Shown one piece after another: positions 1 through 64,000 of a stretch of DNA of 64,000 bases. The stretch is from Alcaligenaceae bacterium (lineage in GTDB: Bacteria; Pseudomonadota; Gammaproteobacteria; Burkholderiales; Burkholderiaceae_B): contig CANCMG010000008.1 of NCBI GenBank assembly GCA_947378965.1, positions 1 through 64,000 of the forward strand, given 5' to 3'. The position numbers and the translations under genes are program-made. The notes under the pieces are model-generated. The model was not told the DNA's origin. It worked only from the letters and a program-made list of their open reading frames with translations, and made no database searches. Position 1 is the first letter of the stretch. The number at the start of each line of letters is the position of its first letter.

Positions 1-1643
1 CGCAAGCGATGCATCACTTCAACCACGCGATGAATGTCGCGCGGATGCAGGCCAATCGAGGGCTCATCCAGCACAAAGAGCGTATTGACGAGCGACGTGC
101 CCAGCGCAGTGGTCAAATTAATCCGTTGCACCTCGCCACCCGAGAGCGTACGGCTTTGGCGGTCAAGCGTTAGGTACCCTAAGCCAACATCACACAAAAA
201 CTTCAGGCGTGCACGAACTTCGGTCAACACTAGATCCATTGCGGCATCTAGCCCACCGTCAAACTTCAGCGTATCGGCAAACGTGCGCAATTGCACGATC
301 GGGGTCAACATCAAATCTTGAATCGATTTGTGTTCGATTTTCCAGAGCAGCGCATCACGCTTTAAGCGCGCGCCATGACAAGTTGGGCAGGGGGTATAGC
401 TGCGATACTTTGACAGCAGCACCCGCACGTGCATCTTATATGACTTAGTTTCAAGCCAGTTAAAGAATTTTTGTACGCCGTACCACTGGGTTTTCCAGGC
501 GCCGCTGCCACCTTTCCAGAGTGGATCGCCATCAAGCACCCAGTCTTTATGTTCTTGTGGCAGGTGACGCCAGGGCGTGTTGACCGACACGTTGGCACGC
601 TTGGCGTACTTAAGCATCTCTTCGTGACACTCTTTGTAGCTTGGTGTTTGCCAGGGCTTCACAGCACCTTGTTCGAGTGTTTTGTTCTCGTCTGGGATCA
701 CTAAGCCAAAATCGATTCCGATGACGCGACCAAAACCACGGCAGGCTTCGCAGGCGCCAAGCGGCGAGTTGAACGAAAACGTGCTGGGTAAGGGGTCGCT
801 GTAGCTGATGTTGCAGTCAGCGCAGTGCAGCTTGTCGCTGAATTTCCAGACGTCTGTGTCAGCGCCCTCTGGATCAAGCGCATGCACGGCGATCAAACCA
901 TTGCCCATCTTTAAGGCAATATCAAAGGCTTCCATCACCCGTGAAGCTTCGGCTCCTTCAAAGCGAAACCGATCTTGCACCACGCGCAGTGTGCGCAATT
1001 GAGGCGACAGTACGGCTGATTTTTTTGAAGTCTTTTTGGCAGGTTTGGCTGAAACGGCGGCAGTGACTGTGTTGGGCTGTGTCGGGCTCTCGTCGGCGTG
1101 TATGCGGGTGTAGCCTTGTTGATCCAAAAAGCCTCGCACTTCGTCTTCGGTAAAGTTGATGGGCACCTGAACCGGAAAGGTGATTACCAAGCGCGGATTA
1201 CCCGCTTTGGAAGAGCGCTCAGCCACCGCGGCAAAAATCGATGCGGTGCTGTCGCGGCAGACCGCCTGGCCACACCCCCGACAGCTCAACTGCGCGCCGC
1301 GCGCAAAGAGCAGCTTCAAGTGGTCATTGAGCTCGGTCATGGTGCCCACGGTGCTGCGCGAACTTCGCACCGGGTTGGTTTGATCAATGGCAATCGCCGG
1401 CAGGATGCCTTCAATGCGATCAACCACCGGCTTATCCATGCGGTCTAAAAATTGTCGCGCGTACGGCGAGAAGGTCTCGACGTAGCGCCGCTGCCCCTCG
1501 GCGTAAAGCGTATCAAAGGCCAGTGAGCTCTTGCCCGAGCCGCTGACGCCCGTAATTACGGTCAGGTCGCCAGTGTTTAGGGTCAGGTCAAGATTTTTGA
1601 GATTGTTCTGGCGCGCGCCAGTAATGCGGATCGTTGGGTTCAT
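1..1643 (-). CDS. UvrA-family excinuclease ATPase subunit, N-terminal part (C-terminus runs off the window)
   Basis: Reverse-strand translation from ATG at 1643: MNPTIRITGARQNNLKNLDLTLNTGDLTVITGVSGSGKSSLAFDTLYAEGQRRYVETFSPYARQFLDRMDKP...; Walker A GVSGSGKSS, zinc-finger cysteines, signature LSGGEVQRINL, Walker B LFVLDEPSIGLH. Open to the window edge, so absent from the ORF track. Confidence 0.9.
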   Translation of the reverse strand, partial: MNPTIRITGARQNNLKNLDLTLNTGDLTVITGVSGSGKSSLAFDTLYAEGQRRYVETFSPYARQFLDRMDKPVVDRIEGILPAIAIDQTNPVRSSRSTVGTMTELNDHLKLLFARGAQLSCRGCGQAVCRDSTASIFAAVAERSSKAGNPRLVITFPVQVPINFTEDEVRGFLDQQGYTRIHADESPTQPNTVTAAVSAKPAKKTSKKSAVLSPQLRTLRVVQDRFRFEGAEASRVMEAFDIALKMGNGLIAVHALDPEGADTDVWKFSDKLHCADCNISYSDPLPSTFSFNSPLGACEACRGFGRVIGIDFGLVIPDENKTLEQGAVKPWQTPSYKECHEEMLKYAKRANVSVNTPWRHLPQEHKDWVLDGDPLWKGGSGAWKTQWYGVQKFFNWLETKSYKMHVRVLLSKYRSYTPCPTCHGARLKRDALLWKIEHKSIQDLMLTPIVQLRTFADTLKFDGGLDAAMDLVLTEVRARLKFLCDVGLGYLTLDRQSRTLSGGEVQRINLTTALGTSLVNTLFVLDEPSIGLHPRDIHRVVEVMHRL

Positions 1644-1768
1644 GGCTTAATTTTAAAGCCGGTACCAGTGTTCTTGCTGCCTATCTGAGCAATACCCGTA
1701 AAGCCGAGCTTAATCCTGCCGCTGCAACTTTTAGAGTACTATTACAGGTTCCCTACCGGAGAATTGCT

Positions 1769-1900
1769 ATGGCTTCAGAAACAAAACGTACGCGCCGCAA
1801 CACGCTCGAGCGCCGTTGCTTAGGCAAGGCCTTTAAGCGCCTGTTCGTCAACGCCCCTAAAGGCGTGTTCAAAATGCTTGAGAAAGTCAAAAAAGCCTAA
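1769..1900 (+). CDS. 43-aa highly basic small protein, unknown function
   Basis: ATG at 1769 preceded by a purine-rich RBS-like ccggaga; MASETKRTRRNTLERRCLGKAFKRLFVNAPKGVFKMLEKVKKA; followed by a strong terminator-like hairpin. The ORF track shows a longer upstream extension. Confidence 0.6.
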   Translation: MASETKRTRRNTLERRCLGKAFKRLFVNAPKGVFKMLEKVKKA

Positions 1901-1930
1901 GTTTTATATAGCCTTTTTTGGTAAATCAGA

Positions 1931-1966
1931 AGCTCAGTCATGAAAATGACTGGGCTTTTATTTTTT
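1931..1966 (+). terminator. Rho-independent terminator
   Basis: agctcagtcat-gaaa-atgactgggct followed by tttattttttt; 11-bp stem with one G-U pair, then a U-tract. Confidence 0.8.
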
Positions 1967-2207
1967 CGCTCTCTGTGCTCGACCTCAGTGTTTAAGGTTC
2001 TTGGGTCAGCTCTCTAGGCAAAGTAGGTTGATTGAACACAGCATGCGGCGGTTCAGCCCCTTTGCTTCGGCGAACGAAATAGGTTTCTGAAAAGTGTCAT
2101 TGCGATCAATTTATCGGCAAGGGTTATCCCTAGGTGCCTGATCAGCAGTTTGCACCCACGCCGCGAGTGATAATCGATCAATCAATAAAACAAACGGAGA
2201 TACAAGC

Positions 2208-3263
2208 ATGAGTAGCTCAACAAGATGGGTAAAGCGTCCAGAAGGCTCAACCTGGGGTGATTTTGGGCCCGATGATCAGCGCGGCCGAATTAATCTACTC
2301 ACACCTGAAAAAATCAAACAGGGCGTGGCTGAGGTCGAGCACGGGATTCCTTTTTGCTTGAGCCTGCCACTTGATCTGCCCGGAGGCAATTTACTGAATC
2401 CGCGCCGTTTTCCGCCCGTCATCCGTCCGACCTTGCGTGACGGGCGCCCTAACATGAACTATCGCCTGTTTACCGATAATGATCAGCACACCGATGTCAT
2501 TAGCGACGATCTGGTCGTGATGCATCTGCAGTACTCAACCCAATGGGACAGCTTGGCGCACGTCGGTTCGCTGTTTGATGCGAATAACGACGGCATCCCT
2601 GAAGCTGTCTACTACAACGGCTACCGCGCCGGTAAAGATATTCAAGGCCCCACCGACGGAAAAGATGCGGGTGTGCCCCAACCAGGTGACCAGCGCAGCA
2701 CCTCGAACGCGATTGCTCTGGGTATACAGAATATGGCCGAGTCTTGTGTACAAGGCCGTGGCGTGATGATTGATTTTCATGCGCATTTCGGTAACAAACG
2801 TGAAAACATTACCTACGACACCTTGATGCGCATCATGGAGCAAGACAAAGTCGTAGTTGAAAAAGGTGACATGGTTTGCCTTCACACTGGCTTTGCGCAG
2901 ATGTTGATGGACATGAACGGCAAGCCCGATCTTCAGCTGTTGAACAATAGCTGTGCAGCGCTAGATGGCCGCGATAAAAAACTGTTGAACTGGATTACAG
3001 ATAGCCAGTTAGTGGTGTTGATGGCTGATAACTATGCCGTTGAAGCGCATCCTGCCACCAGTCACATCGGTTGCTGTGCGACCTTGCCGATTCATGAACA
3101 CTGCTTGTTTAAATTAGGTGTGCATCTCGGCGAAATGTTTTACCTGACGCCGCTGGCACAATGGTTGCGTAAAAATGGGCGCAATCGCTTCTTGTTGACG
3201 GCACCTCCATTACGCTTACCGGGTGCGGTAGGCTCACCTTCGACAGCGGTGGCAACTGTTTAA
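2208..3263 (+). CDS. cyclase family protein (kynurenine formamidase-like metal-dependent hydrolase)
   Basis: 351 aa with motifs typical of the cyclase family (WDSLAHVG, FHAHFG, HTGF, EAHPATSHIGCCATLPIHEHCLFKLGVHLGE). Confidence 0.75.
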   Translation: MSSSTRWVKRPEGSTWGDFGPDDQRGRINLLTPEKIKQGVAEVEHGIPFCLSLPLDLPGGNLLNPRRFPPVIRPTLRDGRPNMNYRLFTDNDQHTDVISDDLVVMHLQYSTQWDSLAHVGSLFDANNDGIPEAVYYNGYRAGKDIQGPTDGKDAGVPQPGDQRSTSNAIALGIQNMAESCVQGRGVMIDFHAHFGNKRENITYDTLMRIMEQDKVVVEKGDMVCLHTGFAQMLMDMNGKPDLQLLNNSCAALDGRDKKLLNWITDSQLVVLMADNYAVEAHPATSHIGCCATLPIHEHCLFKLGVHLGEMFYLTPLAQWLRKNGRNRFLLTAPPLRLPGAVGSPSTAVATV

Positions 3264-4618
3264 TGAAAGACGTCATTAGAATCGGCTCAGGAGCGGCGTG
3301 GTGGGGCGATCGTGTTGAACCCGCTGCGCTCAATGCCGAAAAAGGCCAGCTAGATTATCTGTGCTTTGAAACGATGGCTGAAGCGACTGTGTCGGCCGCG
3401 CAAGTGCGCGCACGACGCGACCCATCGTTTCCGGGTTACGACACCTATCTGGATGATCGGATGAAGGCAGTGCTTCCTGCTTGCATCAAAAACGGCACCA
3501 AGATCATTACCAATCAAGGCTGGATCAATCCCGACGCTGCAGCGAAGCGCATTGTGTACTGGCTGAATGAGTTTGGTTTTAAAGGCATCAAGGTCGCCTC
3601 GGTCAATGGCAGCTTGATTACTGAGCACGTGCTTGAATTGACGGATGTGATTTTAGAAAATGGTCAACCCACTTCGACTCTAAAAGAGAATTTAATCTCT
3701 GCTGAAGTCTATCAAGGCGCCGAGCCCATTGTTGAGGCCCTAAAGGCGGGTGCACAAATTGTGATTACGGGTCGTGTCGCTGACCCCTCAATTTTTATGG
3801 CACCGATGATGTATGAGTTTGGCTGGGATCCGCTTGATCACGTCAAACTCGGGCAGGGCAATGGCATCGGTCACTTACTAGAATGCGGTGCGCAAGCAAC
3901 GGGTGGGTACTTTTCAGACCCAGGGTTTAAAGATGTACCAGAGCCCTGGAACTTTGGTTTTCCGATCGCTGAAGTGAGCCGCGATGGAAGTGCCGTGATC
4001 ACCAAAGTGGCCGGCACGGGTGGTGCGATTACGCTCGAAACGATTAAAGAACAGATGTTGTACGAAGTGCATGATCCAGCAAATTATCTGACCCCCGATG
4101 TCGTAGTCGATTTCACCACCGTGCACATCGAGCAGGTGGGTGCAGATCGGGTCCGTGTCAGCAATATCGGTGGCAAGCCGCGCACACCAACCTTGAAAGT
4201 CTCGATTGGCTGCACCGAAGGTTTCATTGGCGAAGATATGTTTTTTTACGCGGGCCCTGGTGCTTTGCGTCGTGCCGAATTAGCCAAGAAAATCCTTGAA
4301 GAACGTTTCAAAATCGTCAAGTTGCAGGCCGAAGAGATTCGAATCGATTACTTGGGTTTGAATGCGATTCACGGCGCAGCAACACCTGCCGATGCCCCCG
4401 AGCCCTATGAAGTGGCCGTGCGCGTGGCCGCTCGTACCAAAACCCGCGAAGAGGCGGCTAAGGTTGGTCGTGAGATCGATGGCATGGCTGTGTCGGGGAT
4501 TGCCCACACAGGTAAGCGAGTGCCGCATCAAGATCGGACCCGTGAAGTGATCGGTGTCTGGTCATCACTGGTGGCGCGCGAAAAGGTGTTCGCCTCTGTC
4601 AATTATTTTGTGAGCTAA
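3263..4618 (+). CDS. acyclic terpene utilization AtuA-like protein (DUF1446)
   Basis: 451 aa; IGSGAAWWGDR..., GxxKxASVNGSLI, ITGRVADPSIFMAPM; overlaps the upstream stop. Confidence 0.75.
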   Translation: MKDVIRIGSGAAWWGDRVEPAALNAEKGQLDYLCFETMAEATVSAAQVRARRDPSFPGYDTYLDDRMKAVLPACIKNGTKIITNQGWINPDAAAKRIVYWLNEFGFKGIKVASVNGSLITEHVLELTDVILENGQPTSTLKENLISAEVYQGAEPIVEALKAGAQIVITGRVADPSIFMAPMMYEFGWDPLDHVKLGQGNGIGHLLECGAQATGGYFSDPGFKDVPEPWNFGFPIAEVSRDGSAVITKVAGTGGAITLETIKEQMLYEVHDPANYLTPDVVVDFTTVHIEQVGADRVRVSNIGGKPRTPTLKVSIGCTEGFIGEDMFFYAGPGALRRAELAKKILEERFKIVKLQAEEIRIDYLGLNAIHGAATPADAPEPYEVAVRVAARTKTREEAAKVGREIDGMAVSGIAHTGKRVPHQDRTREVIGVWSSLVAREKVFASVNYFVS

Positions 4619-4621
4619 TCC

Positions 4622-4984
4622 ATGAAGGTAAAACTACAACATGTAGCGCATGCACGCTCTGGCGACAAGGGGGATACGTCAAACATCGCCGTCTACGCGT
4701 ATGTGCCTGCGTTTTATCCCTTGCTCAAAGAGCAGCTGACTGCCGATAAGCTCAAAGCTTTTTACAAGGGTGCGATTAAAGGCACAGTGACACGCTACGA
4801 AGTTGAGAACTTGCACGCGATGAATTTTGTTGCGCAAGGTGCTCTAGGCGGAGGCGTTTCGCGAAGCCTGTGCTTAGACAACTATGGCAAGGCGTTGTCG
4901 GCCGCGATTCTTGGTTTTGAAATTGAGGTGCCCGAGGCGTTACGCTCGGCGCTGCGCGGCCAGCACTTATTACAAAACACTTAA
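4622..4984 (+). CDS. AtuA C-terminal-domain-like protein
   Basis: 120 aa; HARSGDKGDTSNIAVYAY...VTRYEVENLHAMNFV...GGVSRSLCLDNYGKALS is typical of the AtuA-like C-terminal region. Confidence 0.75.
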   Translation: MKVKLQHVAHARSGDKGDTSNIAVYAYVPAFYPLLKEQLTADKLKAFYKGAIKGTVTRYEVENLHAMNFVAQGALGGGVSRSLCLDNYGKALSAAILGFEIEVPEALRSALRGQHLLQNT

Positions 4985-5049
4985 TTTTATCTTTGACCGA
5001 ATCTACCCATTACTGAATCTATCCTTGACCGAATTTAGCGTTTGACATC

Positions 5050-6138
5050 GTGATAAGAAAAAAACATACCATTTTGATTGTTGGGGCCAGTGGCGTGGTC
5101 GGTGCGGCGGCCTTGAATCATTTTGCAGCCTTGCCCGACTGGAACGTGATCGCATTATCGCGACGCTTTGTGAATTTGCCATTTTTGGCACAGCATGTCA
5201 GTGTTGACCTTACGGACCGCAAAGCCTGTGAGCAAGCAGCCTTAGGCCTGTCAGACGTCACGCATATTTTTTACGCGGCACTCTACGAGTTACCTGAGCT
5301 TGTGGCGGGATGGCAAGACCCTAGGCAGATGGCGGTGAACGAGGCGATGCTTCGCAATTTGCTTGATGCACTCGCACCTATCGCAAAAAAATTACGTCAC
5401 ATCACACTCATGCAAGGGACCAAAGCATACGGCGGTCACGTCGAGCCGGCGCGTGTGCCAGCAAAAGAGCATTGGCCCCGCCATCCACATAAAAACTTTT
5501 ACTGGTTACAAGAAGATTTACTACGTGAACGCCAAACTAAAGCGGCTTGGACCTTCACAATTTTGCGCCCACAGATCGTGTTTGGCTATTCGGTGTTTAG
5601 CCCGATGAATATTGTCGCAGCGATTGGTGCGTATGCAGCGTTGCAGCGTGAACAAGGCTTGCCCTTGAATTTTCCGGGTGGTGGGCGTTATATCAACGGA
5701 GCAAGTGACAGCCGTTTGATTGCGCGTGTGGCTGAGTTTGCGGCGACAAACGAGATCGCAGCCAACGAAACCTATAACGTGGTGAATGGCGACGCACTGG
5801 TTTGGCATGATATCTGGGGTTCGATTGCCGCAAAGTTCAAAATGCCGGTGGGTGAACCTGCGCCACTCTGTCTCGCCGACAATATGCCTAAGCATGAGGC
5901 GCTTTGGGCGCAGCTCGTCAATAAACATGACCTTGCGTCCTTCACCTTGGGCGAGATTATTTCAAGCTCGTGGGAGTTTACCGATCGGGCGTTTGCGCAC
6001 GGTGTTGAGCATCCGGCCGATTCAGTGTTGAGCACGATTAAGCTGCGTAAACATGGTTTCGATGACTGCTATGACACTGAAGAGTCGTTGCATGACTGGT
6101 TAGAACTGATGCAAAAGAATAGATTGCTACCCCGCTGA
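5050..6138 (+). CDS. SDR family reductase of the PRISE (progesterone 5-beta-reductase/iridoid synthase-like) type
   Basis: 362 aa; GASGVVG Rossmann motif, LMQGTKAYGGH and NFYWLQEDLL motifs characteristic of the PRISE group. Confidence 0.75.
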   Translation: MIRKKHTILIVGASGVVGAAALNHFAALPDWNVIALSRRFVNLPFLAQHVSVDLTDRKACEQAALGLSDVTHIFYAALYELPELVAGWQDPRQMAVNEAMLRNLLDALAPIAKKLRHITLMQGTKAYGGHVEPARVPAKEHWPRHPHKNFYWLQEDLLRERQTKAAWTFTILRPQIVFGYSVFSPMNIVAAIGAYAALQREQGLPLNFPGGGRYINGASDSRLIARVAEFAATNEIAANETYNVVNGDALVWHDIWGSIAAKFKMPVGEPAPLCLADNMPKHEALWAQLVNKHDLASFTLGEIISSSWEFTDRAFAHGVEHPADSVLSTIKLRKHGFDDCYDTEESLHDWLELMQKNRLLPR

Positions 6139-6163
6139 TAAAAACGTTTTAAACGGAGCGAAG

Positions 6164-7156
6164 ATGAAAAAAATAATAAAAGCTGCCAAGATTTTTGGCG
6201 GGTCAGTGATCTGTGCGGCTGCGACGTGCCTCGCCTTACCTAGCGCCTCGGCGCAAACGACGTTTGCAGATAGACCGATACGCGTGGTCGTGCCTTACCC
6301 TGCCGGTGGTACGACTGATCTGATGGCGCGCGCAGTGAGCGGGCGTCTGGGCGAATTGCTCGGAAGGACGGTTGTGATTGACAACAAGCCGGGTGCTGGG
6401 GGTGTCATTGGCTCGCAGCAAGTGGCAAAGTCGGCACCCGATGGGCACACACTGGTGTTCGCCAGCATCGCTTCGCACGGCATTATCCCAGCGCTGCAAA
6501 CACCACCGCCTTACGATGCCGTGAAGGATTTCATACCGGTGACGCTGGTGGCGAGTACGCCTAATGTATTGTTAGTCAACATGGATCTCCCTGTTAAAAA
6601 TGTCCAAGAGCTGATTGCCTTGGCCAAGGCAAAGCCCGGCACAATTAATTTTGGTTCGACCAGCCATGGTGGGTCTCCTCATATGACGGGTGAACTTTTT
6701 AAAATCATGACCGGCGTTGATATTGTGCATGTGCCCTACAAAGGCGCTTCGCCGATGTTGATTGATTTGATTGGTGGGCAGATCGGGATGGGCTTTGACA
6801 ATTTGCCTTCATCAATGGCAAATATTCGTGGCGGTAAAGTGCGTGCGCTGGCTGTCACGACGACGACCCGCTGGCCGGGTGCACCTGAGATCCCAACGAT
6901 GAGTGAGGCGGGCGTACCTGGGTATGATGTATCGGCGTGGTTTGGTTTATTGGCTCCAGCCGGCACACCGATGACACTGGTTGATTTGTTAAGCAAACAC
7001 CTCATGGCGATCTTGCAGACAGAGGAAATCAAGAAACAATTTTTAGAGCTTGGTGCGACACCAGTGGGTGACACGCCTGCCTACTTTAAGCGCTTCATCG
7101 AAAATGAGCGCGATAAGTGGAACAAAGTGGCCCAGACCAACAATATCAAGTTGTAA
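6164..7156 (+). CDS. Bug-family tripartite tricarboxylate transporter substrate-binding protein
   Basis: Signal peptide; RPIRVVVPYPAGGTTDLMARAV, NKPGAGGVIGSQQVAKSAPDGHT, HVPYKGASPMLIDLIGGQI. Confidence 0.9.
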   Translation: MKKIIKAAKIFGGSVICAAATCLALPSASAQTTFADRPIRVVVPYPAGGTTDLMARAVSGRLGELLGRTVVIDNKPGAGGVIGSQQVAKSAPDGHTLVFASIASHGIIPALQTPPPYDAVKDFIPVTLVASTPNVLLVNMDLPVKNVQELIALAKAKPGTINFGSTSHGGSPHMTGELFKIMTGVDIVHVPYKGASPMLIDLIGGQIGMGFDNLPSSMANIRGGKVRALAVTTTTRWPGAPEIPTMSEAGVPGYDVSAWFGLLAPAGTPMTLVDLLSKHLMAILQTEEIKKQFLELGATPVGDTPAYFKRFIENERDKWNKVAQTNNIKL

Positions 7157-7199
7157 TGAGCAACAGGTACAGGTCTCAGTCGCACAGGAAAATGACATC

Positions 7200-8342
7200 T
7201 TGAAAAAAACGTTTATTCGTGGCGTGGGCAATACGCGCTTTGGTCGCCTTGAAGGCCAAAATACGCTTGATTTGATGGCGCAGGCAGCGAAGGCAGCATT
7301 GTCTAATGCCAACTTAGTACGCGCAGAAGTCGATGGCGTGCTCTGTGGCTACGCCACGACGCTGCCGCATCTGATGCTGGCTAATTTGTTCTGTGAGCGT
7401 TTCTCTGTACGACCCCAATACGCCCACGGCATGGCAGTAGGAGGCGCAACGGGGTCGGCAATGCTGATGTTGGCGCGCGAGTTGGTGCAAAGCGGTCGGT
7501 GCCGTAACGTATTGGTCGTGGCGGGTGAAAATCGCTTGAGTGGTCAGACTCGCGACAGTTCGATTCAGACGCTCGCTCAAGTGGGTCATGCGGATTTTGA
7601 GGTGCCCAATGGGGCTTCGGTACCAGCCTATTACGGGTTGATGGCTTCGCGTTATATGCATGAGGCTAGCGTTACCAGCGCAGACCTTGCTGAATTCGCG
7701 GTACTCATGCGTAACAATGCGCGTCGACATCCAGACTCGCATTTAACCCAAGAGATTTCTGTTGCCGATGTATTGGCGTCAAAGCCGATTGCTGAGCCTT
7801 TGCATTTGTTGGATTGTTGTCCAATCTCTGATGGCGCAATGGCCTTGGTGGTGTCGTCTGAACCGGGTACGGGCGTGCGCGTCAAAATGGTTGGTGCGGG
7901 CCAGGCACATTTTCATCAACACGTCACGGCCCTTCGAGATGTGATGGATACGGGGGCTGCCGCGGCTTCGAAGATTGCGTTTAAGGAAGCGGGTCTTACG
8001 ACCAAGGACATCGATTATCTAGGTGTATACGACTCATTTACGATTACGTTGTTGATGCTCTTAGAAGAAGTCGGTTTCGCGTCGCGGGGGCAGGCAGCAG
8101 AGCGGGTCAGACAGGGTGATTTTTCGCAACACGGTGCGTTGCCCTTGAATACACATGGTGGCTTGTTATCGTTTGGCCATTGTGGTGTGGCCGGCGGCAT
8201 GGCGCACACCGTAGAAGCTTATCGGCAATTTACTGGGCAAGCGGGAGCGCGACAAGTCAAAACACCCACGCATGCGTATATCCATGCTGATGGCGGCGTG
8301 ATGTCTTCGCACGTCAGTTTGATTCTGTCGCGAGAGGGTTAA
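7200..8342 (+). CDS. thiolase-fold protein, SCP2/Ltp2-like, lacking the canonical catalytic Cys
   Basis: Probable TTG start at 7200 (LKKTFIRGVGNTRFGRL...); ORF track start at 7050 overlaps the previous gene. C-terminal NTHGGLLSFGHCGVAGGMAHTVEA. Confidence 0.8.
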   Translation: MKKTFIRGVGNTRFGRLEGQNTLDLMAQAAKAALSNANLVRAEVDGVLCGYATTLPHLMLANLFCERFSVRPQYAHGMAVGGATGSAMLMLARELVQSGRCRNVLVVAGENRLSGQTRDSSIQTLAQVGHADFEVPNGASVPAYYGLMASRYMHEASVTSADLAEFAVLMRNNARRHPDSHLTQEISVADVLASKPIAEPLHLLDCCPISDGAMALVVSSEPGTGVRVKMVGAGQAHFHQHVTALRDVMDTGAAAASKIAFKEAGLTTKDIDYLGVYDSFTITLLMLLEEVGFASRGQAAERVRQGDFSQHGALPLNTHGGLLSFGHCGVAGGMAHTVEAYRQFTGQAGARQVKTPTHAYIHADGGVMSSHVSLILSREG

Positions 8343-8441
8343 TCCATGACTACTCATCAACCTCTGTCGCGTGAGGGTTAAACCATGACAACTCATCAAT
8401 CTTTGTCGCTCGAGAATGAAGCCATGACAACCAATCAATCA
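8325..8441 (+). repeat. 3-copy imperfect 39-bp tandem repeat spanning the thiolase stop and DUF35 start
   Basis: CTGTCGCGAGAGGGTTAATCCATGACTACTCATCAA / CTGTCGCGTGAGGGTTAAACCATGACAACTCATCAA / TTGTCGCTCGAGAATGAAGCCATGACAACCAATCAA at 39-bp spacing. Confidence 0.9.
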
Positions 8442-8810
8442 GTGATGACGTCTTTGGCTCAGCCTTATCTTGAAGGTTTAACTGAGCACGTGTTGCGTTA
8501 TCAGCATTGCAGCGCCTGTGTGCGCGCACAAACTTTTGCTCATGATGCTTGTCAGTTTTGTGGCGCCGAGTCGCTCGCTTGGCATACCTCAACCGGGCGT
8601 GGTCAGGTGCACGCAGTCACCGTGGTTGGCCGGGCACCGTCAGATGCTTTTCGTGCGTTGGCGCCCTATACCCTTGTGGTGGTGACACTCGAAGAGGGCG
8701 CGCGCCTAATGGGGCACGCCACACGCGGTGTACAAATCGGTGATGCCGTCACCGCGACATTTTTTAAACATCTTGATCAAACTCTTGTGCGTTTTGAACC
8801 TGTTGGCTAA
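8385..8810 (+). CDS. Zn-ribbon/OB-fold protein (DUF35 family), thiolase partner
   Basis: CSAC...CQFCG zinc ribbon, then an OB-fold-like segment; directly follows the thiolase gene. Start ambiguous (ATG at 8385 or internal ATGs). Confidence 0.8.
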   Translation: MTTHQSLSLENEAMTTNQSVMTSLAQPYLEGLTEHVLRYQHCSACVRAQTFAHDACQFCGAESLAWHTSTGRGQVHAVTVVGRAPSDAFRALAPYTLVVVTLEEGARLMGHATRGVQIGDAVTATFFKHLDQTLVRFEPVG

Positions 8811-8935
8811 CGCTCGATTAGATCGTCTCTTATTGTCATTTAAGACTGTCTTCATGTCTCAGTTTCGTCTTGATGAAAGACGAGTACCTGAGCAAGATGG
8901 TCTTTTTACGGCCTACGCTTTCAACCGGAATTTTT

Positions 8936-11032
8936 ATGTCTGACTTACTAGAAACAGCATTGAATCCTCGCACGGTTGCCATTATCGGCGCCTCAGAAAA
9001 TATCCATAAAATTGGCGGACGGCCGATTTATTTCATGCAAAAGGGTGGCTTCAAGGGCACGATTTATCCGATCAATCCAAGTCGTGAAGAGGTGCAAGGT
9101 TTAAAAAGTTATGCATCGCTCGCCCAGTTGCCCGAAGTGCCTGAACTCGTGTTGATTGTGGTGGCGGGAGATAAGGCCGTTGAGGCGGTTGAGGATTGCG
9201 CCGCGCGCGGCGTGAAGTCAGTGGTGGTGATGGCCTCTGGCTTTGGTGAAACCGGCCCAGAAGGCCGCGCCACGCAACAGCGCATGACGGATGCAGGGCG
9301 TGCGACGGGTATGCGTATCTATGGCCCCAATACGCACGGCCTAGCAAATTTCGGTACGGGTGCGATTGCTGGGTTCTCGACCATGTTCATTGAACGTCCG
9401 CCGCAAGACGGGCCCGTTGCCGTGTTGAGCCAAAGTGGCGGCATGAGTGCGATGGTGTACGGGTTGCTGCGCGAGCGTGGCATCGGTGTGCGTCACGTAC
9501 ACGCCACCGGTAATGAAGCGGACGTCACTGTGGCTGAAATGGCCTGGGCGATTGCACACGACCCTGAAATCAAACTGATGTTGCTGTATCTCGAAAATAT
9601 TGCCAACCCTGAAATCTTGGCGCGTACCGCTGCGTATGCACGCACGCGTGGTTTACCGATTATTGCAGTCAAGGCGGGGCGTACCGCAGGTGGGCAACAG
9701 GCCGCATCGACTCACACGGGTTCGATGGCGAACGAAGAGCGCGTCGTTGATGCGTTCTTTAAAAAGCATGGCATTTGGCGCGTGCGTGACCCGCATGCGC
9801 AAGCGTTGTGCGCGCAGGCCTACTTAAAAGGTTGGCGTCCAACGGGTAATCGGCTGGTCGTGATCAGTAATTCGGGCGCCAGTTGTGTGATGGGGGCCGA
9901 TGCCGCCGAAGAAAACGGCTTAGACCTTGCGGTCTTGTCGGAGTCTACACAGAAGGCCGTTGCAACGTCGTTACCAGGTTTTGCCACCACAACAAATCCG
10001 ATTGACATCACGGCTGCGTTGTTATCCAACAGCAATTTATTTAGCGAAGTGCTGCCGGCAGTGGCGCAGGATCCGTCGGCAGATATGTTTTTTATTAATA
10101 TCCCCGTCGCCGGGGCGGGCTATGACGTTGAGGCCTTTGCTCGGGATACCGCAAAGTTTGAAGCGTTGACAGGTAAACCAGTTGCGGTGGCGGCTTGGCA
10201 AGATACGGTGGCCAAACCTTTTATTGCAGCAGGTGTGCCGACCTTCGCAAATGAGGCGCAGGCGGTCAGTGTATTGGGGCAGTTGGCCGCGCATACGGCC
10301 TTGATGAACGAGTCGTTCGAGCCTTGGCATGACCTGGCCGAGGTGCGGGTGCCTGAGGGGTCGGCGGCGTATTGCAGTGAGGCCCAGACTTTAAAGCTGT
10401 TAGCCGCCCATGGCGTTCCAATCGTTAAGCATCAGTTGTGCCAGACAGCGGCCGAAGTTCGCGAGGCCTTTGTTTCGGTCGGCGGCCCAGTCGTCATCAA
10501 GGCCTGTTCGGCTGAGGTACCTCATAAATCAGAGTTCGGCTTGGTGGCCTTAGGCGTGCAAACGGCTGATGTGGCCGCAACGATCTTTGAGTCGCAACGC
10601 AAAAAATTAATGCAAATGAATGTCAGCCACGAGGGCATTATTGTGGCCGCGATGAGTCGTGGTCGTCACGAGTGCATGGTGGGGGCGCGCTTTGACCCAG
10701 TGTTTGGCCCTGTGGTCATGATCGGCGCCGGTGGTAAGTATGTTGAGGCGCTCAAAGACTACGCTGTGTTGTTGCCCCCGTTCAGTACGGCTCAAGTCGA
10801 GAAAGCCTTGCGTGGTTTGCGCATGGCGCCTTTGTTAGACGGAGTGCGTGGTGATGCACCGATGGATATTAGCGCCTTCGCAGAGGTCGCTGTGTCGGTC
10901 GGTCGCCTGATGATGGCAGCAGGGTCACGGATTGCCTCGTTGGACTTAAACCCAGTGATGGTGGGGGCGGTGGGCGAGGGTGCTGTGGTGGTCGATGCCT
11001 TGCTCGAACGAGGGCCAACTGGATCAAAGTGA
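8936..11032 (+). CDS. acetate--CoA ligase family protein (NDP-forming acyl-CoA synthetase, fused alpha/beta)
   Basis: Start MSDLLETALNPRTVAIIGASENIHKIGGRPI; VLSQSGGMS, KAGRTAGGQQAASTHTGSMA, ATP-grasp-like C-terminal domain. Confidence 0.88.
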   Translation: MSDLLETALNPRTVAIIGASENIHKIGGRPIYFMQKGGFKGTIYPINPSREEVQGLKSYASLAQLPEVPELVLIVVAGDKAVEAVEDCAARGVKSVVVMASGFGETGPEGRATQQRMTDAGRATGMRIYGPNTHGLANFGTGAIAGFSTMFIERPPQDGPVAVLSQSGGMSAMVYGLLRERGIGVRHVHATGNEADVTVAEMAWAIAHDPEIKLMLLYLENIANPEILARTAAYARTRGLPIIAVKAGRTAGGQQAASTHTGSMANEERVVDAFFKKHGIWRVRDPHAQALCAQAYLKGWRPTGNRLVVISNSGASCVMGADAAEENGLDLAVLSESTQKAVATSLPGFATTTNPIDITAALLSNSNLFSEVLPAVAQDPSADMFFINIPVAGAGYDVEAFARDTAKFEALTGKPVAVAAWQDTVAKPFIAAGVPTFANEAQAVSVLGQLAAHTALMNESFEPWHDLAEVRVPEGSAAYCSEAQTLKLLAAHGVPIVKHQLCQTAAEVREAFVSVGGPVVIKACSAEVPHKSEFGLVALGVQTADVAATIFESQRKKLMQMNVSHEGIIVAAMSRGRHECMVGARFDPVFGPVVMIGAGGKYVEALKDYAVLLPPFSTAQVEKALRGLRMAPLLDGVRGDAPMDISAFAEVAVSVGRLMMAAGSRIASLDLNPVMVGAVGEGAVVVDALLERGPTGSK

Positions 11033-11169
11033 TGCGCGGTGCGAGATAAGATCAGGGAAATCCCTGAAATCCTCTTAGTCCGCAGCATTACAGTGAAGGT
11101 TTCATTGACGCAGTCGACGCACTGCGGCAATATCTTAGATTGCTGACATGACACTTTAAGGAAAACATC

Positions 11170-12744
11170 ATGCGCCGTCCACTTCTTGCCGTCGTGCTTG
11201 CCGCGGCTCTGTTGCTGCCAACCTTAGGCAGTGCAAAAACCTTCAAATGGACTAGTCAGGGCGATATCTTGACGCTTGATCCGCACTCGCAAAATGAAGG
11301 CCTGAATATTGTGGCTAACTTGTGGGTGTATGACGGCCTGCTTCGGTACAACGAAAAATTTGAGCTTACGCCTGCCTTGGCGACTGCGTGGGAGCAAGTT
11401 ACCCCGACCTTATGGCGTTTTAAATTACGCGAAGGTGTGAAGTTTCATGATGGATCGGCCTTTACAGCTGATGATGTTGTCTTCTCGATCAATCGCGCCT
11501 TGGCACCTTCGTCGCAGTTTAAATCGTATGCCGCCGGTATCACCAAAGTCACTGCGCTTGATCCCTTGACCGTTGAGATTGCGACCGAGGGTGGGCCGAA
11601 CCCCGTGTTACTGCGTCAGTTGCCCACGCTTGCCATGATGAGTAAAGCCTGGTCTGAAAAAAATAACGTGATGACACCGCAAGACTTTAATAAAAAAGAA
11701 GAAAGTTTCGCGGCACGCAATGCAATGGGTACAGGCCCATATATGTTGAAGTCGCGCGAAGTCGACATCAAGACTGTCTACGCTGAAAACGCAAACTGGT
11801 GGGGCAAGCCTACGAAAAAAGGCAATGTCACTGAAATTGTCTACACGCCGATTAAACAAAATGCGACCCGTACGGCGGCCCTGCTGTCGGGTGAGGTGGA
11901 TTTTGTTTTAGACCCTGCAGTGCAAGATCTAGACCGCCTGCGTCAGCAAGTCAAAGTCCTCGATGGTAATGAGCAGCGCACGATCTATATTGCGATGGAT
12001 GTTGCGAGCCCCGAGTTGAAGTACAGCAATATCAAAGGCAAAAATCCTTTTGCCGATGTGCGTGTGCGCGAGGCGCTCTATCTGTCGATCGATATCGAGA
12101 CGATTAAAAAAGCAGTGATGCGTGGGTTGTCATTGCCGACTGGCACAATGATTGCGCCTCAAGTGAACGGTTGGACACCTGAGCTGGGCAAGCGGGTGCC
12201 TTATGACTTGAATAAAGCTAGGGCATTATTGAAAGAAGCAGGTTATGAAAATAATCTTGAATTTACGCTTGACTGCCCGAACAATCGTTATATCAACGAC
12301 GAAGCTATTTGCCAGGCTGTGGTTGCCATGTGGGCAAAGGCAGGCATGAAGGCCAAATTAAATGCGATGCCGCGTGCGACGTTTTTCCCGAAAGTGGGTA
12401 GCAATGACACAAGCATTTATCTGTTCGGTTGGGGTGTGCCAACTTTCGATGCCTTCTATTCGCTCGAGGCGTTGATCCATAGCAAAGGAGCCGGCGCTTT
12501 CGGTTCGTTTAACTATGGCAATTATTCAAATCCAAAGGTCGATAAACTGATCGATGCCATTCAAACTGAAGTCGATGCAGCAAAGCGCACCGCCATGATT
12601 CACGAAGCCTTGAATATCGTGAAAAGCGACTTTGGAATGATTCCTTTGCATGATCAGATTATCCCTTGGGCGATGAAGAAAAATGTCAACGCGATCCATC
12701 GTGCCGATAACCGCCCCGTGGTGGATTGGATTACGATTGATTAA
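11170..12744 (+). CDS. ABC transporter substrate-binding protein, peptide/nickel (SBP_bac_5) family
   Basis: Signal peptide; 524 aa; WTSQGDILTLDPHSQNEGLN..., FKLREGVKFHDGSAFTADDVVFSINR. Confidence 0.92.
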   Translation: MRRPLLAVVLAAALLLPTLGSAKTFKWTSQGDILTLDPHSQNEGLNIVANLWVYDGLLRYNEKFELTPALATAWEQVTPTLWRFKLREGVKFHDGSAFTADDVVFSINRALAPSSQFKSYAAGITKVTALDPLTVEIATEGGPNPVLLRQLPTLAMMSKAWSEKNNVMTPQDFNKKEESFAARNAMGTGPYMLKSREVDIKTVYAENANWWGKPTKKGNVTEIVYTPIKQNATRTAALLSGEVDFVLDPAVQDLDRLRQQVKVLDGNEQRTIYIAMDVASPELKYSNIKGKNPFADVRVREALYLSIDIETIKKAVMRGLSLPTGTMIAPQVNGWTPELGKRVPYDLNKARALLKEAGYENNLEFTLDCPNNRYINDEAICQAVVAMWAKAGMKAKLNAMPRATFFPKVGSNDTSIYLFGWGVPTFDAFYSLEALIHSKGAGAFGSFNYGNYSNPKVDKLIDAIQTEVDAAKRTAMIHEALNIVKSDFGMIPLHDQIIPWAMKKNVNAIHRADNRPVVDWITID

Positions 12745-12850
12745 CGATTGGGTTGCAAGTGATTACCCGTTCGCTCACAATCTTATTCACGGTTAGGTCA
12801 CAGGTTTTAATCGCTAAGTTAGTGAAGCACGACTGATTAACAAGCCCGTC

Positions 12851-12886
12851 TCACGGCACCCTCGTGGTGCCGTGATGTTTTTTTGA
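12851..12886 (+). terminator. Rho-independent terminator-like hairpin between the SBP and permease genes
   Basis: cacggcacc-ctcgt-ggtgccgtg followed by atgttttttt; 9-bp perfect GC-rich stem. Confidence 0.75.
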
Positions 12887-12892
12887 GAATAC

Positions 12893-13882
12893 ATGTTTGC
12901 TTTTATTGTGCGTCGATTGATTCAGGCTGTGGGTGTCATGCTCGCGGTGGCGCTGTTGGCGTTTATTCTGTTTCAGTATGTAGGTGATCCCGTGACCATC
13001 ATGCTGGGGCAAGAGGCCACGCCTGCAGAGCGTGATCGGTTGCGTGAGCAGCTCGGGCTCGGTGACCCAGTGTTCGTGCAGTTTTATCATTTTGTCGTGA
13101 ATGCCGTGCAGGGCGATTTTGGTTTGTCGTTGCGTCAAGGGCAAAAGGTTTCCACGCTGTTGCGCGAGCGCTTGCCCGCCACACTTGAACTGTCTATTGC
13201 CGCAGCGCTGATTGCCTTGGTGGTCGGGCTTCCCTTGGGGGTTTACACGGCTCTTAAGCGGCACGGCAAATTGTCGCAAGCGTTACTGGCGTTTTCGTTG
13301 CTGGGTGTATCGCTGCCAACCTTTTTAATTGGTATTTTGTTAATTTTGATTTTCTCGGTGTCCTTAGGATGGTTGCCCAGCTATGGGCGAGGTGACACGA
13401 TCAGGCTTGGCTGGTGGTCGACGGGCTTATTGACCCAAAGTGGCTGGACCCATTTGGTCTTGCCCGCCATCACACTATCACTGTTTCAAGTGGCGCTTGT
13501 GTTGCGGTTGGTGCGCTCTGAGATGCTTGAGGTCTTGCGTACCGATTACATTAAGTTTGCCCGTGCGCGCGGCTTAACCAAGCGCGCGATTCATTTCGGG
13601 CATGCTCTCAAAAATACGTTAGTTCCGGTGATCACGATCATGGGCCTTCAGTTGGGTGGCATTATCGCGTTTGCGATTGTGACTGAGACGGTATTTCAGT
13701 GGCCAGGTATGGGTCTCTTATTTATTCAGGCGGTACAGTTTGCCGATATACCCGTGATGGCTGCGTACCTATGCTTAATTTCACTGATCTTTGTGGCGAT
13801 TAACCTAACGGTTGATCTCTTGTATTTTGCAGTCGATCCGCGCCTCAGGGCCGGGCTGGGCAAACATTCTGGGGGTCACTGA
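12893..13882 (+). CDS. ABC transporter permease (DppB/OppB-like)
   Basis: 329 aa; MFAFIVRRLIQAVGVMLAVALLAFILFQYVGDP..., EAA-loop RARGLTKRAIHFGHALKNTLVPVIT. Confidence 0.92.
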   Translation: MFAFIVRRLIQAVGVMLAVALLAFILFQYVGDPVTIMLGQEATPAERDRLREQLGLGDPVFVQFYHFVVNAVQGDFGLSLRQGQKVSTLLRERLPATLELSIAAALIALVVGLPLGVYTALKRHGKLSQALLAFSLLGVSLPTFLIGILLILIFSVSLGWLPSYGRGDTIRLGWWSTGLLTQSGWTHLVLPAITLSLFQVALVLRLVRSEMLEVLRTDYIKFARARGLTKRAIHFGHALKNTLVPVITIMGLQLGGIIAFAIVTETVFQWPGMGLLFIQAVQFADIPVMAAYLCLISLIFVAINLTVDLLYFAVDPRLRAGLGKHSGGH

Positions 13883-14796
13883 TGCGCGCCGCGCTTGCTA
13901 AATTCTGGGACGGAGATCTGGCTTGGTCTTGGCGCAATACGCCGGTTGCGATCGTGGCAACTGTGCTGCTGGCTATTTTGTTAATTGCTGCGTTTGGCGC
14001 AGATGTGTTCGCGCCACACAATCCCTTTGATCTTGCGACGATCAATTTGATCGATGCGTTAAAGCCACCGGTCTGGCATCCTGAGGGCACCAAAGAGTAT
14101 TTGCTGGGTACGGACAGCCAAGGACGTGATCTGCTGTCTGCGCTGATGTATGGCACGCGCGTGTCTTTATTGATTGGTTTGGCTGCAGTTATTGGCGCGA
14201 TGTTCTTAGGGATCGTGCTGGGTTTGATTTCTGGTTATGCTGGTGGCCGCGTTGATGCCTTGATCATGCGAATTGCCGATGTGCAGTTGTCGTTTCCAGC
14301 CATCCTGATCGCGCTGCTCATTGATGGCGTAGCCCGCGTAGTGGTGCCGGGTGATATGCATGAAGTGATTGCGTTTCCGGTGTTAATCGGTGCGATTGCC
14401 CTGGCGGGTTGGCCTCAGTATGCTCGCACCGTGCGCGGTTCAACGCTCGTTGAAAAAAATCGCGAGTACGTGCAGGCCGCACGGGTGATTGGGATCTCGC
14501 CGCCTGTCATCATGTTTAGACACGTATTGCCAAACGTATTGGGCCCCGTGCTTGTGTTAGCTACGATTCATTTGGCGTCGGCCATCATCACTGAGGCAAC
14601 ACTCTCATTTTTGGGTGTGGGCGTTCCACCAACGTCGCCTTCGCTGGGCACATTAATTCGAATCGGTAATGATTTTTTATTTTCGGGCGAATGGTGGATT
14701 ACGATTTTTCCGGGGGCGGCACTGGTATTGCTGGTGTTATCGGTCAATTTATTGGGGGATTGGCTGCGTGATGCACTGAACCCTCGCTTGAGTTGA
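13882..14796 (+). CDS. ABC transporter permease (DppC/OppC-like)
   Basis: 304 aa; GTDSQGRDLLSALMYGTRVSLLIG, AARVIGISPPVIMFRHVLPN. Confidence 0.92.
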   Translation: MRAALAKFWDGDLAWSWRNTPVAIVATVLLAILLIAAFGADVFAPHNPFDLATINLIDALKPPVWHPEGTKEYLLGTDSQGRDLLSALMYGTRVSLLIGLAAVIGAMFLGIVLGLISGYAGGRVDALIMRIADVQLSFPAILIALLIDGVARVVVPGDMHEVIAFPVLIGAIALAGWPQYARTVRGSTLVEKNREYVQAARVIGISPPVIMFRHVLPNVLGPVLVLATIHLASAIITEATLSFLGVGVPPTSPSLGTLIRIGNDFLFSGEWWITIFPGAALVLLVLSVNLLGDWLRDALNPRLS

Positions 14797-14804
14797 GTCG
14801 CCCG

Positions 14805-15785
14805 ATGTCCAATATTCTTGAAATTAAAAACCTAAGTGTTGAGTTTCCGACACGCCACGGGACGCTGAAAGCGTTGAATGAGGTCTCGTTTTCGATCGCT
14901 GCCGGTGAAGTGGTTGGTGTTGTGGGCGAATCTGGTGCCGGTAAATCTTTAACCGGCGCAGCCATTATTGGTTTGCTTGAACCGCCTGGACGGATATCGG
15001 GCGGCGAAATCTTGCTTGAAGGACGCCGTATCGATCAGTTGCCCGATGAACAAATGCGTAAGATTCGCGGGCGTGAGATTGGCGCGATTTTTCAAGATCC
15101 TTTGACTTCATTGAATCCTTTGTATACGGTAGGCCATCAGCTGACTGAAACCATCGTGACACACTTGCCGTTGACTTGGTCGCAAGGACGCAATCGTGCG
15201 ATTGAATTGCTTGAGGCGACTGGGATCCCAGCGGCTCGCGAGCGCATCGATCATTATCCCCATCAATTTTCAGGTGGCATGCGCCAACGTGTGGTGATCG
15301 CCTTGGCGTTGGCGGCCGAGCCCAAGCTGATCGTGGCCGACGAACCCACCACCGCGCTCGATGTTTCGATTCAAGCGCAGATTATTGAATTGCTGAAAAA
15401 GCTCTGTCGCGAACAAGGCGCCGCGGTTATGCTGATCACGCACGACATGGGCGTGATTGCTGAGACGGCTGACCGTGTGGTGGTGATGTACGCAGGTCGT
15501 ATTGCCGAGGTGGGCAAAGTGCGTGACGTTATCCATGCGCCACGGCACCCGTATACGGTTGGCTTAATGGGCTCAATCCCCTCGATTCACCAACACGTTG
15601 AGCGCTTGGTGCAGATTGATGGCACCATGCCGCGGCTGAATGCGATCCCTCAGGGGTGTGCGTTCAACCCACGTTGCGTGAAAGTGATGGATCGTTGCAA
15701 ACTTGAGCGCCCCGAGCTTCATACACTTGAAAGTTCGCAGGTGGCCTGTTGGTTGCATTCAGAGGTTGAAAACAATGGGTGCTGA
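14805..15785 (+). CDS. ABC transporter ATP-binding protein (DppD/OppD-like)
   Basis: Walker A GESGAGKS, signature FSGGMRQRV, Walker B LIVADEPT, oligopeptide C-terminal CAFNPRC motif. Confidence 0.93.
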   Translation: MSNILEIKNLSVEFPTRHGTLKALNEVSFSIAAGEVVGVVGESGAGKSLTGAAIIGLLEPPGRISGGEILLEGRRIDQLPDEQMRKIRGREIGAIFQDPLTSLNPLYTVGHQLTETIVTHLPLTWSQGRNRAIELLEATGIPAARERIDHYPHQFSGGMRQRVVIALALAAEPKLIVADEPTTALDVSIQAQIIELLKKLCREQGAAVMLITHDMGVIAETADRVVVMYAGRIAEVGKVRDVIHAPRHPYTVGLMGSIPSIHQHVERLVQIDGTMPRLNAIPQGCAFNPRCVKVMDRCKLERPELHTLESSQVACWLHSEVENNGC

Positions 15786-16923
15786 TCGTGTTGATGGTGA
15801 GCGATCTTCAGACGTCACGCTGGCTGCAACGGCGGCACCGCTTGCCCAATCCCAGAGTGTTGACGATAGCGCTACGTCCACCTCGGTTGGCCTAGAGATG
15901 ACGGAGGATGCATCTGCGCATGCTTCACAACAGCGCCCGCTGATTGAAGTCAAAAATGCTGCCCGTTGGTTTGATGTGTCATCTCCTTGGCTTGAGCGTG
16001 TCTTAGCGCGTAAGCCGCGCACGGTGTTGCGCGCAGTGGATGGCGTATCGTTTTCAATCCGTAAAGGCGAGACATTAGCCCTAGTTGGTGAATCAGGTTG
16101 TGGTAAGTCAACTATTGCCCGCTTGCTGGTGGGCTTGTATCCACTGACCCATGGCTCGATTACGTTTGATGGTCAGCCCCTGTCAAACATGCAAGGGCGC
16201 AAAGGCTTAGCGTTACGCAAGCGCTTGCAAATGATTTTTCAGGATCCGTATGCAAGCTTGAACCCGCGCTGGCGAGTCGGGCGCATCATTGCCGAACCTA
16301 TGCTGGCGCATACCCAACTGAGTGAGGCTGAGCGGGATGAACGTGTCAGTGCGTTATTGACACAAGTCGGCCTGCATCCCACTGATCAAAGCCGCTACCC
16401 ACACCAGTTCTCAGGCGGGCAGCGCCAGCGTATTTCCATCGCACGCGCACTTGCGGTGAATCCAGAGTTTTTAGTATGTGATGAGCCGACCTCGGCACTT
16501 GATGTATCTGTGCAGGCGCAGGTCTTGAACATCATGAAAGATCTGCAGCGCAGGCTTGGCTTGACCTATTTGTTTATCTCGCACAATCTCGCCGTCGTGC
16601 ATCACGTAGCCGATCGCGTGGGGGTGATGTATCTAGGGCGCATCGTAGAGATCGCTGATCGCGACGCCCTGTTTGAAACTCCTCAGCATCCCTACACTCG
16701 ACTGTTACTCGCGGCGATCCCTGATCTGACTGGCCAGGGCAAATCACGTACGCCCGTTGCAGGCGAAGTGCCTAACCCTCTGAACCCGCCCACTGGTTGC
16801 ACCTTTCACCCACGTTGCCCGCATGCGCGCGAGCAATGCAAAACCGAAGCCCCTGTCATGCAAAACTTCAAAGGCATTGAAGTGGCTTGTCACGGGGTGG
16901 TGCAGGGCTGGGAGATGCGATAG
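15775..16923 (+). CDS. ABC transporter ATP-binding protein (DppF/OppF-like)
   Basis: Walker A GESGCGKST, FSGGQRQRISIARAL, FLVCDEPTSALD, C-terminal CTFHPRCPHA. Probable start MGADRVDG at 15775. Confidence 0.93.
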   Translation: MGADRVDGERSSDVTLAATAAPLAQSQSVDDSATSTSVGLEMTEDASAHASQQRPLIEVKNAARWFDVSSPWLERVLARKPRTVLRAVDGVSFSIRKGETLALVGESGCGKSTIARLLVGLYPLTHGSITFDGQPLSNMQGRKGLALRKRLQMIFQDPYASLNPRWRVGRIIAEPMLAHTQLSEAERDERVSALLTQVGLHPTDQSRYPHQFSGGQRQRISIARALAVNPEFLVCDEPTSALDVSVQAQVLNIMKDLQRRLGLTYLFISHNLAVVHHVADRVGVMYLGRIVEIADRDALFETPQHPYTRLLLAAIPDLTGQGKSRTPVAGEVPNPLNPPTGCTFHPRCPHAREQCKTEAPVMQNFKGIEVACHGVVQGWEMR

Positions 16924-16930
16924 CGTGGCG

Positions 16931-16980
16931 ACAGCTAGATTCTGGCTATACTAGCTGTAACATTCGTAACAGCTGTTTCA
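16931..16980. promoter_or_regulatory. candidate operator: overlapping inverted repeats upstream of a Phd/YefM-like antitoxin
   Basis: ACAGCTAG (16931-16938) pairs with CTAGCTGT (16951-16958); AGCTGT (16953-16958) pairs with ACAGCT (16969-16974). Confidence 0.5.
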
Positions 16981-16996
16981 GCTATTTGAGGGTATT

Positions 16997-17296
16997 ATGC
17001 GAATCATGACTTCGTTAGCCGCCCAGAATCATTTTGGTGAGTTGATCGACACCTCGCAACGCGAGCCAGTGTTGATCACCCGTCGTGGGCGGCCAGTTTC
17101 AGTGGTGTTTTCGCCTCTAGGCAAACCGCTTGATGTGCTGCTGCAATTGATGGAGTTGTTGCGCACGCTCGCTCCGATCAAAGGCGAAGTTGCTGCAGAA
17201 GCCTTTGATGAATATACCAAGCGCGTACAGGCGCTTGGTTCTGATGTTGGCTTAACTGAAGAGGAGATTACTGCGCTTGTCCACGAAAATCGCTGA
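16997..17296 (+). CDS. type II toxin-antitoxin system Phd/YefM-family antitoxin (no adjacent toxin)
   Basis: MRIMTSLAAQNHFGELIDTSQREPVLITRRGRPVSVVFSP; Phd/YefM fold motif. Confidence 0.75.
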   Translation: MRIMTSLAAQNHFGELIDTSQREPVLITRRGRPVSVVFSPLGKPLDVLLQLMELLRTLAPIKGEVAAEAFDEYTKRVQALGSDVGLTEEEITALVHENR

Positions 17297-17305
17297 CAAA
17301 AAGAC

Positions 17306-17821
17306 TTAATGCAACGGCCCCTTAGGCGGTTTCAAATCGCCCCCTTCGTCTTCAAACCGCACATCATCCAACTCATCAGCACCTAACTCTTCAAGCAACT
17401 CAAGATCAGGGTCTGGTAACTCTTCGTCAGACAGTTCAAAAGGCAGCAGTTCAGCCAGTTCATTCGAAAAATCAAATTCATCGCCGTTATGATCCAAGCG
17501 CACGAAGCGCGCCTCTGGATCTTCAGTAATCTGTATAGACCACAGGTATTGGCAGTCGTAGACCTCGGTATCAAGATCGAGCCCGCCTCGCCCGCCTACA
17601 AACCGTGCGCCGGGACCGCCCATCTGCACATGCATGGCCGTTTCATCAGGCTTTTCGTCAACGCCCAACGGAATCGCAAAAATCACCCACTCGGCATCGT
17701 CATCCAACCCAACTTCGGCCAGCACCGACTTACCCATGTAGGCGCTCAAGCCGTCAGCGGTTTTGCCTAGCATTAAGAGTTCTTGTTCGGTAAAGCGCAG
17801 GTTCAAGTCAGGTGTGGTCAT
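17306..17821 (-). CDS. acidic hypothetical protein
   Basis: 171-aa ORF with a very acidic C-terminus (LPFELSDEELPDPDLELLEELGADELDDVRFEDEGG); family not recognised. Confidence 0.65.
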   Translation of the reverse strand: MTTPDLNLRFTEQELLMLGKTADGLSAYMGKSVLAEVGLDDDAEWVIFAIPLGVDEKPDETAMHVQMGGPGARFVGGRGGLDLDTEVYDCQYLWSIQITEDPEARFVRLDHNGDEFDFSNELAELLPFELSDEELPDPDLELLEELGADELDDVRFEDEGGDLKPPKGPLH

Positions 17822-18088
17822 AATTGGGTAGGCGATAAACAGGGTAAAAAATTAACAAAAAAAGGTGGCATGCAGAGCATTGAGGGCCTTTTGACGAGCA
17901 ACTGAGGCTCACCAAAGCCGTGTCACTAGACGCTCAGGATGCTTAATCACGCAGGAAATTCGCCAAGCGTGCAGTGCCAACAGCCGTCATCATAGCCGCA
18001 AGCGCGTTTTGTTAAGTGCGTTCCCCAAGCCTCGCCCCAAGCTCTACAATAGACGCCATTAATTGTTTTCACTAGAGCGACAGACCAA

Positions 18089-19762
18089 ATGGCCCAGTAC
18101 GTATACACCATGCACCGCGTCGGCAAGACCGTGCCCCCTAAGCGTCAGATTTTGCGCGATATTTCTTTATCGTTTTTTCCGGGCGCCAAGATTGGCGTAC
18201 TCGGTACAAACGGGTCGGGTAAATCGACCCTGCTGAGGATTATGGCCGGTGTCGATAAAGAGATCGAAGGCGACGCCGTACCGATGCCTGGGCTGAATAT
18301 CGGTTACCTTGAACAAGAGCCTAAGCTTAATCCCGACCACACGGTACGAGAAGTGGTTGAAGAGGGCCTCGGTGCAGTCGTTGCAGCGCGCAAACGCTTG
18401 GATGCCGTGTATGCAGCGTACGCCGAACCTGACGCCGATTTTGACGCGCTTGCAGCCGAGCAAGCTGACCTTGAGGCGGTGATCGCGGCGGCAGCTTCAA
18501 GCGGTTCAGACGATATCGAAACCCAAATGGAAATCGCGGCCGATGCCTTGCGCCTGCCGCCTTGGGATGCCAATGTGGGCAAGCTCTCAGGCGGTGAAAA
18601 ACGTCGTGTGGCGTTGTGCCGCCTGTTGCTGTCTAAGCCAGACATGTTGTTGCTTGACGAGCCCACCAACCACTTAGACGCTGAAAGCGTTGAGTGGCTT
18701 GAGCAGTTTTTAGCGAAATTTCCCGGCACGGTTGTTGGCGTGACCCACGATCGTTATTTTTTGGATAACGCTGCCGAATGGATTCTTGAGCTTGACCGTG
18801 GTCATGGTATCCCCTGGAAAGGCAACTACAGTTCGTGGCTTGAGCAAAAAGATGCTCGCCTAAAAACTGAAGAGTCGACTGAATCGGCACGCCAAAAGAC
18901 CATCAAAAAAGAACTTGAATGGGTACGTCAAAACGCCAAGGGCCGTCAGGCAAAATCCAAGGCCCGTATGGCGCGTTTTGAAGAGTTGTCATCGCACGAA
19001 TATCAAAAGCGCAACGAGACCCAAGAAATCTTCATCCCTGTGGCTGAGCGCTTAGGTAACGAGGCGATTGAGTTTGTTAACGTCAGCAAAGCCTTTGGCG
19101 ATCGCTTGTTGATTGATAACTTAAGCTTTCGCGTGCCGCCAGGCGCGATTGTTGGCATCATCGGCCCGAACGGTGCCGGTAAATCAACCTTGTTTCGCAT
19201 GATTGCAGGCCAAGAAAAACCCGATAGCGGTCAGGTCAATATCGGTTCAACCGTCAAGATCGCGTTTGTAGATCAATCGCGCGATTCGTTACCCAACGAT
19301 AAAACCGTGTTTGATTCGATCGCAGACGGCGCCGACATTTTGACCGTGGGTCGCTTTGAAATGCCCGCACGTGCTTACCTCGGGCGCTTTAACTTTAAAG
19401 GCGCCGATCAGGGCAAGATGGTGGGGCAGTTGTCAGGCGGTGAGCGTGGCCGGCTGCACTTGGCTAAAACCCTGATCACCGGCGGCAACGTGTTGCTGCT
19501 TGACGAACCCTCAAACGACCTCGACGTTGAAACATTGCGCGCGGTTGAAGACGCCTTGCTTGAGTTTGCCGGCTCAGTCATGGTGATCAGCCACGATCGC
19601 TGGTTTTTAGATCGCATTGCCACGCATATTTTGGCCTTCGAGGGCGATTCGCAGGCGGTATTTTTTGATGGTAATTATCAAGAGTACGAAGCCGACAAAC
19701 GTCGTCGTTTGGGCGAAGCAGGTGCTGCACCTAAACGGATTCGGTATAAGGCGTTGCGGTAG
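18089..19762 (+). CDS. ettA: energy-dependent translational throttle protein EttA (ABC-F)
   Basis: 557 aa; MAQYVYTMHRVGKTVPPKRQILRDISLSFFPGAKIGVLGTNGSGKST; two ABC domains, LSGGEKRRVALCRLLL and LSGGERGRLHLAKTL. Confidence 0.96.
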   Translation: MAQYVYTMHRVGKTVPPKRQILRDISLSFFPGAKIGVLGTNGSGKSTLLRIMAGVDKEIEGDAVPMPGLNIGYLEQEPKLNPDHTVREVVEEGLGAVVAARKRLDAVYAAYAEPDADFDALAAEQADLEAVIAAAASSGSDDIETQMEIAADALRLPPWDANVGKLSGGEKRRVALCRLLLSKPDMLLLDEPTNHLDAESVEWLEQFLAKFPGTVVGVTHDRYFLDNAAEWILELDRGHGIPWKGNYSSWLEQKDARLKTEESTESARQKTIKKELEWVRQNAKGRQAKSKARMARFEELSSHEYQKRNETQEIFIPVAERLGNEAIEFVNVSKAFGDRLLIDNLSFRVPPGAIVGIIGPNGAGKSTLFRMIAGQEKPDSGQVNIGSTVKIAFVDQSRDSLPNDKTVFDSIADGADILTVGRFEMPARAYLGRFNFKGADQGKMVGQLSGGERGRLHLAKTLITGGNVLLLDEPSNDLDVETLRAVEDALLEFAGSVMVISHDRWFLDRIATHILAFEGDSQAVFFDGNYQEYEADKRRRLGEAGAAPKRIRYKALR

Positions 19763-19782
19763 TCGCAATGAGAATCGATTGA

Positions 19783-20064
19783 ATGCGAGTCATCAAATTT
19801 TCTGAAGCCAGGAATCAATTAAACCAGGTGATTGATCAAGTGGTTGATGAAGGCGATTTCACGATTATTGCGCGTCGAGATGCGCAAGATGCCGTCCTCA
19901 TGTCTTTAGATACGTTCAACAGTCTTAGTGAAACGCTTTACCTGTTAAGGTCTCCCGCGAATGCCGCGCACTTGAATCGGTCGCTTGCTCAGTACTGCGG
20001 GTACATTGACAAACAGCACAAAAGCTTGCAGATACTCAGAAATACTCGAGTCGATATGATCTAG
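19783..20064 (+). CDS. YefM/Phd-family antitoxin-like protein (no adjacent toxin)
   Basis: MRVIKFSEARNQLNQVIDQVVDEGDFTIIARRDAQDAVLMSLDTFNSLSETLYLLRSPANAAHL is YefM-like. Confidence 0.75.
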   Translation: MRVIKFSEARNQLNQVIDQVVDEGDFTIIARRDAQDAVLMSLDTFNSLSETLYLLRSPANAAHLNRSLAQYCGYIDKQHKSLQILRNTRVDMI

Positions 20065-20137
20065 ATCATGCCAATTTGGGTGGTGCAGGCTACTATTTAG
20101 CCATCAGTGCATGTACCTTCAATGATGGAGTCACGAA

Positions 20138-20350
20138 ATGGAAACGATCAATTTAAGTATCACCGGTATGACCTGCGGCAACTGCGTGAAGCATGTTGAA
20201 AAAGCGCTGAAAGGCGTTGCGGGTGTCACAGGGGTTGAAGTCGATCTAGCCGCAGGCGCAGCGCGCGTGGTAGGTGACTTCTCAAAGGGCGCAGTGGCAC
20301 TGATTGACGTATTAAACGAAGAAGGCTACCCCGCACAGGTCAAAAAATGA
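20138..20350 (+). CDS. heavy-metal-associated (HMA) domain copper chaperone-like protein
   Basis: 70 aa; ITGMTCGNCVKHVEKALKGVAGV, CxxC metal-binding motif. Confidence 0.9.
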   Translation: METINLSITGMTCGNCVKHVEKALKGVAGVTGVEVDLAAGAARVVGDFSKGAVALIDVLNEEGYPAQVKK

Positions 20351-20858
20351 ACATGACCCACTACATGCAATTGTTGGCCGACAACCAACCGTGGAATCTT
20401 ATGATTTTCATGGCGATTCCGATTGTATTGGCCGAGACGCTGGCGATCACTGAACTGTATGTGTTGTATACCCGTCGCCTTGATGGGCCTGTATATCTTG
20501 TGAACCGCTTAGCCGGTGCGGTAGTGGGTGTGTACTTTGTGGGATTATTGTTTACCTGCTCGCAACCGCCGTTGTACCTATCACCCAAGCCAAAGAATGG
20601 CGCACAGTGATCGATGTGATCGCGGTGGGGTCTTATCTGATTGGCGGCTTGCCTTTGATTTGGATTGCTCTGCAAGAGTTTGGCTGGGTCAATCAAAAAC
20701 TAGACGCCATGGCGAAGTTAAAAATACACGCCATCTGTGTGGCGCTATTTTTAGTGTTTGGTCACGTAGCTATGATTAGCGGGATGCTTGACCCGTCATT
20801 GCTGGGCTACAACGGGCCTGGACATGACGCACCAAGAACCCAATCTCATGGTCACTAA
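20347..20858 (+). pseudogene. small membrane protein split by an apparent 1-nt frameshift (ORFs 20347-20610 and 20607-20858)
   Basis: Frame shift near 20542-20544 restores a continuous membrane protein: ...GVYFVG | IIVYLLATAVVPITQAKEWRTVIDVIAVGSYLIGGLPL... Confidence 0.7.
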
Positions 20859-20863
20859 AGACC

Positions 20864-21466
20864 TTATATCGAGTGAATCTTCGGTTTAGCCGGCGACTGA
20901 AGATTTAGTTTTTTGCGATTGGGCTCAATTTCGCTAAGCGGATCGACGCACTGCATCGTGGCCAGACACCGTTCGGTCAGCAATTGATACTGTCCGGTGC
21001 CCATCGATTTCCAGGCGATCTCTTGGTCTTTCAGCTCGCGCACCACCTTCGCGGGGGCGCCCAACACCATGCTCCGCGGCGGGATGATCATGCCCGCTTT
21101 CACAAAGGCCGAGGCCCCAACGATGCTGCAGGTGCCCACCACCGCCTCATCCATCACCACAGCATTCATGCCTACCAAGGCATTGCGTTCAACCCTGCAG
21201 CCATGCAAGATGGCGCCATGACCTACGTGGCCATCGACCTCAACCACGGTTTCGCTATCCGGAAACCCATGCACCACGCAGCTATCCTGAATATTGGCCC
21301 CTTCTTCGATCACAATCCGACCAAAGTCGCCGCGCAGGCTCGCCAAGGGGCCGATATAACAACGTGCACCGATGATGACGTCACCGATCAATACGGCGGT
21401 GGGATGTACATAAGCGGTTGGGTGAACGACAGGGGTGATTCCGTCGATGGCATAGACCTTTAGCAT
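20864..21466 (-). CDS. gamma-carbonic-anhydrase-like hexapeptide-repeat protein (PaaY/CaiE-like)
   Basis: [69 protein letters not shown]; left-handed beta-helix repeats. Confidence 0.88.
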
Positions 21467-21616
21467 TGTGGCTGATCCTGAGTGTTGTGAGCGCGATAGC
21501 CTTGTTATCATACTTCTCATCGACCTCCTACCCGCCCTAAAGACTGGAGCGCTTACCGCTTCAGCCTGGGATGTGGAGAATTTCTGCGCATTCCATTAAA
21601 CCTACACAGAGACATC

Positions 21617-22075
21617 ATGAGCCGAGCCCCTGCCCAAACGCGCGACGCCTTCGCGCACTTTCACCGAATCGAAACTCGCTGGAAAGACAACGACGTTTTT
21701 GCACATGTGAACAACGTGGTGTATTACTCGTACTTTGATACGGCAGTCACCGCCTTCTTGATCAAGCAGGGTGTGCTTGAATTACAAAAGTCAAAGCTCG
21801 TGGGCTTAGTGGCTGAAACGCACTGCCGCTTTATCAGTTCGATGGCGTTTCCGGATACCGTGCATGTAGGTATGCGCCTAGGCAAGCTAGGTAATAGCAG
21901 CATTCGCTACGAAATCGGCATCTTTAGAAATGACGATATACAGGTTTCAGCGCAAGGGTATTTCGTGCACGTGTATGTTGATTTGGCGACCAACAAAGCC
22001 GTGCCAGTGCCAGAGTCATTGGTCAAGGCCGCCGACTTATTGCGCGTACCAGGCTTAGGTATAGTCGAGCATTAA
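21617..22075 (+). CDS. acyl-CoA thioesterase (4HBT family)
   Basis: 152 aa; RWKDNDVFAHVNNVVYYSYFDTA hotdog thioesterase motif. Confidence 0.88.
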   Translation: MSRAPAQTRDAFAHFHRIETRWKDNDVFAHVNNVVYYSYFDTAVTAFLIKQGVLELQKSKLVGLVAETHCRFISSMAFPDTVHVGMRLGKLGNSSIRYEIGIFRNDDIQVSAQGYFVHVYVDLATNKAVPVPESLVKAADLLRVPGLGIVEH

Positions 22076-22076
22076 T

Positions 22077-22838
22077 ATGAAAATGCACATCCTCTCTGGC
22101 GGTCGTCTACGCTTGCGTAAAAGTATTTACATGCCGGATGCCGAGCGGCAAGAGCTGATCGACCTACCTGTGAATTGTTATTTGTTGCGCCATCCAGAGG
22201 GCAATGTCCTGTTTGATACGGGATGTCATCCGTCAACCACAACGGACGCGGCAGGGCGTTGGGGTTCGATTGCCAAGGCGATTGTGCCGATTTCAAAGCC
22301 AGAAGAAAACCTCATTGATCAATTAGCGCTAGTCGGTTTACAGCCAAGCGATATTGACGTGGTGGTGAACTCACACTTTCATTCTGATCACTGTGGTTGT
22401 AACGAGTTCTTTAAAAAGGCTACGGTGATTTGCCACGCTAAAGAACTTGAGGCGGCAAGCGAACTTGAAGCTGAAAAAATGGGGTACCTGGCGGTAGATT
22501 GGAAACACTCATTACCTACCGAAACGATCACCGAACAGCGTGACTTGTTTAATGATGGCCGCATCGTGTTGCTGCCCATGCCAGGCCATACGCCAGGCAT
22601 GACAACCGCACTGGTGGGGTTGGATCGTTCTGGATCATTTTTACTGGCCTCAGACTCTGTCGCCTTGCGCGCTAATCTTGACCTGGATATCAACCCTCGC
22701 AACACCTGGAGCCCAGAGCACTCAAGTCACTCGATGAGCGAGATCCGAAAAATCGAAGCGTCTGGCGTGACAGTGCTGTTTGGGCACGATGCTGAGCAGG
22801 CGAAGGGGTTGCTCAAAGGGGGAGAGTTTTACGCTTAA
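22077..22838 (+). CDS. N-acyl homoserine lactonase-like metallo-beta-lactamase-fold hydrolase
   Basis: 253 aa; NSHFHSDHCG (HxHxDH), PGHTPGM, FGHDAEQ. Confidence 0.82.
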   Translation: MKMHILSGGRLRLRKSIYMPDAERQELIDLPVNCYLLRHPEGNVLFDTGCHPSTTTDAAGRWGSIAKAIVPISKPEENLIDQLALVGLQPSDIDVVVNSHFHSDHCGCNEFFKKATVICHAKELEAASELEAEKMGYLAVDWKHSLPTETITEQRDLFNDGRIVLLPMPGHTPGMTTALVGLDRSGSFLLASDSVALRANLDLDINPRNTWSPEHSSHSMSEIRKIEASGVTVLFGHDAEQAKGLLKGGEFYA

Positions 22839-22992
22839 GACGTGGGTTACCTGCCGCACTCTCTTTGTCAACGTGCCAACGTCACTAAACAACAAGTGTC
22901 TCAGCGCCTTTTTTGACAGCCCGAGCGTGAATTGAGCCGCTTGATCATTGATCTTGTATGATGGCCGATCAATCGCCATAGGGGCCTTCAGA

Positions 22993-25032
22993 ATGCATCG
23001 CATTGGTATAGATGTTGGCGGGACGTTCACCGATTTCACACTGATCGATGAGTCTAGTGGGCAGGTGACCTTTTTCAAGGTCCCGTCTACGCCCCACGAT
23101 CCCTCTGAAGCGATCGAACTGGGTATTGCGGGATTGATGCAGCAAGAACAACTCGCGCCCCAAGATATTTCACATTTGAGTCACGGTACAACCGTTGCGA
23201 CCAATCTGATTATTGAACGCAAGGGCGCTTCCTGCGGGTTGATCACAACACGGGGCTTTAGGGATGTCCTTGAGCTTGCCAGACAAACCAGACCGCACCT
23301 TTATGACTATACCGTCACCAAGCCCGTTGCTCTGGTGCCGCGCAAATGGCGTCTTGAAGTCAGTGAGCGGTTATATGCTAACGGCGAGGTGCATACCGCC
23401 TTAAATGAAGCCGACGTGGTCACTGCTGCCCTAGCGTTGAAAGCGGCGGGCGTTGAGGCCGTGGCGCTCTGTTTCTTGCACGCCTATCGCAACGGTATCC
23501 ATGAACGACAAGCGCGAGACATCGTGCGCAAGATACTGCCGAACGTGTACATCAGTATCTCAAGTGAAGTTCTACCCGAGTTTCGCGAGTACGAGCGGCT
23601 ATCGACGACTGCGCTCAATGCGATCATCGGGCCTCGTATGCAGCGTTATCTGCAGCGTTTTCTCGAACGTGTCGCTGCAATGAACATCCCGACTGAACCA
23701 CTGACCATTCATTCCAATGGTGGTCTCATGTCAGTGCAGACTGTTCGCGATTTTCCGGTACGCACCTGTTTGTCAGGGCCCGCGGCCGGAGTGGTTGGGG
23801 CGGCGGTTCTTGGGCGTATCGCGGGTTTTCCAAATCTCGTCACCTTCGATGTGGGTGGCACCAGTACCGACGTCTCGTTGATTGATCAAGGTCGACCAAT
23901 CTTTACCTCGAATCGGACGGTTGCTGGTCATCCGGTTAAAACGCCCATGGTTGATATCCATGTTATTGGTGCGGGTGGTGGCAGTATCGCGTGGCTCGAT
24001 GAAGTCGGCTCTCTGAAGGTTGGGCCACACAGTGCGGGCGCCGTGCCGGGCCCTGTGGGCTATGGGCGCGGAGGCCTTGAACCAACGATTACTGACGCTG
24101 AACTCACCTTGCATCGACTCAATCCTGAGTCTCTGTTGCAAGGGAAAATGCCGGTATTTTTAGAGCAAGCTAAAAAAATTATTCAGGATAAAGTTGCTGA
24201 ACCTCTCGGGCTCACACTAGAAGCCGCAGCCGACGGGATCATCCGGATCGCCAATGCCAATATGAGCCGTGCCATTCGCTCGGTATCCACTGAGCGTGGT
24301 TATGACTTGTCAAAATTTGCGCTGTTGGCCTTTGGTGGTGCAGGGCCATTGCACGCTATGGAAGTCGCCAAAGAGTGTGGCATTCCTATTGTTGTTGTCC
24401 CCCAAGAGCCTGGCACGATGTGTGCCCGGGGTATGCTGTTAACCGACATTTCTTTTGATTTTGTGGTGAGCGACATCGCCTTGATTGAGCAAGCAAGCTG
24501 GTTTCGGATACAAGAAAAATTTAAATTACTTAAACAACAAGCCTTCGAATGGCTGGTACGTGAGCGTGTCGCCTCAGGCGATCAACACTATCAGGCCGTG
24601 CTTGATGCTCGCTATGTCGGACAAAATTTCGAAGTTCAAGTCGCAGTGGCAGACCTTGAGGCCCCCGATTACGCCGCCTTTGCGGAGGGTTTTCATCAGG
24701 CACATCTGCGTGAATACGGCTACAACGTGCCCGAACGTCCCATTGAGATCATCAACTGTCGTGTCAAGGCAATCGGTAGCGTGATTAAAGCACCGCTGCC
24801 AAAACTGCCGATCCATACAACCGCCCCTACGCCGATCTCAGAGCGTGACGTCTATTTTGGCGCTGCAATCGGTTGGCTTGCGACGAAGGTTTATCGCCGC
24901 ACTGATCTGCGAGCAGGGCTGTCGCTCGTGGGTCCCGCGATTATTGAAGAAATGAGTTCAACAACGGTGATTGCGCCAGAGCAAACAATGGCCGTTGATG
25001 ACTACGGTAATTTGATTGTGCAAATCTGCTAA
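22993..25032 (+). CDS. hydantoinase/oxoprolinase family protein, HyuA-like subunit
   Basis: MHRIGIDVGGTFTDFTLIDESSGQVTFFKVPSTPHDPS; HGTTVATNLIIERKGA; FDVGGTSTDVSLI. Confidence 0.93.
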   Translation: MHRIGIDVGGTFTDFTLIDESSGQVTFFKVPSTPHDPSEAIELGIAGLMQQEQLAPQDISHLSHGTTVATNLIIERKGASCGLITTRGFRDVLELARQTRPHLYDYTVTKPVALVPRKWRLEVSERLYANGEVHTALNEADVVTAALALKAAGVEAVALCFLHAYRNGIHERQARDIVRKILPNVYISISSEVLPEFREYERLSTTALNAIIGPRMQRYLQRFLERVAAMNIPTEPLTIHSNGGLMSVQTVRDFPVRTCLSGPAAGVVGAAVLGRIAGFPNLVTFDVGGTSTDVSLIDQGRPIFTSNRTVAGHPVKTPMVDIHVIGAGGGSIAWLDEVGSLKVGPHSAGAVPGPVGYGRGGLEPTITDAELTLHRLNPESLLQGKMPVFLEQAKKIIQDKVAEPLGLTLEAAADGIIRIANANMSRAIRSVSTERGYDLSKFALLAFGGAGPLHAMEVAKECGIPIVVVPQEPGTMCARGMLLTDISFDFVVSDIALIEQASWFRIQEKFKLLKQQAFEWLVRERVASGDQHYQAVLDARYVGQNFEVQVAVADLEAPDYAAFAEGFHQAHLREYGYNVPERPIEIINCRVKAIGSVIKAPLPKLPIHTTAPTPISERDVYFGAAIGWLATKVYRRTDLRAGLSLVGPAIIEEMSSTTVIAPEQTMAVDDYGNLIVQIC

Positions 25033-25044
25033 AGAGGGTCTAAA

Positions 25045-26778
25045 TTGAATACGATACAGACGATTTCTGATCCGATCGAGATGGAGGTCTTTAATAACCG
25101 ACTGCTCTCGATTACCGAAGATATGAACAATACCTTGGTGCGCTCATCGTTTTCAACCAACATCAAAGAGCGCAAAGATTGTTCGGTGGCGTTGTTTGAT
25201 ATTGCTGGCAGGCTGGTGGTGCAGGGCACCCAGATCCCCTTGCATCTGGGCTCATTAAACGGCGCAATGGCGGCGGTTCTCCAACAATATCCCTTGGCCG
25301 ATATCGTAGACGGCGACGCCTTTATTTCTAACGATCCCTATTTGGCCGGCGGTAGCCACCTTCCTGATATCAATATCATCACGCCTATTTTTTACAATCA
25401 GGCGATTGTTTTTTTTGCAGCCAATATCGGCCATCATGCTGACGTGGGTGGCTCAGTACCTGGCTCGATTGCGGGCGGGTTACGCAGCGTGTTCGAAGAG
25501 GGGATTCGTATCCCTGTGGTGCGGATTGTCAGACAGGGCATCGTCGATGACGACATGCTTCGCTTAATTTCATCGAACACGCGAGACCCTGAAGAACGCG
25601 TACTGGATCTCAAGGTTCAGATTGCGACTAACCATCGCGGCTCAGAGGCGGTCAAAGGCTTACTGAACCAAATGGGACTGACCCGCGCCTTGAATGCCGT
25701 TGAAGATGTCATTCGCTATACCCGTAATCGCCTGGTGCATGTGATTGGTGAGTTGAAAGAGGGCTCCTATTCTTTTGTCAATATCATGGATGATGACGGT
25801 TTGGGCGGTGGGGATCCAGTCGAAATTCATGTAAAAGTGACAGTGAAACAAGGGCGTTTGAGCTTTGATTTCACTGGGTCTGCGAAACAAGCGCGTGGTG
25901 CGATGAATTTGCCAGTCAGTGCTCTCAATGCGAGCGTTTACTATTCAGTCAAAGCGCTACTGGCACCCGATCTGGCGGCAAACGCCGGGTTTTTTGAACC
26001 GATAGATATTTATGCACCGCTTGGCACCATCGTGAACCCTGAGGCCCCTGCCTCGGTTGGGGCGCGTTCGCTGACGGCGCAGAAGGTAGCTGGTGCGATT
26101 TTTGGCGCCTTCAGAGGTGTTCTGCCAGAATCTCGGATCATGGCCTCGAGTAACGACGCCTGTCCTGCGATTGTTTTTTCAGGAAAACTTGCACGCCGCG
26201 CCGGCACGTTTGTTTACCTCGAAACGATTGGTGGCGGAAGCGGCGCCCGGGCCGATATGGATGGGATGGACGGCGTACACGTACACATGACCAACACCTC
26301 AAATCTGCCAATTGAAGCGCTTGAAAACGAATACCCTTTAATGGTCGATGAGTATGCGCTCGTGAACGACTCAGCGGGTGCGGGCCGTTTTCGTGGTGGC
26401 ATGTCGATTGCAAAGCAAATATCGGTGTTAGCTGAGGATATTATTTTTTCGGTTCGCTCGGATAACCATACGGCCGGAATTTCGACCGGGGTCAGGGGTG
26501 GGCACGCCGGTGGGCAAGCGCGTTTGCTGCACTATCACGCGGCGCACGAAGTTGAGGTGTTGTCGTCTAAAACAGCCAGTATTGCCTTACGTCCAGGCGA
26601 AAGTGTGCGCCTTGAAACCTCGGGCGCGGGCGGGTTTGGCGCTCCAGGTGAGCGCTCAACCGAAGCGCTAGCCCAAGATATGCTTGATGGCAGAATTACG
26701 CAAGAGGCAGCAACCCAGGTGTATGGCCAACGCGCCGCTGCGGCACAAGCGCTGATCGCTGAGCAACAGTTGAAATGA
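25045..26778 (+). CDS. hydantoinase B/oxoprolinase family protein, HyuB-like subunit
   Basis: 577 aa; DPIEMEVFNNRLLSITEDMNNTLVRSSFSTNIKERKDCSVALFD; NDPYLAGGSHLPDI. Confidence 0.93.
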   Translation: MNTIQTISDPIEMEVFNNRLLSITEDMNNTLVRSSFSTNIKERKDCSVALFDIAGRLVVQGTQIPLHLGSLNGAMAAVLQQYPLADIVDGDAFISNDPYLAGGSHLPDINIITPIFYNQAIVFFAANIGHHADVGGSVPGSIAGGLRSVFEEGIRIPVVRIVRQGIVDDDMLRLISSNTRDPEERVLDLKVQIATNHRGSEAVKGLLNQMGLTRALNAVEDVIRYTRNRLVHVIGELKEGSYSFVNIMDDDGLGGGDPVEIHVKVTVKQGRLSFDFTGSAKQARGAMNLPVSALNASVYYSVKALLAPDLAANAGFFEPIDIYAPLGTIVNPEAPASVGARSLTAQKVAGAIFGAFRGVLPESRIMASSNDACPAIVFSGKLARRAGTFVYLETIGGGSGARADMDGMDGVHVHMTNTSNLPIEALENEYPLMVDEYALVNDSAGAGRFRGGMSIAKQISVLAEDIIFSVRSDNHTAGISTGVRGGHAGGQARLLHYHAAHEVEVLSSKTASIALRPGESVRLETSGAGGFGAPGERSTEALAQDMLDGRITQEAATQVYGQRAAAAQALIAEQQLK

Positions 26779-26791
26779 ATGGGCTATTTTT

Positions 26792-27784
26792 TTGGGGATG
26801 ATGATGAAACAATATCTTTCACTATTTTTACCTGCGCTGTTCGCAGTCAGTCTGGGGTCTTTAGCGCAGGCGCAAGACGCAGAAAAGTGGCCTGTCAAGG
26901 CCGTGCATTTAATTGTGCCCTTCGCCAGTGGAGGTTCGACCGACCTCATCGCTCGTCAAGTCGCCAATGAACTTTCGAAAAAAATTGGGCAACCCGTTAT
27001 CGTAGAAAATAAAGCGGGCGCAAGTGGTGTGATCGGCTCGAGTTTTGTGGCAAAACAAGCAGCGGATGGCTATACGCTGCTAATGGGCTCGGTTTCAACG
27101 CATGCGATGGCCCCCAGTGTTTTTGCAAAACTGCCTTATGACATTATTAAGGATTTCACTCCAATCACTTTGGTAGGAAGTATTCCGGATCTGATTGTTG
27201 TTAATCCTAATTTACCTGCAAAAAATCTGATTGAATTTATTGCGCTCGCAAAAAGTAAGCCAGGTGCGATGTCCTTTGCGACTGCAGGAAACGGAACCTC
27301 CAGTCATCTGGGTAGTGCGTATTTTGCTGCAGAGGCGGGTATCGACCTCAACCAGGTTCCCTACAAGGGTTCGGGGCCAGCGTTGCTCGATGTCTTGGGT
27401 GGGCATGTCGACATGATGCTCGATGTCATCATGACTTCAATCGAGCCGCTAAAAGCCGGCAAGCTAAGAGCCTTGGCCGTAACCTCTTTGAACCGATCGC
27501 CTTTGCTTCCTGAGGTACCCACTGTTAATGAGCTTGGTATAAAAAATTTCGAAGCAATCATCTGGTTTGGGATTCTGGCACCTGGCAATATGTCGGTCGG
27601 CTTGCAAAATAAAATAGCAGATGCCTTTGATGCTGCGATTCATTCGCCAGAGATAAAAAACTACCTTCAAAAACAAGGTGTTGAGCTCGGAGGAACTGGC
27701 TCCTTGGCTTTCGCAGCTCGCATCAAAGCCGATACCGAGAAGTGGGCAGGTGTGGTGAAGCTTGCTGGTATTCGTCCTGAGTAG
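26792..27784 (+). CDS. Bug-family tripartite tricarboxylate transporter substrate-binding protein
   Basis: KAVHLIVPFASGGSTDLIARQV, NKAGASGVIGSSFVAKQAADGYT, QVPYKGSGPALLDVLGGHVD. Confidence 0.9.
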   Translation: MGMMMKQYLSLFLPALFAVSLGSLAQAQDAEKWPVKAVHLIVPFASGGSTDLIARQVANELSKKIGQPVIVENKAGASGVIGSSFVAKQAADGYTLLMGSVSTHAMAPSVFAKLPYDIIKDFTPITLVGSIPDLIVVNPNLPAKNLIEFIALAKSKPGAMSFATAGNGTSSHLGSAYFAAEAGIDLNQVPYKGSGPALLDVLGGHVDMMLDVIMTSIEPLKAGKLRALAVTSLNRSPLLPEVPTVNELGIKNFEAIIWFGILAPGNMSVGLQNKIADAFDAAIHSPEIKNYLQKQGVELGGTGSLAFAARIKADTEKWAGVVKLAGIRPE

Positions 27785-27840
27785 GGTGTTGACATCCTAC
27801 CCAGCCTCGTCCCGCCTAGGGTGTTGACATCCCGCCGCCA
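27782..27840. repeat. 2-copy, 35-bp spaced repeat TAGGGTGTTGACATCC beginning at a stop codon
   Basis: tagggtgttgacatcc at 27782 and again at 27817; the first copy starts with the TAG stop of the Bug gene. Confidence 0.8.
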
Positions 27841-27843
27841 GCT

Positions 27844-28548
27844 CTACGACAAATAACTATTCACCAACTCGCGGCTGTTTAAAAGCTCTTTGGCCTGACC
27901 TTGCATGGCGCAGGCGCCGTTACGAAGCACCAAGGCTCGGTCGGCGTATTCGAGCGCTAGCATCGCGACTTGCTCGACCAACAAAATCGCCAAGCCCTGA
28001 TCGGCTAAGCCTCGCAGAGTCGTCATAATCAACTGCACAATTTGTGGCGCTAAACCGAGCGAAGGCTCGTCTAGCATCAACACCTTGGGTTGCATCATTA
28101 AGCCACGAGCAATGGCCAGCATTTGTTGTTCGCCGCCGGATAGTGAACTGCCAGAAATTTTTTGACGTTTTTCAAGCACCGGAAACCGCTGCCATTGCTC
28201 TTGCATGCGTTGGGCAATGACGCTATGGCTTAAACCGATGTTGGTGGCGCCAATCGTGAGGTTGTCGCGTACCGATAGGCCTGGAATGATTTGGCGGCCC
28301 TGAGGGACGTGAATCAAGCCTGCGCGGGCGAGTTGATGGGCTTGAACCTTTTCGGTGCTTTTTCCATTAAACGAGATCGCGCCTGATTCAAGAGGCAAGA
28401 GGCCAGACAGTGCGCGTAGTAACGATGTTTTGCCAGCACCATTTGCACCGATCACGGCAAGCATCTCGCCCGGCCCTAAATCAAGGCTGATATTTCGTAG
28501 CACTTGATTGGCGCCAATGTTTGCGCAGAGGTCTTTTGCATGAATCAT
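27844..28548 (-). CDS. branched-chain amino acid-type ABC transporter ATP-binding protein (LivF-like)
   Basis: 234 aa; GANGAGKTSLLRALSGLLPLESG, LSGGEQQMLAIARGLM, MLDEPSLGLAP. Confidence 0.93.
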   Translation of the reverse strand: MIHAKDLCANIGANQVLRNISLDLGPGEMLAVIGANGAGKTSLLRALSGLLPLESGAISFNGKSTEKVQAHQLARAGLIHVPQGRQIIPGLSVRDNLTIGATNIGLSHSVIAQRMQEQWQRFPVLEKRQKISGSSLSGGEQQMLAIARGLMMQPKVLMLDEPSLGLAPQIVQLIMTTLRGLADQGLAILLVEQVAMLALEYADRALVLRNGACAMQGQAKELLNSRELVNSYLS

Positions 28549-28648
28549 CTTCCGATCCTCAGGTTCGGGCAGGAGCTGACTATTAGCTGGTCAAAACATT
28601 TGTAAAGAGGACAATTATTTTTGAATACTCTGTTGACGCTCATCGCGA

Positions 28649-30622
28649 TCATTTTTTCGCTCCAGTGCCAAGATAGGCTTCTATCACCTCTGGATTATTC
28701 TGGATCTCAGCCGGCGTACCGCAAGCAATCAGTTTGCCAAAGTTCAAGACACTAATGGTGTCGCATACCGACATCACGAATTCCATGTTGTGCTCGACTA
28801 ACAAGATGGTGATGCCGTGCTCGCGTAGTTTACGGATAACTTGCGCAATCGCTTTGGCCTCTTGGGTATTCATCCCTGCAATCGGTTCATCCAACAACAG
28901 CATTTTTGGCCGCTGTGCAATCGCACGTGCAAGCTCAATGAGTTTGCGATGGCCATAGGGTAGTTGTGTCGGTAGGCGATCGGCAAACTGTGCAAGCCCA
29001 AAAAATTCTAAGATGGCAAAGGCCTCTTTGCGTTCGTCCCCTTCGAGTTCACCGCCTGACAACCACGTGACAAAATCTTTGCCGTATGAATGTTTGTGCG
29101 CAATCCCTAACAACACGTTGTCGAGCACCGAGACGCCTTCGATGAGCTGAAGGTTTTGAAAGGTGCGCGCTAAACCTAAGTTGGCGCGCTTGGCAATATC
29201 CATTGAAGACAGATCAAGGTCGCCCAAGTGAATCGAGCCTTCATCGGCGCGGTAAATGCCAGCAATCATGTTGATGATGGTTGATTTTCCGGCGCCATTG
29301 GGGCCGATCAAACCGTGAATTGTGTTTGGCTTGACCTCGACTGAGACTTGATCAACGGCTTTCAGTCCGCTGTAGCTTTTGCTGATGCCTTGTACGCTTA
29401 ACGAGGTATTGCTGTTTTGCTGAACAGGTAAGGCGCTTGTGTTTGAGGTGGCTAAGCCCACTAGCGCGCCGCTTTCAGAGGTGCTCTTGGCCGCACCACC
29501 GTTTGCAACTGCTCCGGCGGTAAAGTTGTCTGTGATGTCGGTAGTACCACCTGCACCAATGCTAGCGAGTGTGGCTGCGTTTGTACCGCCACCGTGTTGC
29601 CCAGACTGACTGTCACCGTTTTGCCCTGATTTGACGGCGACGTTGCCGGCGCCCCCTTTGAAACGCTGCGTCAGGCTACCAATCACACCCGCTGCACCTT
29701 TTGGAAACGCCAGTAGCACGATCAACAAGATCGCGCCATAAATCAGCAAGCCATACTTATCAATACCTGCGATGACTTCAACAATCGCCAGCAAGATCAG
29801 GGTTCCAAGCAGTGGGCCGGTCTTTGTGCCCAGGCCACCGACAACCGTGGCAATCAAAAAGGCAATACTCAAGCGTACCGAAAAAGCGTCACTACCCACA
29901 TAGCCTGATTGATGTGCGAAAAACGCACCACCTAAACCGGCTAGCGCGGCAGCAAAGGCAAAGATGGCAGCTTTCCATAAGCTGACTTCAACACCCACAG
30001 ATGCGGCAAAGACTTCTGATTCGCGAATGGCGCGCAGGTTGCGCCCGAGCCGACTTTGATTGATAAAGTCGGCCAGCAGCTGTACCACAATCAGACTTGC
30101 ACCCGACACGTAAAAGAACACCGTGGCAGACATTTTAGGAAAGCCAAGATCAAGGCTTGGCACCCCTGACAAGCCCATCGCGCCGCCGGTCAGGCTAATC
30201 CAGCGTTGCCCGATAATATCCAGAATGTAGCCAACGGCGAGCGTGGTCATCGCTAGATATAAACCACGAGTGCGCAACGCAAAGACCCCCACCAAACCGC
30301 CACCTACTGCGGCAATCAATACCCCAAAGGTGATCGACAGCGGCACAGGCCAGCCCAGCTTAAGCGAGGTTAGCGCAGAGCCATACGCCCCTAATGCATA
30401 GAACCCAGCCTGGCCAATCGACATTTGGCCAGACAGCCCTAGCAACAGATTCAAACCCGTGACCGCAATCGCAGTATAAAAAAACGTTTGCGCCAAAAAA
30501 ATATAGAACCCGTTGACGGGTAGCCAGGGCAATAACAAAAATACTGCAATCGCAACGGCATATGGCAAACGATTTGAGGGGCGCGCTTGCAACGTGCGCG
30601 CCTGCAGAGTGTTATCTGACAT
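28649..30622 (-). CDS. fused LivM-like permease + LivG-like ATP-binding protein
   Basis: Probable start MSDNTLQARTLQ at 30622. N-terminal LivM-like permease, roughly 90-aa Gly/Ala/Ser/Thr-rich linker, then LivG-like ATPase (GLIGPNGAGKST, LPYGHRKLIELARAIA, LLLDEPIAGMN). Confidence 0.92.
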   Translation of the reverse strand: MSDNTLQARTLQARPSNRLPYAVAIAVFLLLPWLPVNGFYIFLAQTFFYTAIAVTGLNLLLGLSGQMSIGQAGFYALGAYGSALTSLKLGWPVPLSITFGVLIAAVGGGLVGVFALRTRGLYLAMTTLAVGYILDIIGQRWISLTGGAMGLSGVPSLDLGFPKMSATVFFYVSGASLIVVQLLADFINQSRLGRNLRAIRESEVFAASVGVEVSLWKAAIFAFAAALAGLGGAFFAHQSGYVGSDAFSVRLSIAFLIATVVGGLGTKTGPLLGTLILLAIVEVIAGIDKYGLLIYGAILLIVLLAFPKGAAGVIGSLTQRFKGGAGNVAVKSGQNGDSQSGQHGGGTNAATLASIGAGGTTDITDNFTAGAVANGGAAKSTSESGALVGLATSNTSALPVQQNSNTSLSVQGISKSYSGLKAVDQVSVEVKPNTIHGLIGPNGAGKSTIINMIAGIYRADEGSIHLGDLDLSSMDIAKRANLGLARTFQNLQLIEGVSVLDNVLLGIAHKHSYGKDFVTWLSGGELEGDERKEAFAILEFFGLAQFADRLPTQLPYGHRKLIELARAIAQRPKMLLLDEPIAGMNTQEAKAIAQVIRKLREHGITILLVEHNMEFVMSVCDTISVLNFGKLIACGTPAEIQNNPEVIEAYLGTGAKK

Positions 30623-31511
30623 CTGCGCTCCTCTCTGAAAACAGACCAGAAGGTTTGATCGCAATAATGATCAAGGCCGCAAGCAGAGGGTATAAGTCAC
30701 CAAAGCCAGAATCAACATAATTTGAAAGCGATTCGAATACGCCAAACAAAATCCCACCGATCAAGATACCCACCGGGTTCGCAAAACCGCCAATTGCCGC
30801 CACGATCAAGGCTTTAATCGTAAGCACCAAGCCCATTTGCGGATTGATGGTGACGATCGGGCCGATTAGTACGCCGGCGACTGCAGCTAAGATCGAGGCA
30901 ATCACAAACACCCCAACCTTAACGCGATTGGTGTGAATGCCCAACAGCACGGCTGCCTCTGGATTAAAAGCGACTGCCTGAATTGCCTTGCCCCAGCGTG
31001 AATGAAACATAAAACCGTAAAAGAGGCCGACGATTAACACCGCGGCCACAATCACTAAAATCTCTTCTAAGAACAATCCTGCACCCAAGACCTGTACGAC
31101 CTCGTCACGCTTTGAGCTAAACAGTGGTGCTGAATATTGTGAAGTTTTTCCAAAGCCAAGCTCGATCACGTTTTGTAAGATCAATGCGACGCCTGCGGTC
31201 GTGAGCATCCACGAATAGGCGCCAATCAAGGTATCTTTTTTGCGATCAAGGGGTCGAATCGCCACGCGATCTAAGAGCCAGCCCATCACAGCCAGAATGA
31301 CCAGAACCGCGACAACGGCTAAGCCAAGTGGGATATCGAGCTTGCGAAACAGTAAGAGCAAAAATGCCCCGACCATTAAAAAGTCGCCTTGCCCGAAGTT
31401 GACGCGATGGGTCGTGAGGTGTGTGATGTAGAGGCCAAGCGCGACGAGGACGTAAATCGCCCCCATCGCCAGGCCGCCCGACAACACCTGGATCAGGTTG
31501 CCGAGCTCCAT
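30612..31511 (-). CDS. branched-chain amino acid-type ABC transporter permease (LivH-like)
   Basis: 299 aa; LSGGLAMGAIYVLVALGLYITHLTTHRVNFGQGDFLMVGAF. Confidence 0.92.
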   Translation of the reverse strand: MELGNLIQVLSGGLAMGAIYVLVALGLYITHLTTHRVNFGQGDFLMVGAFLLLLFRKLDIPLGLAVVAVLVILAVMGWLLDRVAIRPLDRKKDTLIGAYSWMLTTAGVALILQNVIELGFGKTSQYSAPLFSSKRDEVVQVLGAGLFLEEILVIVAAVLIVGLFYGFMFHSRWGKAIQAVAFNPEAAVLLGIHTNRVKVGVFVIASILAAVAGVLIGPIVTINPQMGLVLTIKALIVAAIGGFANPVGILIGGILFGVFESLSNYVDSGFGDLYPLLAALIIIAIKPSGLFSERSADVR

Positions 31512-31512
31512 C

Positions 31513-32655
31513 TTAGTATTTCAAACGGGTTACAACACCATTTTTCCAGACGCCTAAGAAGACGTTTTCGTAGTCAAGGCATTCGTGATCTGAGGTGCTA
31601 AACGGTTTGGCTGGTGTGGCCGAAACAGCTTCAATGCCAGAGATGTTTTCGATAGCATTGCGAATGGCTTCAGGGTCTGCCTTACCGACCTGATCAACGG
31701 CCTTAAAGACGATTTGCGCAGCGTCGTAACCAAGCGAGGTCACGACAGGCCAACGATATTCTTTACCGTATTCTTTCTGCATGCGTTCATCAAAGCTTTT
31801 AGCGCGTGGCGTGCCAACATCGAGTGCCTGGCCCATGACTGTGCCTTCGATGGCGTCTTTGCCCACAATTTCAAGAACCTTTTGTGAGGACAAGCCCCAG
31901 TTACCCGCAACAACTGGCTTGTAGTTAATACGTGGCATGGGGCGGAAAGGCAATTCAAACGATTCGTGAAAGTTTAAAACCAATTCGGCTTTTGCATCAC
32001 GCAGTTTGACCATCTGTGGGGTCAGGTCGTTGACGCCTGGCGCTGCAGCTTCAATCGCGACCAACTCGACACCATGCTTTTTGAGACCCTCTTGAATCTC
32101 TTTGGCTGCGAAGTTGCCGTAGCCCGTAGTTGAGTGCACTAAGCCGATACGTTTGAAGGTTTTTGCGCCCCAGTCAAGCATCTGATCGATCTGAAACTTT
32201 TCAACCATCGAGCATCTGAAAATATAGCTGGGCTTTTCGTTAATGAACTGAGTCGTAATGTTGGTGGCGATGCCAGGCCCCGCCATCAGTGGGATCCCGG
32301 CTTTTTGCAAGATCGGTGCCATCGCCAGCACGTTGCCGCTACTCACGGTACCGATCACGACTGGGACTTTGTCATTTTGGATCAGACGTTGCGCTAAAGA
32401 CACTGCGCGTTGCGGATTGGCTTCGTCGTCGTAGACGATCAGTTCAATTTTTGTCTTGCCACCAGCTGCTTGATAATCTTTGAGGGCAAGCTTAATACCC
32501 TGTAGGTACGATTCGCCAAAGTCAACGATCGCAGGTGGGCCGCTCAGGCCTTGGATGACCCCCACTTTGACTTGCGCCAGTGAGGTGGCTGCACAGGTAA
32601 TCAAGGCTGAGGCGAGTGCAGCTTGCCAGATGCTATGTTTGAAGCTTGTCTTCAT
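31513..32655 (-). CDS. ABC transporter substrate-binding protein (LivJ/LivK-like, periplasmic binding protein 6 type)
   Basis: Signal peptide; VKVGVIQGLSGPPAIVDFGESYLQGIKLALKDYQAAGG. Confidence 0.9.
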   Translation of the reverse strand: MKTSFKHSIWQAALASALITCAATSLAQVKVGVIQGLSGPPAIVDFGESYLQGIKLALKDYQAAGGKTKIELIVYDDEANPQRAVSLAQRLIQNDKVPVVIGTVSSGNVLAMAPILQKAGIPLMAGPGIATNITTQFINEKPSYIFRCSMVEKFQIDQMLDWGAKTFKRIGLVHSTTGYGNFAAKEIQEGLKKHGVELVAIEAAAPGVNDLTPQMVKLRDAKAELVLNFHESFELPFRPMPRINYKPVVAGNWGLSSQKVLEIVGKDAIEGTVMGQALDVGTPRAKSFDERMQKEYGKEYRWPVVTSLGYDAAQIVFKAVDQVGKADPEAIRNAIENISGIEAVSATPAKPFSTSDHECLDYENVFLGVWKNGVVTRLKY

Positions 32656-32700
32656 TTTTTTGTCTCCGGATTGAAATCTTGTGTTTCATCAGCCCAACTA

Positions 32701-32933
32701 CGCTTTCTCTTCTGCTAGGCTAGATGCATATGCAAAACTTTATTTGTATCTTGCCTGCTGCGATTTTTGTCTATTAGGCAAGATGCTTCTCTAAAACTTT
32801 ATTTTTATCAGGCCTGATGGGATTTTCATTTATTAGGCAAGATGCTTCTCTAAAACTTTATTTTTATCAGGCCTACTGTGTTTTTCGATTATCTAGCCTG
32901 ACGCTTGCACAAAACTCTACTATGATTTTTCAC
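32701..32933. repeat. 4-copy imperfect 60-bp tandem repeat upstream of the LIV transporter operon
   Basis: Units 32701-32760, 32761-32820, 32821-32880, 32881-32933; core tattaggcaagatgcttctctaaaactttatttttatcaggcct. Confidence 0.93.
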
Positions 32934-32945
32934 AAATACATACCC

Positions 32946-33740
32946 CTAATTACCCTTAAAGTTTGCGTCGCGGCGCTCTTTAAACGAGGTGACGCCTTCT
33001 TCAAGGTCGGCAGTAAACGCCACATCCCTAAACGAACGTGACTCCCATTTCAGGGCCTCGTCCATGTTCATACCCATTGAGCGACGCACCACCTCTTTGG
33101 CAAAGCGGTGCGACAAGGGCGCACGGGTGGCAAGCATGGTGGCGTAATCTAAGCTCTTTTGTAGCAACTCGGCTTGTGGGTAAATGCGATTGACCAAGCC
33201 GATGCGATAGGCGTGTTCAGCATCAACGCGTTCACCCGATAAGATGATCTCCATCGCGTGACCCATGCCAACGATCTGCGGCAAACGAATCAAGCCACCA
33301 TCGCAAGCATGAAACCCCCACTTAGCGTCTTGCAGGGCAAACTCAGCGTTAGGTGAGCAAAAGCGTAGATCGCAGGCGAGAGACAATTCGAAGCCGCCCG
33401 AAATCGCAAAACCGTTTACCGCTGCGACAATAGGTTTATCGATATCAAGGTTGCGCGTGATGCCGCCAAAACCGGGCCCGTTGGTATATTTTTTACGAAA
33501 CTCTTGCGCTGGTGCGCGGGCAAAATCGATGGTGTAATTTTTTAAGTCAGCGCCTGCACAAAACGCTTTGTCGCCCGCGCCTGTAATCACTGCGGCGCGC
33601 GCCGAATCATCATTGTCAAACTCGTGCCATACGGCCACCAATTCATCATTCGCCGCAAAATTTAACGAGTTCATTTTGTCAGCGCGGTTGATGGTGATCA
33701 GTCGCACTGAGCCGTGCTTTTCATAAGAAATATCAGACAT
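32946..33740 (-). CDS. enoyl-CoA hydratase/isomerase family protein
   Basis: 264 aa; ITGAGDKAFCAGADLKNY, AAVNGFAISGGFELSLACDLRF. Confidence 0.93.
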   Translation of the reverse strand: MSDISYEKHGSVRLITINRADKMNSLNFAANDELVAVWHEFDNDDSARAAVITGAGDKAFCAGADLKNYTIDFARAPAQEFRKKYTNGPGFGGITRNLDIDKPIVAAVNGFAISGGFELSLACDLRFCSPNAEFALQDAKWGFHACDGGLIRLPQIVGMGHAMEIILSGERVDAEHAYRIGLVNRIYPQAELLQKSLDYATMLATRAPLSHRFAKEVVRRSMGMNMDEALKWESRSFRDVAFTADLEEGVTSFKERRDANFKGN

Positions 33741-34101
33741 TCTTTTGCACTCTAAAGGTAGGGGTGACAGGGGCCGTCGGCTCGGTCACGGTGGTGGGTA
33801 CGGCAACGACACGGTCGCCCAACTGATCGCCTTCTTCTGGCAAAAAGCGGCCGGTGACCCGAAAGCCGTTATCCAGATCAAAGACGCCCACGTGATACAT
33901 GCCGTCGGCCTTAAAACGTAAGGGGGGTTTGCGCACGGTGGTCCAACTCACCAACTTGCCGACACCAGCAATCTGTACTGGATTCATTTCACTGGCCAAG
34001 CATTTTGCGCAGGTGTTGATACAAGCTGCATCCAAGGTGCCGCATTTGGTGCATTGGTGAAAGGTCAGCAGCTCTGGCTTAAAAAGGGTTGCGTTCGACA
34101 T
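33733..34101 (-). CDS. Zn-ribbon/OB-fold protein (DUF35 family), thiolase partner
   Basis: 122 aa; CTKCG...CAKCL zinc ribbon followed by an OB-fold-like segment. Confidence 0.82.
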   Translation of the reverse strand: MSNATLFKPELLTFHQCTKCGTLDAACINTCAKCLASEMNPVQIAGVGKLVSWTTVRKPPLRFKADGMYHVGVFDLDNGFRVTGRFLPEEGDQLGDRVVAVPTTVTEPTAPVTPTFRVQKNV

Positions 34102-34103
34102 GA

Positions 34104-35264
34104 TTAATCGCGCCCTAAAATGTTCACCGTGCAGGCAACGCCGGTACCACCCAGGTTATGCGTCATGCCGATGCGCGCATTGGCGACTTGATTGGTGTGT
34201 TCGCCACGCAACTGTTTGACAACTTCGTAGATTTGCCCGATACCGGTTGCGCCCACGGGGTGCCCTTTGGCCAACAAACCACCGCTTGGATTGATTGCAA
34301 CATCACCTTGCATGCCGGTGCGGCCTTCGGCAGCCCACTTGCCACCCAGCCCACGAGGCACTAAACCTAAGTCTTCGCTGTCGATAATCTCGGCGATCGA
34401 AAAGCAGTCATGCAATTCGCAAACGTCAATATCTTTGGCTTTTAGCCCCGCTTGCTCATACGCCTTTTGTGCGGCAGTGACGGTGGCTTCAAACGAGCAC
34501 AGATCAGGGTGATTGGCGATGCGGGGTGAGCCGCTGGTTTGAGCCGAGGCCAACACGCGGATTTTGTTTTGTCGTGCCTGGCTCGATAACAAAGGCTCTG
34601 CGCACAATACGATCGCTGCGGCACCATCGCTGGCGGGGCAGCAGTCAAACATTTGTAAGGGGTCAGCGATCATGGCTGACGCACAGATTTGTTCAAGGGT
34701 CAGTGACGCACCCATTTGCGCCAGTGGGTTCTTCAAACCATTAGCTTTGTTTTTGATCACGACTGAGGCAATATCTTCACGCGTCGTGCCGTACTGATTG
34801 GCGTGGATACGCCAGGCCATGCCAAACAACCCCGGAAACGTCAGGCCACTCGGCCCATCGTTTTCATTATCCATCGCGCAGTTCAAGGCCGAGGTCACTT
34901 CAGCGGTTGAGGCGTGAGTCATTTTCTCAACGCCCACCACCATCACGGCGTCGCACATGCCGCTCGCGATCGCGATCCAGGCGTGCCTGAAGGCGATGCC
35001 GCCCGAGGCGCAGGCCCCTTCGACCTTGGTGCAAGGGATATTGCCCAAACCCAAGCGCTCGCCCACGATGCCGGCCAAGACTTCTTTGCCGTTCAGGGGG
35101 CCGCTGATGAAGTTACCTAAATACAAGGCACCGATGCGCGCGCGGTCGATGCCTGATTCAACGATGGCGCGTGCGGCAGCCTCAACCGCAAGCGATTCAA
35201 TCGGTGTGGCGATATGCTTGCCAAAGGTGGTTGAGCCGATACCCGCTACAAAGACGTCACGCAT
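34104..35264 (-). CDS. thiolase family protein (SCP2-like, canonical catalytic residues present)
   Basis: 386 aa; VEGACASGGIAFRHAW, ELHDCFSIAE, NPSGGLLAKGHPVGATGIGQIYE. Confidence 0.92.
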   Translation of the reverse strand: MRDVFVAGIGSTTFGKHIATPIESLAVEAAARAIVESGIDRARIGALYLGNFISGPLNGKEVLAGIVGERLGLGNIPCTKVEGACASGGIAFRHAWIAIASGMCDAVMVVGVEKMTHASTAEVTSALNCAMDNENDGPSGLTFPGLFGMAWRIHANQYGTTREDIASVVIKNKANGLKNPLAQMGASLTLEQICASAMIADPLQMFDCCPASDGAAAIVLCAEPLLSSQARQNKIRVLASAQTSGSPRIANHPDLCSFEATVTAAQKAYEQAGLKAKDIDVCELHDCFSIAEIIDSEDLGLVPRGLGGKWAAEGRTGMQGDVAINPSGGLLAKGHPVGATGIGQIYEVVKQLRGEHTNQVANARIGMTHNLGGTGVACTVNILGRD

Positions 35265-35266
35265 GA

Positions 35267-36790
35267 TTATTTTCCTTTGGCGAGTTGCTTACGCAGCTCT
35301 GTTTTTAAAATCTTTCCGTAATTGTTTTTTGGTAGATCGTCACTAAAGAAGTATTCGCGTGGACGTTTAAAACGCGCCATGTTGTCCAGACACAAAGTAT
35401 CCATTTCATCGGTGGTGATCGTCATGCCAGGTTTGACCACCACAAAGGCAACGGGCTCTTCGCCCAGGTCCGGTTCTTCGCGACCCACCACTGAAACCTC
35501 TGCCAAGGCAGGGTGACGTAACAGCACTTCTTCGATCTCACGCGGATAAATATTTGAACCACCGCGAATGATCATATCTTTTGAGCGATCACGCAGTGTC
35601 AGGTAACCCTTGGCATCCATGGTGCCGATGTCGCCTGTCCAGAGCCAGCCGTCTTTGATGGCTGAAGCAGTGGCTTTGGGGTTGTTCCAGTAGCCCAGCA
35701 TACGGGTATCGCTGCGTGACACCACTTCGCCAAGTTCGTCTGGTGGCAACTCTTTCCCGTCTTCACCGACCACGCGTACTTCGACACCGGTGCGTGCTGT
35801 GCCGCAAGACGCTAGGCGCGCCATGTGCGCCTCATCACGCGGCCCTTCGTGATCCAGCTTGGATAATGCGGTCATGGTCATGGGGCTTTCGCCTTGTCCA
35901 TAAATTTGTACCAGGCGTGGTCCAAGTAAATCGAGTGTCTGCACCAAATCGCTGACATACATTGGGCCGCCACCATAAAACACGGTCAGCAGATTACCCG
36001 CTGGGTTCTTGATGCCTTCGGCTGAGCGAATCATGCGCGACAGCATGGTGGGCGCAGCAAACAAGGTGACGTCTGGATACTGCTGCAAGGCTTCAAAGGC
36101 TATATCCGTACTAAAGATTGCTTCAATCACTTGATGCCCACCGCCAAATAAATGTGGCAGGGCATAGAGGCCAGCGCCATGCGAGAGCGGTGCCACATGC
36201 AACATGGTTTGACCGGGTCGCACGCAATCGACATCGGCACCGTATTGCAAGCTCATCGTGATGAGATTGCGGTGCGACAGCATCGCGCCCTTGGGGACGC
36301 CGGTAGTACCACTTGTATAAAAAATCCAGGCAAGATCATCGGGCAGCATTGAGGCGCAAGGCACAGGGGCCGAGCGTACATAGCCTTCGTAGGCGTCATC
36401 ATCCACTACGATGATTTGTCGCTGACCAGGCAAATCGGCAAGTGCTTCAGCCAACCCTGCATACAAAGCGGCGCTCGTAAAAATCACCGCAGCACCAGAA
36501 TCTAACGCAATCGGCTTGACCTCGCGCGGATGCAGTTTCGCGTTCACTGGCACCGCACAGAGCCCTGCGGTCCAGGTGGCAAACAGCACCTCAAAAAAGG
36601 CGTTACGGTTTTCCATGCACAGGATTACGCGCGCGCCGAGTGCAAGATGCAGAGTGTTTAACAAGCCACCGGCTAGGCCGTGCACACGCTGCGCGAGTTG
36701 GCCATAGGTCAGTGTTTGTTTGCCGCAGGTGAGCGCACGAAGCTCAGGATGACTGAGAGCACGTGAGAGAAAGGATTTTGCAATATTCAT
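35267..36790 (-). CDS. AMP-dependent acyl-CoA synthetase/ligase
   Basis: 507 aa; YTSGTTGVPKGAMLSHRN, QIYGQGESPMT, LWTGDIGTMDAKGYLTLRDRSKDMIIRGGSNIYPREIEE. Confidence 0.94.
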   Translation of the reverse strand: MNIAKSFLSRALSHPELRALTCGKQTLTYGQLAQRVHGLAGGLLNTLHLALGARVILCMENRNAFFEVLFATWTAGLCAVPVNAKLHPREVKPIALDSGAAVIFTSAALYAGLAEALADLPGQRQIIVVDDDAYEGYVRSAPVPCASMLPDDLAWIFYTSGTTGVPKGAMLSHRNLITMSLQYGADVDCVRPGQTMLHVAPLSHGAGLYALPHLFGGGHQVIEAIFSTDIAFEALQQYPDVTLFAAPTMLSRMIRSAEGIKNPAGNLLTVFYGGGPMYVSDLVQTLDLLGPRLVQIYGQGESPMTMTALSKLDHEGPRDEAHMARLASCGTARTGVEVRVVGEDGKELPPDELGEVVSRSDTRMLGYWNNPKATASAIKDGWLWTGDIGTMDAKGYLTLRDRSKDMIIRGGSNIYPREIEEVLLRHPALAEVSVVGREEPDLGEEPVAFVVVKPGMTITTDEMDTLCLDNMARFKRPREYFFSDDLPKNNYGKILKTELRKQLAKGK

Positions 36791-36945
36791 CAGACTTTTT
36801 AATTATTTTGAAAAGTTCAGCTTAGAGGGTTGTCGCCTCAGATGATCATATCGCAAAAAAACGAGATTGCATGTTTGTTGCTTTTTGTAGCGAAGATGGC
36901 GGAGTGGGCGGTGACTGGCTCGTTAGCATCCTCTCTAAAAACAAG

Positions 36946-37017
36946 TCACCGCAAAGTTTTTCAGTGCTTTCACCGCAAAGTTTTTCAGTGCTTTCACCAC
37001 AAAGTTTTTCAGTGCTT
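36946..37017. repeat. 3-copy 24-bp tandem repeat downstream of the min operon
   Basis: tcaccgcaaagtttttcagtgctt x2 (36946-36969, 36970-36993) and tcaccacaaagtttttcagtgctt (36994-37017), followed by a degenerate partial copy. Confidence 0.95.
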
Positions 37018-37051
37018 TAAGCGCAAACTTAACGGTTTGCCAAAGCTATAT

Positions 37052-37096
37052 AAAAAACCCCAAAAAATTGAACGAGTCTTCAAGTTTTGGGGTTGT
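37052..37096 (-). terminator. Rho-independent terminator downstream of minE
   Basis: On the minus strand: AACCCCAAAA...loop...TTTTGGGGTT followed by TTTTATA. Confidence 0.7.
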
Positions 37097-37132
37097 TCTA
37101 AGCTGCTACGCTTTTGAGCTTTGAGTAAAGCT

Positions 37133-37390
37133 TTATCGCTGCGGCATCTCGATTTTGACTTCAAGCACTTCAAGACTGTCTTGTCGTTCGAGACTAACCT
37201 TGATGTCATCGGGATTGATTTTGACGTACTTCGAAATGACTGCAATCAGTTCGCGTTGCAGGGCTGGCAGGTAGTCGGGTGTTGCACTATGCCCCCCGCG
37301 CTCGTGGGCCAAAATAATCTGCAGACGCTCTTTAGCAACGCTGGCGGTCTTTTTCTTCTCGCCAAGCAAAAAAGACAGAAAAGACATCAT
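37133..37390 (-). CDS. minE: cell division topological specificity factor MinE
   Basis: 85 aa; [33 protein letters not shown]; adjacent to minD. Confidence 0.96.
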
Positions 37391-38202
37391 TTGCCTCCAA
37401 ACAGGCGCTTAAAGAGGCCTGGCTTTTCGTAGTCGACAAAGCGCAAGGGCTTCTCTTCGCCCAGATAACGTGCGACTACATCGAGATACGCTTCAGAGAC
37501 ATCGGTATCTTTGAGGTGAATCGCCGGCAAGCCCTGATTTGAGGCTTGCAAAACAGATTCAGATTCGGGGATCACGCCAATCAGTTTGATGCGCAAGATG
37601 TCTTCGATATCTTTAAGCGAGAGCATCTCGCCGTCTTCAACGCGCTTGGGGTTGTAGCGGGTGAGCAGCAGATATTCTTTGATGGGTTCGTCGGCTTCGA
37701 TGGCGCGACGCGATTTTGACGCCAAAATACCTAAGATACGATCAGAATCACGCACGGAAGACACTTCGGGGTTTGTGACCACCAGTGCGTCATCGGCGAA
37801 ATAAGCCGCTAATAAGGCACCTGTTTCAATACCAGCGGGTGAATCGCACACAATGTAATCAAAGCCCATCTCTTTGAGGTCGTTGATGACTTTCTCGACG
37901 CCCTCTTGTGACAACGCATCTTTGTCGCGTGTTTGCGAGGCGGGCAAGACAAACAGGTTGTCGCAGTTTTTATCTTTGATCAAGGCTTGGTTAAGCGTGG
38001 CTTCGCCCTGAATCACATTGACAAAGTCATAGACGACACGTCGCTCGCAGCCCATGATTAAATCAAGATTGCGTAGACCCACATCAAAATCGATCACGGC
38101 AGTTTTAAAACCACGCAGGGCCAAGCCCGACGAAAAACTGGCACTGGTGGTGGTTTTACCCACACCACCTTTACCTGAGGTCACCACTACGATACGTGTC
38201 AT
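37387..38202 (-). CDS. minD: septum site-determining protein MinD
   Basis: 271 aa; [63 protein letters not shown]. Confidence 0.98.
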
Positions 38203-38224
38203 GACTAACTAACCCTTATATAAA

Positions 38225-38460
38225 GACTGCAATATTTCACTGAAAATAAATACTTAAAGCGGTACAAAGTGACAAGATGTCGCTATTAAATTACACCTAC
38301 AGCGGTACAAAGTGACAAGATGTCGGTCTTAAATTACATCTACAACGTTAGAAAGTGACAAGGTGTCTCTCTGAAAATACACCTACAGCGTTACAAGGTG
38401 TTGCTCTGAAAATACACCTAAAGCTGTACAAAGTGACAATATCTCACTCAGAAACCAAGC
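38225..38460. repeat. about 5.5-copy imperfect 43-bp tandem repeat in the minC-minD gap
   Basis: agcggtacaaagtgacaagatgtcgctattaaattacacctac (38258-38300) and related copies at 38301, 38344, 38387 (8-bp deletion) and 38422, plus a half copy at 38225-38257. Confidence 0.93.
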
Positions 38461-38542
38461 GACACAAATCAAGATACTTCACGACAAACGGTCAAGGCGT
38501 TAAAACTTTGATGCAGGCAAAGCGAAGTGAAACGTTAAACGA

Positions 38543-39436
38543 TTATTTTTCAAGAGGCGTCAGATGCAACGCGTCTTTTTGTAGCTGAATCACGGCCGGA
38601 CGCTGGTGCAGCTCGGCGGGCAGTTTTGAATCTATCACACGATAAATACCAGCAACGGCGACAAGCTCGGCGTCAAGCGCCGTCGTAAAGATACGAGCTG
38701 CCGTGTCGCCGCGCGCACCGGCCATGGCTTTGCCACGCAGCGGGCCGTAAACATGAATATTGCCATCCGCAATGACTTCGGCGCCGCGGCTGACCACACC
38801 CATGACGATCAAGTCACTTTGGCGGGCGTACACCCGCTGACCCGAGCGTAAGGGGCCGCGCACCACCATGGTGGGGGCTGCGGCGGGGGCGTCGGTGTTT
38901 GAAGTTTTGCTGGGGGCAACCATTGCGCCCGAAGTTGTTGCTAGGGCTGCAGCATCAGCGGCGCCTGTCGAGACCCCAACCGAGGCCGCTGTTGACGCAG
39001 ACTTGGCGGGGTCTAATGTGTTCGCGGTCGCGGCAATTCTATCGGCAGCAGCAGGGGTGGGCACGCTCGCCGTCATCGGCTCGGCGACAGAGGCCGCTGT
39101 TTGCGTATCTGAGGCATTGCGTACAGGGCTAGCTGATAAATCAACTGCGGTCAGCCCACAGGCCTTGGCTGCCACTAGGTTATCGCCTTGCGCCACCACA
39201 CCAATCACAGGCAGGCGGTGCTCGGCAAAGGCCTTGAGTAACGGCACCCAGTCGACCACGGCGTCGACCGCACCGGCATCAATGACGACGGGTTCGTTTT
39301 CAAAAAATGTACCGGCGTCAGCCATGCGTTTTTTAAGCGCCTTGAGCAGCGCCTCGGTATCGGCGTGCTGCAGCACGACACGAATCGCGTAGAGCGTCGC
39401 ACTTTTAAAATCGAGGGCTGAAATTTCGGTCGTCAT
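38543..39436 (-). CDS. minC: septum site-determining protein MinC
   Basis: 297 aa; C-terminal GPLRSGQRVYARQSDLIVMGVVSRGAEVIADGNIHVYGPLRGKAMAGARGD; long Ala/Ser/Thr-rich linker. Confidence 0.95.
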   Translation of the reverse strand: MTTEISALDFKSATLYAIRVVLQHADTEALLKALKKRMADAGTFFENEPVVIDAGAVDAVVDWVPLLKAFAEHRLPVIGVVAQGDNLVAAKACGLTAVDLSASPVRNASDTQTAASVAEPMTASVPTPAAADRIAATANTLDPAKSASTAASVGVSTGAADAAALATTSGAMVAPSKTSNTDAPAAAPTMVVRGPLRSGQRVYARQSDLIVMGVVSRGAEVIADGNIHVYGPLRGKAMAGARGDTAARIFTTALDAELVAVAGIYRVIDSKLPAELHQRPAVIQLQKDALHLTPLEK

Positions 39437-39452
39437 CGCTAAGAATGATAAC

Positions 39453-41219
39453 TCAGACGCCAGTTGCCCATGTGTCTTTTAAGGTTGTGACGCGATTAAA
39501 AACGGGCTGCTCGAGGGTCGAATCAACCGAGTCGACGGCAAAGTAGCCTAGGCGTTCAAATTGCGACACCACGCCAGCAGTGGCAACCGTACCCGGTTCA
39601 AGCCAGGCCGTGACGCTTTGCGCCGAATTTGGATTCAGGCAGGTCAAAAAGTCGTTGTCTCCAGCATCCGGAAAAGGCTCGGAAAACAGGCGATCGTAGA
39701 GGCGAATCTCGGCAGGGATAGCTTGGGCCGCACTAATCCAAGTCACGGTGCCTTTGACCTTGACGCCATTTGAGCCGGCTGTGCCACTTTTGGTATCGGG
39801 GTTGTATTCGGCATGCACCTCAGTCACTTTACCTGAGGCATCCTTAACAAAGCCTGTGCAAGTGACGACATAGCCGTACTTCAAGCGCACCGAGTTGCCC
39901 GGAAACAGCCTGAAATACTTGGGAGGTGGCACCTCGGCGAAGTCTTCTTGTTCAATCCAAAGTTCGCGGGTAAAGCCAAACTGGCGCTGACCTGCTTGGG
40001 GGTCGTGCGGGTTGCGCGGTGCCTGACAAGGCTCGATCTGACCTTCTGGAAAATTAGTAATGACGAGTTTGAGGGGGTCAAGGATGGCGACCGAACGTGG
40101 GGCAACTGGGTCTTGTACTTCCCTCAACGCCTGATCCAATAAACTGTAGTCAATGCGAGCGTTATTTTTAGACACGCCAGTGCGCTCACAGAACAGACGC
40201 AAGGCTTCGGGGGTATAGCCGCGACGGCGCAACCCCACAATGGTTGGCATGCGTGGGTCATCCCAACCCGTGACGTAGCCCTCTTTGACCAGTTGCAGCA
40301 GCTTGCGTTTGCTGGTCACGATGTAGCTCATGTTAAGCCGTGCAAACTCGTACTGATGCGGTAGAGGGGCTGCCAACTTACCAAGCTCGTGCAGGCGGTT
40401 CAGTGTCCAGTCGTAAAACGGCCGTTGGTCTTCAAATTCGAGCGTGCAGATGCTGTGGGTGATGCCCTCGAGCGCATCTTCGATCGGATGGGCAAAGGCG
40501 TACATCGGGTAAATACACCACATTGCACCAGTACGATGATGGATGGCATGCCGGATCCGGTACAAGACAGGGTCACGCATATTGATATTGGGCGACGCCA
40601 TATCAATTTTTGCGCGTAACGCCATACTGCCGTCTGCATGCTTGCCTTCGCGCATTTCGTTCAGTAAGCGGGTTGAGTCAGCGGCAGGGCGCTCGCGCCA
40701 GGGCGAGTTTTGGCCCGCCTCAGTGAGTGTGCCGCGCATGGCGCGCATCTGCTCGGGGCTTTGTTCGTCAACGTAAGCGTGACCGGCTTGGATTAACGCC
40801 AGCGCGCAGTCATACATCACACCAAAATAATCGCTGGCAAAAAACAGATGCTCGCTGCCATTTGACTGCCAGTTAAAGCCCAGCCACTTGACCGCGTCGA
40901 TGATGCCATCGACGTATTCTTGATCTTCTTTTTCAGGGTTGGTGTCGTCAAAACGCAGATGACACACGCCACCATAGTCGCGCGCCAGACCGAAGTTCAG
41001 ACAGATACTCTTGGCGTGACCAATATGCAGATAGCCGTTGGGCTCGGGCGGAAACCGGGTGCGGATCTTGGCGGGATCGGGCGAACCCGCGGCCTGCACA
41101 GATGCTGGCCCCGGCTGGCCGGCCCAAAGCTTGCCCGCAAAGCGCTGGGCGCCTAGGTCGGCTTCAATAATGTTGCGTAAAAAATTTGTCGTTACCGGTG
41201 AAACAGAGTCTGTCGTCAT
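39453..41219 (-). CDS. glnS: glutaminyl-tRNA synthetase
   Basis: Probable start MTTDSVSPVTTNFLRNIIE; TRFPPEPNGYLHIGHAKSICLNFGLA; KRKL motif (TSKRKLLQLV). Confidence 0.97.
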   Translation of the reverse strand: MTTDSVSPVTTNFLRNIIEADLGAQRFAGKLWAGQPGPASVQAAGSPDPAKIRTRFPPEPNGYLHIGHAKSICLNFGLARDYGGVCHLRFDDTNPEKEDQEYVDGIIDAVKWLGFNWQSNGSEHLFFASDYFGVMYDCALALIQAGHAYVDEQSPEQMRAMRGTLTEAGQNSPWRERPAADSTRLLNEMREGKHADGSMALRAKIDMASPNINMRDPVLYRIRHAIHHRTGAMWCIYPMYAFAHPIEDALEGITHSICTLEFEDQRPFYDWTLNRLHELGKLAAPLPHQYEFARLNMSYIVTSKRKLLQLVKEGYVTGWDDPRMPTIVGLRRRGYTPEALRLFCERTGVSKNNARIDYSLLDQALREVQDPVAPRSVAILDPLKLVITNFPEGQIEPCQAPRNPHDPQAGQRQFGFTRELWIEQEDFAEVPPPKYFRLFPGNSVRLKYGYVVTCTGFVKDASGKVTEVHAEYNPDTKSGTAGSNGVKVKGTVTWISAAQAIPAEIRLYDRLFSEPFPDAGDNDFLTCLNPNSAQSVTAWLEPGTVATAGVVSQFERLGYFAVDSVDSTLEQPVFNRVTTLKDTWATGV

Positions 41220-41290
41220 ACAAGATTTTGAGTATTGAAGCCGTAGTGAAAGGATCATTTTGCCACGACCGGTCTACACTAGCCCAAATC

Positions 41291-42631
41291 ATGGAAATTT
41301 CAGCGCTTTTTCTCGCCCGTGTGCAGTTCGCTTTGAGTCTGAACATGCACGTTCTCTTTGCTGCGCTCGCCATGGCGCTGGGCTGGATTCTGTGTGTGTT
41401 TCGGTTTCGTGCCTGGAAAGCGCCAGACTCTGGCTGGACCAACGCTTACCGGTTTTGGGTCAGGATTTTTGCCTTGTCCTTTTTTTTAGCGTTGGCGACA
41501 GCCTTGCCGGTGCTTGTTGAGTTTGGCACGCTGTGGCCCGAGTTGATTGAACGCACCGGAAACGTGGCCGGTCCCTTGCTGGCCTTTGGCCTCGCCACTT
41601 TTTTTGTCACAAAGTCGCTTTTTATGGGCGTGGTGCTGTTTGGGCAGCGCCGCGTATCAGCCAAAGCGCACTTTTTTGCCGTGCTAATGGTTGCGCTTGG
41701 GTTGACGTTTACGCTGTTTTGGGCGGTCGTGTTGCATACGTGGGCACAGGCACCTGTCGGCGCTGGTTTAATCGACGGACGCTATCAAGTGTATGAATGG
41801 AACGAGATCATCCTGACTCCGTTTGTACTGTGGCGTTCAGTGGGTTTCGTGGCGGGTGCATTTCTGTTTGCTGGCCTGCTCTTGCTTGGCGTGACGGCCT
41901 GGCAGGCCTTGCGCCGCCCGCTAGACGACGGCGAACGTTTGTCGTTTCGCACCGGGTTGCTGGTGTCTGCTTGTGCGCTGATGCTGTACTGGGCTGCCTT
42001 CGATGGCAATGCCAGGATGGTGGCGCGCTATCAACCGGCTGTTGCAGCGGCGCAGATGGGAGTCTGGCAGAGTTCGGCTCCCCCGAGTTGGGTATGGCTA
42101 GGCTCGCCCAATCTGCCTCAGCGTTCGACTGAGGTTTATTGGGCCTCTGAGTTCAACCCTCAGCGGTGGTTAGGCAAGCAGGCAGATGCCAGCGTCGCTG
42201 GGCTGGATCTGACGGGCGAGTTGCTGCCACCCATCGTGCTCTTATTTTGGCTCTTGCGCGCCGCGTTGCTGGCTGGCGTTTTAGCGAGCGTATTGATTCT
42301 CTTGACACTTTTGGTGGGTTTTAGGCAAGGGTTTGAGCCTTCACGTCAGCCGCCGTGGTTGTTGCGTGTGCAAGTATGGGCCGGTGGCCTGGGCGCTTTA
42401 ACGTGGTTGTTCAACTGGAACCTCTCAGACCTGGGGCGATCTCCTTATCTGGTGTGGGGCACTTTGCTGCAGCAAGATGCTTTGAGCGACGTCGCACCGG
42501 TGACGCTTGCCTGGGTGTTGGCAGGAGCAGTCGCCACCTATGCAGTGATGCTAACGGGTTTTATTCAAATGCTTTGGCATGCGGCGCGCTTCGGCGTTGT
42601 CCCAGTGCGTAAACCGGGTGTGCGTCCATGA
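41291..42631 (+). CDS. cytochrome bd-like ubiquinol oxidase subunit I (CydA-like, highly divergent)
   Basis: MEISALFLARVQFALSLNMHVLFAALAMALGWILCVFRFRAW...; CydA-like N-terminus (QFAL..xMHxLF), VEFGTLWPEL, SPYLVWGTLL; immediately upstream of a CydB-like gene. Confidence 0.82.
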   Translation: MEISALFLARVQFALSLNMHVLFAALAMALGWILCVFRFRAWKAPDSGWTNAYRFWVRIFALSFFLALATALPVLVEFGTLWPELIERTGNVAGPLLAFGLATFFVTKSLFMGVVLFGQRRVSAKAHFFAVLMVALGLTFTLFWAVVLHTWAQAPVGAGLIDGRYQVYEWNEIILTPFVLWRSVGFVAGAFLFAGLLLLGVTAWQALRRPLDDGERLSFRTGLLVSACALMLYWAAFDGNARMVARYQPAVAAAQMGVWQSSAPPSWVWLGSPNLPQRSTEVYWASEFNPQRWLGKQADASVAGLDLTGELLPPIVLLFWLLRAALLAGVLASVLILLTLLVGFRQGFEPSRQPPWLLRVQVWAGGLGALTWLFNWNLSDLGRSPYLVWGTLLQQDALSDVAPVTLAWVLAGAVATYAVMLTGFIQMLWHAARFGVVPVRKPGVRP

Positions 42632-43650
42632 TTGATGCACTGGCTGCCTCGTTGGGCCTAAGCGCGAGCCATCCTGCGTTCTGGATGCCTTTGCTGATGA
42701 TGGCCTTGCTCTTTGTTTTAATCGTTGGCGCAGCTCTTTTTGATGGCTTCGATATTGGGGTTGGGGTCTTGGTGCTTTTGGCGCCTCAACAATCACGTTC
42801 GCAGTTGATGGTTGTCTTAAGCCCTTTGCGTGATGCCAATGGTTTTTGGTTGTTATTGGCGCTTGGGTTGTTTTTGACGGCGTTTCCGATGGCGTGGGGT
42901 GCAGTGCTTGGGGCGCTTTATGTGCCAATGTCGTTGACGATGATTGGCGTCATGCTGCGTAGTGTGGCGTTTGAGTTTCGCATTCGGGCAGCGAGCGACA
43001 AGCGCGGTCGCTGGATCGCTTTGTTTTGGCTGGGCTCGCTGTTAACTGCGCTGGGTCATGGCGCTTTAATGTCGCAACTTGTATTAGGCGCTAAAGAAGA
43101 TGCTCCGGCTGTATGGTTTACCGGTTTCATTGCGCTCTGTGCTGTGGCTGGCTATGGTTTGCTAGGTGCCTGCTGGTTGGTGATGCGTTTGCAAAATGAT
43201 TTGCAGTTATTTGCTGCGCACTGGGCGCGTCACGCGATTCGCTGGGCTGCCGCCGGCATGGTCGCGGTCTCGATCGCCTTGGGTTTGGCAAACCCAGCGA
43301 TTTTTTATAAATGGAGTAGTACCACGAATCTTGTCATGGCGGCCCCGATTTGGTTGCTGATGTTGGTGTGTTTTGTGGGCATCGACATGAGTCTGAGTCG
43401 AGTGGTACAGCCGCGCTACCAACATTTGGTGTGGCTACCCTTTACTTTGTGTTTGATTTTATTTTGCGCAATGCTCAGCGGCCTAACGTACAGCATGTTT
43501 CCGTTTGTGGTGCTTGACAATCTTACGCTGTGGGATGCTGCGGCGGCCCCAGGTTCGTTGCAACTGGTGTTGGCCGCCACGGTCGTGGTGTTGCCGATCA
43601 TGGTGATTTTTAATCTGATGACGTACCGGGGTTTGTTTGGTCGCGCTTAA
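42628..43650 (+). CDS. cytochrome bd-like oxidase subunit II (CydB-like)
   Basis: 340 aa; ALFDGFDIGVGVL, DANGFWL, SMFPFVVLDNLTLWDAAAAPGSL. Confidence 0.88.
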   Translation: MIDALAASLGLSASHPAFWMPLLMMALLFVLIVGAALFDGFDIGVGVLVLLAPQQSRSQLMVVLSPLRDANGFWLLLALGLFLTAFPMAWGAVLGALYVPMSLTMIGVMLRSVAFEFRIRAASDKRGRWIALFWLGSLLTALGHGALMSQLVLGAKEDAPAVWFTGFIALCAVAGYGLLGACWLVMRLQNDLQLFAAHWARHAIRWAAAGMVAVSIALGLANPAIFYKWSSTTNLVMAAPIWLLMLVCFVGIDMSLSRVVQPRYQHLVWLPFTLCLILFCAMLSGLTYSMFPFVVLDNLTLWDAAAAPGSLQLVLAATVVVLPIMVIFNLMTYRGLFGRA

Positions 43651-45221
43651 GGAGCGAGTGGTAAGCGAAGCTCGACCTTAAGTCCGCCATGATCAGCAGC
43701 CTGGTCGAGCGTGAGCGTACCGCCATGCGCGGCGGCGATCGCCTCGGCCAGCGCTAAGCCTAAGCCAACGTTACCCGTTCGTGTGCGCGCCTCGTCGAGT
43801 CGTACAAACGGCTTGAGCGCCTCGACACGCCGCTCGGGTGGGATGCCCGGGCCGTGATCTGTTACGGTGAGTACTGCCCAAGTGTCAATAGAGTTCAGAG
43901 AGACCTCGACGGGTGGCGCCCCATGATGTAGCGCGTTGCTGATTAAATTATCAAGCAGGCGCGAAAGCGCCGCGCCATCTGCGCTGACCATGAGCGGCGC
44001 GGGTGTACTCACCAAGACGACCTCATTGCGTGTGCCGCTCCAGTTGGCGACGCGTTCACTCACCCAGTCATTCAGCGCAAATCTCGCAAAATGATAAGTC
44101 GCTGGGTCAGAACCTCGCAGGTACTGAATAAATTGATCCACCATTTGCTGCATGTCTTGCAGGTCTTTGCGCATCCCGTCTTTGAGCGATGTGTCTTCGC
44201 TCATTTCGATGCGTAACCACATGCGCGATAGCGGTGCTTTCAGGTCATGAGGTAACCCTGCTAGCAGTGTGCGACGGGTGGCCTCTGATTGGCTCAGTGC
44301 TTCGAGCATGGCGTTAAAACGCTCACCTAGGCGTTTGATTTCGGCAGGGCCCCCAGGTTCAACGCGCGCGGGCTTTCCGGCAGCCAAACGGTTGGTTGCC
44401 TCGACTAAGTGCGTAATCGGTCGTGTGATGTGCCACGAAAACCATGCGGCTAGCAGCAGTAGCAGGGCAAGCCCGCTGAGCCACCAGATGATGAGCGAAG
44501 TGGCTAAAGGGGGGTCAATCCGATCCAGAGGGATGACCAGCCATTCACGATGGCGAGGTAATTCGGTTTCATTGGGTCGCGTGAGAGAAATATAGATCTC
44601 TGGAATGGGACCGCGTGACAGAGCCACACGGCTGTCCCCGCTTAAACGATTGTTCAAGCGTCCAATCAGCCGTGCAAGTCCACGCCTGACATCGTCCGAG
44701 GCAAACTGTTCGCGTGGTCCGGGTTTTACCGGCGCCAGTGCTTCGGGCTGCTCGGGTGCTGCAAGCGCGGCGGGGGACTCTTTCGGGGCAGCTGGAGCAA
44801 GAGGTGAGGCCTGGTCTGGCGGTCGAGGGCGAGTTGGCTGTGTATTGGGGGCCGAGCCGGGTGTGCGCGGAGCTTGCCCATCCCTTGGTTGGGGCATGCG
44901 CTTGGCCGCCTGTTCGTTTCTGGCGGCTCTGCGTTGAAGTCGAGCGTCGTTGGGCAACGGTTTAGACCACATCCGCCAATGTCCTTGAGAGGCCTGATGC
45001 ACGAACTCTGCTCGCTCAGGCGGGGGCACGTGTTCCATTGAGTACTGCAAAGTACGAATGGTCGTGGCGAGTAAGTCTAACGCCACGGTTTGAGCGTGAT
45101 CACGCTGGTAAATCGACACCAAATATAGGGTTGCGGCCTGACCAGCCAACACCATGGCAAGTACTAATAGCACCAGCCTAGAGCGAAACGACTGTGGCAG
45201 TAAAAACTTGAGCGGGTTCAC
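43647..45221 (-). CDS. sensor histidine kinase (EnvZ-like)
   Basis: HAMP region, H-box LPHDLKAPLSRMWLRIEM, G-box DHGPGIPPERR and GLGLALAEAIAAAHGG; probable GTG start overlapping the response-regulator stop. Confidence 0.92.
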   Translation of the reverse strand: MNPLKFLLPQSFRSRLVLLVLAMVLAGQAATLYLVSIYQRDHAQTVALDLLATTIRTLQYSMEHVPPPERAEFVHQASQGHWRMWSKPLPNDARLQRRAARNEQAAKRMPQPRDGQAPRTPGSAPNTQPTRPRPPDQASPLAPAAPKESPAALAAPEQPEALAPVKPGPREQFASDDVRRGLARLIGRLNNRLSGDSRVALSRGPIPEIYISLTRPNETELPRHREWLVIPLDRIDPPLATSLIIWWLSGLALLLLLAAWFSWHITRPITHLVEATNRLAAGKPARVEPGGPAEIKRLGERFNAMLEALSQSEATRRTLLAGLPHDLKAPLSRMWLRIEMSEDTSLKDGMRKDLQDMQQMVDQFIQYLRGSDPATYHFARFALNDWVSERVANWSGTRNEVVLVSTPAPLMVSADGAALSRLLDNLISNALHHGAPPVEVSLNSIDTWAVLTVTDHGPGIPPERRVEALKPFVRLDEARTRTGNVGLGLALAEAIAAAHGGTLTLDQAADHGGLKVELRLPLAP

Positions 45222-45934
45222 GGCGAAAAGCGGTAGCCGGTACCCCAGACCGTTTGTATCCAACGAGGCTGTTTGGGGTCGTCTTCAAGCGCGCGACGCA
45301 AGCGCAGAATGGCAATATCGATGGCCCGATCATTACGCTCACCAGATTCGTCATCGCGAGCGAGTGTGAGTAGTCGTTCGCGCGAAAGAGGTTTGCCAGG
45401 GTTGCGAACTAAAGCTTCAAGCAGGTTGATTTCACCCCCAGTCAGCTTGACGACTTCAAGGCCGCGCAGCAGTTGGCGCATCACCGGATCAAATGTAAAG
45501 GCGCCAAACTGTACCGGTGCATTTTTGGTCAGGGCCGAGGCACCGCGCTTACGGCGCAGTACGGCTTGAATGCGGGCGAGCAATTCGCGTGGGTCAAACG
45601 GCTTGCCTACATAGTCATCGGCGCCGGCCTCAAGGCCGATAATGCGGTCAACGGATTCGTCGCGCGCGGTCAACAGAATGACAGGGATGTCTTCACCTTG
45701 CGTGCGCAGGGCGCGGCACGCCTCGGCCCCGTCACCCCCAGGCATCATGCGGTCAAGCACGATCAGTTCGGGGGCAAACCGTAAGATACGCGCAGCGAGA
45801 TCGGTCGCGTCAGGTGCAAGCAGGGTGTCAAAGCCATGCTTGTTCAGATAATCAGCGAGTAGTTGGCGCAGAGCAGGGTCGTCGTCGACCACTAAAATCT
45901 TGATGCGCGGTTCAGTGCCAGTTCGAGAGTCCAT
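45218..45934 (-). CDS. OmpR-family response regulator
   Basis: ILVVDDDPALRQLLADYL, VLDRMMPGGDG, winged-helix C-terminus LRRALEDDPKQPRWIQTVWGTGYRFSP. Confidence 0.94.
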   Translation of the reverse strand: MDSRTGTEPRIKILVVDDDPALRQLLADYLNKHGFDTLLAPDATDLAARILRFAPELIVLDRMMPGGDGAEACRALRTQGEDIPVILLTARDESVDRIIGLEAGADDYVGKPFDPRELLARIQAVLRRKRGASALTKNAPVQFGAFTFDPVMRQLLRGLEVVKLTGGEINLLEALVRNPGKPLSRERLLTLARDDESGERNDRAIDIAILRLRRALEDDPKQPRWIQTVWGTGYRFSP

Positions 45935-46040
45935 AGCTAGAGTGTGCAACGCGCCGCGATTTTGGGCAAGCGGCTTGAAATCAATTGAAATGATCTTCTG
46001 CGCGCGCGTGCACCCTGAGCCAATCCCCTACAATACCGGC

Positions 46041-47903
46041 ATGACAATGACGATTGATTCAAAGGCCAAATCTGGCGCCTCGCGGGTGCTGGCCACGGTG
46101 TTTGGCTATGAGTCGTTTCGTGGCGACCAACAGGCGATTGTCGAACACGTGATCGGCGGCGGTGATGCCTTGGTGCTGATGCCCACCGGCGCCGGAAAAT
46201 CCCTTTGTTATCAGGTGCCTGCGCTTGTGCGTTCGGGTGTTGGGATTGTGATTTCGCCCTTGATTGCCTTAATGCAGGATCAAGTCGATGCGCTCACAGA
46301 GCTGGGTGTTCGCGCAGCGTTTTTAAACTCGACCCAAGATTGGCAAGATTCGCGCGAGGTTGAGCAGGCTTTTTTGGCGGGCGAGCTTGATCTGTTGTAC
46401 GTGGCGCCCGAGCGTTTGCTGACCGATCGCTGTCTGCAATTGCTCTCGCGCGGCAAATTAGCCTTGTTTGCGATTGACGAGGCGCATTGCGTGTCGCAGT
46501 GGGGGCACGATTTCAGGCCAGAATATCTTGGCTTGTCGATGTTGCACGAGCGCTGGCCAAACGTACCGCGTGTTGCGCTCACAGCCACCGCCACTGATGT
46601 CACCCGTACCGAAATCGCAGAACGTCTTGCCTTGGGTGAGGCGCGCCATTTTGTAGCAAGCTTTGATCGCCCCAATATTCGCTATCACATCGTCGAAAAG
46701 CAAGAGGTGCGCAAGCAGTTGCTGCAATTATTGCGACAAGAACATGCCGGCGATGCGGGCATTGTGTATTGCTTGTCTCGCAACAAAGTGGATGAAACAG
46801 CCGAGTTTTTGTGCGCTCAGGGCATTGAGGCTTTACCCTACCACGCTGGGTTGGGGCCCGCGGTGCGTGCCAAAAATCAATCCAGATTTCTGCGCGAAGA
46901 CGGCATCGTGATGGTCGCAACAATTGCGTTTGGGATGGGGATTGACAAGCCCGATGTGCGGTTTGTGGCGCACATTGATATGCCTAAGTCGGTCGAGGGC
47001 TATTACCAAGAAACCGGCAGAGCCGGGCGTGACGGCATGCCGGCGACCGCCTGGCTGGCCTATGGGTTGCAAGATGTGGTGCAACAGCGCCGTATGATCG
47101 ACGAATCAAGCGGTGATGACTCGTTTAGGCGCCGCTTGGGCTCGCAGCTAGATGCCATGCTTGGCTTATGCGAAACCATTTCTTGCCGTCGCCAACGGTT
47201 GCTGCAATATTTCGGTCAAACGATGTCGGCCTGCGGCAATTGTGACAATTGTTTGGTGCCCCCTGAGGCGTGGGATGGCACCGTGGCTGCTCAAAAGATG
47301 TTGTCAACGATTTACCGGCTTTGGAAAGAGCGCGGCCAACGTTATGGAGCCGGTCATTTAATTGATATTCTGCGGGGCAAACAAACGCCGCGGGTGCTTG
47401 AACATGGTCACGGCTCGCTAACGGTGTTTGGGATCGGTCAGGATCTGTCTGAGCAAGCGTGGCGCAGTGTCTTGCGGCAGTTGCTCGCGCACAGTTTGCT
47501 GATGGTCGATCAAGAGGGCTATGGCACCCTCGCGCTCACCGATCAAAGTCGTGCAGTGTTAAAAGGCGAACGCACCTTGTTGCTGCGTCGCGAAGCCGAG
47601 CGCACGACCGAGCGCTCGGGTCGAGCTGGCGCCACACCTCGTAGCAAAGCCCCGCAATCAGATCTGCCGCTTGCAGCACAGCCGATTTTTGAGGCCTTGC
47701 GCAGTTGGCGTGCGGGCATTGCCCGCAGCCACGGTGTGCCTGCGTACGTGATTTTTCATGATGCCAGCCTGCGTGAGATTGCACTTGCCCGTCCCGACAG
47801 CCTTGAGGCGCTTTCGCACGTCAACGGGGTGGGCACAAAAAAACTCGAGTCTTACGGTGAGTCGATTTTGGCGTGCATTGCAGAGTTTGAAGACGCGAAT
47901 TGA
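46041..47903 (+). CDS. recQ: ATP-dependent DNA helicase RecQ
   Basis: MPTGAGKSLCYQVPALV, AIDEAHCVSQWGHDFRPEY, QETGRAGRDG, zinc-binding region and HRDC domain. Confidence 0.97.
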   Translation: MTMTIDSKAKSGASRVLATVFGYESFRGDQQAIVEHVIGGGDALVLMPTGAGKSLCYQVPALVRSGVGIVISPLIALMQDQVDALTELGVRAAFLNSTQDWQDSREVEQAFLAGELDLLYVAPERLLTDRCLQLLSRGKLALFAIDEAHCVSQWGHDFRPEYLGLSMLHERWPNVPRVALTATATDVTRTEIAERLALGEARHFVASFDRPNIRYHIVEKQEVRKQLLQLLRQEHAGDAGIVYCLSRNKVDETAEFLCAQGIEALPYHAGLGPAVRAKNQSRFLREDGIVMVATIAFGMGIDKPDVRFVAHIDMPKSVEGYYQETGRAGRDGMPATAWLAYGLQDVVQQRRMIDESSGDDSFRRRLGSQLDAMLGLCETISCRRQRLLQYFGQTMSACGNCDNCLVPPEAWDGTVAAQKMLSTIYRLWKERGQRYGAGHLIDILRGKQTPRVLEHGHGSLTVFGIGQDLSEQAWRSVLRQLLAHSLLMVDQEGYGTLALTDQSRAVLKGERTLLLRREAERTTERSGRAGATPRSKAPQSDLPLAAQPIFEALRSWRAGIARSHGVPAYVIFHDASLREIALARPDSLEALSHVNGVGTKKLESYGESILACIAEFEDAN

Positions 47904-47974
47904 TTTGAGATGACAGCGCACGGTATTGACGCACGAGTCATCGTGCGCATCGCCCGCCCGTCAGCGAGTCGTCG

Positions 47975-49039
47975 TCAGTCAAAAAGCTTTCCGTCTGCTG
48001 TCGTACTGGGTGGCTTTAAGCCCAAATGGCGCCAGGTGGTTTGCGTGGCCATGCGGCCGCGCGAGGTGCGTTGTAAATAGCCATGCTGAATCAGATACGG
48101 TTCGATTACGTCTTCGATGGTGTCGCGCTCTTCGCCAATGGCAGCAGCCAAGCTATCAACCCCAACGGGGCCGCCGTCAAACTTGTGAATGATGGCTTCA
48201 AGCAGCTTGCGATCCATCAAGTCTAAGCCTTGCGGGTCGACCTCAAGCATCGATAACGCGGCGTTGGCAACCGCTGAGTCAATCGTGCCATTGGCCTTGA
48301 CCTGCGCGTAGTCGCGCACACGGCGCAGCAAACGATTCGCGATACGTGGCGTGCCACGCGCGCGTCGGGCCACCTCAGCGGCTCCATCCGGAGTGATTGG
48401 CACTTGCAGCAAACCTGCACTGCGGGTGGCGATGCGGGTCAGTTCGTCGGGCGTATAAAACTCTAAGCGCGACACAATACCAAAACGATCACGTAATGGA
48501 TTGGTCAGCATCCCGGCGCGGGTTGTGGCCCCGATCAGGGTAAAGGGCTGCAAATCGAGTTTGACACTGCGTGCGGCGGGGCCTTCACCAATCAAAATAT
48601 CAATCTGAAAATCTTCAAGTGCGGGGTAGAGAATCTCTTCGACGACGGGTGATAAACGATGGATTTCATCAATGAACAACACGTCGTTGCGTTCAAGGTT
48701 GGTCAGCAACGCTGCCAAGTCACCTGGTCGCTCAAGTACGGGCCCAGAAGTTTGGCGCAAATTGACACCCATTTCGTGGGCGATGATGTGGGCTAGCGTT
48801 GTTTTACCCAGGCCTGGGGGGCCAAAGAGCAGGACGTGATCGAGCGACTCTTGGCGGTTGCGTGCCGCCGAGATAAATATTTGTAGTTGCTCGCGTACCC
48901 GTTGTTGGCCCACGTACTCTTGAAGCGCACGGGGGCGCAAGGCGCGTTCGATGGATTCTTCGTTGGGCGAAGTCGCCTGAGGGGCCACCAAACGAGTGGG
49001 TTCAGCACGAGAATTCAAAGAATCGGACTGTATAGCCAT
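47975..49039 (-). CDS. ruvB: Holliday junction branch migration DNA helicase RuvB
   Basis: Probable start [62 protein letters not shown]. Confidence 0.97.
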
Positions 49040-49138
49040 AAAAGTATGATCTTTAGTATCAGAATTGCAACTGGCGCAAAATCGCCTAGACAATCGTACA
49101 CTATCCCTTACGTTGATCCCCTATTTCAGAGAAAACTC

Positions 49139-50110
49139 ATGTCGCTTGTTTTACCTACTTATGATGATGTTGTTCGCGCTGCGGCCACCCTCAAGGGCGT
49201 GGCGCACCGTACCCCCGTGATGACCTCAGACACAGCAGATCGTCTGACTGGCGCAAAGCTGTACTTTAAGTGCGAAAACCTGCAGCGCATGGGGGCGTTC
49301 AAGTTCAGGGGCGGCTACAACGCCATTGCGAATTTGTCACCTGAACAGCGCCGTGCTGGAGTCTTGACCTATTCGTCTGGCAATCATGCGCAGGCGATTG
49401 CTTTGTCGGGCAAGTTACTAGGCGTTGCGACCACCATCATCATGCCGCACGACGCACCGGTGGCAAAAAAGGCTGCAACAGAAGGCTATGGCGCTACCGT
49501 CGTCTCCTATGACCGGTACAAAGAAGATCGTGAAGATGTGGCACGCGCGCTTCAACAAAAAACTGGCATGGTCATTATCCCCCCGTACGACCATCTTCAT
49601 GTGATTGCGGGCCAGGGCACCGCGGCTAAAGAGTTGATCGAAGACGTCGGTGAGCTGGATTATTTGCTGGTGTGTTTAGGTGGCGGTGGCTTGCTGGCAG
49701 GCAGTGCTTTGTCGGCCGCTGCCTTGAGTCCGAACTGCAAGGTCTATGGTGTCGAGCCCGAGGCGGGTAATGATGGTCAGCAATCGTTGCGTAAAGGCGA
49801 GGTCGTGCGCATCGAGCCGCCGCGCTCGATTGCCGATGGCGCCTTGACGCTGTACTTGGGTAAGCTGACCTTTGGCGTGATTCAACAAAAAGTCACTGAT
49901 ATTTTGACCGTCACCGACTCGCAGCTCGTTGACACCATGAAGTTCTTTGGCGAGCGGATGAAAATCGTCGTTGAACCGACTGGTTGCTTGGGCGCCGCCG
50001 CGGTGATGCATGGGGCCTTAGCTGTGCCCCCCGGCGCACGCGTGGGCGTGATTTTGAGTGGTGGTAATGTAGACTTGAAATCCTATGCGGGCTTTATTAC
50101 GCAGGCTTGA
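49139..50110 (+). CDS. threonine ammonia-lyase/serine-threonine dehydratase (PLP-dependent)
   Basis: MSLVLPTYDDVVRAAATLKGVAHRTPVMTS; CENLQRMGAFKFRGGYNA; CLGGGGLLAG. Confidence 0.92.
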   Translation: MSLVLPTYDDVVRAAATLKGVAHRTPVMTSDTADRLTGAKLYFKCENLQRMGAFKFRGGYNAIANLSPEQRRAGVLTYSSGNHAQAIALSGKLLGVATTIIMPHDAPVAKKAATEGYGATVVSYDRYKEDREDVARALQQKTGMVIIPPYDHLHVIAGQGTAAKELIEDVGELDYLLVCLGGGGLLAGSALSAAALSPNCKVYGVEPEAGNDGQQSLRKGEVVRIEPPRSIADGALTLYLGKLTFGVIQQKVTDILTVTDSQLVDTMKFFGERMKIVVEPTGCLGAAAVMHGALAVPPGARVGVILSGGNVDLKSYAGFITQA

Positions 50111-50127
50111 GTCTCTTTGGGGGTTGT

Positions 50128-51048
50128 ATGCGCATTTTGGCAATTGGTGGGGCAGGATTTATTGGGCGGCAAGTGGTGGGCCGCCTGGTGGCCCAGGGGC
50201 ATGTTGTCCACGTACCGACTCGCCAGTTTCAGCATGGTCGCGAACTGTTAGTGCACCCAACGGTTACCGTGATGCAAGCCGATATTCACGACGACGCCAC
50301 GCTAGAGCGGTTAGTGGCGGGTTGTGATGTGGTGATGAATTTCGTTGGTATTTTGCATAGCCGCGAGGGGCAGCCTTACGGTGCCGACTTTGATCGTGCG
50401 CATGTGCAATTACCCCGCCGCATCGCCCAGGCGTGCCGTACACATCAGGTCAAGCGCTTTATTCATCTCAGTGCCTTGGGGGCTGATTTGCAAGGCCCAA
50501 GCGGGTATTTACGCTCAAAGGCAGCGGGCGAACAAGCGATTCGCAACACCTACGCCAATCCAGGGGTGGGCGATTTCACGATCTTTAGGCCTTCGGTGGT
50601 GTTTGGGCCTGAAGACAAATTTATGAATATGTTTGCGCAGTTGGCGCGCTTCTTGTTTGTGTTGCCGATTGCGGGCGCACGCGCAAAAATGCAGCCAGTG
50701 TATGTAGGAGATGTGGCAAGCGCCGTCATGAACGTGTTGAACCTGCCCGCAGCGGCCAACCAGACGTATGATTTGGCTGGCCCTCGCACCTACTCACTTG
50801 GCGAACTGGTCAAGCTCGCCGCGCTCTGGAGCGGCCACCCCAGAGTGGTGATTGAGTTGCCGATGGCGCTCGGGCGCGTACAAGCGTTCGTGTTCGAATG
50901 CTTGCCAGGCGAACCGCTGCTGTCGCGAGATAATTTAGCGTCGTTATCGGTCGACAATGTCAGCGTCGAACCGATGGCTGCCGATTTAAAGTTGGTGGCA
51001 ACACCGCTTGAGTCTGTCGCGCCAATTTATTTAAAGCCTGCCACGTGA
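50128..51048 (+). CDS. NDUFA9-like NAD(P)H-binding epimerase-family protein
   Basis: MRILAIGGAGFIGRQVVGRLVAQGHVV; FIHLSALGADLQGPSGYLRSKAAGEQAI; RPSVVFGPEDKFMNMFA. Confidence 0.87.
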   Translation: MRILAIGGAGFIGRQVVGRLVAQGHVVHVPTRQFQHGRELLVHPTVTVMQADIHDDATLERLVAGCDVVMNFVGILHSREGQPYGADFDRAHVQLPRRIAQACRTHQVKRFIHLSALGADLQGPSGYLRSKAAGEQAIRNTYANPGVGDFTIFRPSVVFGPEDKFMNMFAQLARFLFVLPIAGARAKMQPVYVGDVASAVMNVLNLPAAANQTYDLAGPRTYSLGELVKLAALWSGHPRVVIELPMALGRVQAFVFECLPGEPLLSRDNLASLSVDNVSVEPMAADLKLVATPLESVAPIYLKPAT

Positions 51049-51210
51049 CGCGAAGTCCTGAGCGGGCGTTCACTGAGTCACAAAAAGGGAAGCGCTCACT
51101 TAGGTTTAATGCCTGCGATGGGCGCAGAACAGAGAAAGAATTTGCGGTGGTGGCATCCCTTTGAGTACGATTGCAAAAATCACTTCATCACAAAACGAGA
51201 CAATACAAAC

Positions 51211-52230
51211 ATGGCAACGGTTAAACAAGGTAAAGCTTTAAATATCAAAGAATCACGTATCCTGATCGCTGGGGCTGCTAGCCTAGTGGGTTCGCACACT
51301 GCTGATTTGTTACTCAAAGAAGGCGCGCGCGAGGTTTTGCTGCTCGATAACTTCTCGTTTGGCTCAATGGATGCCATTGCGCACTTACAAAATGATCCGC
51401 GCATCAAAATCGTGCGTGCAGATTTGATGCGCTTGCCTGAGTTGTTGGATGCGACCAAAGGCGTTGACGGCGTAGTGCATCTGGCCGCCTACATGACGTT
51501 AGGGTTTTCACAAACGCCCTGGCAAGCGGTTGATGTCAATATCCGCGGCGCGCAAAATATGCTCGAAGCCTGCCGTGTCAATCAAGTTAAAAAAATTGTC
51601 TTCGCGTCGTCGAATGCGGTGTATGGCTATGGCACGGGGATCAAGGGTGCCTTGCACGAAGAGACTCCCTTTTATTCTGTCGGTGCACCGCCCGCCGCGA
51701 TTTTGTACGGCGCTTCAAAAATTATGGGCGAGCAGTTGTGTCGCCACTACCACCAAAGCGCAGGTCAGGATTACGTGGTCTTGCGTTATTCAACCGTATA
51801 TGGCGAGCGTCAACACTATCGTGCTGCCAACTCGCTTTACATCATGGAAACCTACGACCTTGTCCGCAAGGGTCAAGCGCCAGTGTTGCCTGGTGACGGC
51901 ACTGACACCAAGCACTTTGTGCATGTCTCAGACGTTGCGCGTGCCAATCTGGCAGCCTTACAAAGCACAGCGACCGATGTGGCGGTCAACGTCTCTGGCC
52001 CAGCCCCCATCACGACGGGCGAGCTGGTCCAATTGGTTCTTGAGTATTGCAAAAGCTCGCTTAAACCAGAGATTCGTCCAGATCCACCGGGCAAAGTTCG
52101 CTTAACCTCAGGTGGTGCGTTTCATATCCCGCACGACAAAGCCGGCGAGGTGATTGGCTGGAAACCAGTCGTCACCATGAAAGAGGGTGTGACGCGTTTG
52201 TTGGCATGGCTTGAGCAACAAAACAAATAA
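51211..52230 (+). CDS. NAD-dependent epimerase/dehydratase
   Basis: Probable start MATVKQGKALNIKESRILIAGAASLVGSHTADLL; YGASKIMGEQLCRHYH. Confidence 0.88.
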   Translation: MATVKQGKALNIKESRILIAGAASLVGSHTADLLLKEGAREVLLLDNFSFGSMDAIAHLQNDPRIKIVRADLMRLPELLDATKGVDGVVHLAAYMTLGFSQTPWQAVDVNIRGAQNMLEACRVNQVKKIVFASSNAVYGYGTGIKGALHEETPFYSVGAPPAAILYGASKIMGEQLCRHYHQSAGQDYVVLRYSTVYGERQHYRAANSLYIMETYDLVRKGQAPVLPGDGTDTKHFVHVSDVARANLAALQSTATDVAVNVSGPAPITTGELVQLVLEYCKSSLKPEIRPDPPGKVRLTSGGAFHIPHDKAGEVIGWKPVVTMKEGVTRLLAWLEQQNK

Positions 52231-52274
52231 GGCAAAAAGCCAACACCATCCGGCTTTACGTTAAAGGATTTCAG

Positions 52275-53231
52275 ATGCAACGCTATCTTCAGCAAGGCAT
52301 AACAATACTTTTTTGTTGTTTAGGATTCTTTTCAACGGAGGCGATGGCTTGGCCGACTCGACCGATTGAGATTGTTGTGGGTTTTGCGCCAGGTGGCGGC
52401 ACTGACATCACGGCACGTACACTGGCGACGTATCTTGAAAAAGAACTCGGGGGCTCGGTCGTGATTGTGAATAAATCGGGCGCGTCAGGCGCAATCGGTT
52501 TGGCCTATGTGGCGCGCGCCAAGCCCGATGGCCATACGTTAGGCATGACAAATATGCCTGGCTTGCTCACGATACCGATTGAGCGCGAGGCTGGCTATGT
52601 GCCAGCTGACTTCACCTATTTAGCCAATCTGGTCAGAGATCCTTGCGCGTTTAGCGTGAGCATCAATTCGCCCTACAAAACGCTTGCAGATCTGGTGGCC
52701 GCTGCCCGCGCGAATCCCGGAAAAATCAGCGTGAGTACCTCGGGTATCGGCACCGATGACCACTTGCAAATGGCATTTTTTGAAAAAGCGACTGGCACTA
52801 AACTCAACCATGTGCCATTTAATGGCGCAGCTCCTCAGCGCAACGCGGTGTTTGGAGGGCATACCGACGTGGGCGGCATGAATGTCGGAGAAGCCATGCC
52901 CTACAACGGCATTAACTTACGTATTTTGGCGCAGGCCGCTGAGGTGCGCTCGGTACTTGCCCCAGATGTGCCAACGTTTAAAGAGCAGGGCGTCGATGTC
53001 GTGTTGGCTTCTGAGCGCGGGTTGGTGGGCCCCAAAGGTTTGCCAAAGGAGGTGCAACAAAAATTAGAGGTGGCACTCGCTAAAATTGCGAAAAATCCAG
53101 AGTTTGTTCAACAGATTCGATCGCAGTTTACCGAGCTCGATTATGTGCCTAGCGAGGCATGGCAAGCGCGGTTGGCTCGCGCCGATCTTGAACTGCGAGC
53201 GCTCTGGAAGACGCAACGCTGGGCCGACTAA
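52275..53231 (+). CDS. Bug-family tripartite tricarboxylate transporter substrate-binding protein
   Basis: RPIEIVVGFAPGGGTDITARTLA; NKSGASGAIGLAYVARAKPDGHT. Confidence 0.9.
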   Translation: MQRYLQQGITILFCCLGFFSTEAMAWPTRPIEIVVGFAPGGGTDITARTLATYLEKELGGSVVIVNKSGASGAIGLAYVARAKPDGHTLGMTNMPGLLTIPIEREAGYVPADFTYLANLVRDPCAFSVSINSPYKTLADLVAAARANPGKISVSTSGIGTDDHLQMAFFEKATGTKLNHVPFNGAAPQRNAVFGGHTDVGGMNVGEAMPYNGINLRILAQAAEVRSVLAPDVPTFKEQGVDVVLASERGLVGPKGLPKEVQQKLEVALAKIAKNPEFVQQIRSQFTELDYVPSEAWQARLARADLELRALWKTQRWAD

Positions 53232-53262
53232 CAAGATAATCCCTTGGGCAACAGAGACAAAG

Positions 53263-54258
53263 ATGAAAAATATATTTTCTAAAAAAATGATTCAATCCAC
53301 CGTTGGCCTGTTGGTGGCTGCAGTGCTAGGGTTAGGTACCTTGGCTCACACTCATGCAGCCGGGTTTCCTGAAAAAGCCGTGACACTTGTGGTGCCTTAT
53401 CCAGCTGGCGGTGCGACTGACGTGATCGCTCGCATGATTGCTGAAAAATTGCCGGCGGTGTGGGGGCAGCAGGTGGTGGTGGCTAATCGTCCTGGGGCGG
53501 GTACGACCGTAGCCGCTGAGGCCTTAGCCCGCGCGCCTGGCGATGGCTATATGTTGTACATGACCACCGCCGCACATACGATTAGTGCCAGTCTGTATAA
53601 AAAACTCAATTACGATCCGATTAAAGACTTTGCCCCTATTACCCTGGTGTCAACAATCCCCTTGGTCTTGGTGACGACGGCAGCGCTGCCGGTCAATACG
53701 GTGCCCGAGTTAGTGGCTTACGCCAAGGCGCAAAAAAATGGCTTGTCGATGGCGTCGACCGGTAATGGCACCCCGCAGCATCTGACGGGCGAACTCTTTA
53801 AAGCCAAGACCGGGGTGCCTTTCGTACATGTACCTTATAAGGGTGATCCGCCGATGTTGACAGATTTAATCGGCGGGCAGGTGCAGGTAGCGTTTGTCAC
53901 CTTGTCTGCAGCGCTGCCTTACATTAAGTCGGGTAAATTGCGCGCGATTGCCTTGGCGCATCCGACTCGGGTTGAGGCGTTGGCTAACGTTCCAACAATG
54001 ACAGAGGCGGGCATGCCTGGCTTTAATGCAGCGACCTGGTTTGGTTTGTTTGGCCCGGCGTCGATGCCACAAGAATTACGCCAAAAAATTTATCAAACAG
54101 TTCAGCGCATTGTGGCCGAACCTGGTATGCAGCAACGCTTGCTTGAAATGGGCGGAGAAATCAACAACAGCTCACCCGAGGCGTTTCAGAAGGTGATCGA
54201 TGTTGAAGTTAAAAACTGGGCTGAGGCGGTAAAGTTGTCGGGCGCCAGTGTGGATTAG
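53263..54258 (+). CDS. Bug-family tripartite tricarboxylate transporter substrate-binding protein
   Basis: Probable start MKNIFSKKMIQS; KAVTLVVPYPAGGATDVIARMIAEKL; NRPGAGTTVAAEALARAPGDGY; HVPYKGDPPMLTDLIGGQVQ. Confidence 0.92.
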   Translation: MKNIFSKKMIQSTVGLLVAAVLGLGTLAHTHAAGFPEKAVTLVVPYPAGGATDVIARMIAEKLPAVWGQQVVVANRPGAGTTVAAEALARAPGDGYMLYMTTAAHTISASLYKKLNYDPIKDFAPITLVSTIPLVLVTTAALPVNTVPELVAYAKAQKNGLSMASTGNGTPQHLTGELFKAKTGVPFVHVPYKGDPPMLTDLIGGQVQVAFVTLSAALPYIKSGKLRAIALAHPTRVEALANVPTMTEAGMPGFNAATWFGLFGPASMPQELRQKIYQTVQRIVAEPGMQQRLLEMGGEINNSSPEAFQKVIDVEVKNWAEAVKLSGASVD

Positions 54259-54293
54259 CTTGGTCAGCGGGTAGTGCGCTTGGTGGGTTGTGC

Positions 54294-54866
54294 TTAGCGC
54301 GACAAACTCTTGAGCGCGAGTCGGATGCCGTCCGACACACTCACACCCTCTGGAAGCGTTTTCAGTGCCGTGAGTGATTCGCGTTCTGAGTAGCCCAACG
54401 CAGTTAGCGCATGCAGCACATCTGTTTGGTTGCCCGCCGAGACGCTAGGTGCAGCACCTAATTCGGCGCCGAGCTTACCTTTCATTTCAAGTAGCAGTCG
54501 CTGGGCTGTTTTAGTGCCAATGCCCGGAATGCGAGTGAGGCGAGCGGGCTCTTGTAGGGTAATGGCCTGAGCCAGATCGGCCACCGACATGCCCGACAAT
54601 ACCGCGAGTGCTGTGCGTGCGCCAATGCCGCTCACTTTTACAAGCTCGCGAAACGCCGCACGTTCTTGCGCACTTGAAAATCCAAACAGGATGTGGGCAT
54701 CTTCGCGCACAGTAAGGTGGGTCAGGATGGTGACCTGTGCGCCAAGTTCAGGTAATGCATAAAACGTCGTCATCGAGACATCAATTTCGTAGCCAACACC
54801 CTGCACATCTAAACCGATGCGTGGCGGCATTTTTTCGTACAAAGTACCAGTGAGTCGACCGATCAT
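54294..54866 (-). CDS. ruvA: Holliday junction branch migration protein RuvA
   Basis: [66 protein letters not shown]. Confidence 0.97.
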
Positions 54867-54882
54867 TGTTATGTTCCTTAAG

Positions 54883-55434
54883 TTAGCCCAGTAGTCGTCC
54901 GCCACGCACGCGCGTGCGTCCACGTGCGGTGCGCTGCTGATAGCTGGTCACGCCGAGTTTTTCGGCTAAAGGGCTGACATGCGCATGGCAGATAGCGCAA
55001 GCGAGCGCATCCGCTGAATCCGGTGCGGGCACCCCATCGAGCGATAACAGGCGCTGCACCATCATCTGTACTTGTTCTTTCGCGGCGCGCCCGGCCCCCA
55101 CGACTGATTTCTTAATTTGCAGAGCGCTATATTCAAACACGGCTAAATCTCGGTCAGCCAGCGCGCACAACGCGGCTCCGCGGGCTTGACCCAGCAACAA
55201 GGTGGTTGCTGGATTCGTATTCATGAACACAATTTCTAGGGCGGCTACGTCTGGCCGAGTGTCTTCAATCACTTGGCGCAGGTTATCCAGAATCACTTTG
55301 AGTCTTAGGGGTAGCGTGATGTCAGTGGGTACTACGATGGTGCCACTCGCGACATAGGTGAGTCGCGAGCCGACCAAGTCAATCACGCCAAACCCGGTAC
55401 GGCGCAAGCCCGGGTCAACGCCTAAGATGCGCAT
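54883..55434 (-). CDS. ruvC: crossover junction endodeoxyribonuclease RuvC
   Basis: [56 protein letters not shown]. Confidence 0.97.
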
Positions 55435-55477
55435 ACGCTGCTGCACACGGGGCGTTGAGCTTTCATCATTTTGCGAT

Positions 55478-57067
55478 TTAATGCCTGAAGTGACGCATGC
55501 CAGTCAGTACCATCACAATGCCACGCTCGTTGGCGGCAGCGATCACCTCGTCGTCGCGCATGCTGCCACCCGGTTGAATGACGCAAGTTGCGCCTGCATC
55601 GATCACAACATCTAAACCGTCGCGAAACGGAAAGAACGCATCAGACGCAACGGCTGAGCCTTTAAGGGTCAGGCCCGCGTTTTCGGCCTTGATTGAGGCG
55701 ATGCGTGCCGAATCAATACGGCTCATCTGGCCAGCACCCACGCCTAAGGTCATGCCTTCGCCACAAAAAACAATGGCGTTTGATTTAACAAACTTGGCAA
55801 CCTTCCAGGCAAACAGTAAATCGCTCAACTGAGCAGGAGTCGGTTGTTTGCGTGTGGCGACTTTGAGATCACTCGCTTGCACGGTTTGCGAGTCAGGTGT
55901 CTGTACCAGCCAGCCACCACCCACCCGTTTCACGTCGATGTCGTTTTGGCCGTCACCCATCGGCACTTGTAGTACGCGAACGTTTTTCTTGGCGGTTAAA
56001 AATTCAAGCGCCGCTTGATCGTAGGCTGGTGCAAGTAAGACCTCAACAAATTGATTACTGATCGCCTTGGCGCAGGCCAGATTGACGGTGCGATTAAAGG
56101 CGATGATGCCGCCAAAAGCTGAGGTCGGGTCTGTTTTAAACGCTTTGAGATAGGCGTTGACCGCTTTGTCAGCCACGGCCACGCCACAGGGGTTCGCGTG
56201 TTTGACGATGACGCAAGCTGGCTCGGCAAAACTGCGTACGCAATCCCACGCTGCGTCTGAATCGGCGATGTTGTTATACGACAGCTCTTTGCCTTGCAGT
56301 TGCACGAAGTTACCTAGCAGGCCTGCTGGGCAAGTTGGATCGGCATAAAACGCTGAGCGCTGCTGTGCGTTTTCGCCGTAGCGCAACACTTGCTGTTGAT
56401 GCACTTGTAGGGTGAGTGTGTTGGGCCAGGTGCTGCGCTCGGGTACCGCGTCTTGTGCGGGTTCGGGTGCGACCAGACTGCTGAGGTAAGCCGCAATCGC
56501 GCCATCGTAGGCGCTCGTGTGCGCGTAGACCTTGGTGGCGAGTGCTAGCCGCAGCCCATATGACGTGTCACCACTAGCATCCATGTCTTTTAAGACGCGG
56601 GGGTAATCAGCAGGGTCGATGACGACGGTGACGCCACCCGCTTCAGTGCCGTGATTTTTTGCGGCTGCGCGCAGCATGGCTGGCCCACCGATATCGATAT
56701 TTTCAACGGCATCGGCAAAGGTGCAGTCAGGCTTGGCGATGGCCGCACGAAAAGGATACAGGTTGACCACGAGCAGGTCGATACGCTCAATGCCGTGCTC
56801 TTGAAGAGTTTGTAAGTGCTCGGCGCTATCGCGTCGCGCTAACAGCCCACCGTGAATTTTTGGGTGCAGGGTTTTGACGCGGCCATCCAGGATTTCAGGC
56901 GAACCCGTGTGCTGTGCCACTTCGGTGACCGTTAAGCCGGCCTGGGCCAGCAATTTTGCCGTGCCTCCGGTTGAAAGCAGTCGTACACCGCGCTTAGCAA
57001 GTGCTTTGGCAAAATCGACGATGCCGTCTTTGTCTGAAACAGAGAGGAGTGCGGTTTGAATAGTCAT
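55478..57067 (-). CDS. purH: bifunctional AICAR formyltransferase/IMP cyclohydrolase PurH
   Basis: 529 aa; [76 protein letters not shown]. Confidence 0.97.
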
Positions 57068-57300
57068 ATAAGCTTGTGTGCCAGCAGTTTTTTTCGAAGA
57101 GTATTACGCGTAACGCCCAGCATCAGGGCGGCACGAGATTGATTGTTGTTGGCCCGTTGCATGGCAACGGCTAACAAAGGGCGTTCGACACAGCCGACCA
57201 CCATGTCATAGAGATCGTTGGGCTCGGTGTCACCCAAGTCGGCAAAGTAACTATCAAGGCTTAAGCGTACCGCTTCATCAAGGATATTATTTTTTTTCAT
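57064..57300 (-). CDS. fis: Fis-family DNA-binding protein
   Basis: 78 aa; C-terminal [28 protein letters not shown]; located between dusB and purH. Confidence 0.93.
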
Positions 57301-57311
57301 GAGATAGCCCT

Positions 57312-58358
57312 TCAGGCTGCGTGCAGGTACGGCGAACCAAGATCATTATTGTCGCAGGTTGCGGCCTGACTGTCTGCGCCGGCGGCCGCTTGCGCTAAAA
57401 ACCAATGGTCGACCGCTGCAAATTGCTCGGTGGTGGTGTCAATTTGATTAATATGAGCAGCGAGTGCTATGCCATTGGGCAGGCCGCTGACGTACCACCC
57501 GATGTGCTTGCGTGCGGTTTTGACCCCGACGCTTTCGCCGTAAAACTGATAGTGATCAGCAAGGTGGTGTAGTAACAAATCGCGCATTTCTGCCCAGGTA
57601 GGGGGCGCTAGCGTTTGACCCGTACGCAGAAAATAATCAACTTCTCTGAAAATCCAGGGGCGGCCCTGCGCTGCGCGCCCAATCATGACCGCATCGGCAC
57701 CTGTGTAAGCGAGCACGGCCCGGGCTTTTTGAGGGGTATCGATATCTCCATTGGCCACCACCGGAATCGAAATGCTGGCTTTGACTTCGCGGATGGTGTC
57801 GTATTCGGCCTCGCCGAGGTATAGATCTGCACGTGTGCGCCCATGCAGGGTGAGCGCGGCAATACCGGTCTCTTGCGCCAGATGAGCGATGCGCAGCGCG
57901 TTACGATGCTCGCGATCCCAACCCGTTCGCGTTTTGAGTGTGACGGGTATGCCAAAAGGCGTACAGGCAGTCACAACCGCCTCAAGAATTTTCGCCACAA
58001 GATCTTCGTGGCGCAATAGCGCCGAGCCTGAAGCGACGTTACACACTTTTTTGACTGGGCAACCCATGTTGATGTCAATGACACGGGCGCCTTTGTCAAT
58101 ATTAAACACAGCAGCTTGCGCCATCATTTGAGGGTCAGCGCCAGCAATTTGCACTGCAACGGGGTCGCTTTCGCCCTCGTGATTCAAGCGGCGCGAAGAT
58201 TTGACTGTTTGCCACAATTGCGGATTACTTGCCGCCATTTCAGATACGGCGTAGCCCGCCCCCAGACGCTTGCATAATTGCCGAAACGGCCGATCTGTCA
58301 CCCCAGCCATCGGGGCGACAAAAACGTTATTCGTGAGGGACCAGGGGCCGATATTCAT
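57312..58358 (-). CDS. dusB: tRNA-dihydrouridine synthase DusB
   Basis: 348 aa; VFVAPMAGVTDRPFRQLCKRLGAGYAVSEMAAS; DINMGCPVKKVCN; upstream of fis. Confidence 0.95.
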   Translation of the reverse strand: MNIGPWSLTNNVFVAPMAGVTDRPFRQLCKRLGAGYAVSEMAASNPQLWQTVKSSRRLNHEGESDPVAVQIAGADPQMMAQAAVFNIDKGARVIDINMGCPVKKVCNVASGSALLRHEDLVAKILEAVVTACTPFGIPVTLKTRTGWDREHRNALRIAHLAQETGIAALTLHGRTRADLYLGEAEYDTIREVKASISIPVVANGDIDTPQKARAVLAYTGADAVMIGRAAQGRPWIFREVDYFLRTGQTLAPPTWAEMRDLLLHHLADHYQFYGESVGVKTARKHIGWYVSGLPNGIALAAHINQIDTTTEQFAAVDHWFLAQAAAGADSQAATCDNNDLGSPYLHAA

Positions 58359-58491
58359 GTCTAAATTGTAACGCCTTGGGGTGGTCAGGACGCTTTACGT
58401 AGGTCTAGTGATGCAAGGGTAACCGCTTAAGCCCCTGTAGACTGTTCAGTCCGAGTTGGCATATTGGCGTGGTCGCTTGATCAGGCTAGGG

Positions 58492-59652
58492 CTAGAGCCT
58501 GAGTCCCTGCAATAAATGTCGCGCCAGCGGTGCGCGTAGGGCTGGCAAAAGATCCATGCCTAATAGTGCGAGGCCAGCAGCGTGCTCGATCAAAGGCAAT
58601 TTTGTGGTGAAGACACGCGAGAGCAGGTCGGTGAGGCGAACTGTTAGTTGACGATCAGGACCGCGCAGCTTTTCATAGCGTTGCAAGGAGGCGCTAGGCG
58701 TTTGCTCGGGCGCCACAAGCCACTCGCGCAAAGCCATCGCAAGCGTGGCGGCATCGCGCAGCCCAAGGTTCAACCCTTGTCCTGCGACAGGGTGCAGCGT
58801 TTGGGCGGCATTGCCGATAGCCACGCAGCGACCGTCAATCGTTTGAGGGCGCAAGGTCATGGCCAGGGGTACGCACGCAACAGGGCTATCAACCGTGAGC
58901 GTACCTAGCCTCGAACCAAACATGTCGGTCAGCGCTTGCGAAAAGTGTTCAGGCGCTAACGCTTGCAGGGCATGGGCCCGTTCAGGCGAACAGCACCAGA
59001 CGATTGATTGTTCGCCTAGCGCTTCGGGATGAGGTAACACTGCTAACGGGCCTTCGTTGGTAAAGCGTTCAAAGGCCCAGCCTGGTCGTGGTCTGCTCGC
59101 GCGGGCACGCGTGAGTAAGGCACATTGAGTGTACTGACGGGTGGGCTCAACCCCTGTCAATCCATCCGCGTGAATCACTAATTTTGCGTGTAGGCGGCGT
59201 GATCCCTGCTTGAGACTGACACCCAAGGCATCTTGCTCGATCACGCGTGCACCTTCACCGATTAAAACTTGTGCGCCGCTTGCGTGCACCGCTTGGGCGA
59301 GTTTTTCGTAAAGTTGGCCATAACGTACGACACAACCTAGTTCGGGTACGTTAAAGTCATCGTGCCTGATCACAGTGCGCCCCAGTCGCCCCCGTTGCGA
59401 AACATGAATAGTTTGTATGAGCGCCGCCTGCTGGGGCCAAGCACCCAAGCTTTCAAGCAAGACACGGCTACCGTGATTGACGGCCAATACGCGTGGATCA
59501 AGCTCGGGTCGATGTCCATACTGCGAGGCGGTTTCAGTTTGTAACAACACAATGCGCGTAGGGAGTGGTGCGAGACGCGCGAGCAGCAACGCTAATGCGC
59601 TGCCAACGGGGCCGCCGCCTAAAATCGCAAGGTCAAAGTCTTGTAGTTGCAT
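58492..59652 (-). CDS. UbiH/UbiF/Coq6-family FAD-dependent oxidoreductase
   Basis: 386 aa; FDLAILGGGPVGSALALLLAR; GNAAQTLHPVAGQGLNLGLRDAATLA. Confidence 0.92.
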   Translation of the reverse strand: MQLQDFDLAILGGGPVGSALALLLARLAPLPTRIVLLQTETASQYGHRPELDPRVLAVNHGSRVLLESLGAWPQQAALIQTIHVSQRGRLGRTVIRHDDFNVPELGCVVRYGQLYEKLAQAVHASGAQVLIGEGARVIEQDALGVSLKQGSRRLHAKLVIHADGLTGVEPTRQYTQCALLTRARASRPRPGWAFERFTNEGPLAVLPHPEALGEQSIVWCCSPERAHALQALAPEHFSQALTDMFGSRLGTLTVDSPVACVPLAMTLRPQTIDGRCVAIGNAAQTLHPVAGQGLNLGLRDAATLAMALREWLVAPEQTPSASLQRYEKLRGPDRQLTVRLTDLLSRVFTTKLPLIEHAAGLALLGMDLLPALRAPLARHLLQGLRL

Positions 59653-59848
59653 TCGGGTATTTTATCGGTTTCGCGCAAGCGGCAGTCATCGACTGAGGGC
59701 GGCGAGGATGTCAAGCTAGTCAGACACTAAGCTGAGCTGAGATTTGATGCGGCGCTTATTGAGCAGGACGCAGGTTGAAAACTTCGCTCACTCTAGGTGT
59801 GCTCAGCGACGGATCGTTCGGGCACAATCGTCAGTCGATAGGATTTTG

Positions 59849-59886
59849 ATGCAAATAGTGATGTTAAGATGCATCAATATTTGCAT
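59849..59886. promoter_or_regulatory. candidate VapB operator: 15-bp inverted repeat
   Basis: ATGCAAATAGTGATG-ttaagatg-CATCAATATTTGCAT; 14 of 15 positions pair; sits just upstream of vapB. Confidence 0.65.
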
Positions 59887-59912
59887 TTAATATTCAAAAG
59901 CATGAGGTCTAC

Positions 59913-60104
59913 ATGAGAACAACCGTATCGATTGACGACGAGTTGTATGCAAGGGTGTTAGAGGTTGCAGATCCCGGGCTCGACAAGGCAGAACTCTTTC
60001 GCGAGGCGATGCAAGTCTTTCTGAGAGTCCAGATCGGCAAGCGTCTAGCCGCCCTCGGGGGTAGGGCGCCTAGCATGAAAGATATCCCAAGACGAAAAGA
60101 CTAA
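59913..60104 (+). CDS. VapB-like ribbon-helix-helix antitoxin
   Basis: 63 aa; MRTTVSIDDELYARVLEVADPGLDKAELFREAMQVFLRVQIGKRLAALGG; followed by a PIN-domain ORF. Confidence 0.88.
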   Translation: MRTTVSIDDELYARVLEVADPGLDKAELFREAMQVFLRVQIGKRLAALGGRAPSMKDIPRRKD

Positions 60105-60116
60105 GCGGGGTGTTGA

Positions 60117-60500
60117 ATGGCAATGGTCTTGGTTGACAGTTCGGTTTGGGTTCAGCATTTCAGAAAAGGTCTTAGTGGCTTGGGGGCATTACTCAGTAAC
60201 GACCGGGTTTTATGTCATCCTTTGATTGTTCTTGAATTGTCTTGCGGTTCACCGCCTGCCCCTCGAAAACGAACCCTGCAATATCTATCAGCCTTGCAAA
60301 CTGCCAGCATTGCTACGATTGACGAAACAATCAATTTTGTTGAGTTGAATAAACTTTACGATTGCGGCTGTGGCTCGGTGGATATGGCCCTGCTTGCCTC
60401 AACGCTCCTCACAAAAGACACTGAGCTTTGGACGTTAGACAAAAAACTAGAGGTCGTGGCTAAGAAATTGAAAGTGTCTTACCGGCCTTCGCTACATTAA
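60117..60500 (+). CDS. VapC-like PIN-domain ribonuclease toxin
   Basis: 127 aa; MVLVDSSVWVQHFR, LELSCG, GCGSVDMALLASTLL, acidic PIN residues. Confidence 0.9.
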   Translation: MAMVLVDSSVWVQHFRKGLSGLGALLSNDRVLCHPLIVLELSCGSPPAPRKRTLQYLSALQTASIATIDETINFVELNKLYDCGCGSVDMALLASTLLTKDTELWTLDKKLEVVAKKLKVSYRPSLH

Positions 60501-60517
60501 ATGTTTTACGGATTGTT

Positions 60518-60979
60518 ATGACAGCATCTTCTGACTCACACTCAATGCCCACGACGCGGTTTCGTCATAAAACCACGGTTGGTTTACTAGCCGCGCTGTT
60601 GGGCTGTGTCGGCGCGCACTGGTGGTATTTGGGGCGGCGCCACGCCTGGATGGTCAGTGTGTTTGGTGTTGCGCTGATGATTGCGAGTTCGTTTGCCGAT
60701 ATCTGGTACGAAAACCCCGCATTCTTCTTGCTGTTTATCCCGATTTTAGATGGCTTTATTGAGGCAATTGTTTTATGCCTGATGAGCGATGCGAAGTTTG
60801 ACGGGTTTTATAACGTGGGTTTGGTACGCGCGCGCCCAAGTGGTTGGGGTGCAGTGTTGATTGCGATTTTTACGCTATTGATCGGTACCGTTGCGTTGAT
60901 GTTTGGTATCGCAATGATCGTGATCTATGTCTGGACCGCACTTGGGTGGCTTGAGGGTTTTGATTTGAAGTCAGATTAA
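60518..60979 (+). CDS. TM2-domain (NINE family) membrane protein
   Basis: 153 aa; HKTTVGLLAALLGCVGAHWWYLGRRHAW is TM2-like. Confidence 0.75.
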   Translation: MTASSDSHSMPTTRFRHKTTVGLLAALLGCVGAHWWYLGRRHAWMVSVFGVALMIASSFADIWYENPAFFLLFIPILDGFIEAIVLCLMSDAKFDGFYNVGLVRARPSGWGAVLIAIFTLLIGTVALMFGIAMIVIYVWTALGWLEGFDLKSD

Positions 60980-60985
60980 CGTCGC

Positions 60986-61165
60986 TTATTTGGCAACAGT
61001 GGCGATCAAATAAGTTGTTGCAGTCGTTGCGGTGGTGGTAGCAATCAAAACCCCAGTGATCCACCGGATGATCGTCCAAGTCTGTGCGTTCATATTACGT
61101 TGAAGATCCTCTTTGGTCGCAAGAGTCGGGATGACTGCTTCAAGTTTTGTGAGGCGAATTTCCAT
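60986..61165 (-). CDS. 59-aa single-TM small protein (just below the ORF-track cutoff)
   Basis: Reverse-strand ATG at 61165: MEIRLTKLEAVIPTLATKEDLQRNMNAQTWTIIRWITGVLIATTTATTATTYLIATVAK; gaaa/ggaaa purine-rich RBS region upstream. Confidence 0.65.
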   Translation of the reverse strand: MEIRLTKLEAVIPTLATKEDLQRNMNAQTWTIIRWITGVLIATTTATTATTYLIATVAK

Positions 61166-61260
61166 CTTGGGGTTTCCTTTTTTGCTAAAACGTTAAACGC
61201 CGATTCTACGCACCGTTATTATGCGCTTCAAGATGGACACATTGTGCCTAGACGAGCCCG

Positions 61261-61404
61261 TAGTCTGTAACAGTTGTTAATGCGTGGGTGCGACCCTAAT
61301 ATGTAATAACTGTTACTGCGTGCGTGTGACGCTAAGATGAAATAACTGTTACTGCGCACGCATGACCCTAAGATAAAACAATCATTACCGCGCGCGCATG
61401 ATCG
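61261..61404. repeat. 4-copy imperfect 36-bp tandem repeat overlapping the pepP 3' end
   Basis: Units 61261-61296, 61297-61332, 61333-61368, 61369-61404; core taagatgaaataactgttactgcgcacgcatgaccc; the last unit includes the pepP stop and final codons. Confidence 0.93.
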
Positions 61405-62764
61405 CTTCGATCTCGTCTGGGGCAACAGGCACGCCACGCGTGATCAACTCGCAACCTGTTTCGGTCACGACAGCATCGTCCTCAATTCTGATTCCGATCC
61501 CCCAGAATTTTTTGGCAACATCTGGTGCGGGGCGCACGTAAAGTCCCGGCTCGATTGTTAACACCATACCGGCTTGCAACTGCCGCCAAGGGCGTTCTTC
61601 GGCTGACGCTGGGGGGCTACGATAGCTGCCCACATCGTGCACATCCATACCCAACCAGTGGCCGGTACGATGCATATAAAATTGTCGGTAGGCAGCGGTT
61701 TCGATGGCTTGGGCGAGCGTACCTTGCAGTAAGCCTTCGTCTAGCATGCCTTGCGTGAGCACTTGCACCGCGGCATCATGGCCCGCATTGAAATGATGTT
61801 GCGGTGAGGTTTTTTCGTAGGCGGCCTGCTGTGCAGCCAAGACGATGTCGTATAAGGCGCGCTGTGGCCCTGAAAACTTTCCGTTCGCCGGAAACGTACG
61901 CGTAATGTCTGACGCATAGCCATCAAGCTCGCAGCCTGCGTCGATCAAGACAAGATCACCCGCTTGCATCACAGCATCACCTGCGCGGTGATGCAGCACG
62001 CAGGCGTTGGCGCCAGCCGCCACAATGCTGTCATAGGCAACTGACTGCGCGCCGTGTTTGCGAAAGTGATACAGCAGTTCAGCTTCAAGTTCATACTCGT
62101 GGCAGCCTGGACGCGCCGTCTGCATGGCGCGTACGTGGCCTTGTGCAGAGATCGCCGCCGCTGCGCGCATGGTGGCAAGTTCAGAGGCATCTTTGATTAA
62201 GCGCATTTCTGCCAAAGGGTCGCTAAGATCTAACCATTGCTGGGGCAACGCACGGGTGCCGCGCACGCTGTGTTGAGCAGCGACAAGCCAGCCCTGTAAG
62301 TGCTTGAGTAAGTCGGGCTGAGTCGAGTGCGACAAGGTGCTAAAGAGATTACGCTGCCCGACCAACAACTTGGGGATGAATGTATCGAGGTCTTTGACGT
62401 CGTGTGCCTGATCAAAGCCAAAGTGTTCTGCTGCCGCCTCGGGGCCCCAACGCACACCGTTCCAGATCTCGACTTCTGGATTTTTGCCTTCGCAGAGCAG
62501 AATGCTTTGATCAATGTCGCCCGCCACCAAGATCAACCACGCATGCGCTTCAGAGAAGCCCGTTAAGTAGTAAAAATCGCTGTCATGGCGGTAGCTGTGG
62601 TGATTGTCTCGGTTGCGCGTACGTTCAGGTGCGGTGGGTACGATGGCGACCCCGCCTCCGAGGGTGTGCATCCAAGTCAGCAGTTGTTTGCGACGAGCGG
62701 TCAGAACCTTGAGGTTGGGTGTTGTAAAAGGCATAAGGGCATCGGACGCGGTTGTTGAACACAC
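61385..62764 (-). CDS. pepP: Xaa-Pro aminopeptidase (PepP-like, M24B)
   Basis: 459 aa; NHHSYRHDSDFYYLTGF, LIDAGCELDGYASDITRTFP, HRTGHWLGMDVHDVG, LTIEPGLY, GIRIEDD. Confidence 0.94.
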   Translation of the reverse strand: MCSTTASDALMPFTTPNLKVLTARRKQLLTWMHTLGGGVAIVPTAPERTRNRDNHHSYRHDSDFYYLTGFSEAHAWLILVAGDIDQSILLCEGKNPEVEIWNGVRWGPEAAAEHFGFDQAHDVKDLDTFIPKLLVGQRNLFSTLSHSTQPDLLKHLQGWLVAAQHSVRGTRALPQQWLDLSDPLAEMRLIKDASELATMRAAAAISAQGHVRAMQTARPGCHEYELEAELLYHFRKHGAQSVAYDSIVAAGANACVLHHRAGDAVMQAGDLVLIDAGCELDGYASDITRTFPANGKFSGPQRALYDIVLAAQQAAYEKTSPQHHFNAGHDAAVQVLTQGMLDEGLLQGTLAQAIETAAYRQFYMHRTGHWLGMDVHDVGSYRSPPASAEERPWRQLQAGMVLTIEPGLYVRPAPDVAKKFWGIGIRIEDDAVVTETGCELITRGVPVAPDEIEAIMRAR

Positions 62765-62787
62765 GACATACTACAATCTCTGCGCGG

Positions 62788-62849
62788 CTTCTGTATCAGA
62801 GTGCCACACTCAGCGTGCCTTCTGTATCAGGGTGCCTCACTCACTAAGG
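62788..62849. repeat. 2-copy 31-bp tandem repeat upstream of the CtaG-like gene
   Basis: cttctgtatcagagtgccacactcagcgtgc (62788-62818) / cttctgtatcagggtgcctcactcactaagg (62819-62849). Confidence 0.85.
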
Positions 62850-62856
62850 TTTTGCG

Positions 62857-63666
62857 ATGGATTGGATTGGCTGGCTTGAACCCTGGGAGGTTTCTCCCAC
62901 CTTGCTTGTCTGCTTTCTGGCCGCTGGCGTGTTGTTTGTGCGCGGTCAGCGTGTATATCGGGTGACTCGCGTCAGACAATGGCTATTCTGGAGCGGTCTG
63001 GTGTTGCTGTATCTGTCGCTGCACACCATGCTTGATTATTATGCCGAGCGTATGTTTTTCATGCATCGGATTCAGCACTTGGTTTTGCATCACCTTGGGC
63101 CTTTGGTGGTGATGGCTGCCTACCCGGGGCAAGTCTTGCGAGCCGGCTTACCGCTCGCGTGGCGTCGTGGCTTACATCGCTTTAATCAAACTTGGCCCGG
63201 GCGCAGTGTGATCGCGGTCCTGACAAACCCTATTATCGTGCCCGCACTTTTTATCTTTTTGGTGGTTGTCTGGCTGATCCCGTCAGTGCAGTTTTATTCG
63301 ATGCTTGATTGGCGCTTGTATCGACTGATGAACTGGTCGGTCGTGATCACTGGTTTTATGTACTGGAATCTGATTCTTGACCGTCGTGTCTGTCCGCCCT
63401 CGGCCATGAGCCCAGGCGGGCGGGTGATTTCGCCGATTGTGACCATGGCGCCCCAAATGGTGGCTGGGGCCATCATTGCCTTTACCGAGCGCGATTTGTA
63501 TCCCTTGTTCGACCTGTGTGGGCGAGCCATTGCGATGGAGGCACAAACCGATCAGATGATCGGTGGTTTGACCATGTGGATTCCGGCTGCAATGACCGAA
63601 GTGATTGGCTTAATCGTCGCGCTGCGCACTTTGATGCGCTTGTCGGCGAAGGGGCGCTGGGGTTAA
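62857..63666 (+). CDS. cytochrome c oxidase assembly protein, caa3_CtaG family
   Basis: 269 aa; multi-[48 protein letters not shown]. Confidence 0.85.
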
Positions 63667-64000
63667 GGCAGCAGATTGTGATACTTGCGACCAAGCGCCA
63701 CGTTAGCCTTGAACCAGCCCTCTTTGTTGCCGCAGTCGTAGCGCACACCTTCATAGCGGTGCGCAAATACAGCTTTTTCTTTCATGAGCGAGGCGATGCC
63801 GTCGGTGAGTTGGATTTCGCCTCCCGCCCCCGCTTGGGTTTGCCGCAAATGGGCAAATATCCGAGCATCCAGAACGTAGCGCCCAACCACTGCCAGGGTT
63901 GAGGGGGCGACATCAGATTTGGGTTTTTCAACGATATGGCGCACGCGCTCGGTGCGCGCACTGACTGGATCGGTTGCCACAATGCCGTATTTGTCGGTGT
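63663..64000 (-). CDS. galU: UTP--glucose-1-phosphate uridylyltransferase, C-terminal part (N-terminus off the window)
   Basis: [72 protein letters not shown]...[17 protein letters not shown]. Confidence 0.92.

Follow-up and report, generated by a model that had tools for sequence, protein, structure and literature searches.

A cytochrome bd-like gene pair of the Alcaligenaceae, probably a pseudo-cytochrome bd that has lost most heme-ligand and proton-path residues

Introduction

Does a CydAB-like gene pair whose CydA appears to have lost most of its heme-ligand, proton-path, and quinol-site residues still encode a quinol oxidase? This question is raised by a locus in the window, the 64,000-nucleotide stretch of an Alcaligenaceae contig (CANCMG010000008.1) analyzed here, for which an initial annotation had proposed such a loss.

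The CydAB-like pair belongs to the cytochrome bd family

The pair and its flanking genes are arranged as follows.

39453..41258, minus strand: glnS, the divergent neighbor
41291..42631, plus strand: cydA-like gene (putative pseudo-CydA), 446 amino acids; PF01654, E = 7e-82
42628..43650, plus strand: cydB-like gene, 340 amino acids; PF02322, E = 1e-51
43647..45263, minus strand: EnvZ-type histidine kinase (HAMP, HATPase), convergent; positional counterpart of Bordetella RisK
45218..45949, minus strand: OmpR-type response regulator; positional counterpart of Bordetella BP3222

The two plus-strand genes overlap in an ATGA, the cydB-like start lying within the cydA-like stop, and the PF01654 and PF02322 matches span the two products over their whole length. 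A Foldseek search with the AlphaFold model of the CydA-like subunit (pLDDT 89, pTM 0.89) revealed the bd oxidase subunit I 7ose_A (E = 1e-19, TM-score 0.88). By fold and sequence, the window pair belongs to the cytochrome bd protein family, and the initial annotation was right to see a CydAB-like pair here. The solved proteins nearest to the window protein in fold and sequence, Mycobacterium smegmatis bd-II qOR-2 (9r2g) and E. coli bd-I/bd-II, are, unlike it, heme-loaded oxidases with a full ligand set. The CydA-like protein scores far under the cut-offs of the NCBI equivalog models for cydA, and the window genome encodes a further CydA, a canonical one in which every ligand is present.

Heme-ligand, proton-path, and quinol-site residues are changed

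In bd structures, heme b558 is ligated by a His and a Met, while a conserved Glu and His ligate the high-spin hemes (PMC8951039); the proton wire (H-channel) seen by cryo-EM in E. coli comprises Lys53, Lys57, CydB Asp105, CydB Asp58, Glu107, and Glu74 (PMC13189123). Residues of the window protein were mapped by a MAFFT alignment to E. coli K-12 CydA and about 90 homologs, and by phmmer alignments to PDB chains. The assignment of the heme ligands to the E. coli residue numbers used below is established. Tallies compare 54 non-redundant sequences of the clade to which the window protein belongs with 32 canonical CydA sequences. The aligned positions are:

41348..41350, plus strand: His20, aligned with E. 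coli CydA H19 (high-spin heme ligand); kept in the window's genus
41588..41590, plus strand: Gly100, aligned with E99; lost in 54/54 clade members
41612..41614, plus strand: Lys108, aligned with E107; Lys in 53/54 and Arg in 1/54 clade members versus Glu in 32/32 canonical sequences
41843..41845, plus strand: Gly185, aligned with H186 (b558 ligand); His absent from 54/54 clade members
42263..42265, plus strand: Ala325, aligned with M393 (b558 ligand); Met retained in only 4/54 clade members
42428..42430, plus strand: Asp380, aligned with E445 (b595 ligand position); Asp or Glu in nearly all members of the window's genus, gone in most other genera
42829..42834, plus strand: CydB-like Arg68-Asp69, aligned with E. 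coli CydB W57-D58

Both b558 ligands of a quinol oxidase (His186 and Met393) are missing from the window protein (G185 and A325), as are E99 and E107, where the proton path to heme d ends (G100 and K108), and the quinol-site residues K252 and E257 (V251 and M256). The remaining CydA proton-wire positions are also changed (K53 to R54, K57 to R58, E74 to L75). D239, R391 (R323), and R448 are retained, and of the high-spin heme ligands H20 is kept and D380 stands at the E445 position, whereas both are missing in most other genera. The retention of H20, D380, R323, and R448 makes a partial heme site possible in the window protein.

The proposed loss of most heme-ligand, proton-path, and quinol-site residues is borne out at E99, E107, H186, M393, K252, and E257, and the initial annotation had correctly read H19 as retained and H186 as replaced by Gly. 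It had given Phe and Thr for E99 and E107, which is off by one, and Leu for M393; the losses stand, the identities do not. Its claim of Phe for E445 fails, since E445 is the Glu of VAEYGRQPW, not that of LFLVAELFLMF, and aligns with Asp380 of NWNLSDLGRSPY. Its inference that hemes b558 and b595 could not bind as in E. coli holds for b558, both of whose axial ligands are gone with no His or Met at their positions, and does not hold for b595, at whose ligand position the alignment places a carboxylate, Asp380.

This earlier register error is the kind of evidence that would favor an ordinary bd oxidase with its ligands in another register. We consider such a reading highly improbable: the model superimposes on bd structures with a TM-score of 0.88, and no nearby conserved His, Met, or Glu substitutes for H186, M393, or E99. 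Misregister with the ligands present was rejected on the agreement of phmmer and MAFFT, gap-free in the helices concerned. Furthermore, columns of the clade alignment with at least 75% His, Met, or Cys held no convincing relocated ligand among those newly conserved; canonical CydA often has H127 and a Met near 114 as well, and H430 is close to the C-terminal end.

The loss defines a clade in the Alcaligenaceae

A 19-row profile matched 196 of the 230 genomes of the window's family, the Alcaligenaceae, some of these matches being canonical CydA; counted by hand among the matches listed, at least 147 of the 230 carry a clade member adjoining glnS, and locus comparison placed glnS beside clade members whose contigs reach it. 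In protein searches, identity to the window protein is graded among relatives from 91% down to 35%.

Across the tallied sequences, E99, E107, and H186 are lost in every clade member and M393 in 50/54, while E99, E107, H186, M393, and E445 are kept in 32/32 canonical CydA; this ligand loss is far beyond chance. E257 is gone in every clade member with a letter at that column, and K252 is variable. New residues have become invariant in the clade (K108, R58, L75, P73, and W181). H19 survives in 16/54 members and Asp or Glu at 445 in 17/54, chiefly in the window's genus.

Within that genus, H19 and D/E445 are kept in nearly all aligned sequences even though CydA identity falls to about 50%, which suggests that they are under constraint, and R391 and W441 are retained as well. 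Such a pattern would suit a protein that is still an O2-reactive hemoprotein, in which H20 and D380 hold two high-spin hemes without b558 and which either takes electrons from a non-quinol donor or senses or scavenges a gas (O2, NO). However, E99 and E107, which serve proton delivery to heme d, are lost even in this genus, and two loci of the same genus depart from the pattern, L031 being without H19 and L026 having Gln at 445. Moreover, a function shared by the clade cannot need H19 or E445, because both are gone from other genera whose synteny and partner are the same. We therefore regard the hemoprotein reading as unlikely.

To look beyond the family, we used a DNA pattern around K108 that matches 46 of 62 known members (74% recall) and 0/32 canonical sequences; applied to about 320 genomes from the class and about 385 from the order, it returned no non-family member, but at this recall a distant one could escape. 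Non-family profile matches at 300–390 bits are member-like by score, and all those checked (L035, L037-L040, and L125-L127) keep every ligand. Elsewhere in the order, the top profile matches score lower, and every one inspected proved canonical.

Several loci stand apart. L109 (G213) keeps H19, M393, E445, and GRQP, has E99 changed to Ala, E107 to Lys, and H186 to Ser, and shows min and kinase genes rearranged around the locus; it looks like an early intermediate. In L088 and L096 (genus g31), the CydA-like protein is shortened (an open frame of about 393–402 amino acids) and extremely diverged, retains Lys at 107, and adjoins glnS and a CydB-like gene. Two loci with CydA 88–89% identical to that of the window (L004 and L006) lie in metagenome bins titled Candidatus Methylopumilus and Bordetella parapertussis, titles that are probably wrong.

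Descent, selection, and the CydB subunit

Both trees, one of CydA and one of CydB, recover the clade as monophyletic (SH-aLRT 100); they are quick trees in which the long branches L076, L088, and L096 are of uncertain placement. In both, the sister of the clade is a canonical pair with all ligands present (L100/L101, genus g36), which is a candidate for the ancestral type. The L100/L101 CydAB carry Arg at position 57.

Open frames are intact in the window and in the great majority of relatives, and pairwise dN/dS between related species is 0.07–0.11 for CydA and 0.04–0.07 for CydB; purifying selection acts on the pair. Of 1817 clade pairs, 97% show higher conservation in CydB than in CydA, an inversion of the usual order, which holds in all but 6% of 464 canonical pairs. 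The partner had been described as intact, and indeed clade CydB keeps D26, D29, D58, R100, an acid at 105 (E105), and R107. W57, an otherwise invariant Trp, is Arg in 60/61 clade sequences.

These data bear on whether the pair is an oxidase decaying toward a pseudogene, as the lost catalytic residues, the very degenerate short forms in g31, and frameshifts in B. pertussis cydB3 could suggest. Against decay speak the intact frames, dN/dS values below 0.12, the occurrence in many genera, and the invariant new residues, and so does CydB, whose conservation measured against that of CydA exceeds what true oxidases show. Decay is contradicted for the family as a whole and has, in our judgment, hardly any likelihood; a pseudogene reading was rejected on the intact frames and dN/dS of 0.04–0.11.

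The clade includes Bordetella cydAB3

The deletion primers published for B. pertussis risK (PMC5020355) allowed the clade to be linked to a studied locus. All four primer sites map in one genome, G136, beside a clade member at the cydAB3 position, and the start-to-start distance there is 1337 nt versus about 1338 nt implied by the published deletion. The G136 cydB-like gene is interrupted by a run of 11 G at which the frame shifts (L102:6523-6533), with intact copies in related species; BB4011/BP3224, the cydB of the locus, has a variable G/C tract (PMC1891110), and BB4012-BB4011 is cydAB3 (PMC11257404). The primer sites, the spacing, and the frameshifted G tract together place cydAB3 in the clade. 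H19 and E445 are also lost in the G136 member.

The literature counts cydAB3 among eight oxidases and classes it as high-affinity (PMC11257404). In the same study, construction of a B. bronchiseptica strain with cyd3 as the sole oxidase failed, cyd3 deletion gave no growth or infection phenotype, cyd3 transcripts were at the level of silent genes, and cydB3 was broken in 7/14 B. pertussis strains (PMC11257404). Since half of the strains examined have a broken cydB3, the function of cydAB3 is dispensable in B. pertussis. These results fit a non-oxidase without proving one, and the negative ones are weak because cco, cio, and other presumably real oxidases behaved likewise.

A pseudo-cytochrome bd as the best explanation

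We propose, with a probability of roughly 0.72, that the pair is a pseudo-cytochrome bd, namely a heme-poor or heme-free membrane module that would handle quinones or ions instead of acting as a bd-type quinol oxidase. That the pair is a non-oxidase is very likely. On this view the clade arose once, within the lineage leading to the window's family, from a canonical cyanide-insensitive-type (CIO-type, short Q-loop) bd oxidase. Because b558, the entry for quinol electrons, would be missing, bd-type turnover would not occur. In most genera the protein probably carries no heme; that of the window's genus may retain one or two high-spin hemes at H20 and D380.

CydB may be the working half, being better conserved than CydA and keeping the acidic residues (E116, D69) at which the proton channel opens to the cytoplasm. 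The exchanges E107 to Lys, K57 to Arg, and CydB W57 to Arg might convert the inner end of this channel to a network of ion pairs buried between the A and B subunits, for which we propose K108 with CydB D69/E116 and R68 as partners. We hold a CydB-centered function to be plausible at slightly less than even odds. More tentative, and rather unlikely as stated, is a non-respiratory, family-wide complex in which the bd heterodimer has turned into a heme-free device with CydB doing the work, in quinone or ion sensing or transport and possibly feeding a RisK-type kinase.

Compared with CIO-type bd oxidases (L100/L101, L001), the clade has the same fold, A-B gene order, length, and helix layout, shares the GR.P[YW] motif in part, and shares the CydB acidic residues. 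It differs in the loss of E99, E107 (replaced by Lys or Arg as tallied above), H186, M393, and E257, in a CydA that evolves faster than CydB, and in the near or complete absence of O2-reductase residues from most genera. The clade nests beside canonical Burkholderiales CIO-type CydA in a tree built without OR-N and OR-C sequences. Papers citing Murali et al. 2021 describe the OR-C and OR-N families and CydAA' as bd-superfamily members without a quinol site and as O2 reductases. These families reportedly keep their active-site hemes. The window clade differs in its ordinary CydB partner and in its nesting beside CIO-type enzymes that oxidize quinol. Our literature search, outside which the Murali 2021 superfamily classification lay, found neither a characterized clade with the same substitutions nor an earlier account of such a pair, and priority cannot be claimed.

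If the heme-free device reading were true, this would be a branch of the bd superfamily that gave up the superfamily's heme core. Because its sequence matches those of terminal oxidases, the pair is entered as an oxidase in genomes across the whole family, as with Bordetella cydAB3; if it is not one, reconstructions of respiration, lists of drug targets, and the interpretation of genetic results have to be revised. Within the clade, ligand loss runs in natural steps, from L109 (H19, M393, and E445) through the window's genus (H19 and D/E445) to most others (none), which lets one ask what role CydB has once catalysis is removed.

Genomic neighborhood and the adjacent two-component pair

The synteny of the family is minD-minC-glnS-cydA'-cydB'. 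The EnvZ/OmpR-type pair that had been noted downstream is real and a conserved neighbor in many, not all, relatives. Its adjacent and convergent position in many of them invites the reading that the pseudo-oxidase is a sensor partner, which would read a quinone, redox, or ion state and signal to the kinase (RisK/BP3222); the part of PMC5020355 available gives no input signal for RisK. However, the kinase pair is not adjacent in L032, L034, L108, L111, L113, L117, and L076, has been relocated in L109, and shares no operon with cydA'B'; a stable region alone may keep neighbors together. A sensor partnership is thus quite unlikely in our estimate. In L032 and L034, genes for a ClC-type channel-like protein and a predicted secreted beta-rich protein, recognized by eye from the sequence, replace the kinase pair in the interval between cydB' and recQ; these extra genes are not widely shared.
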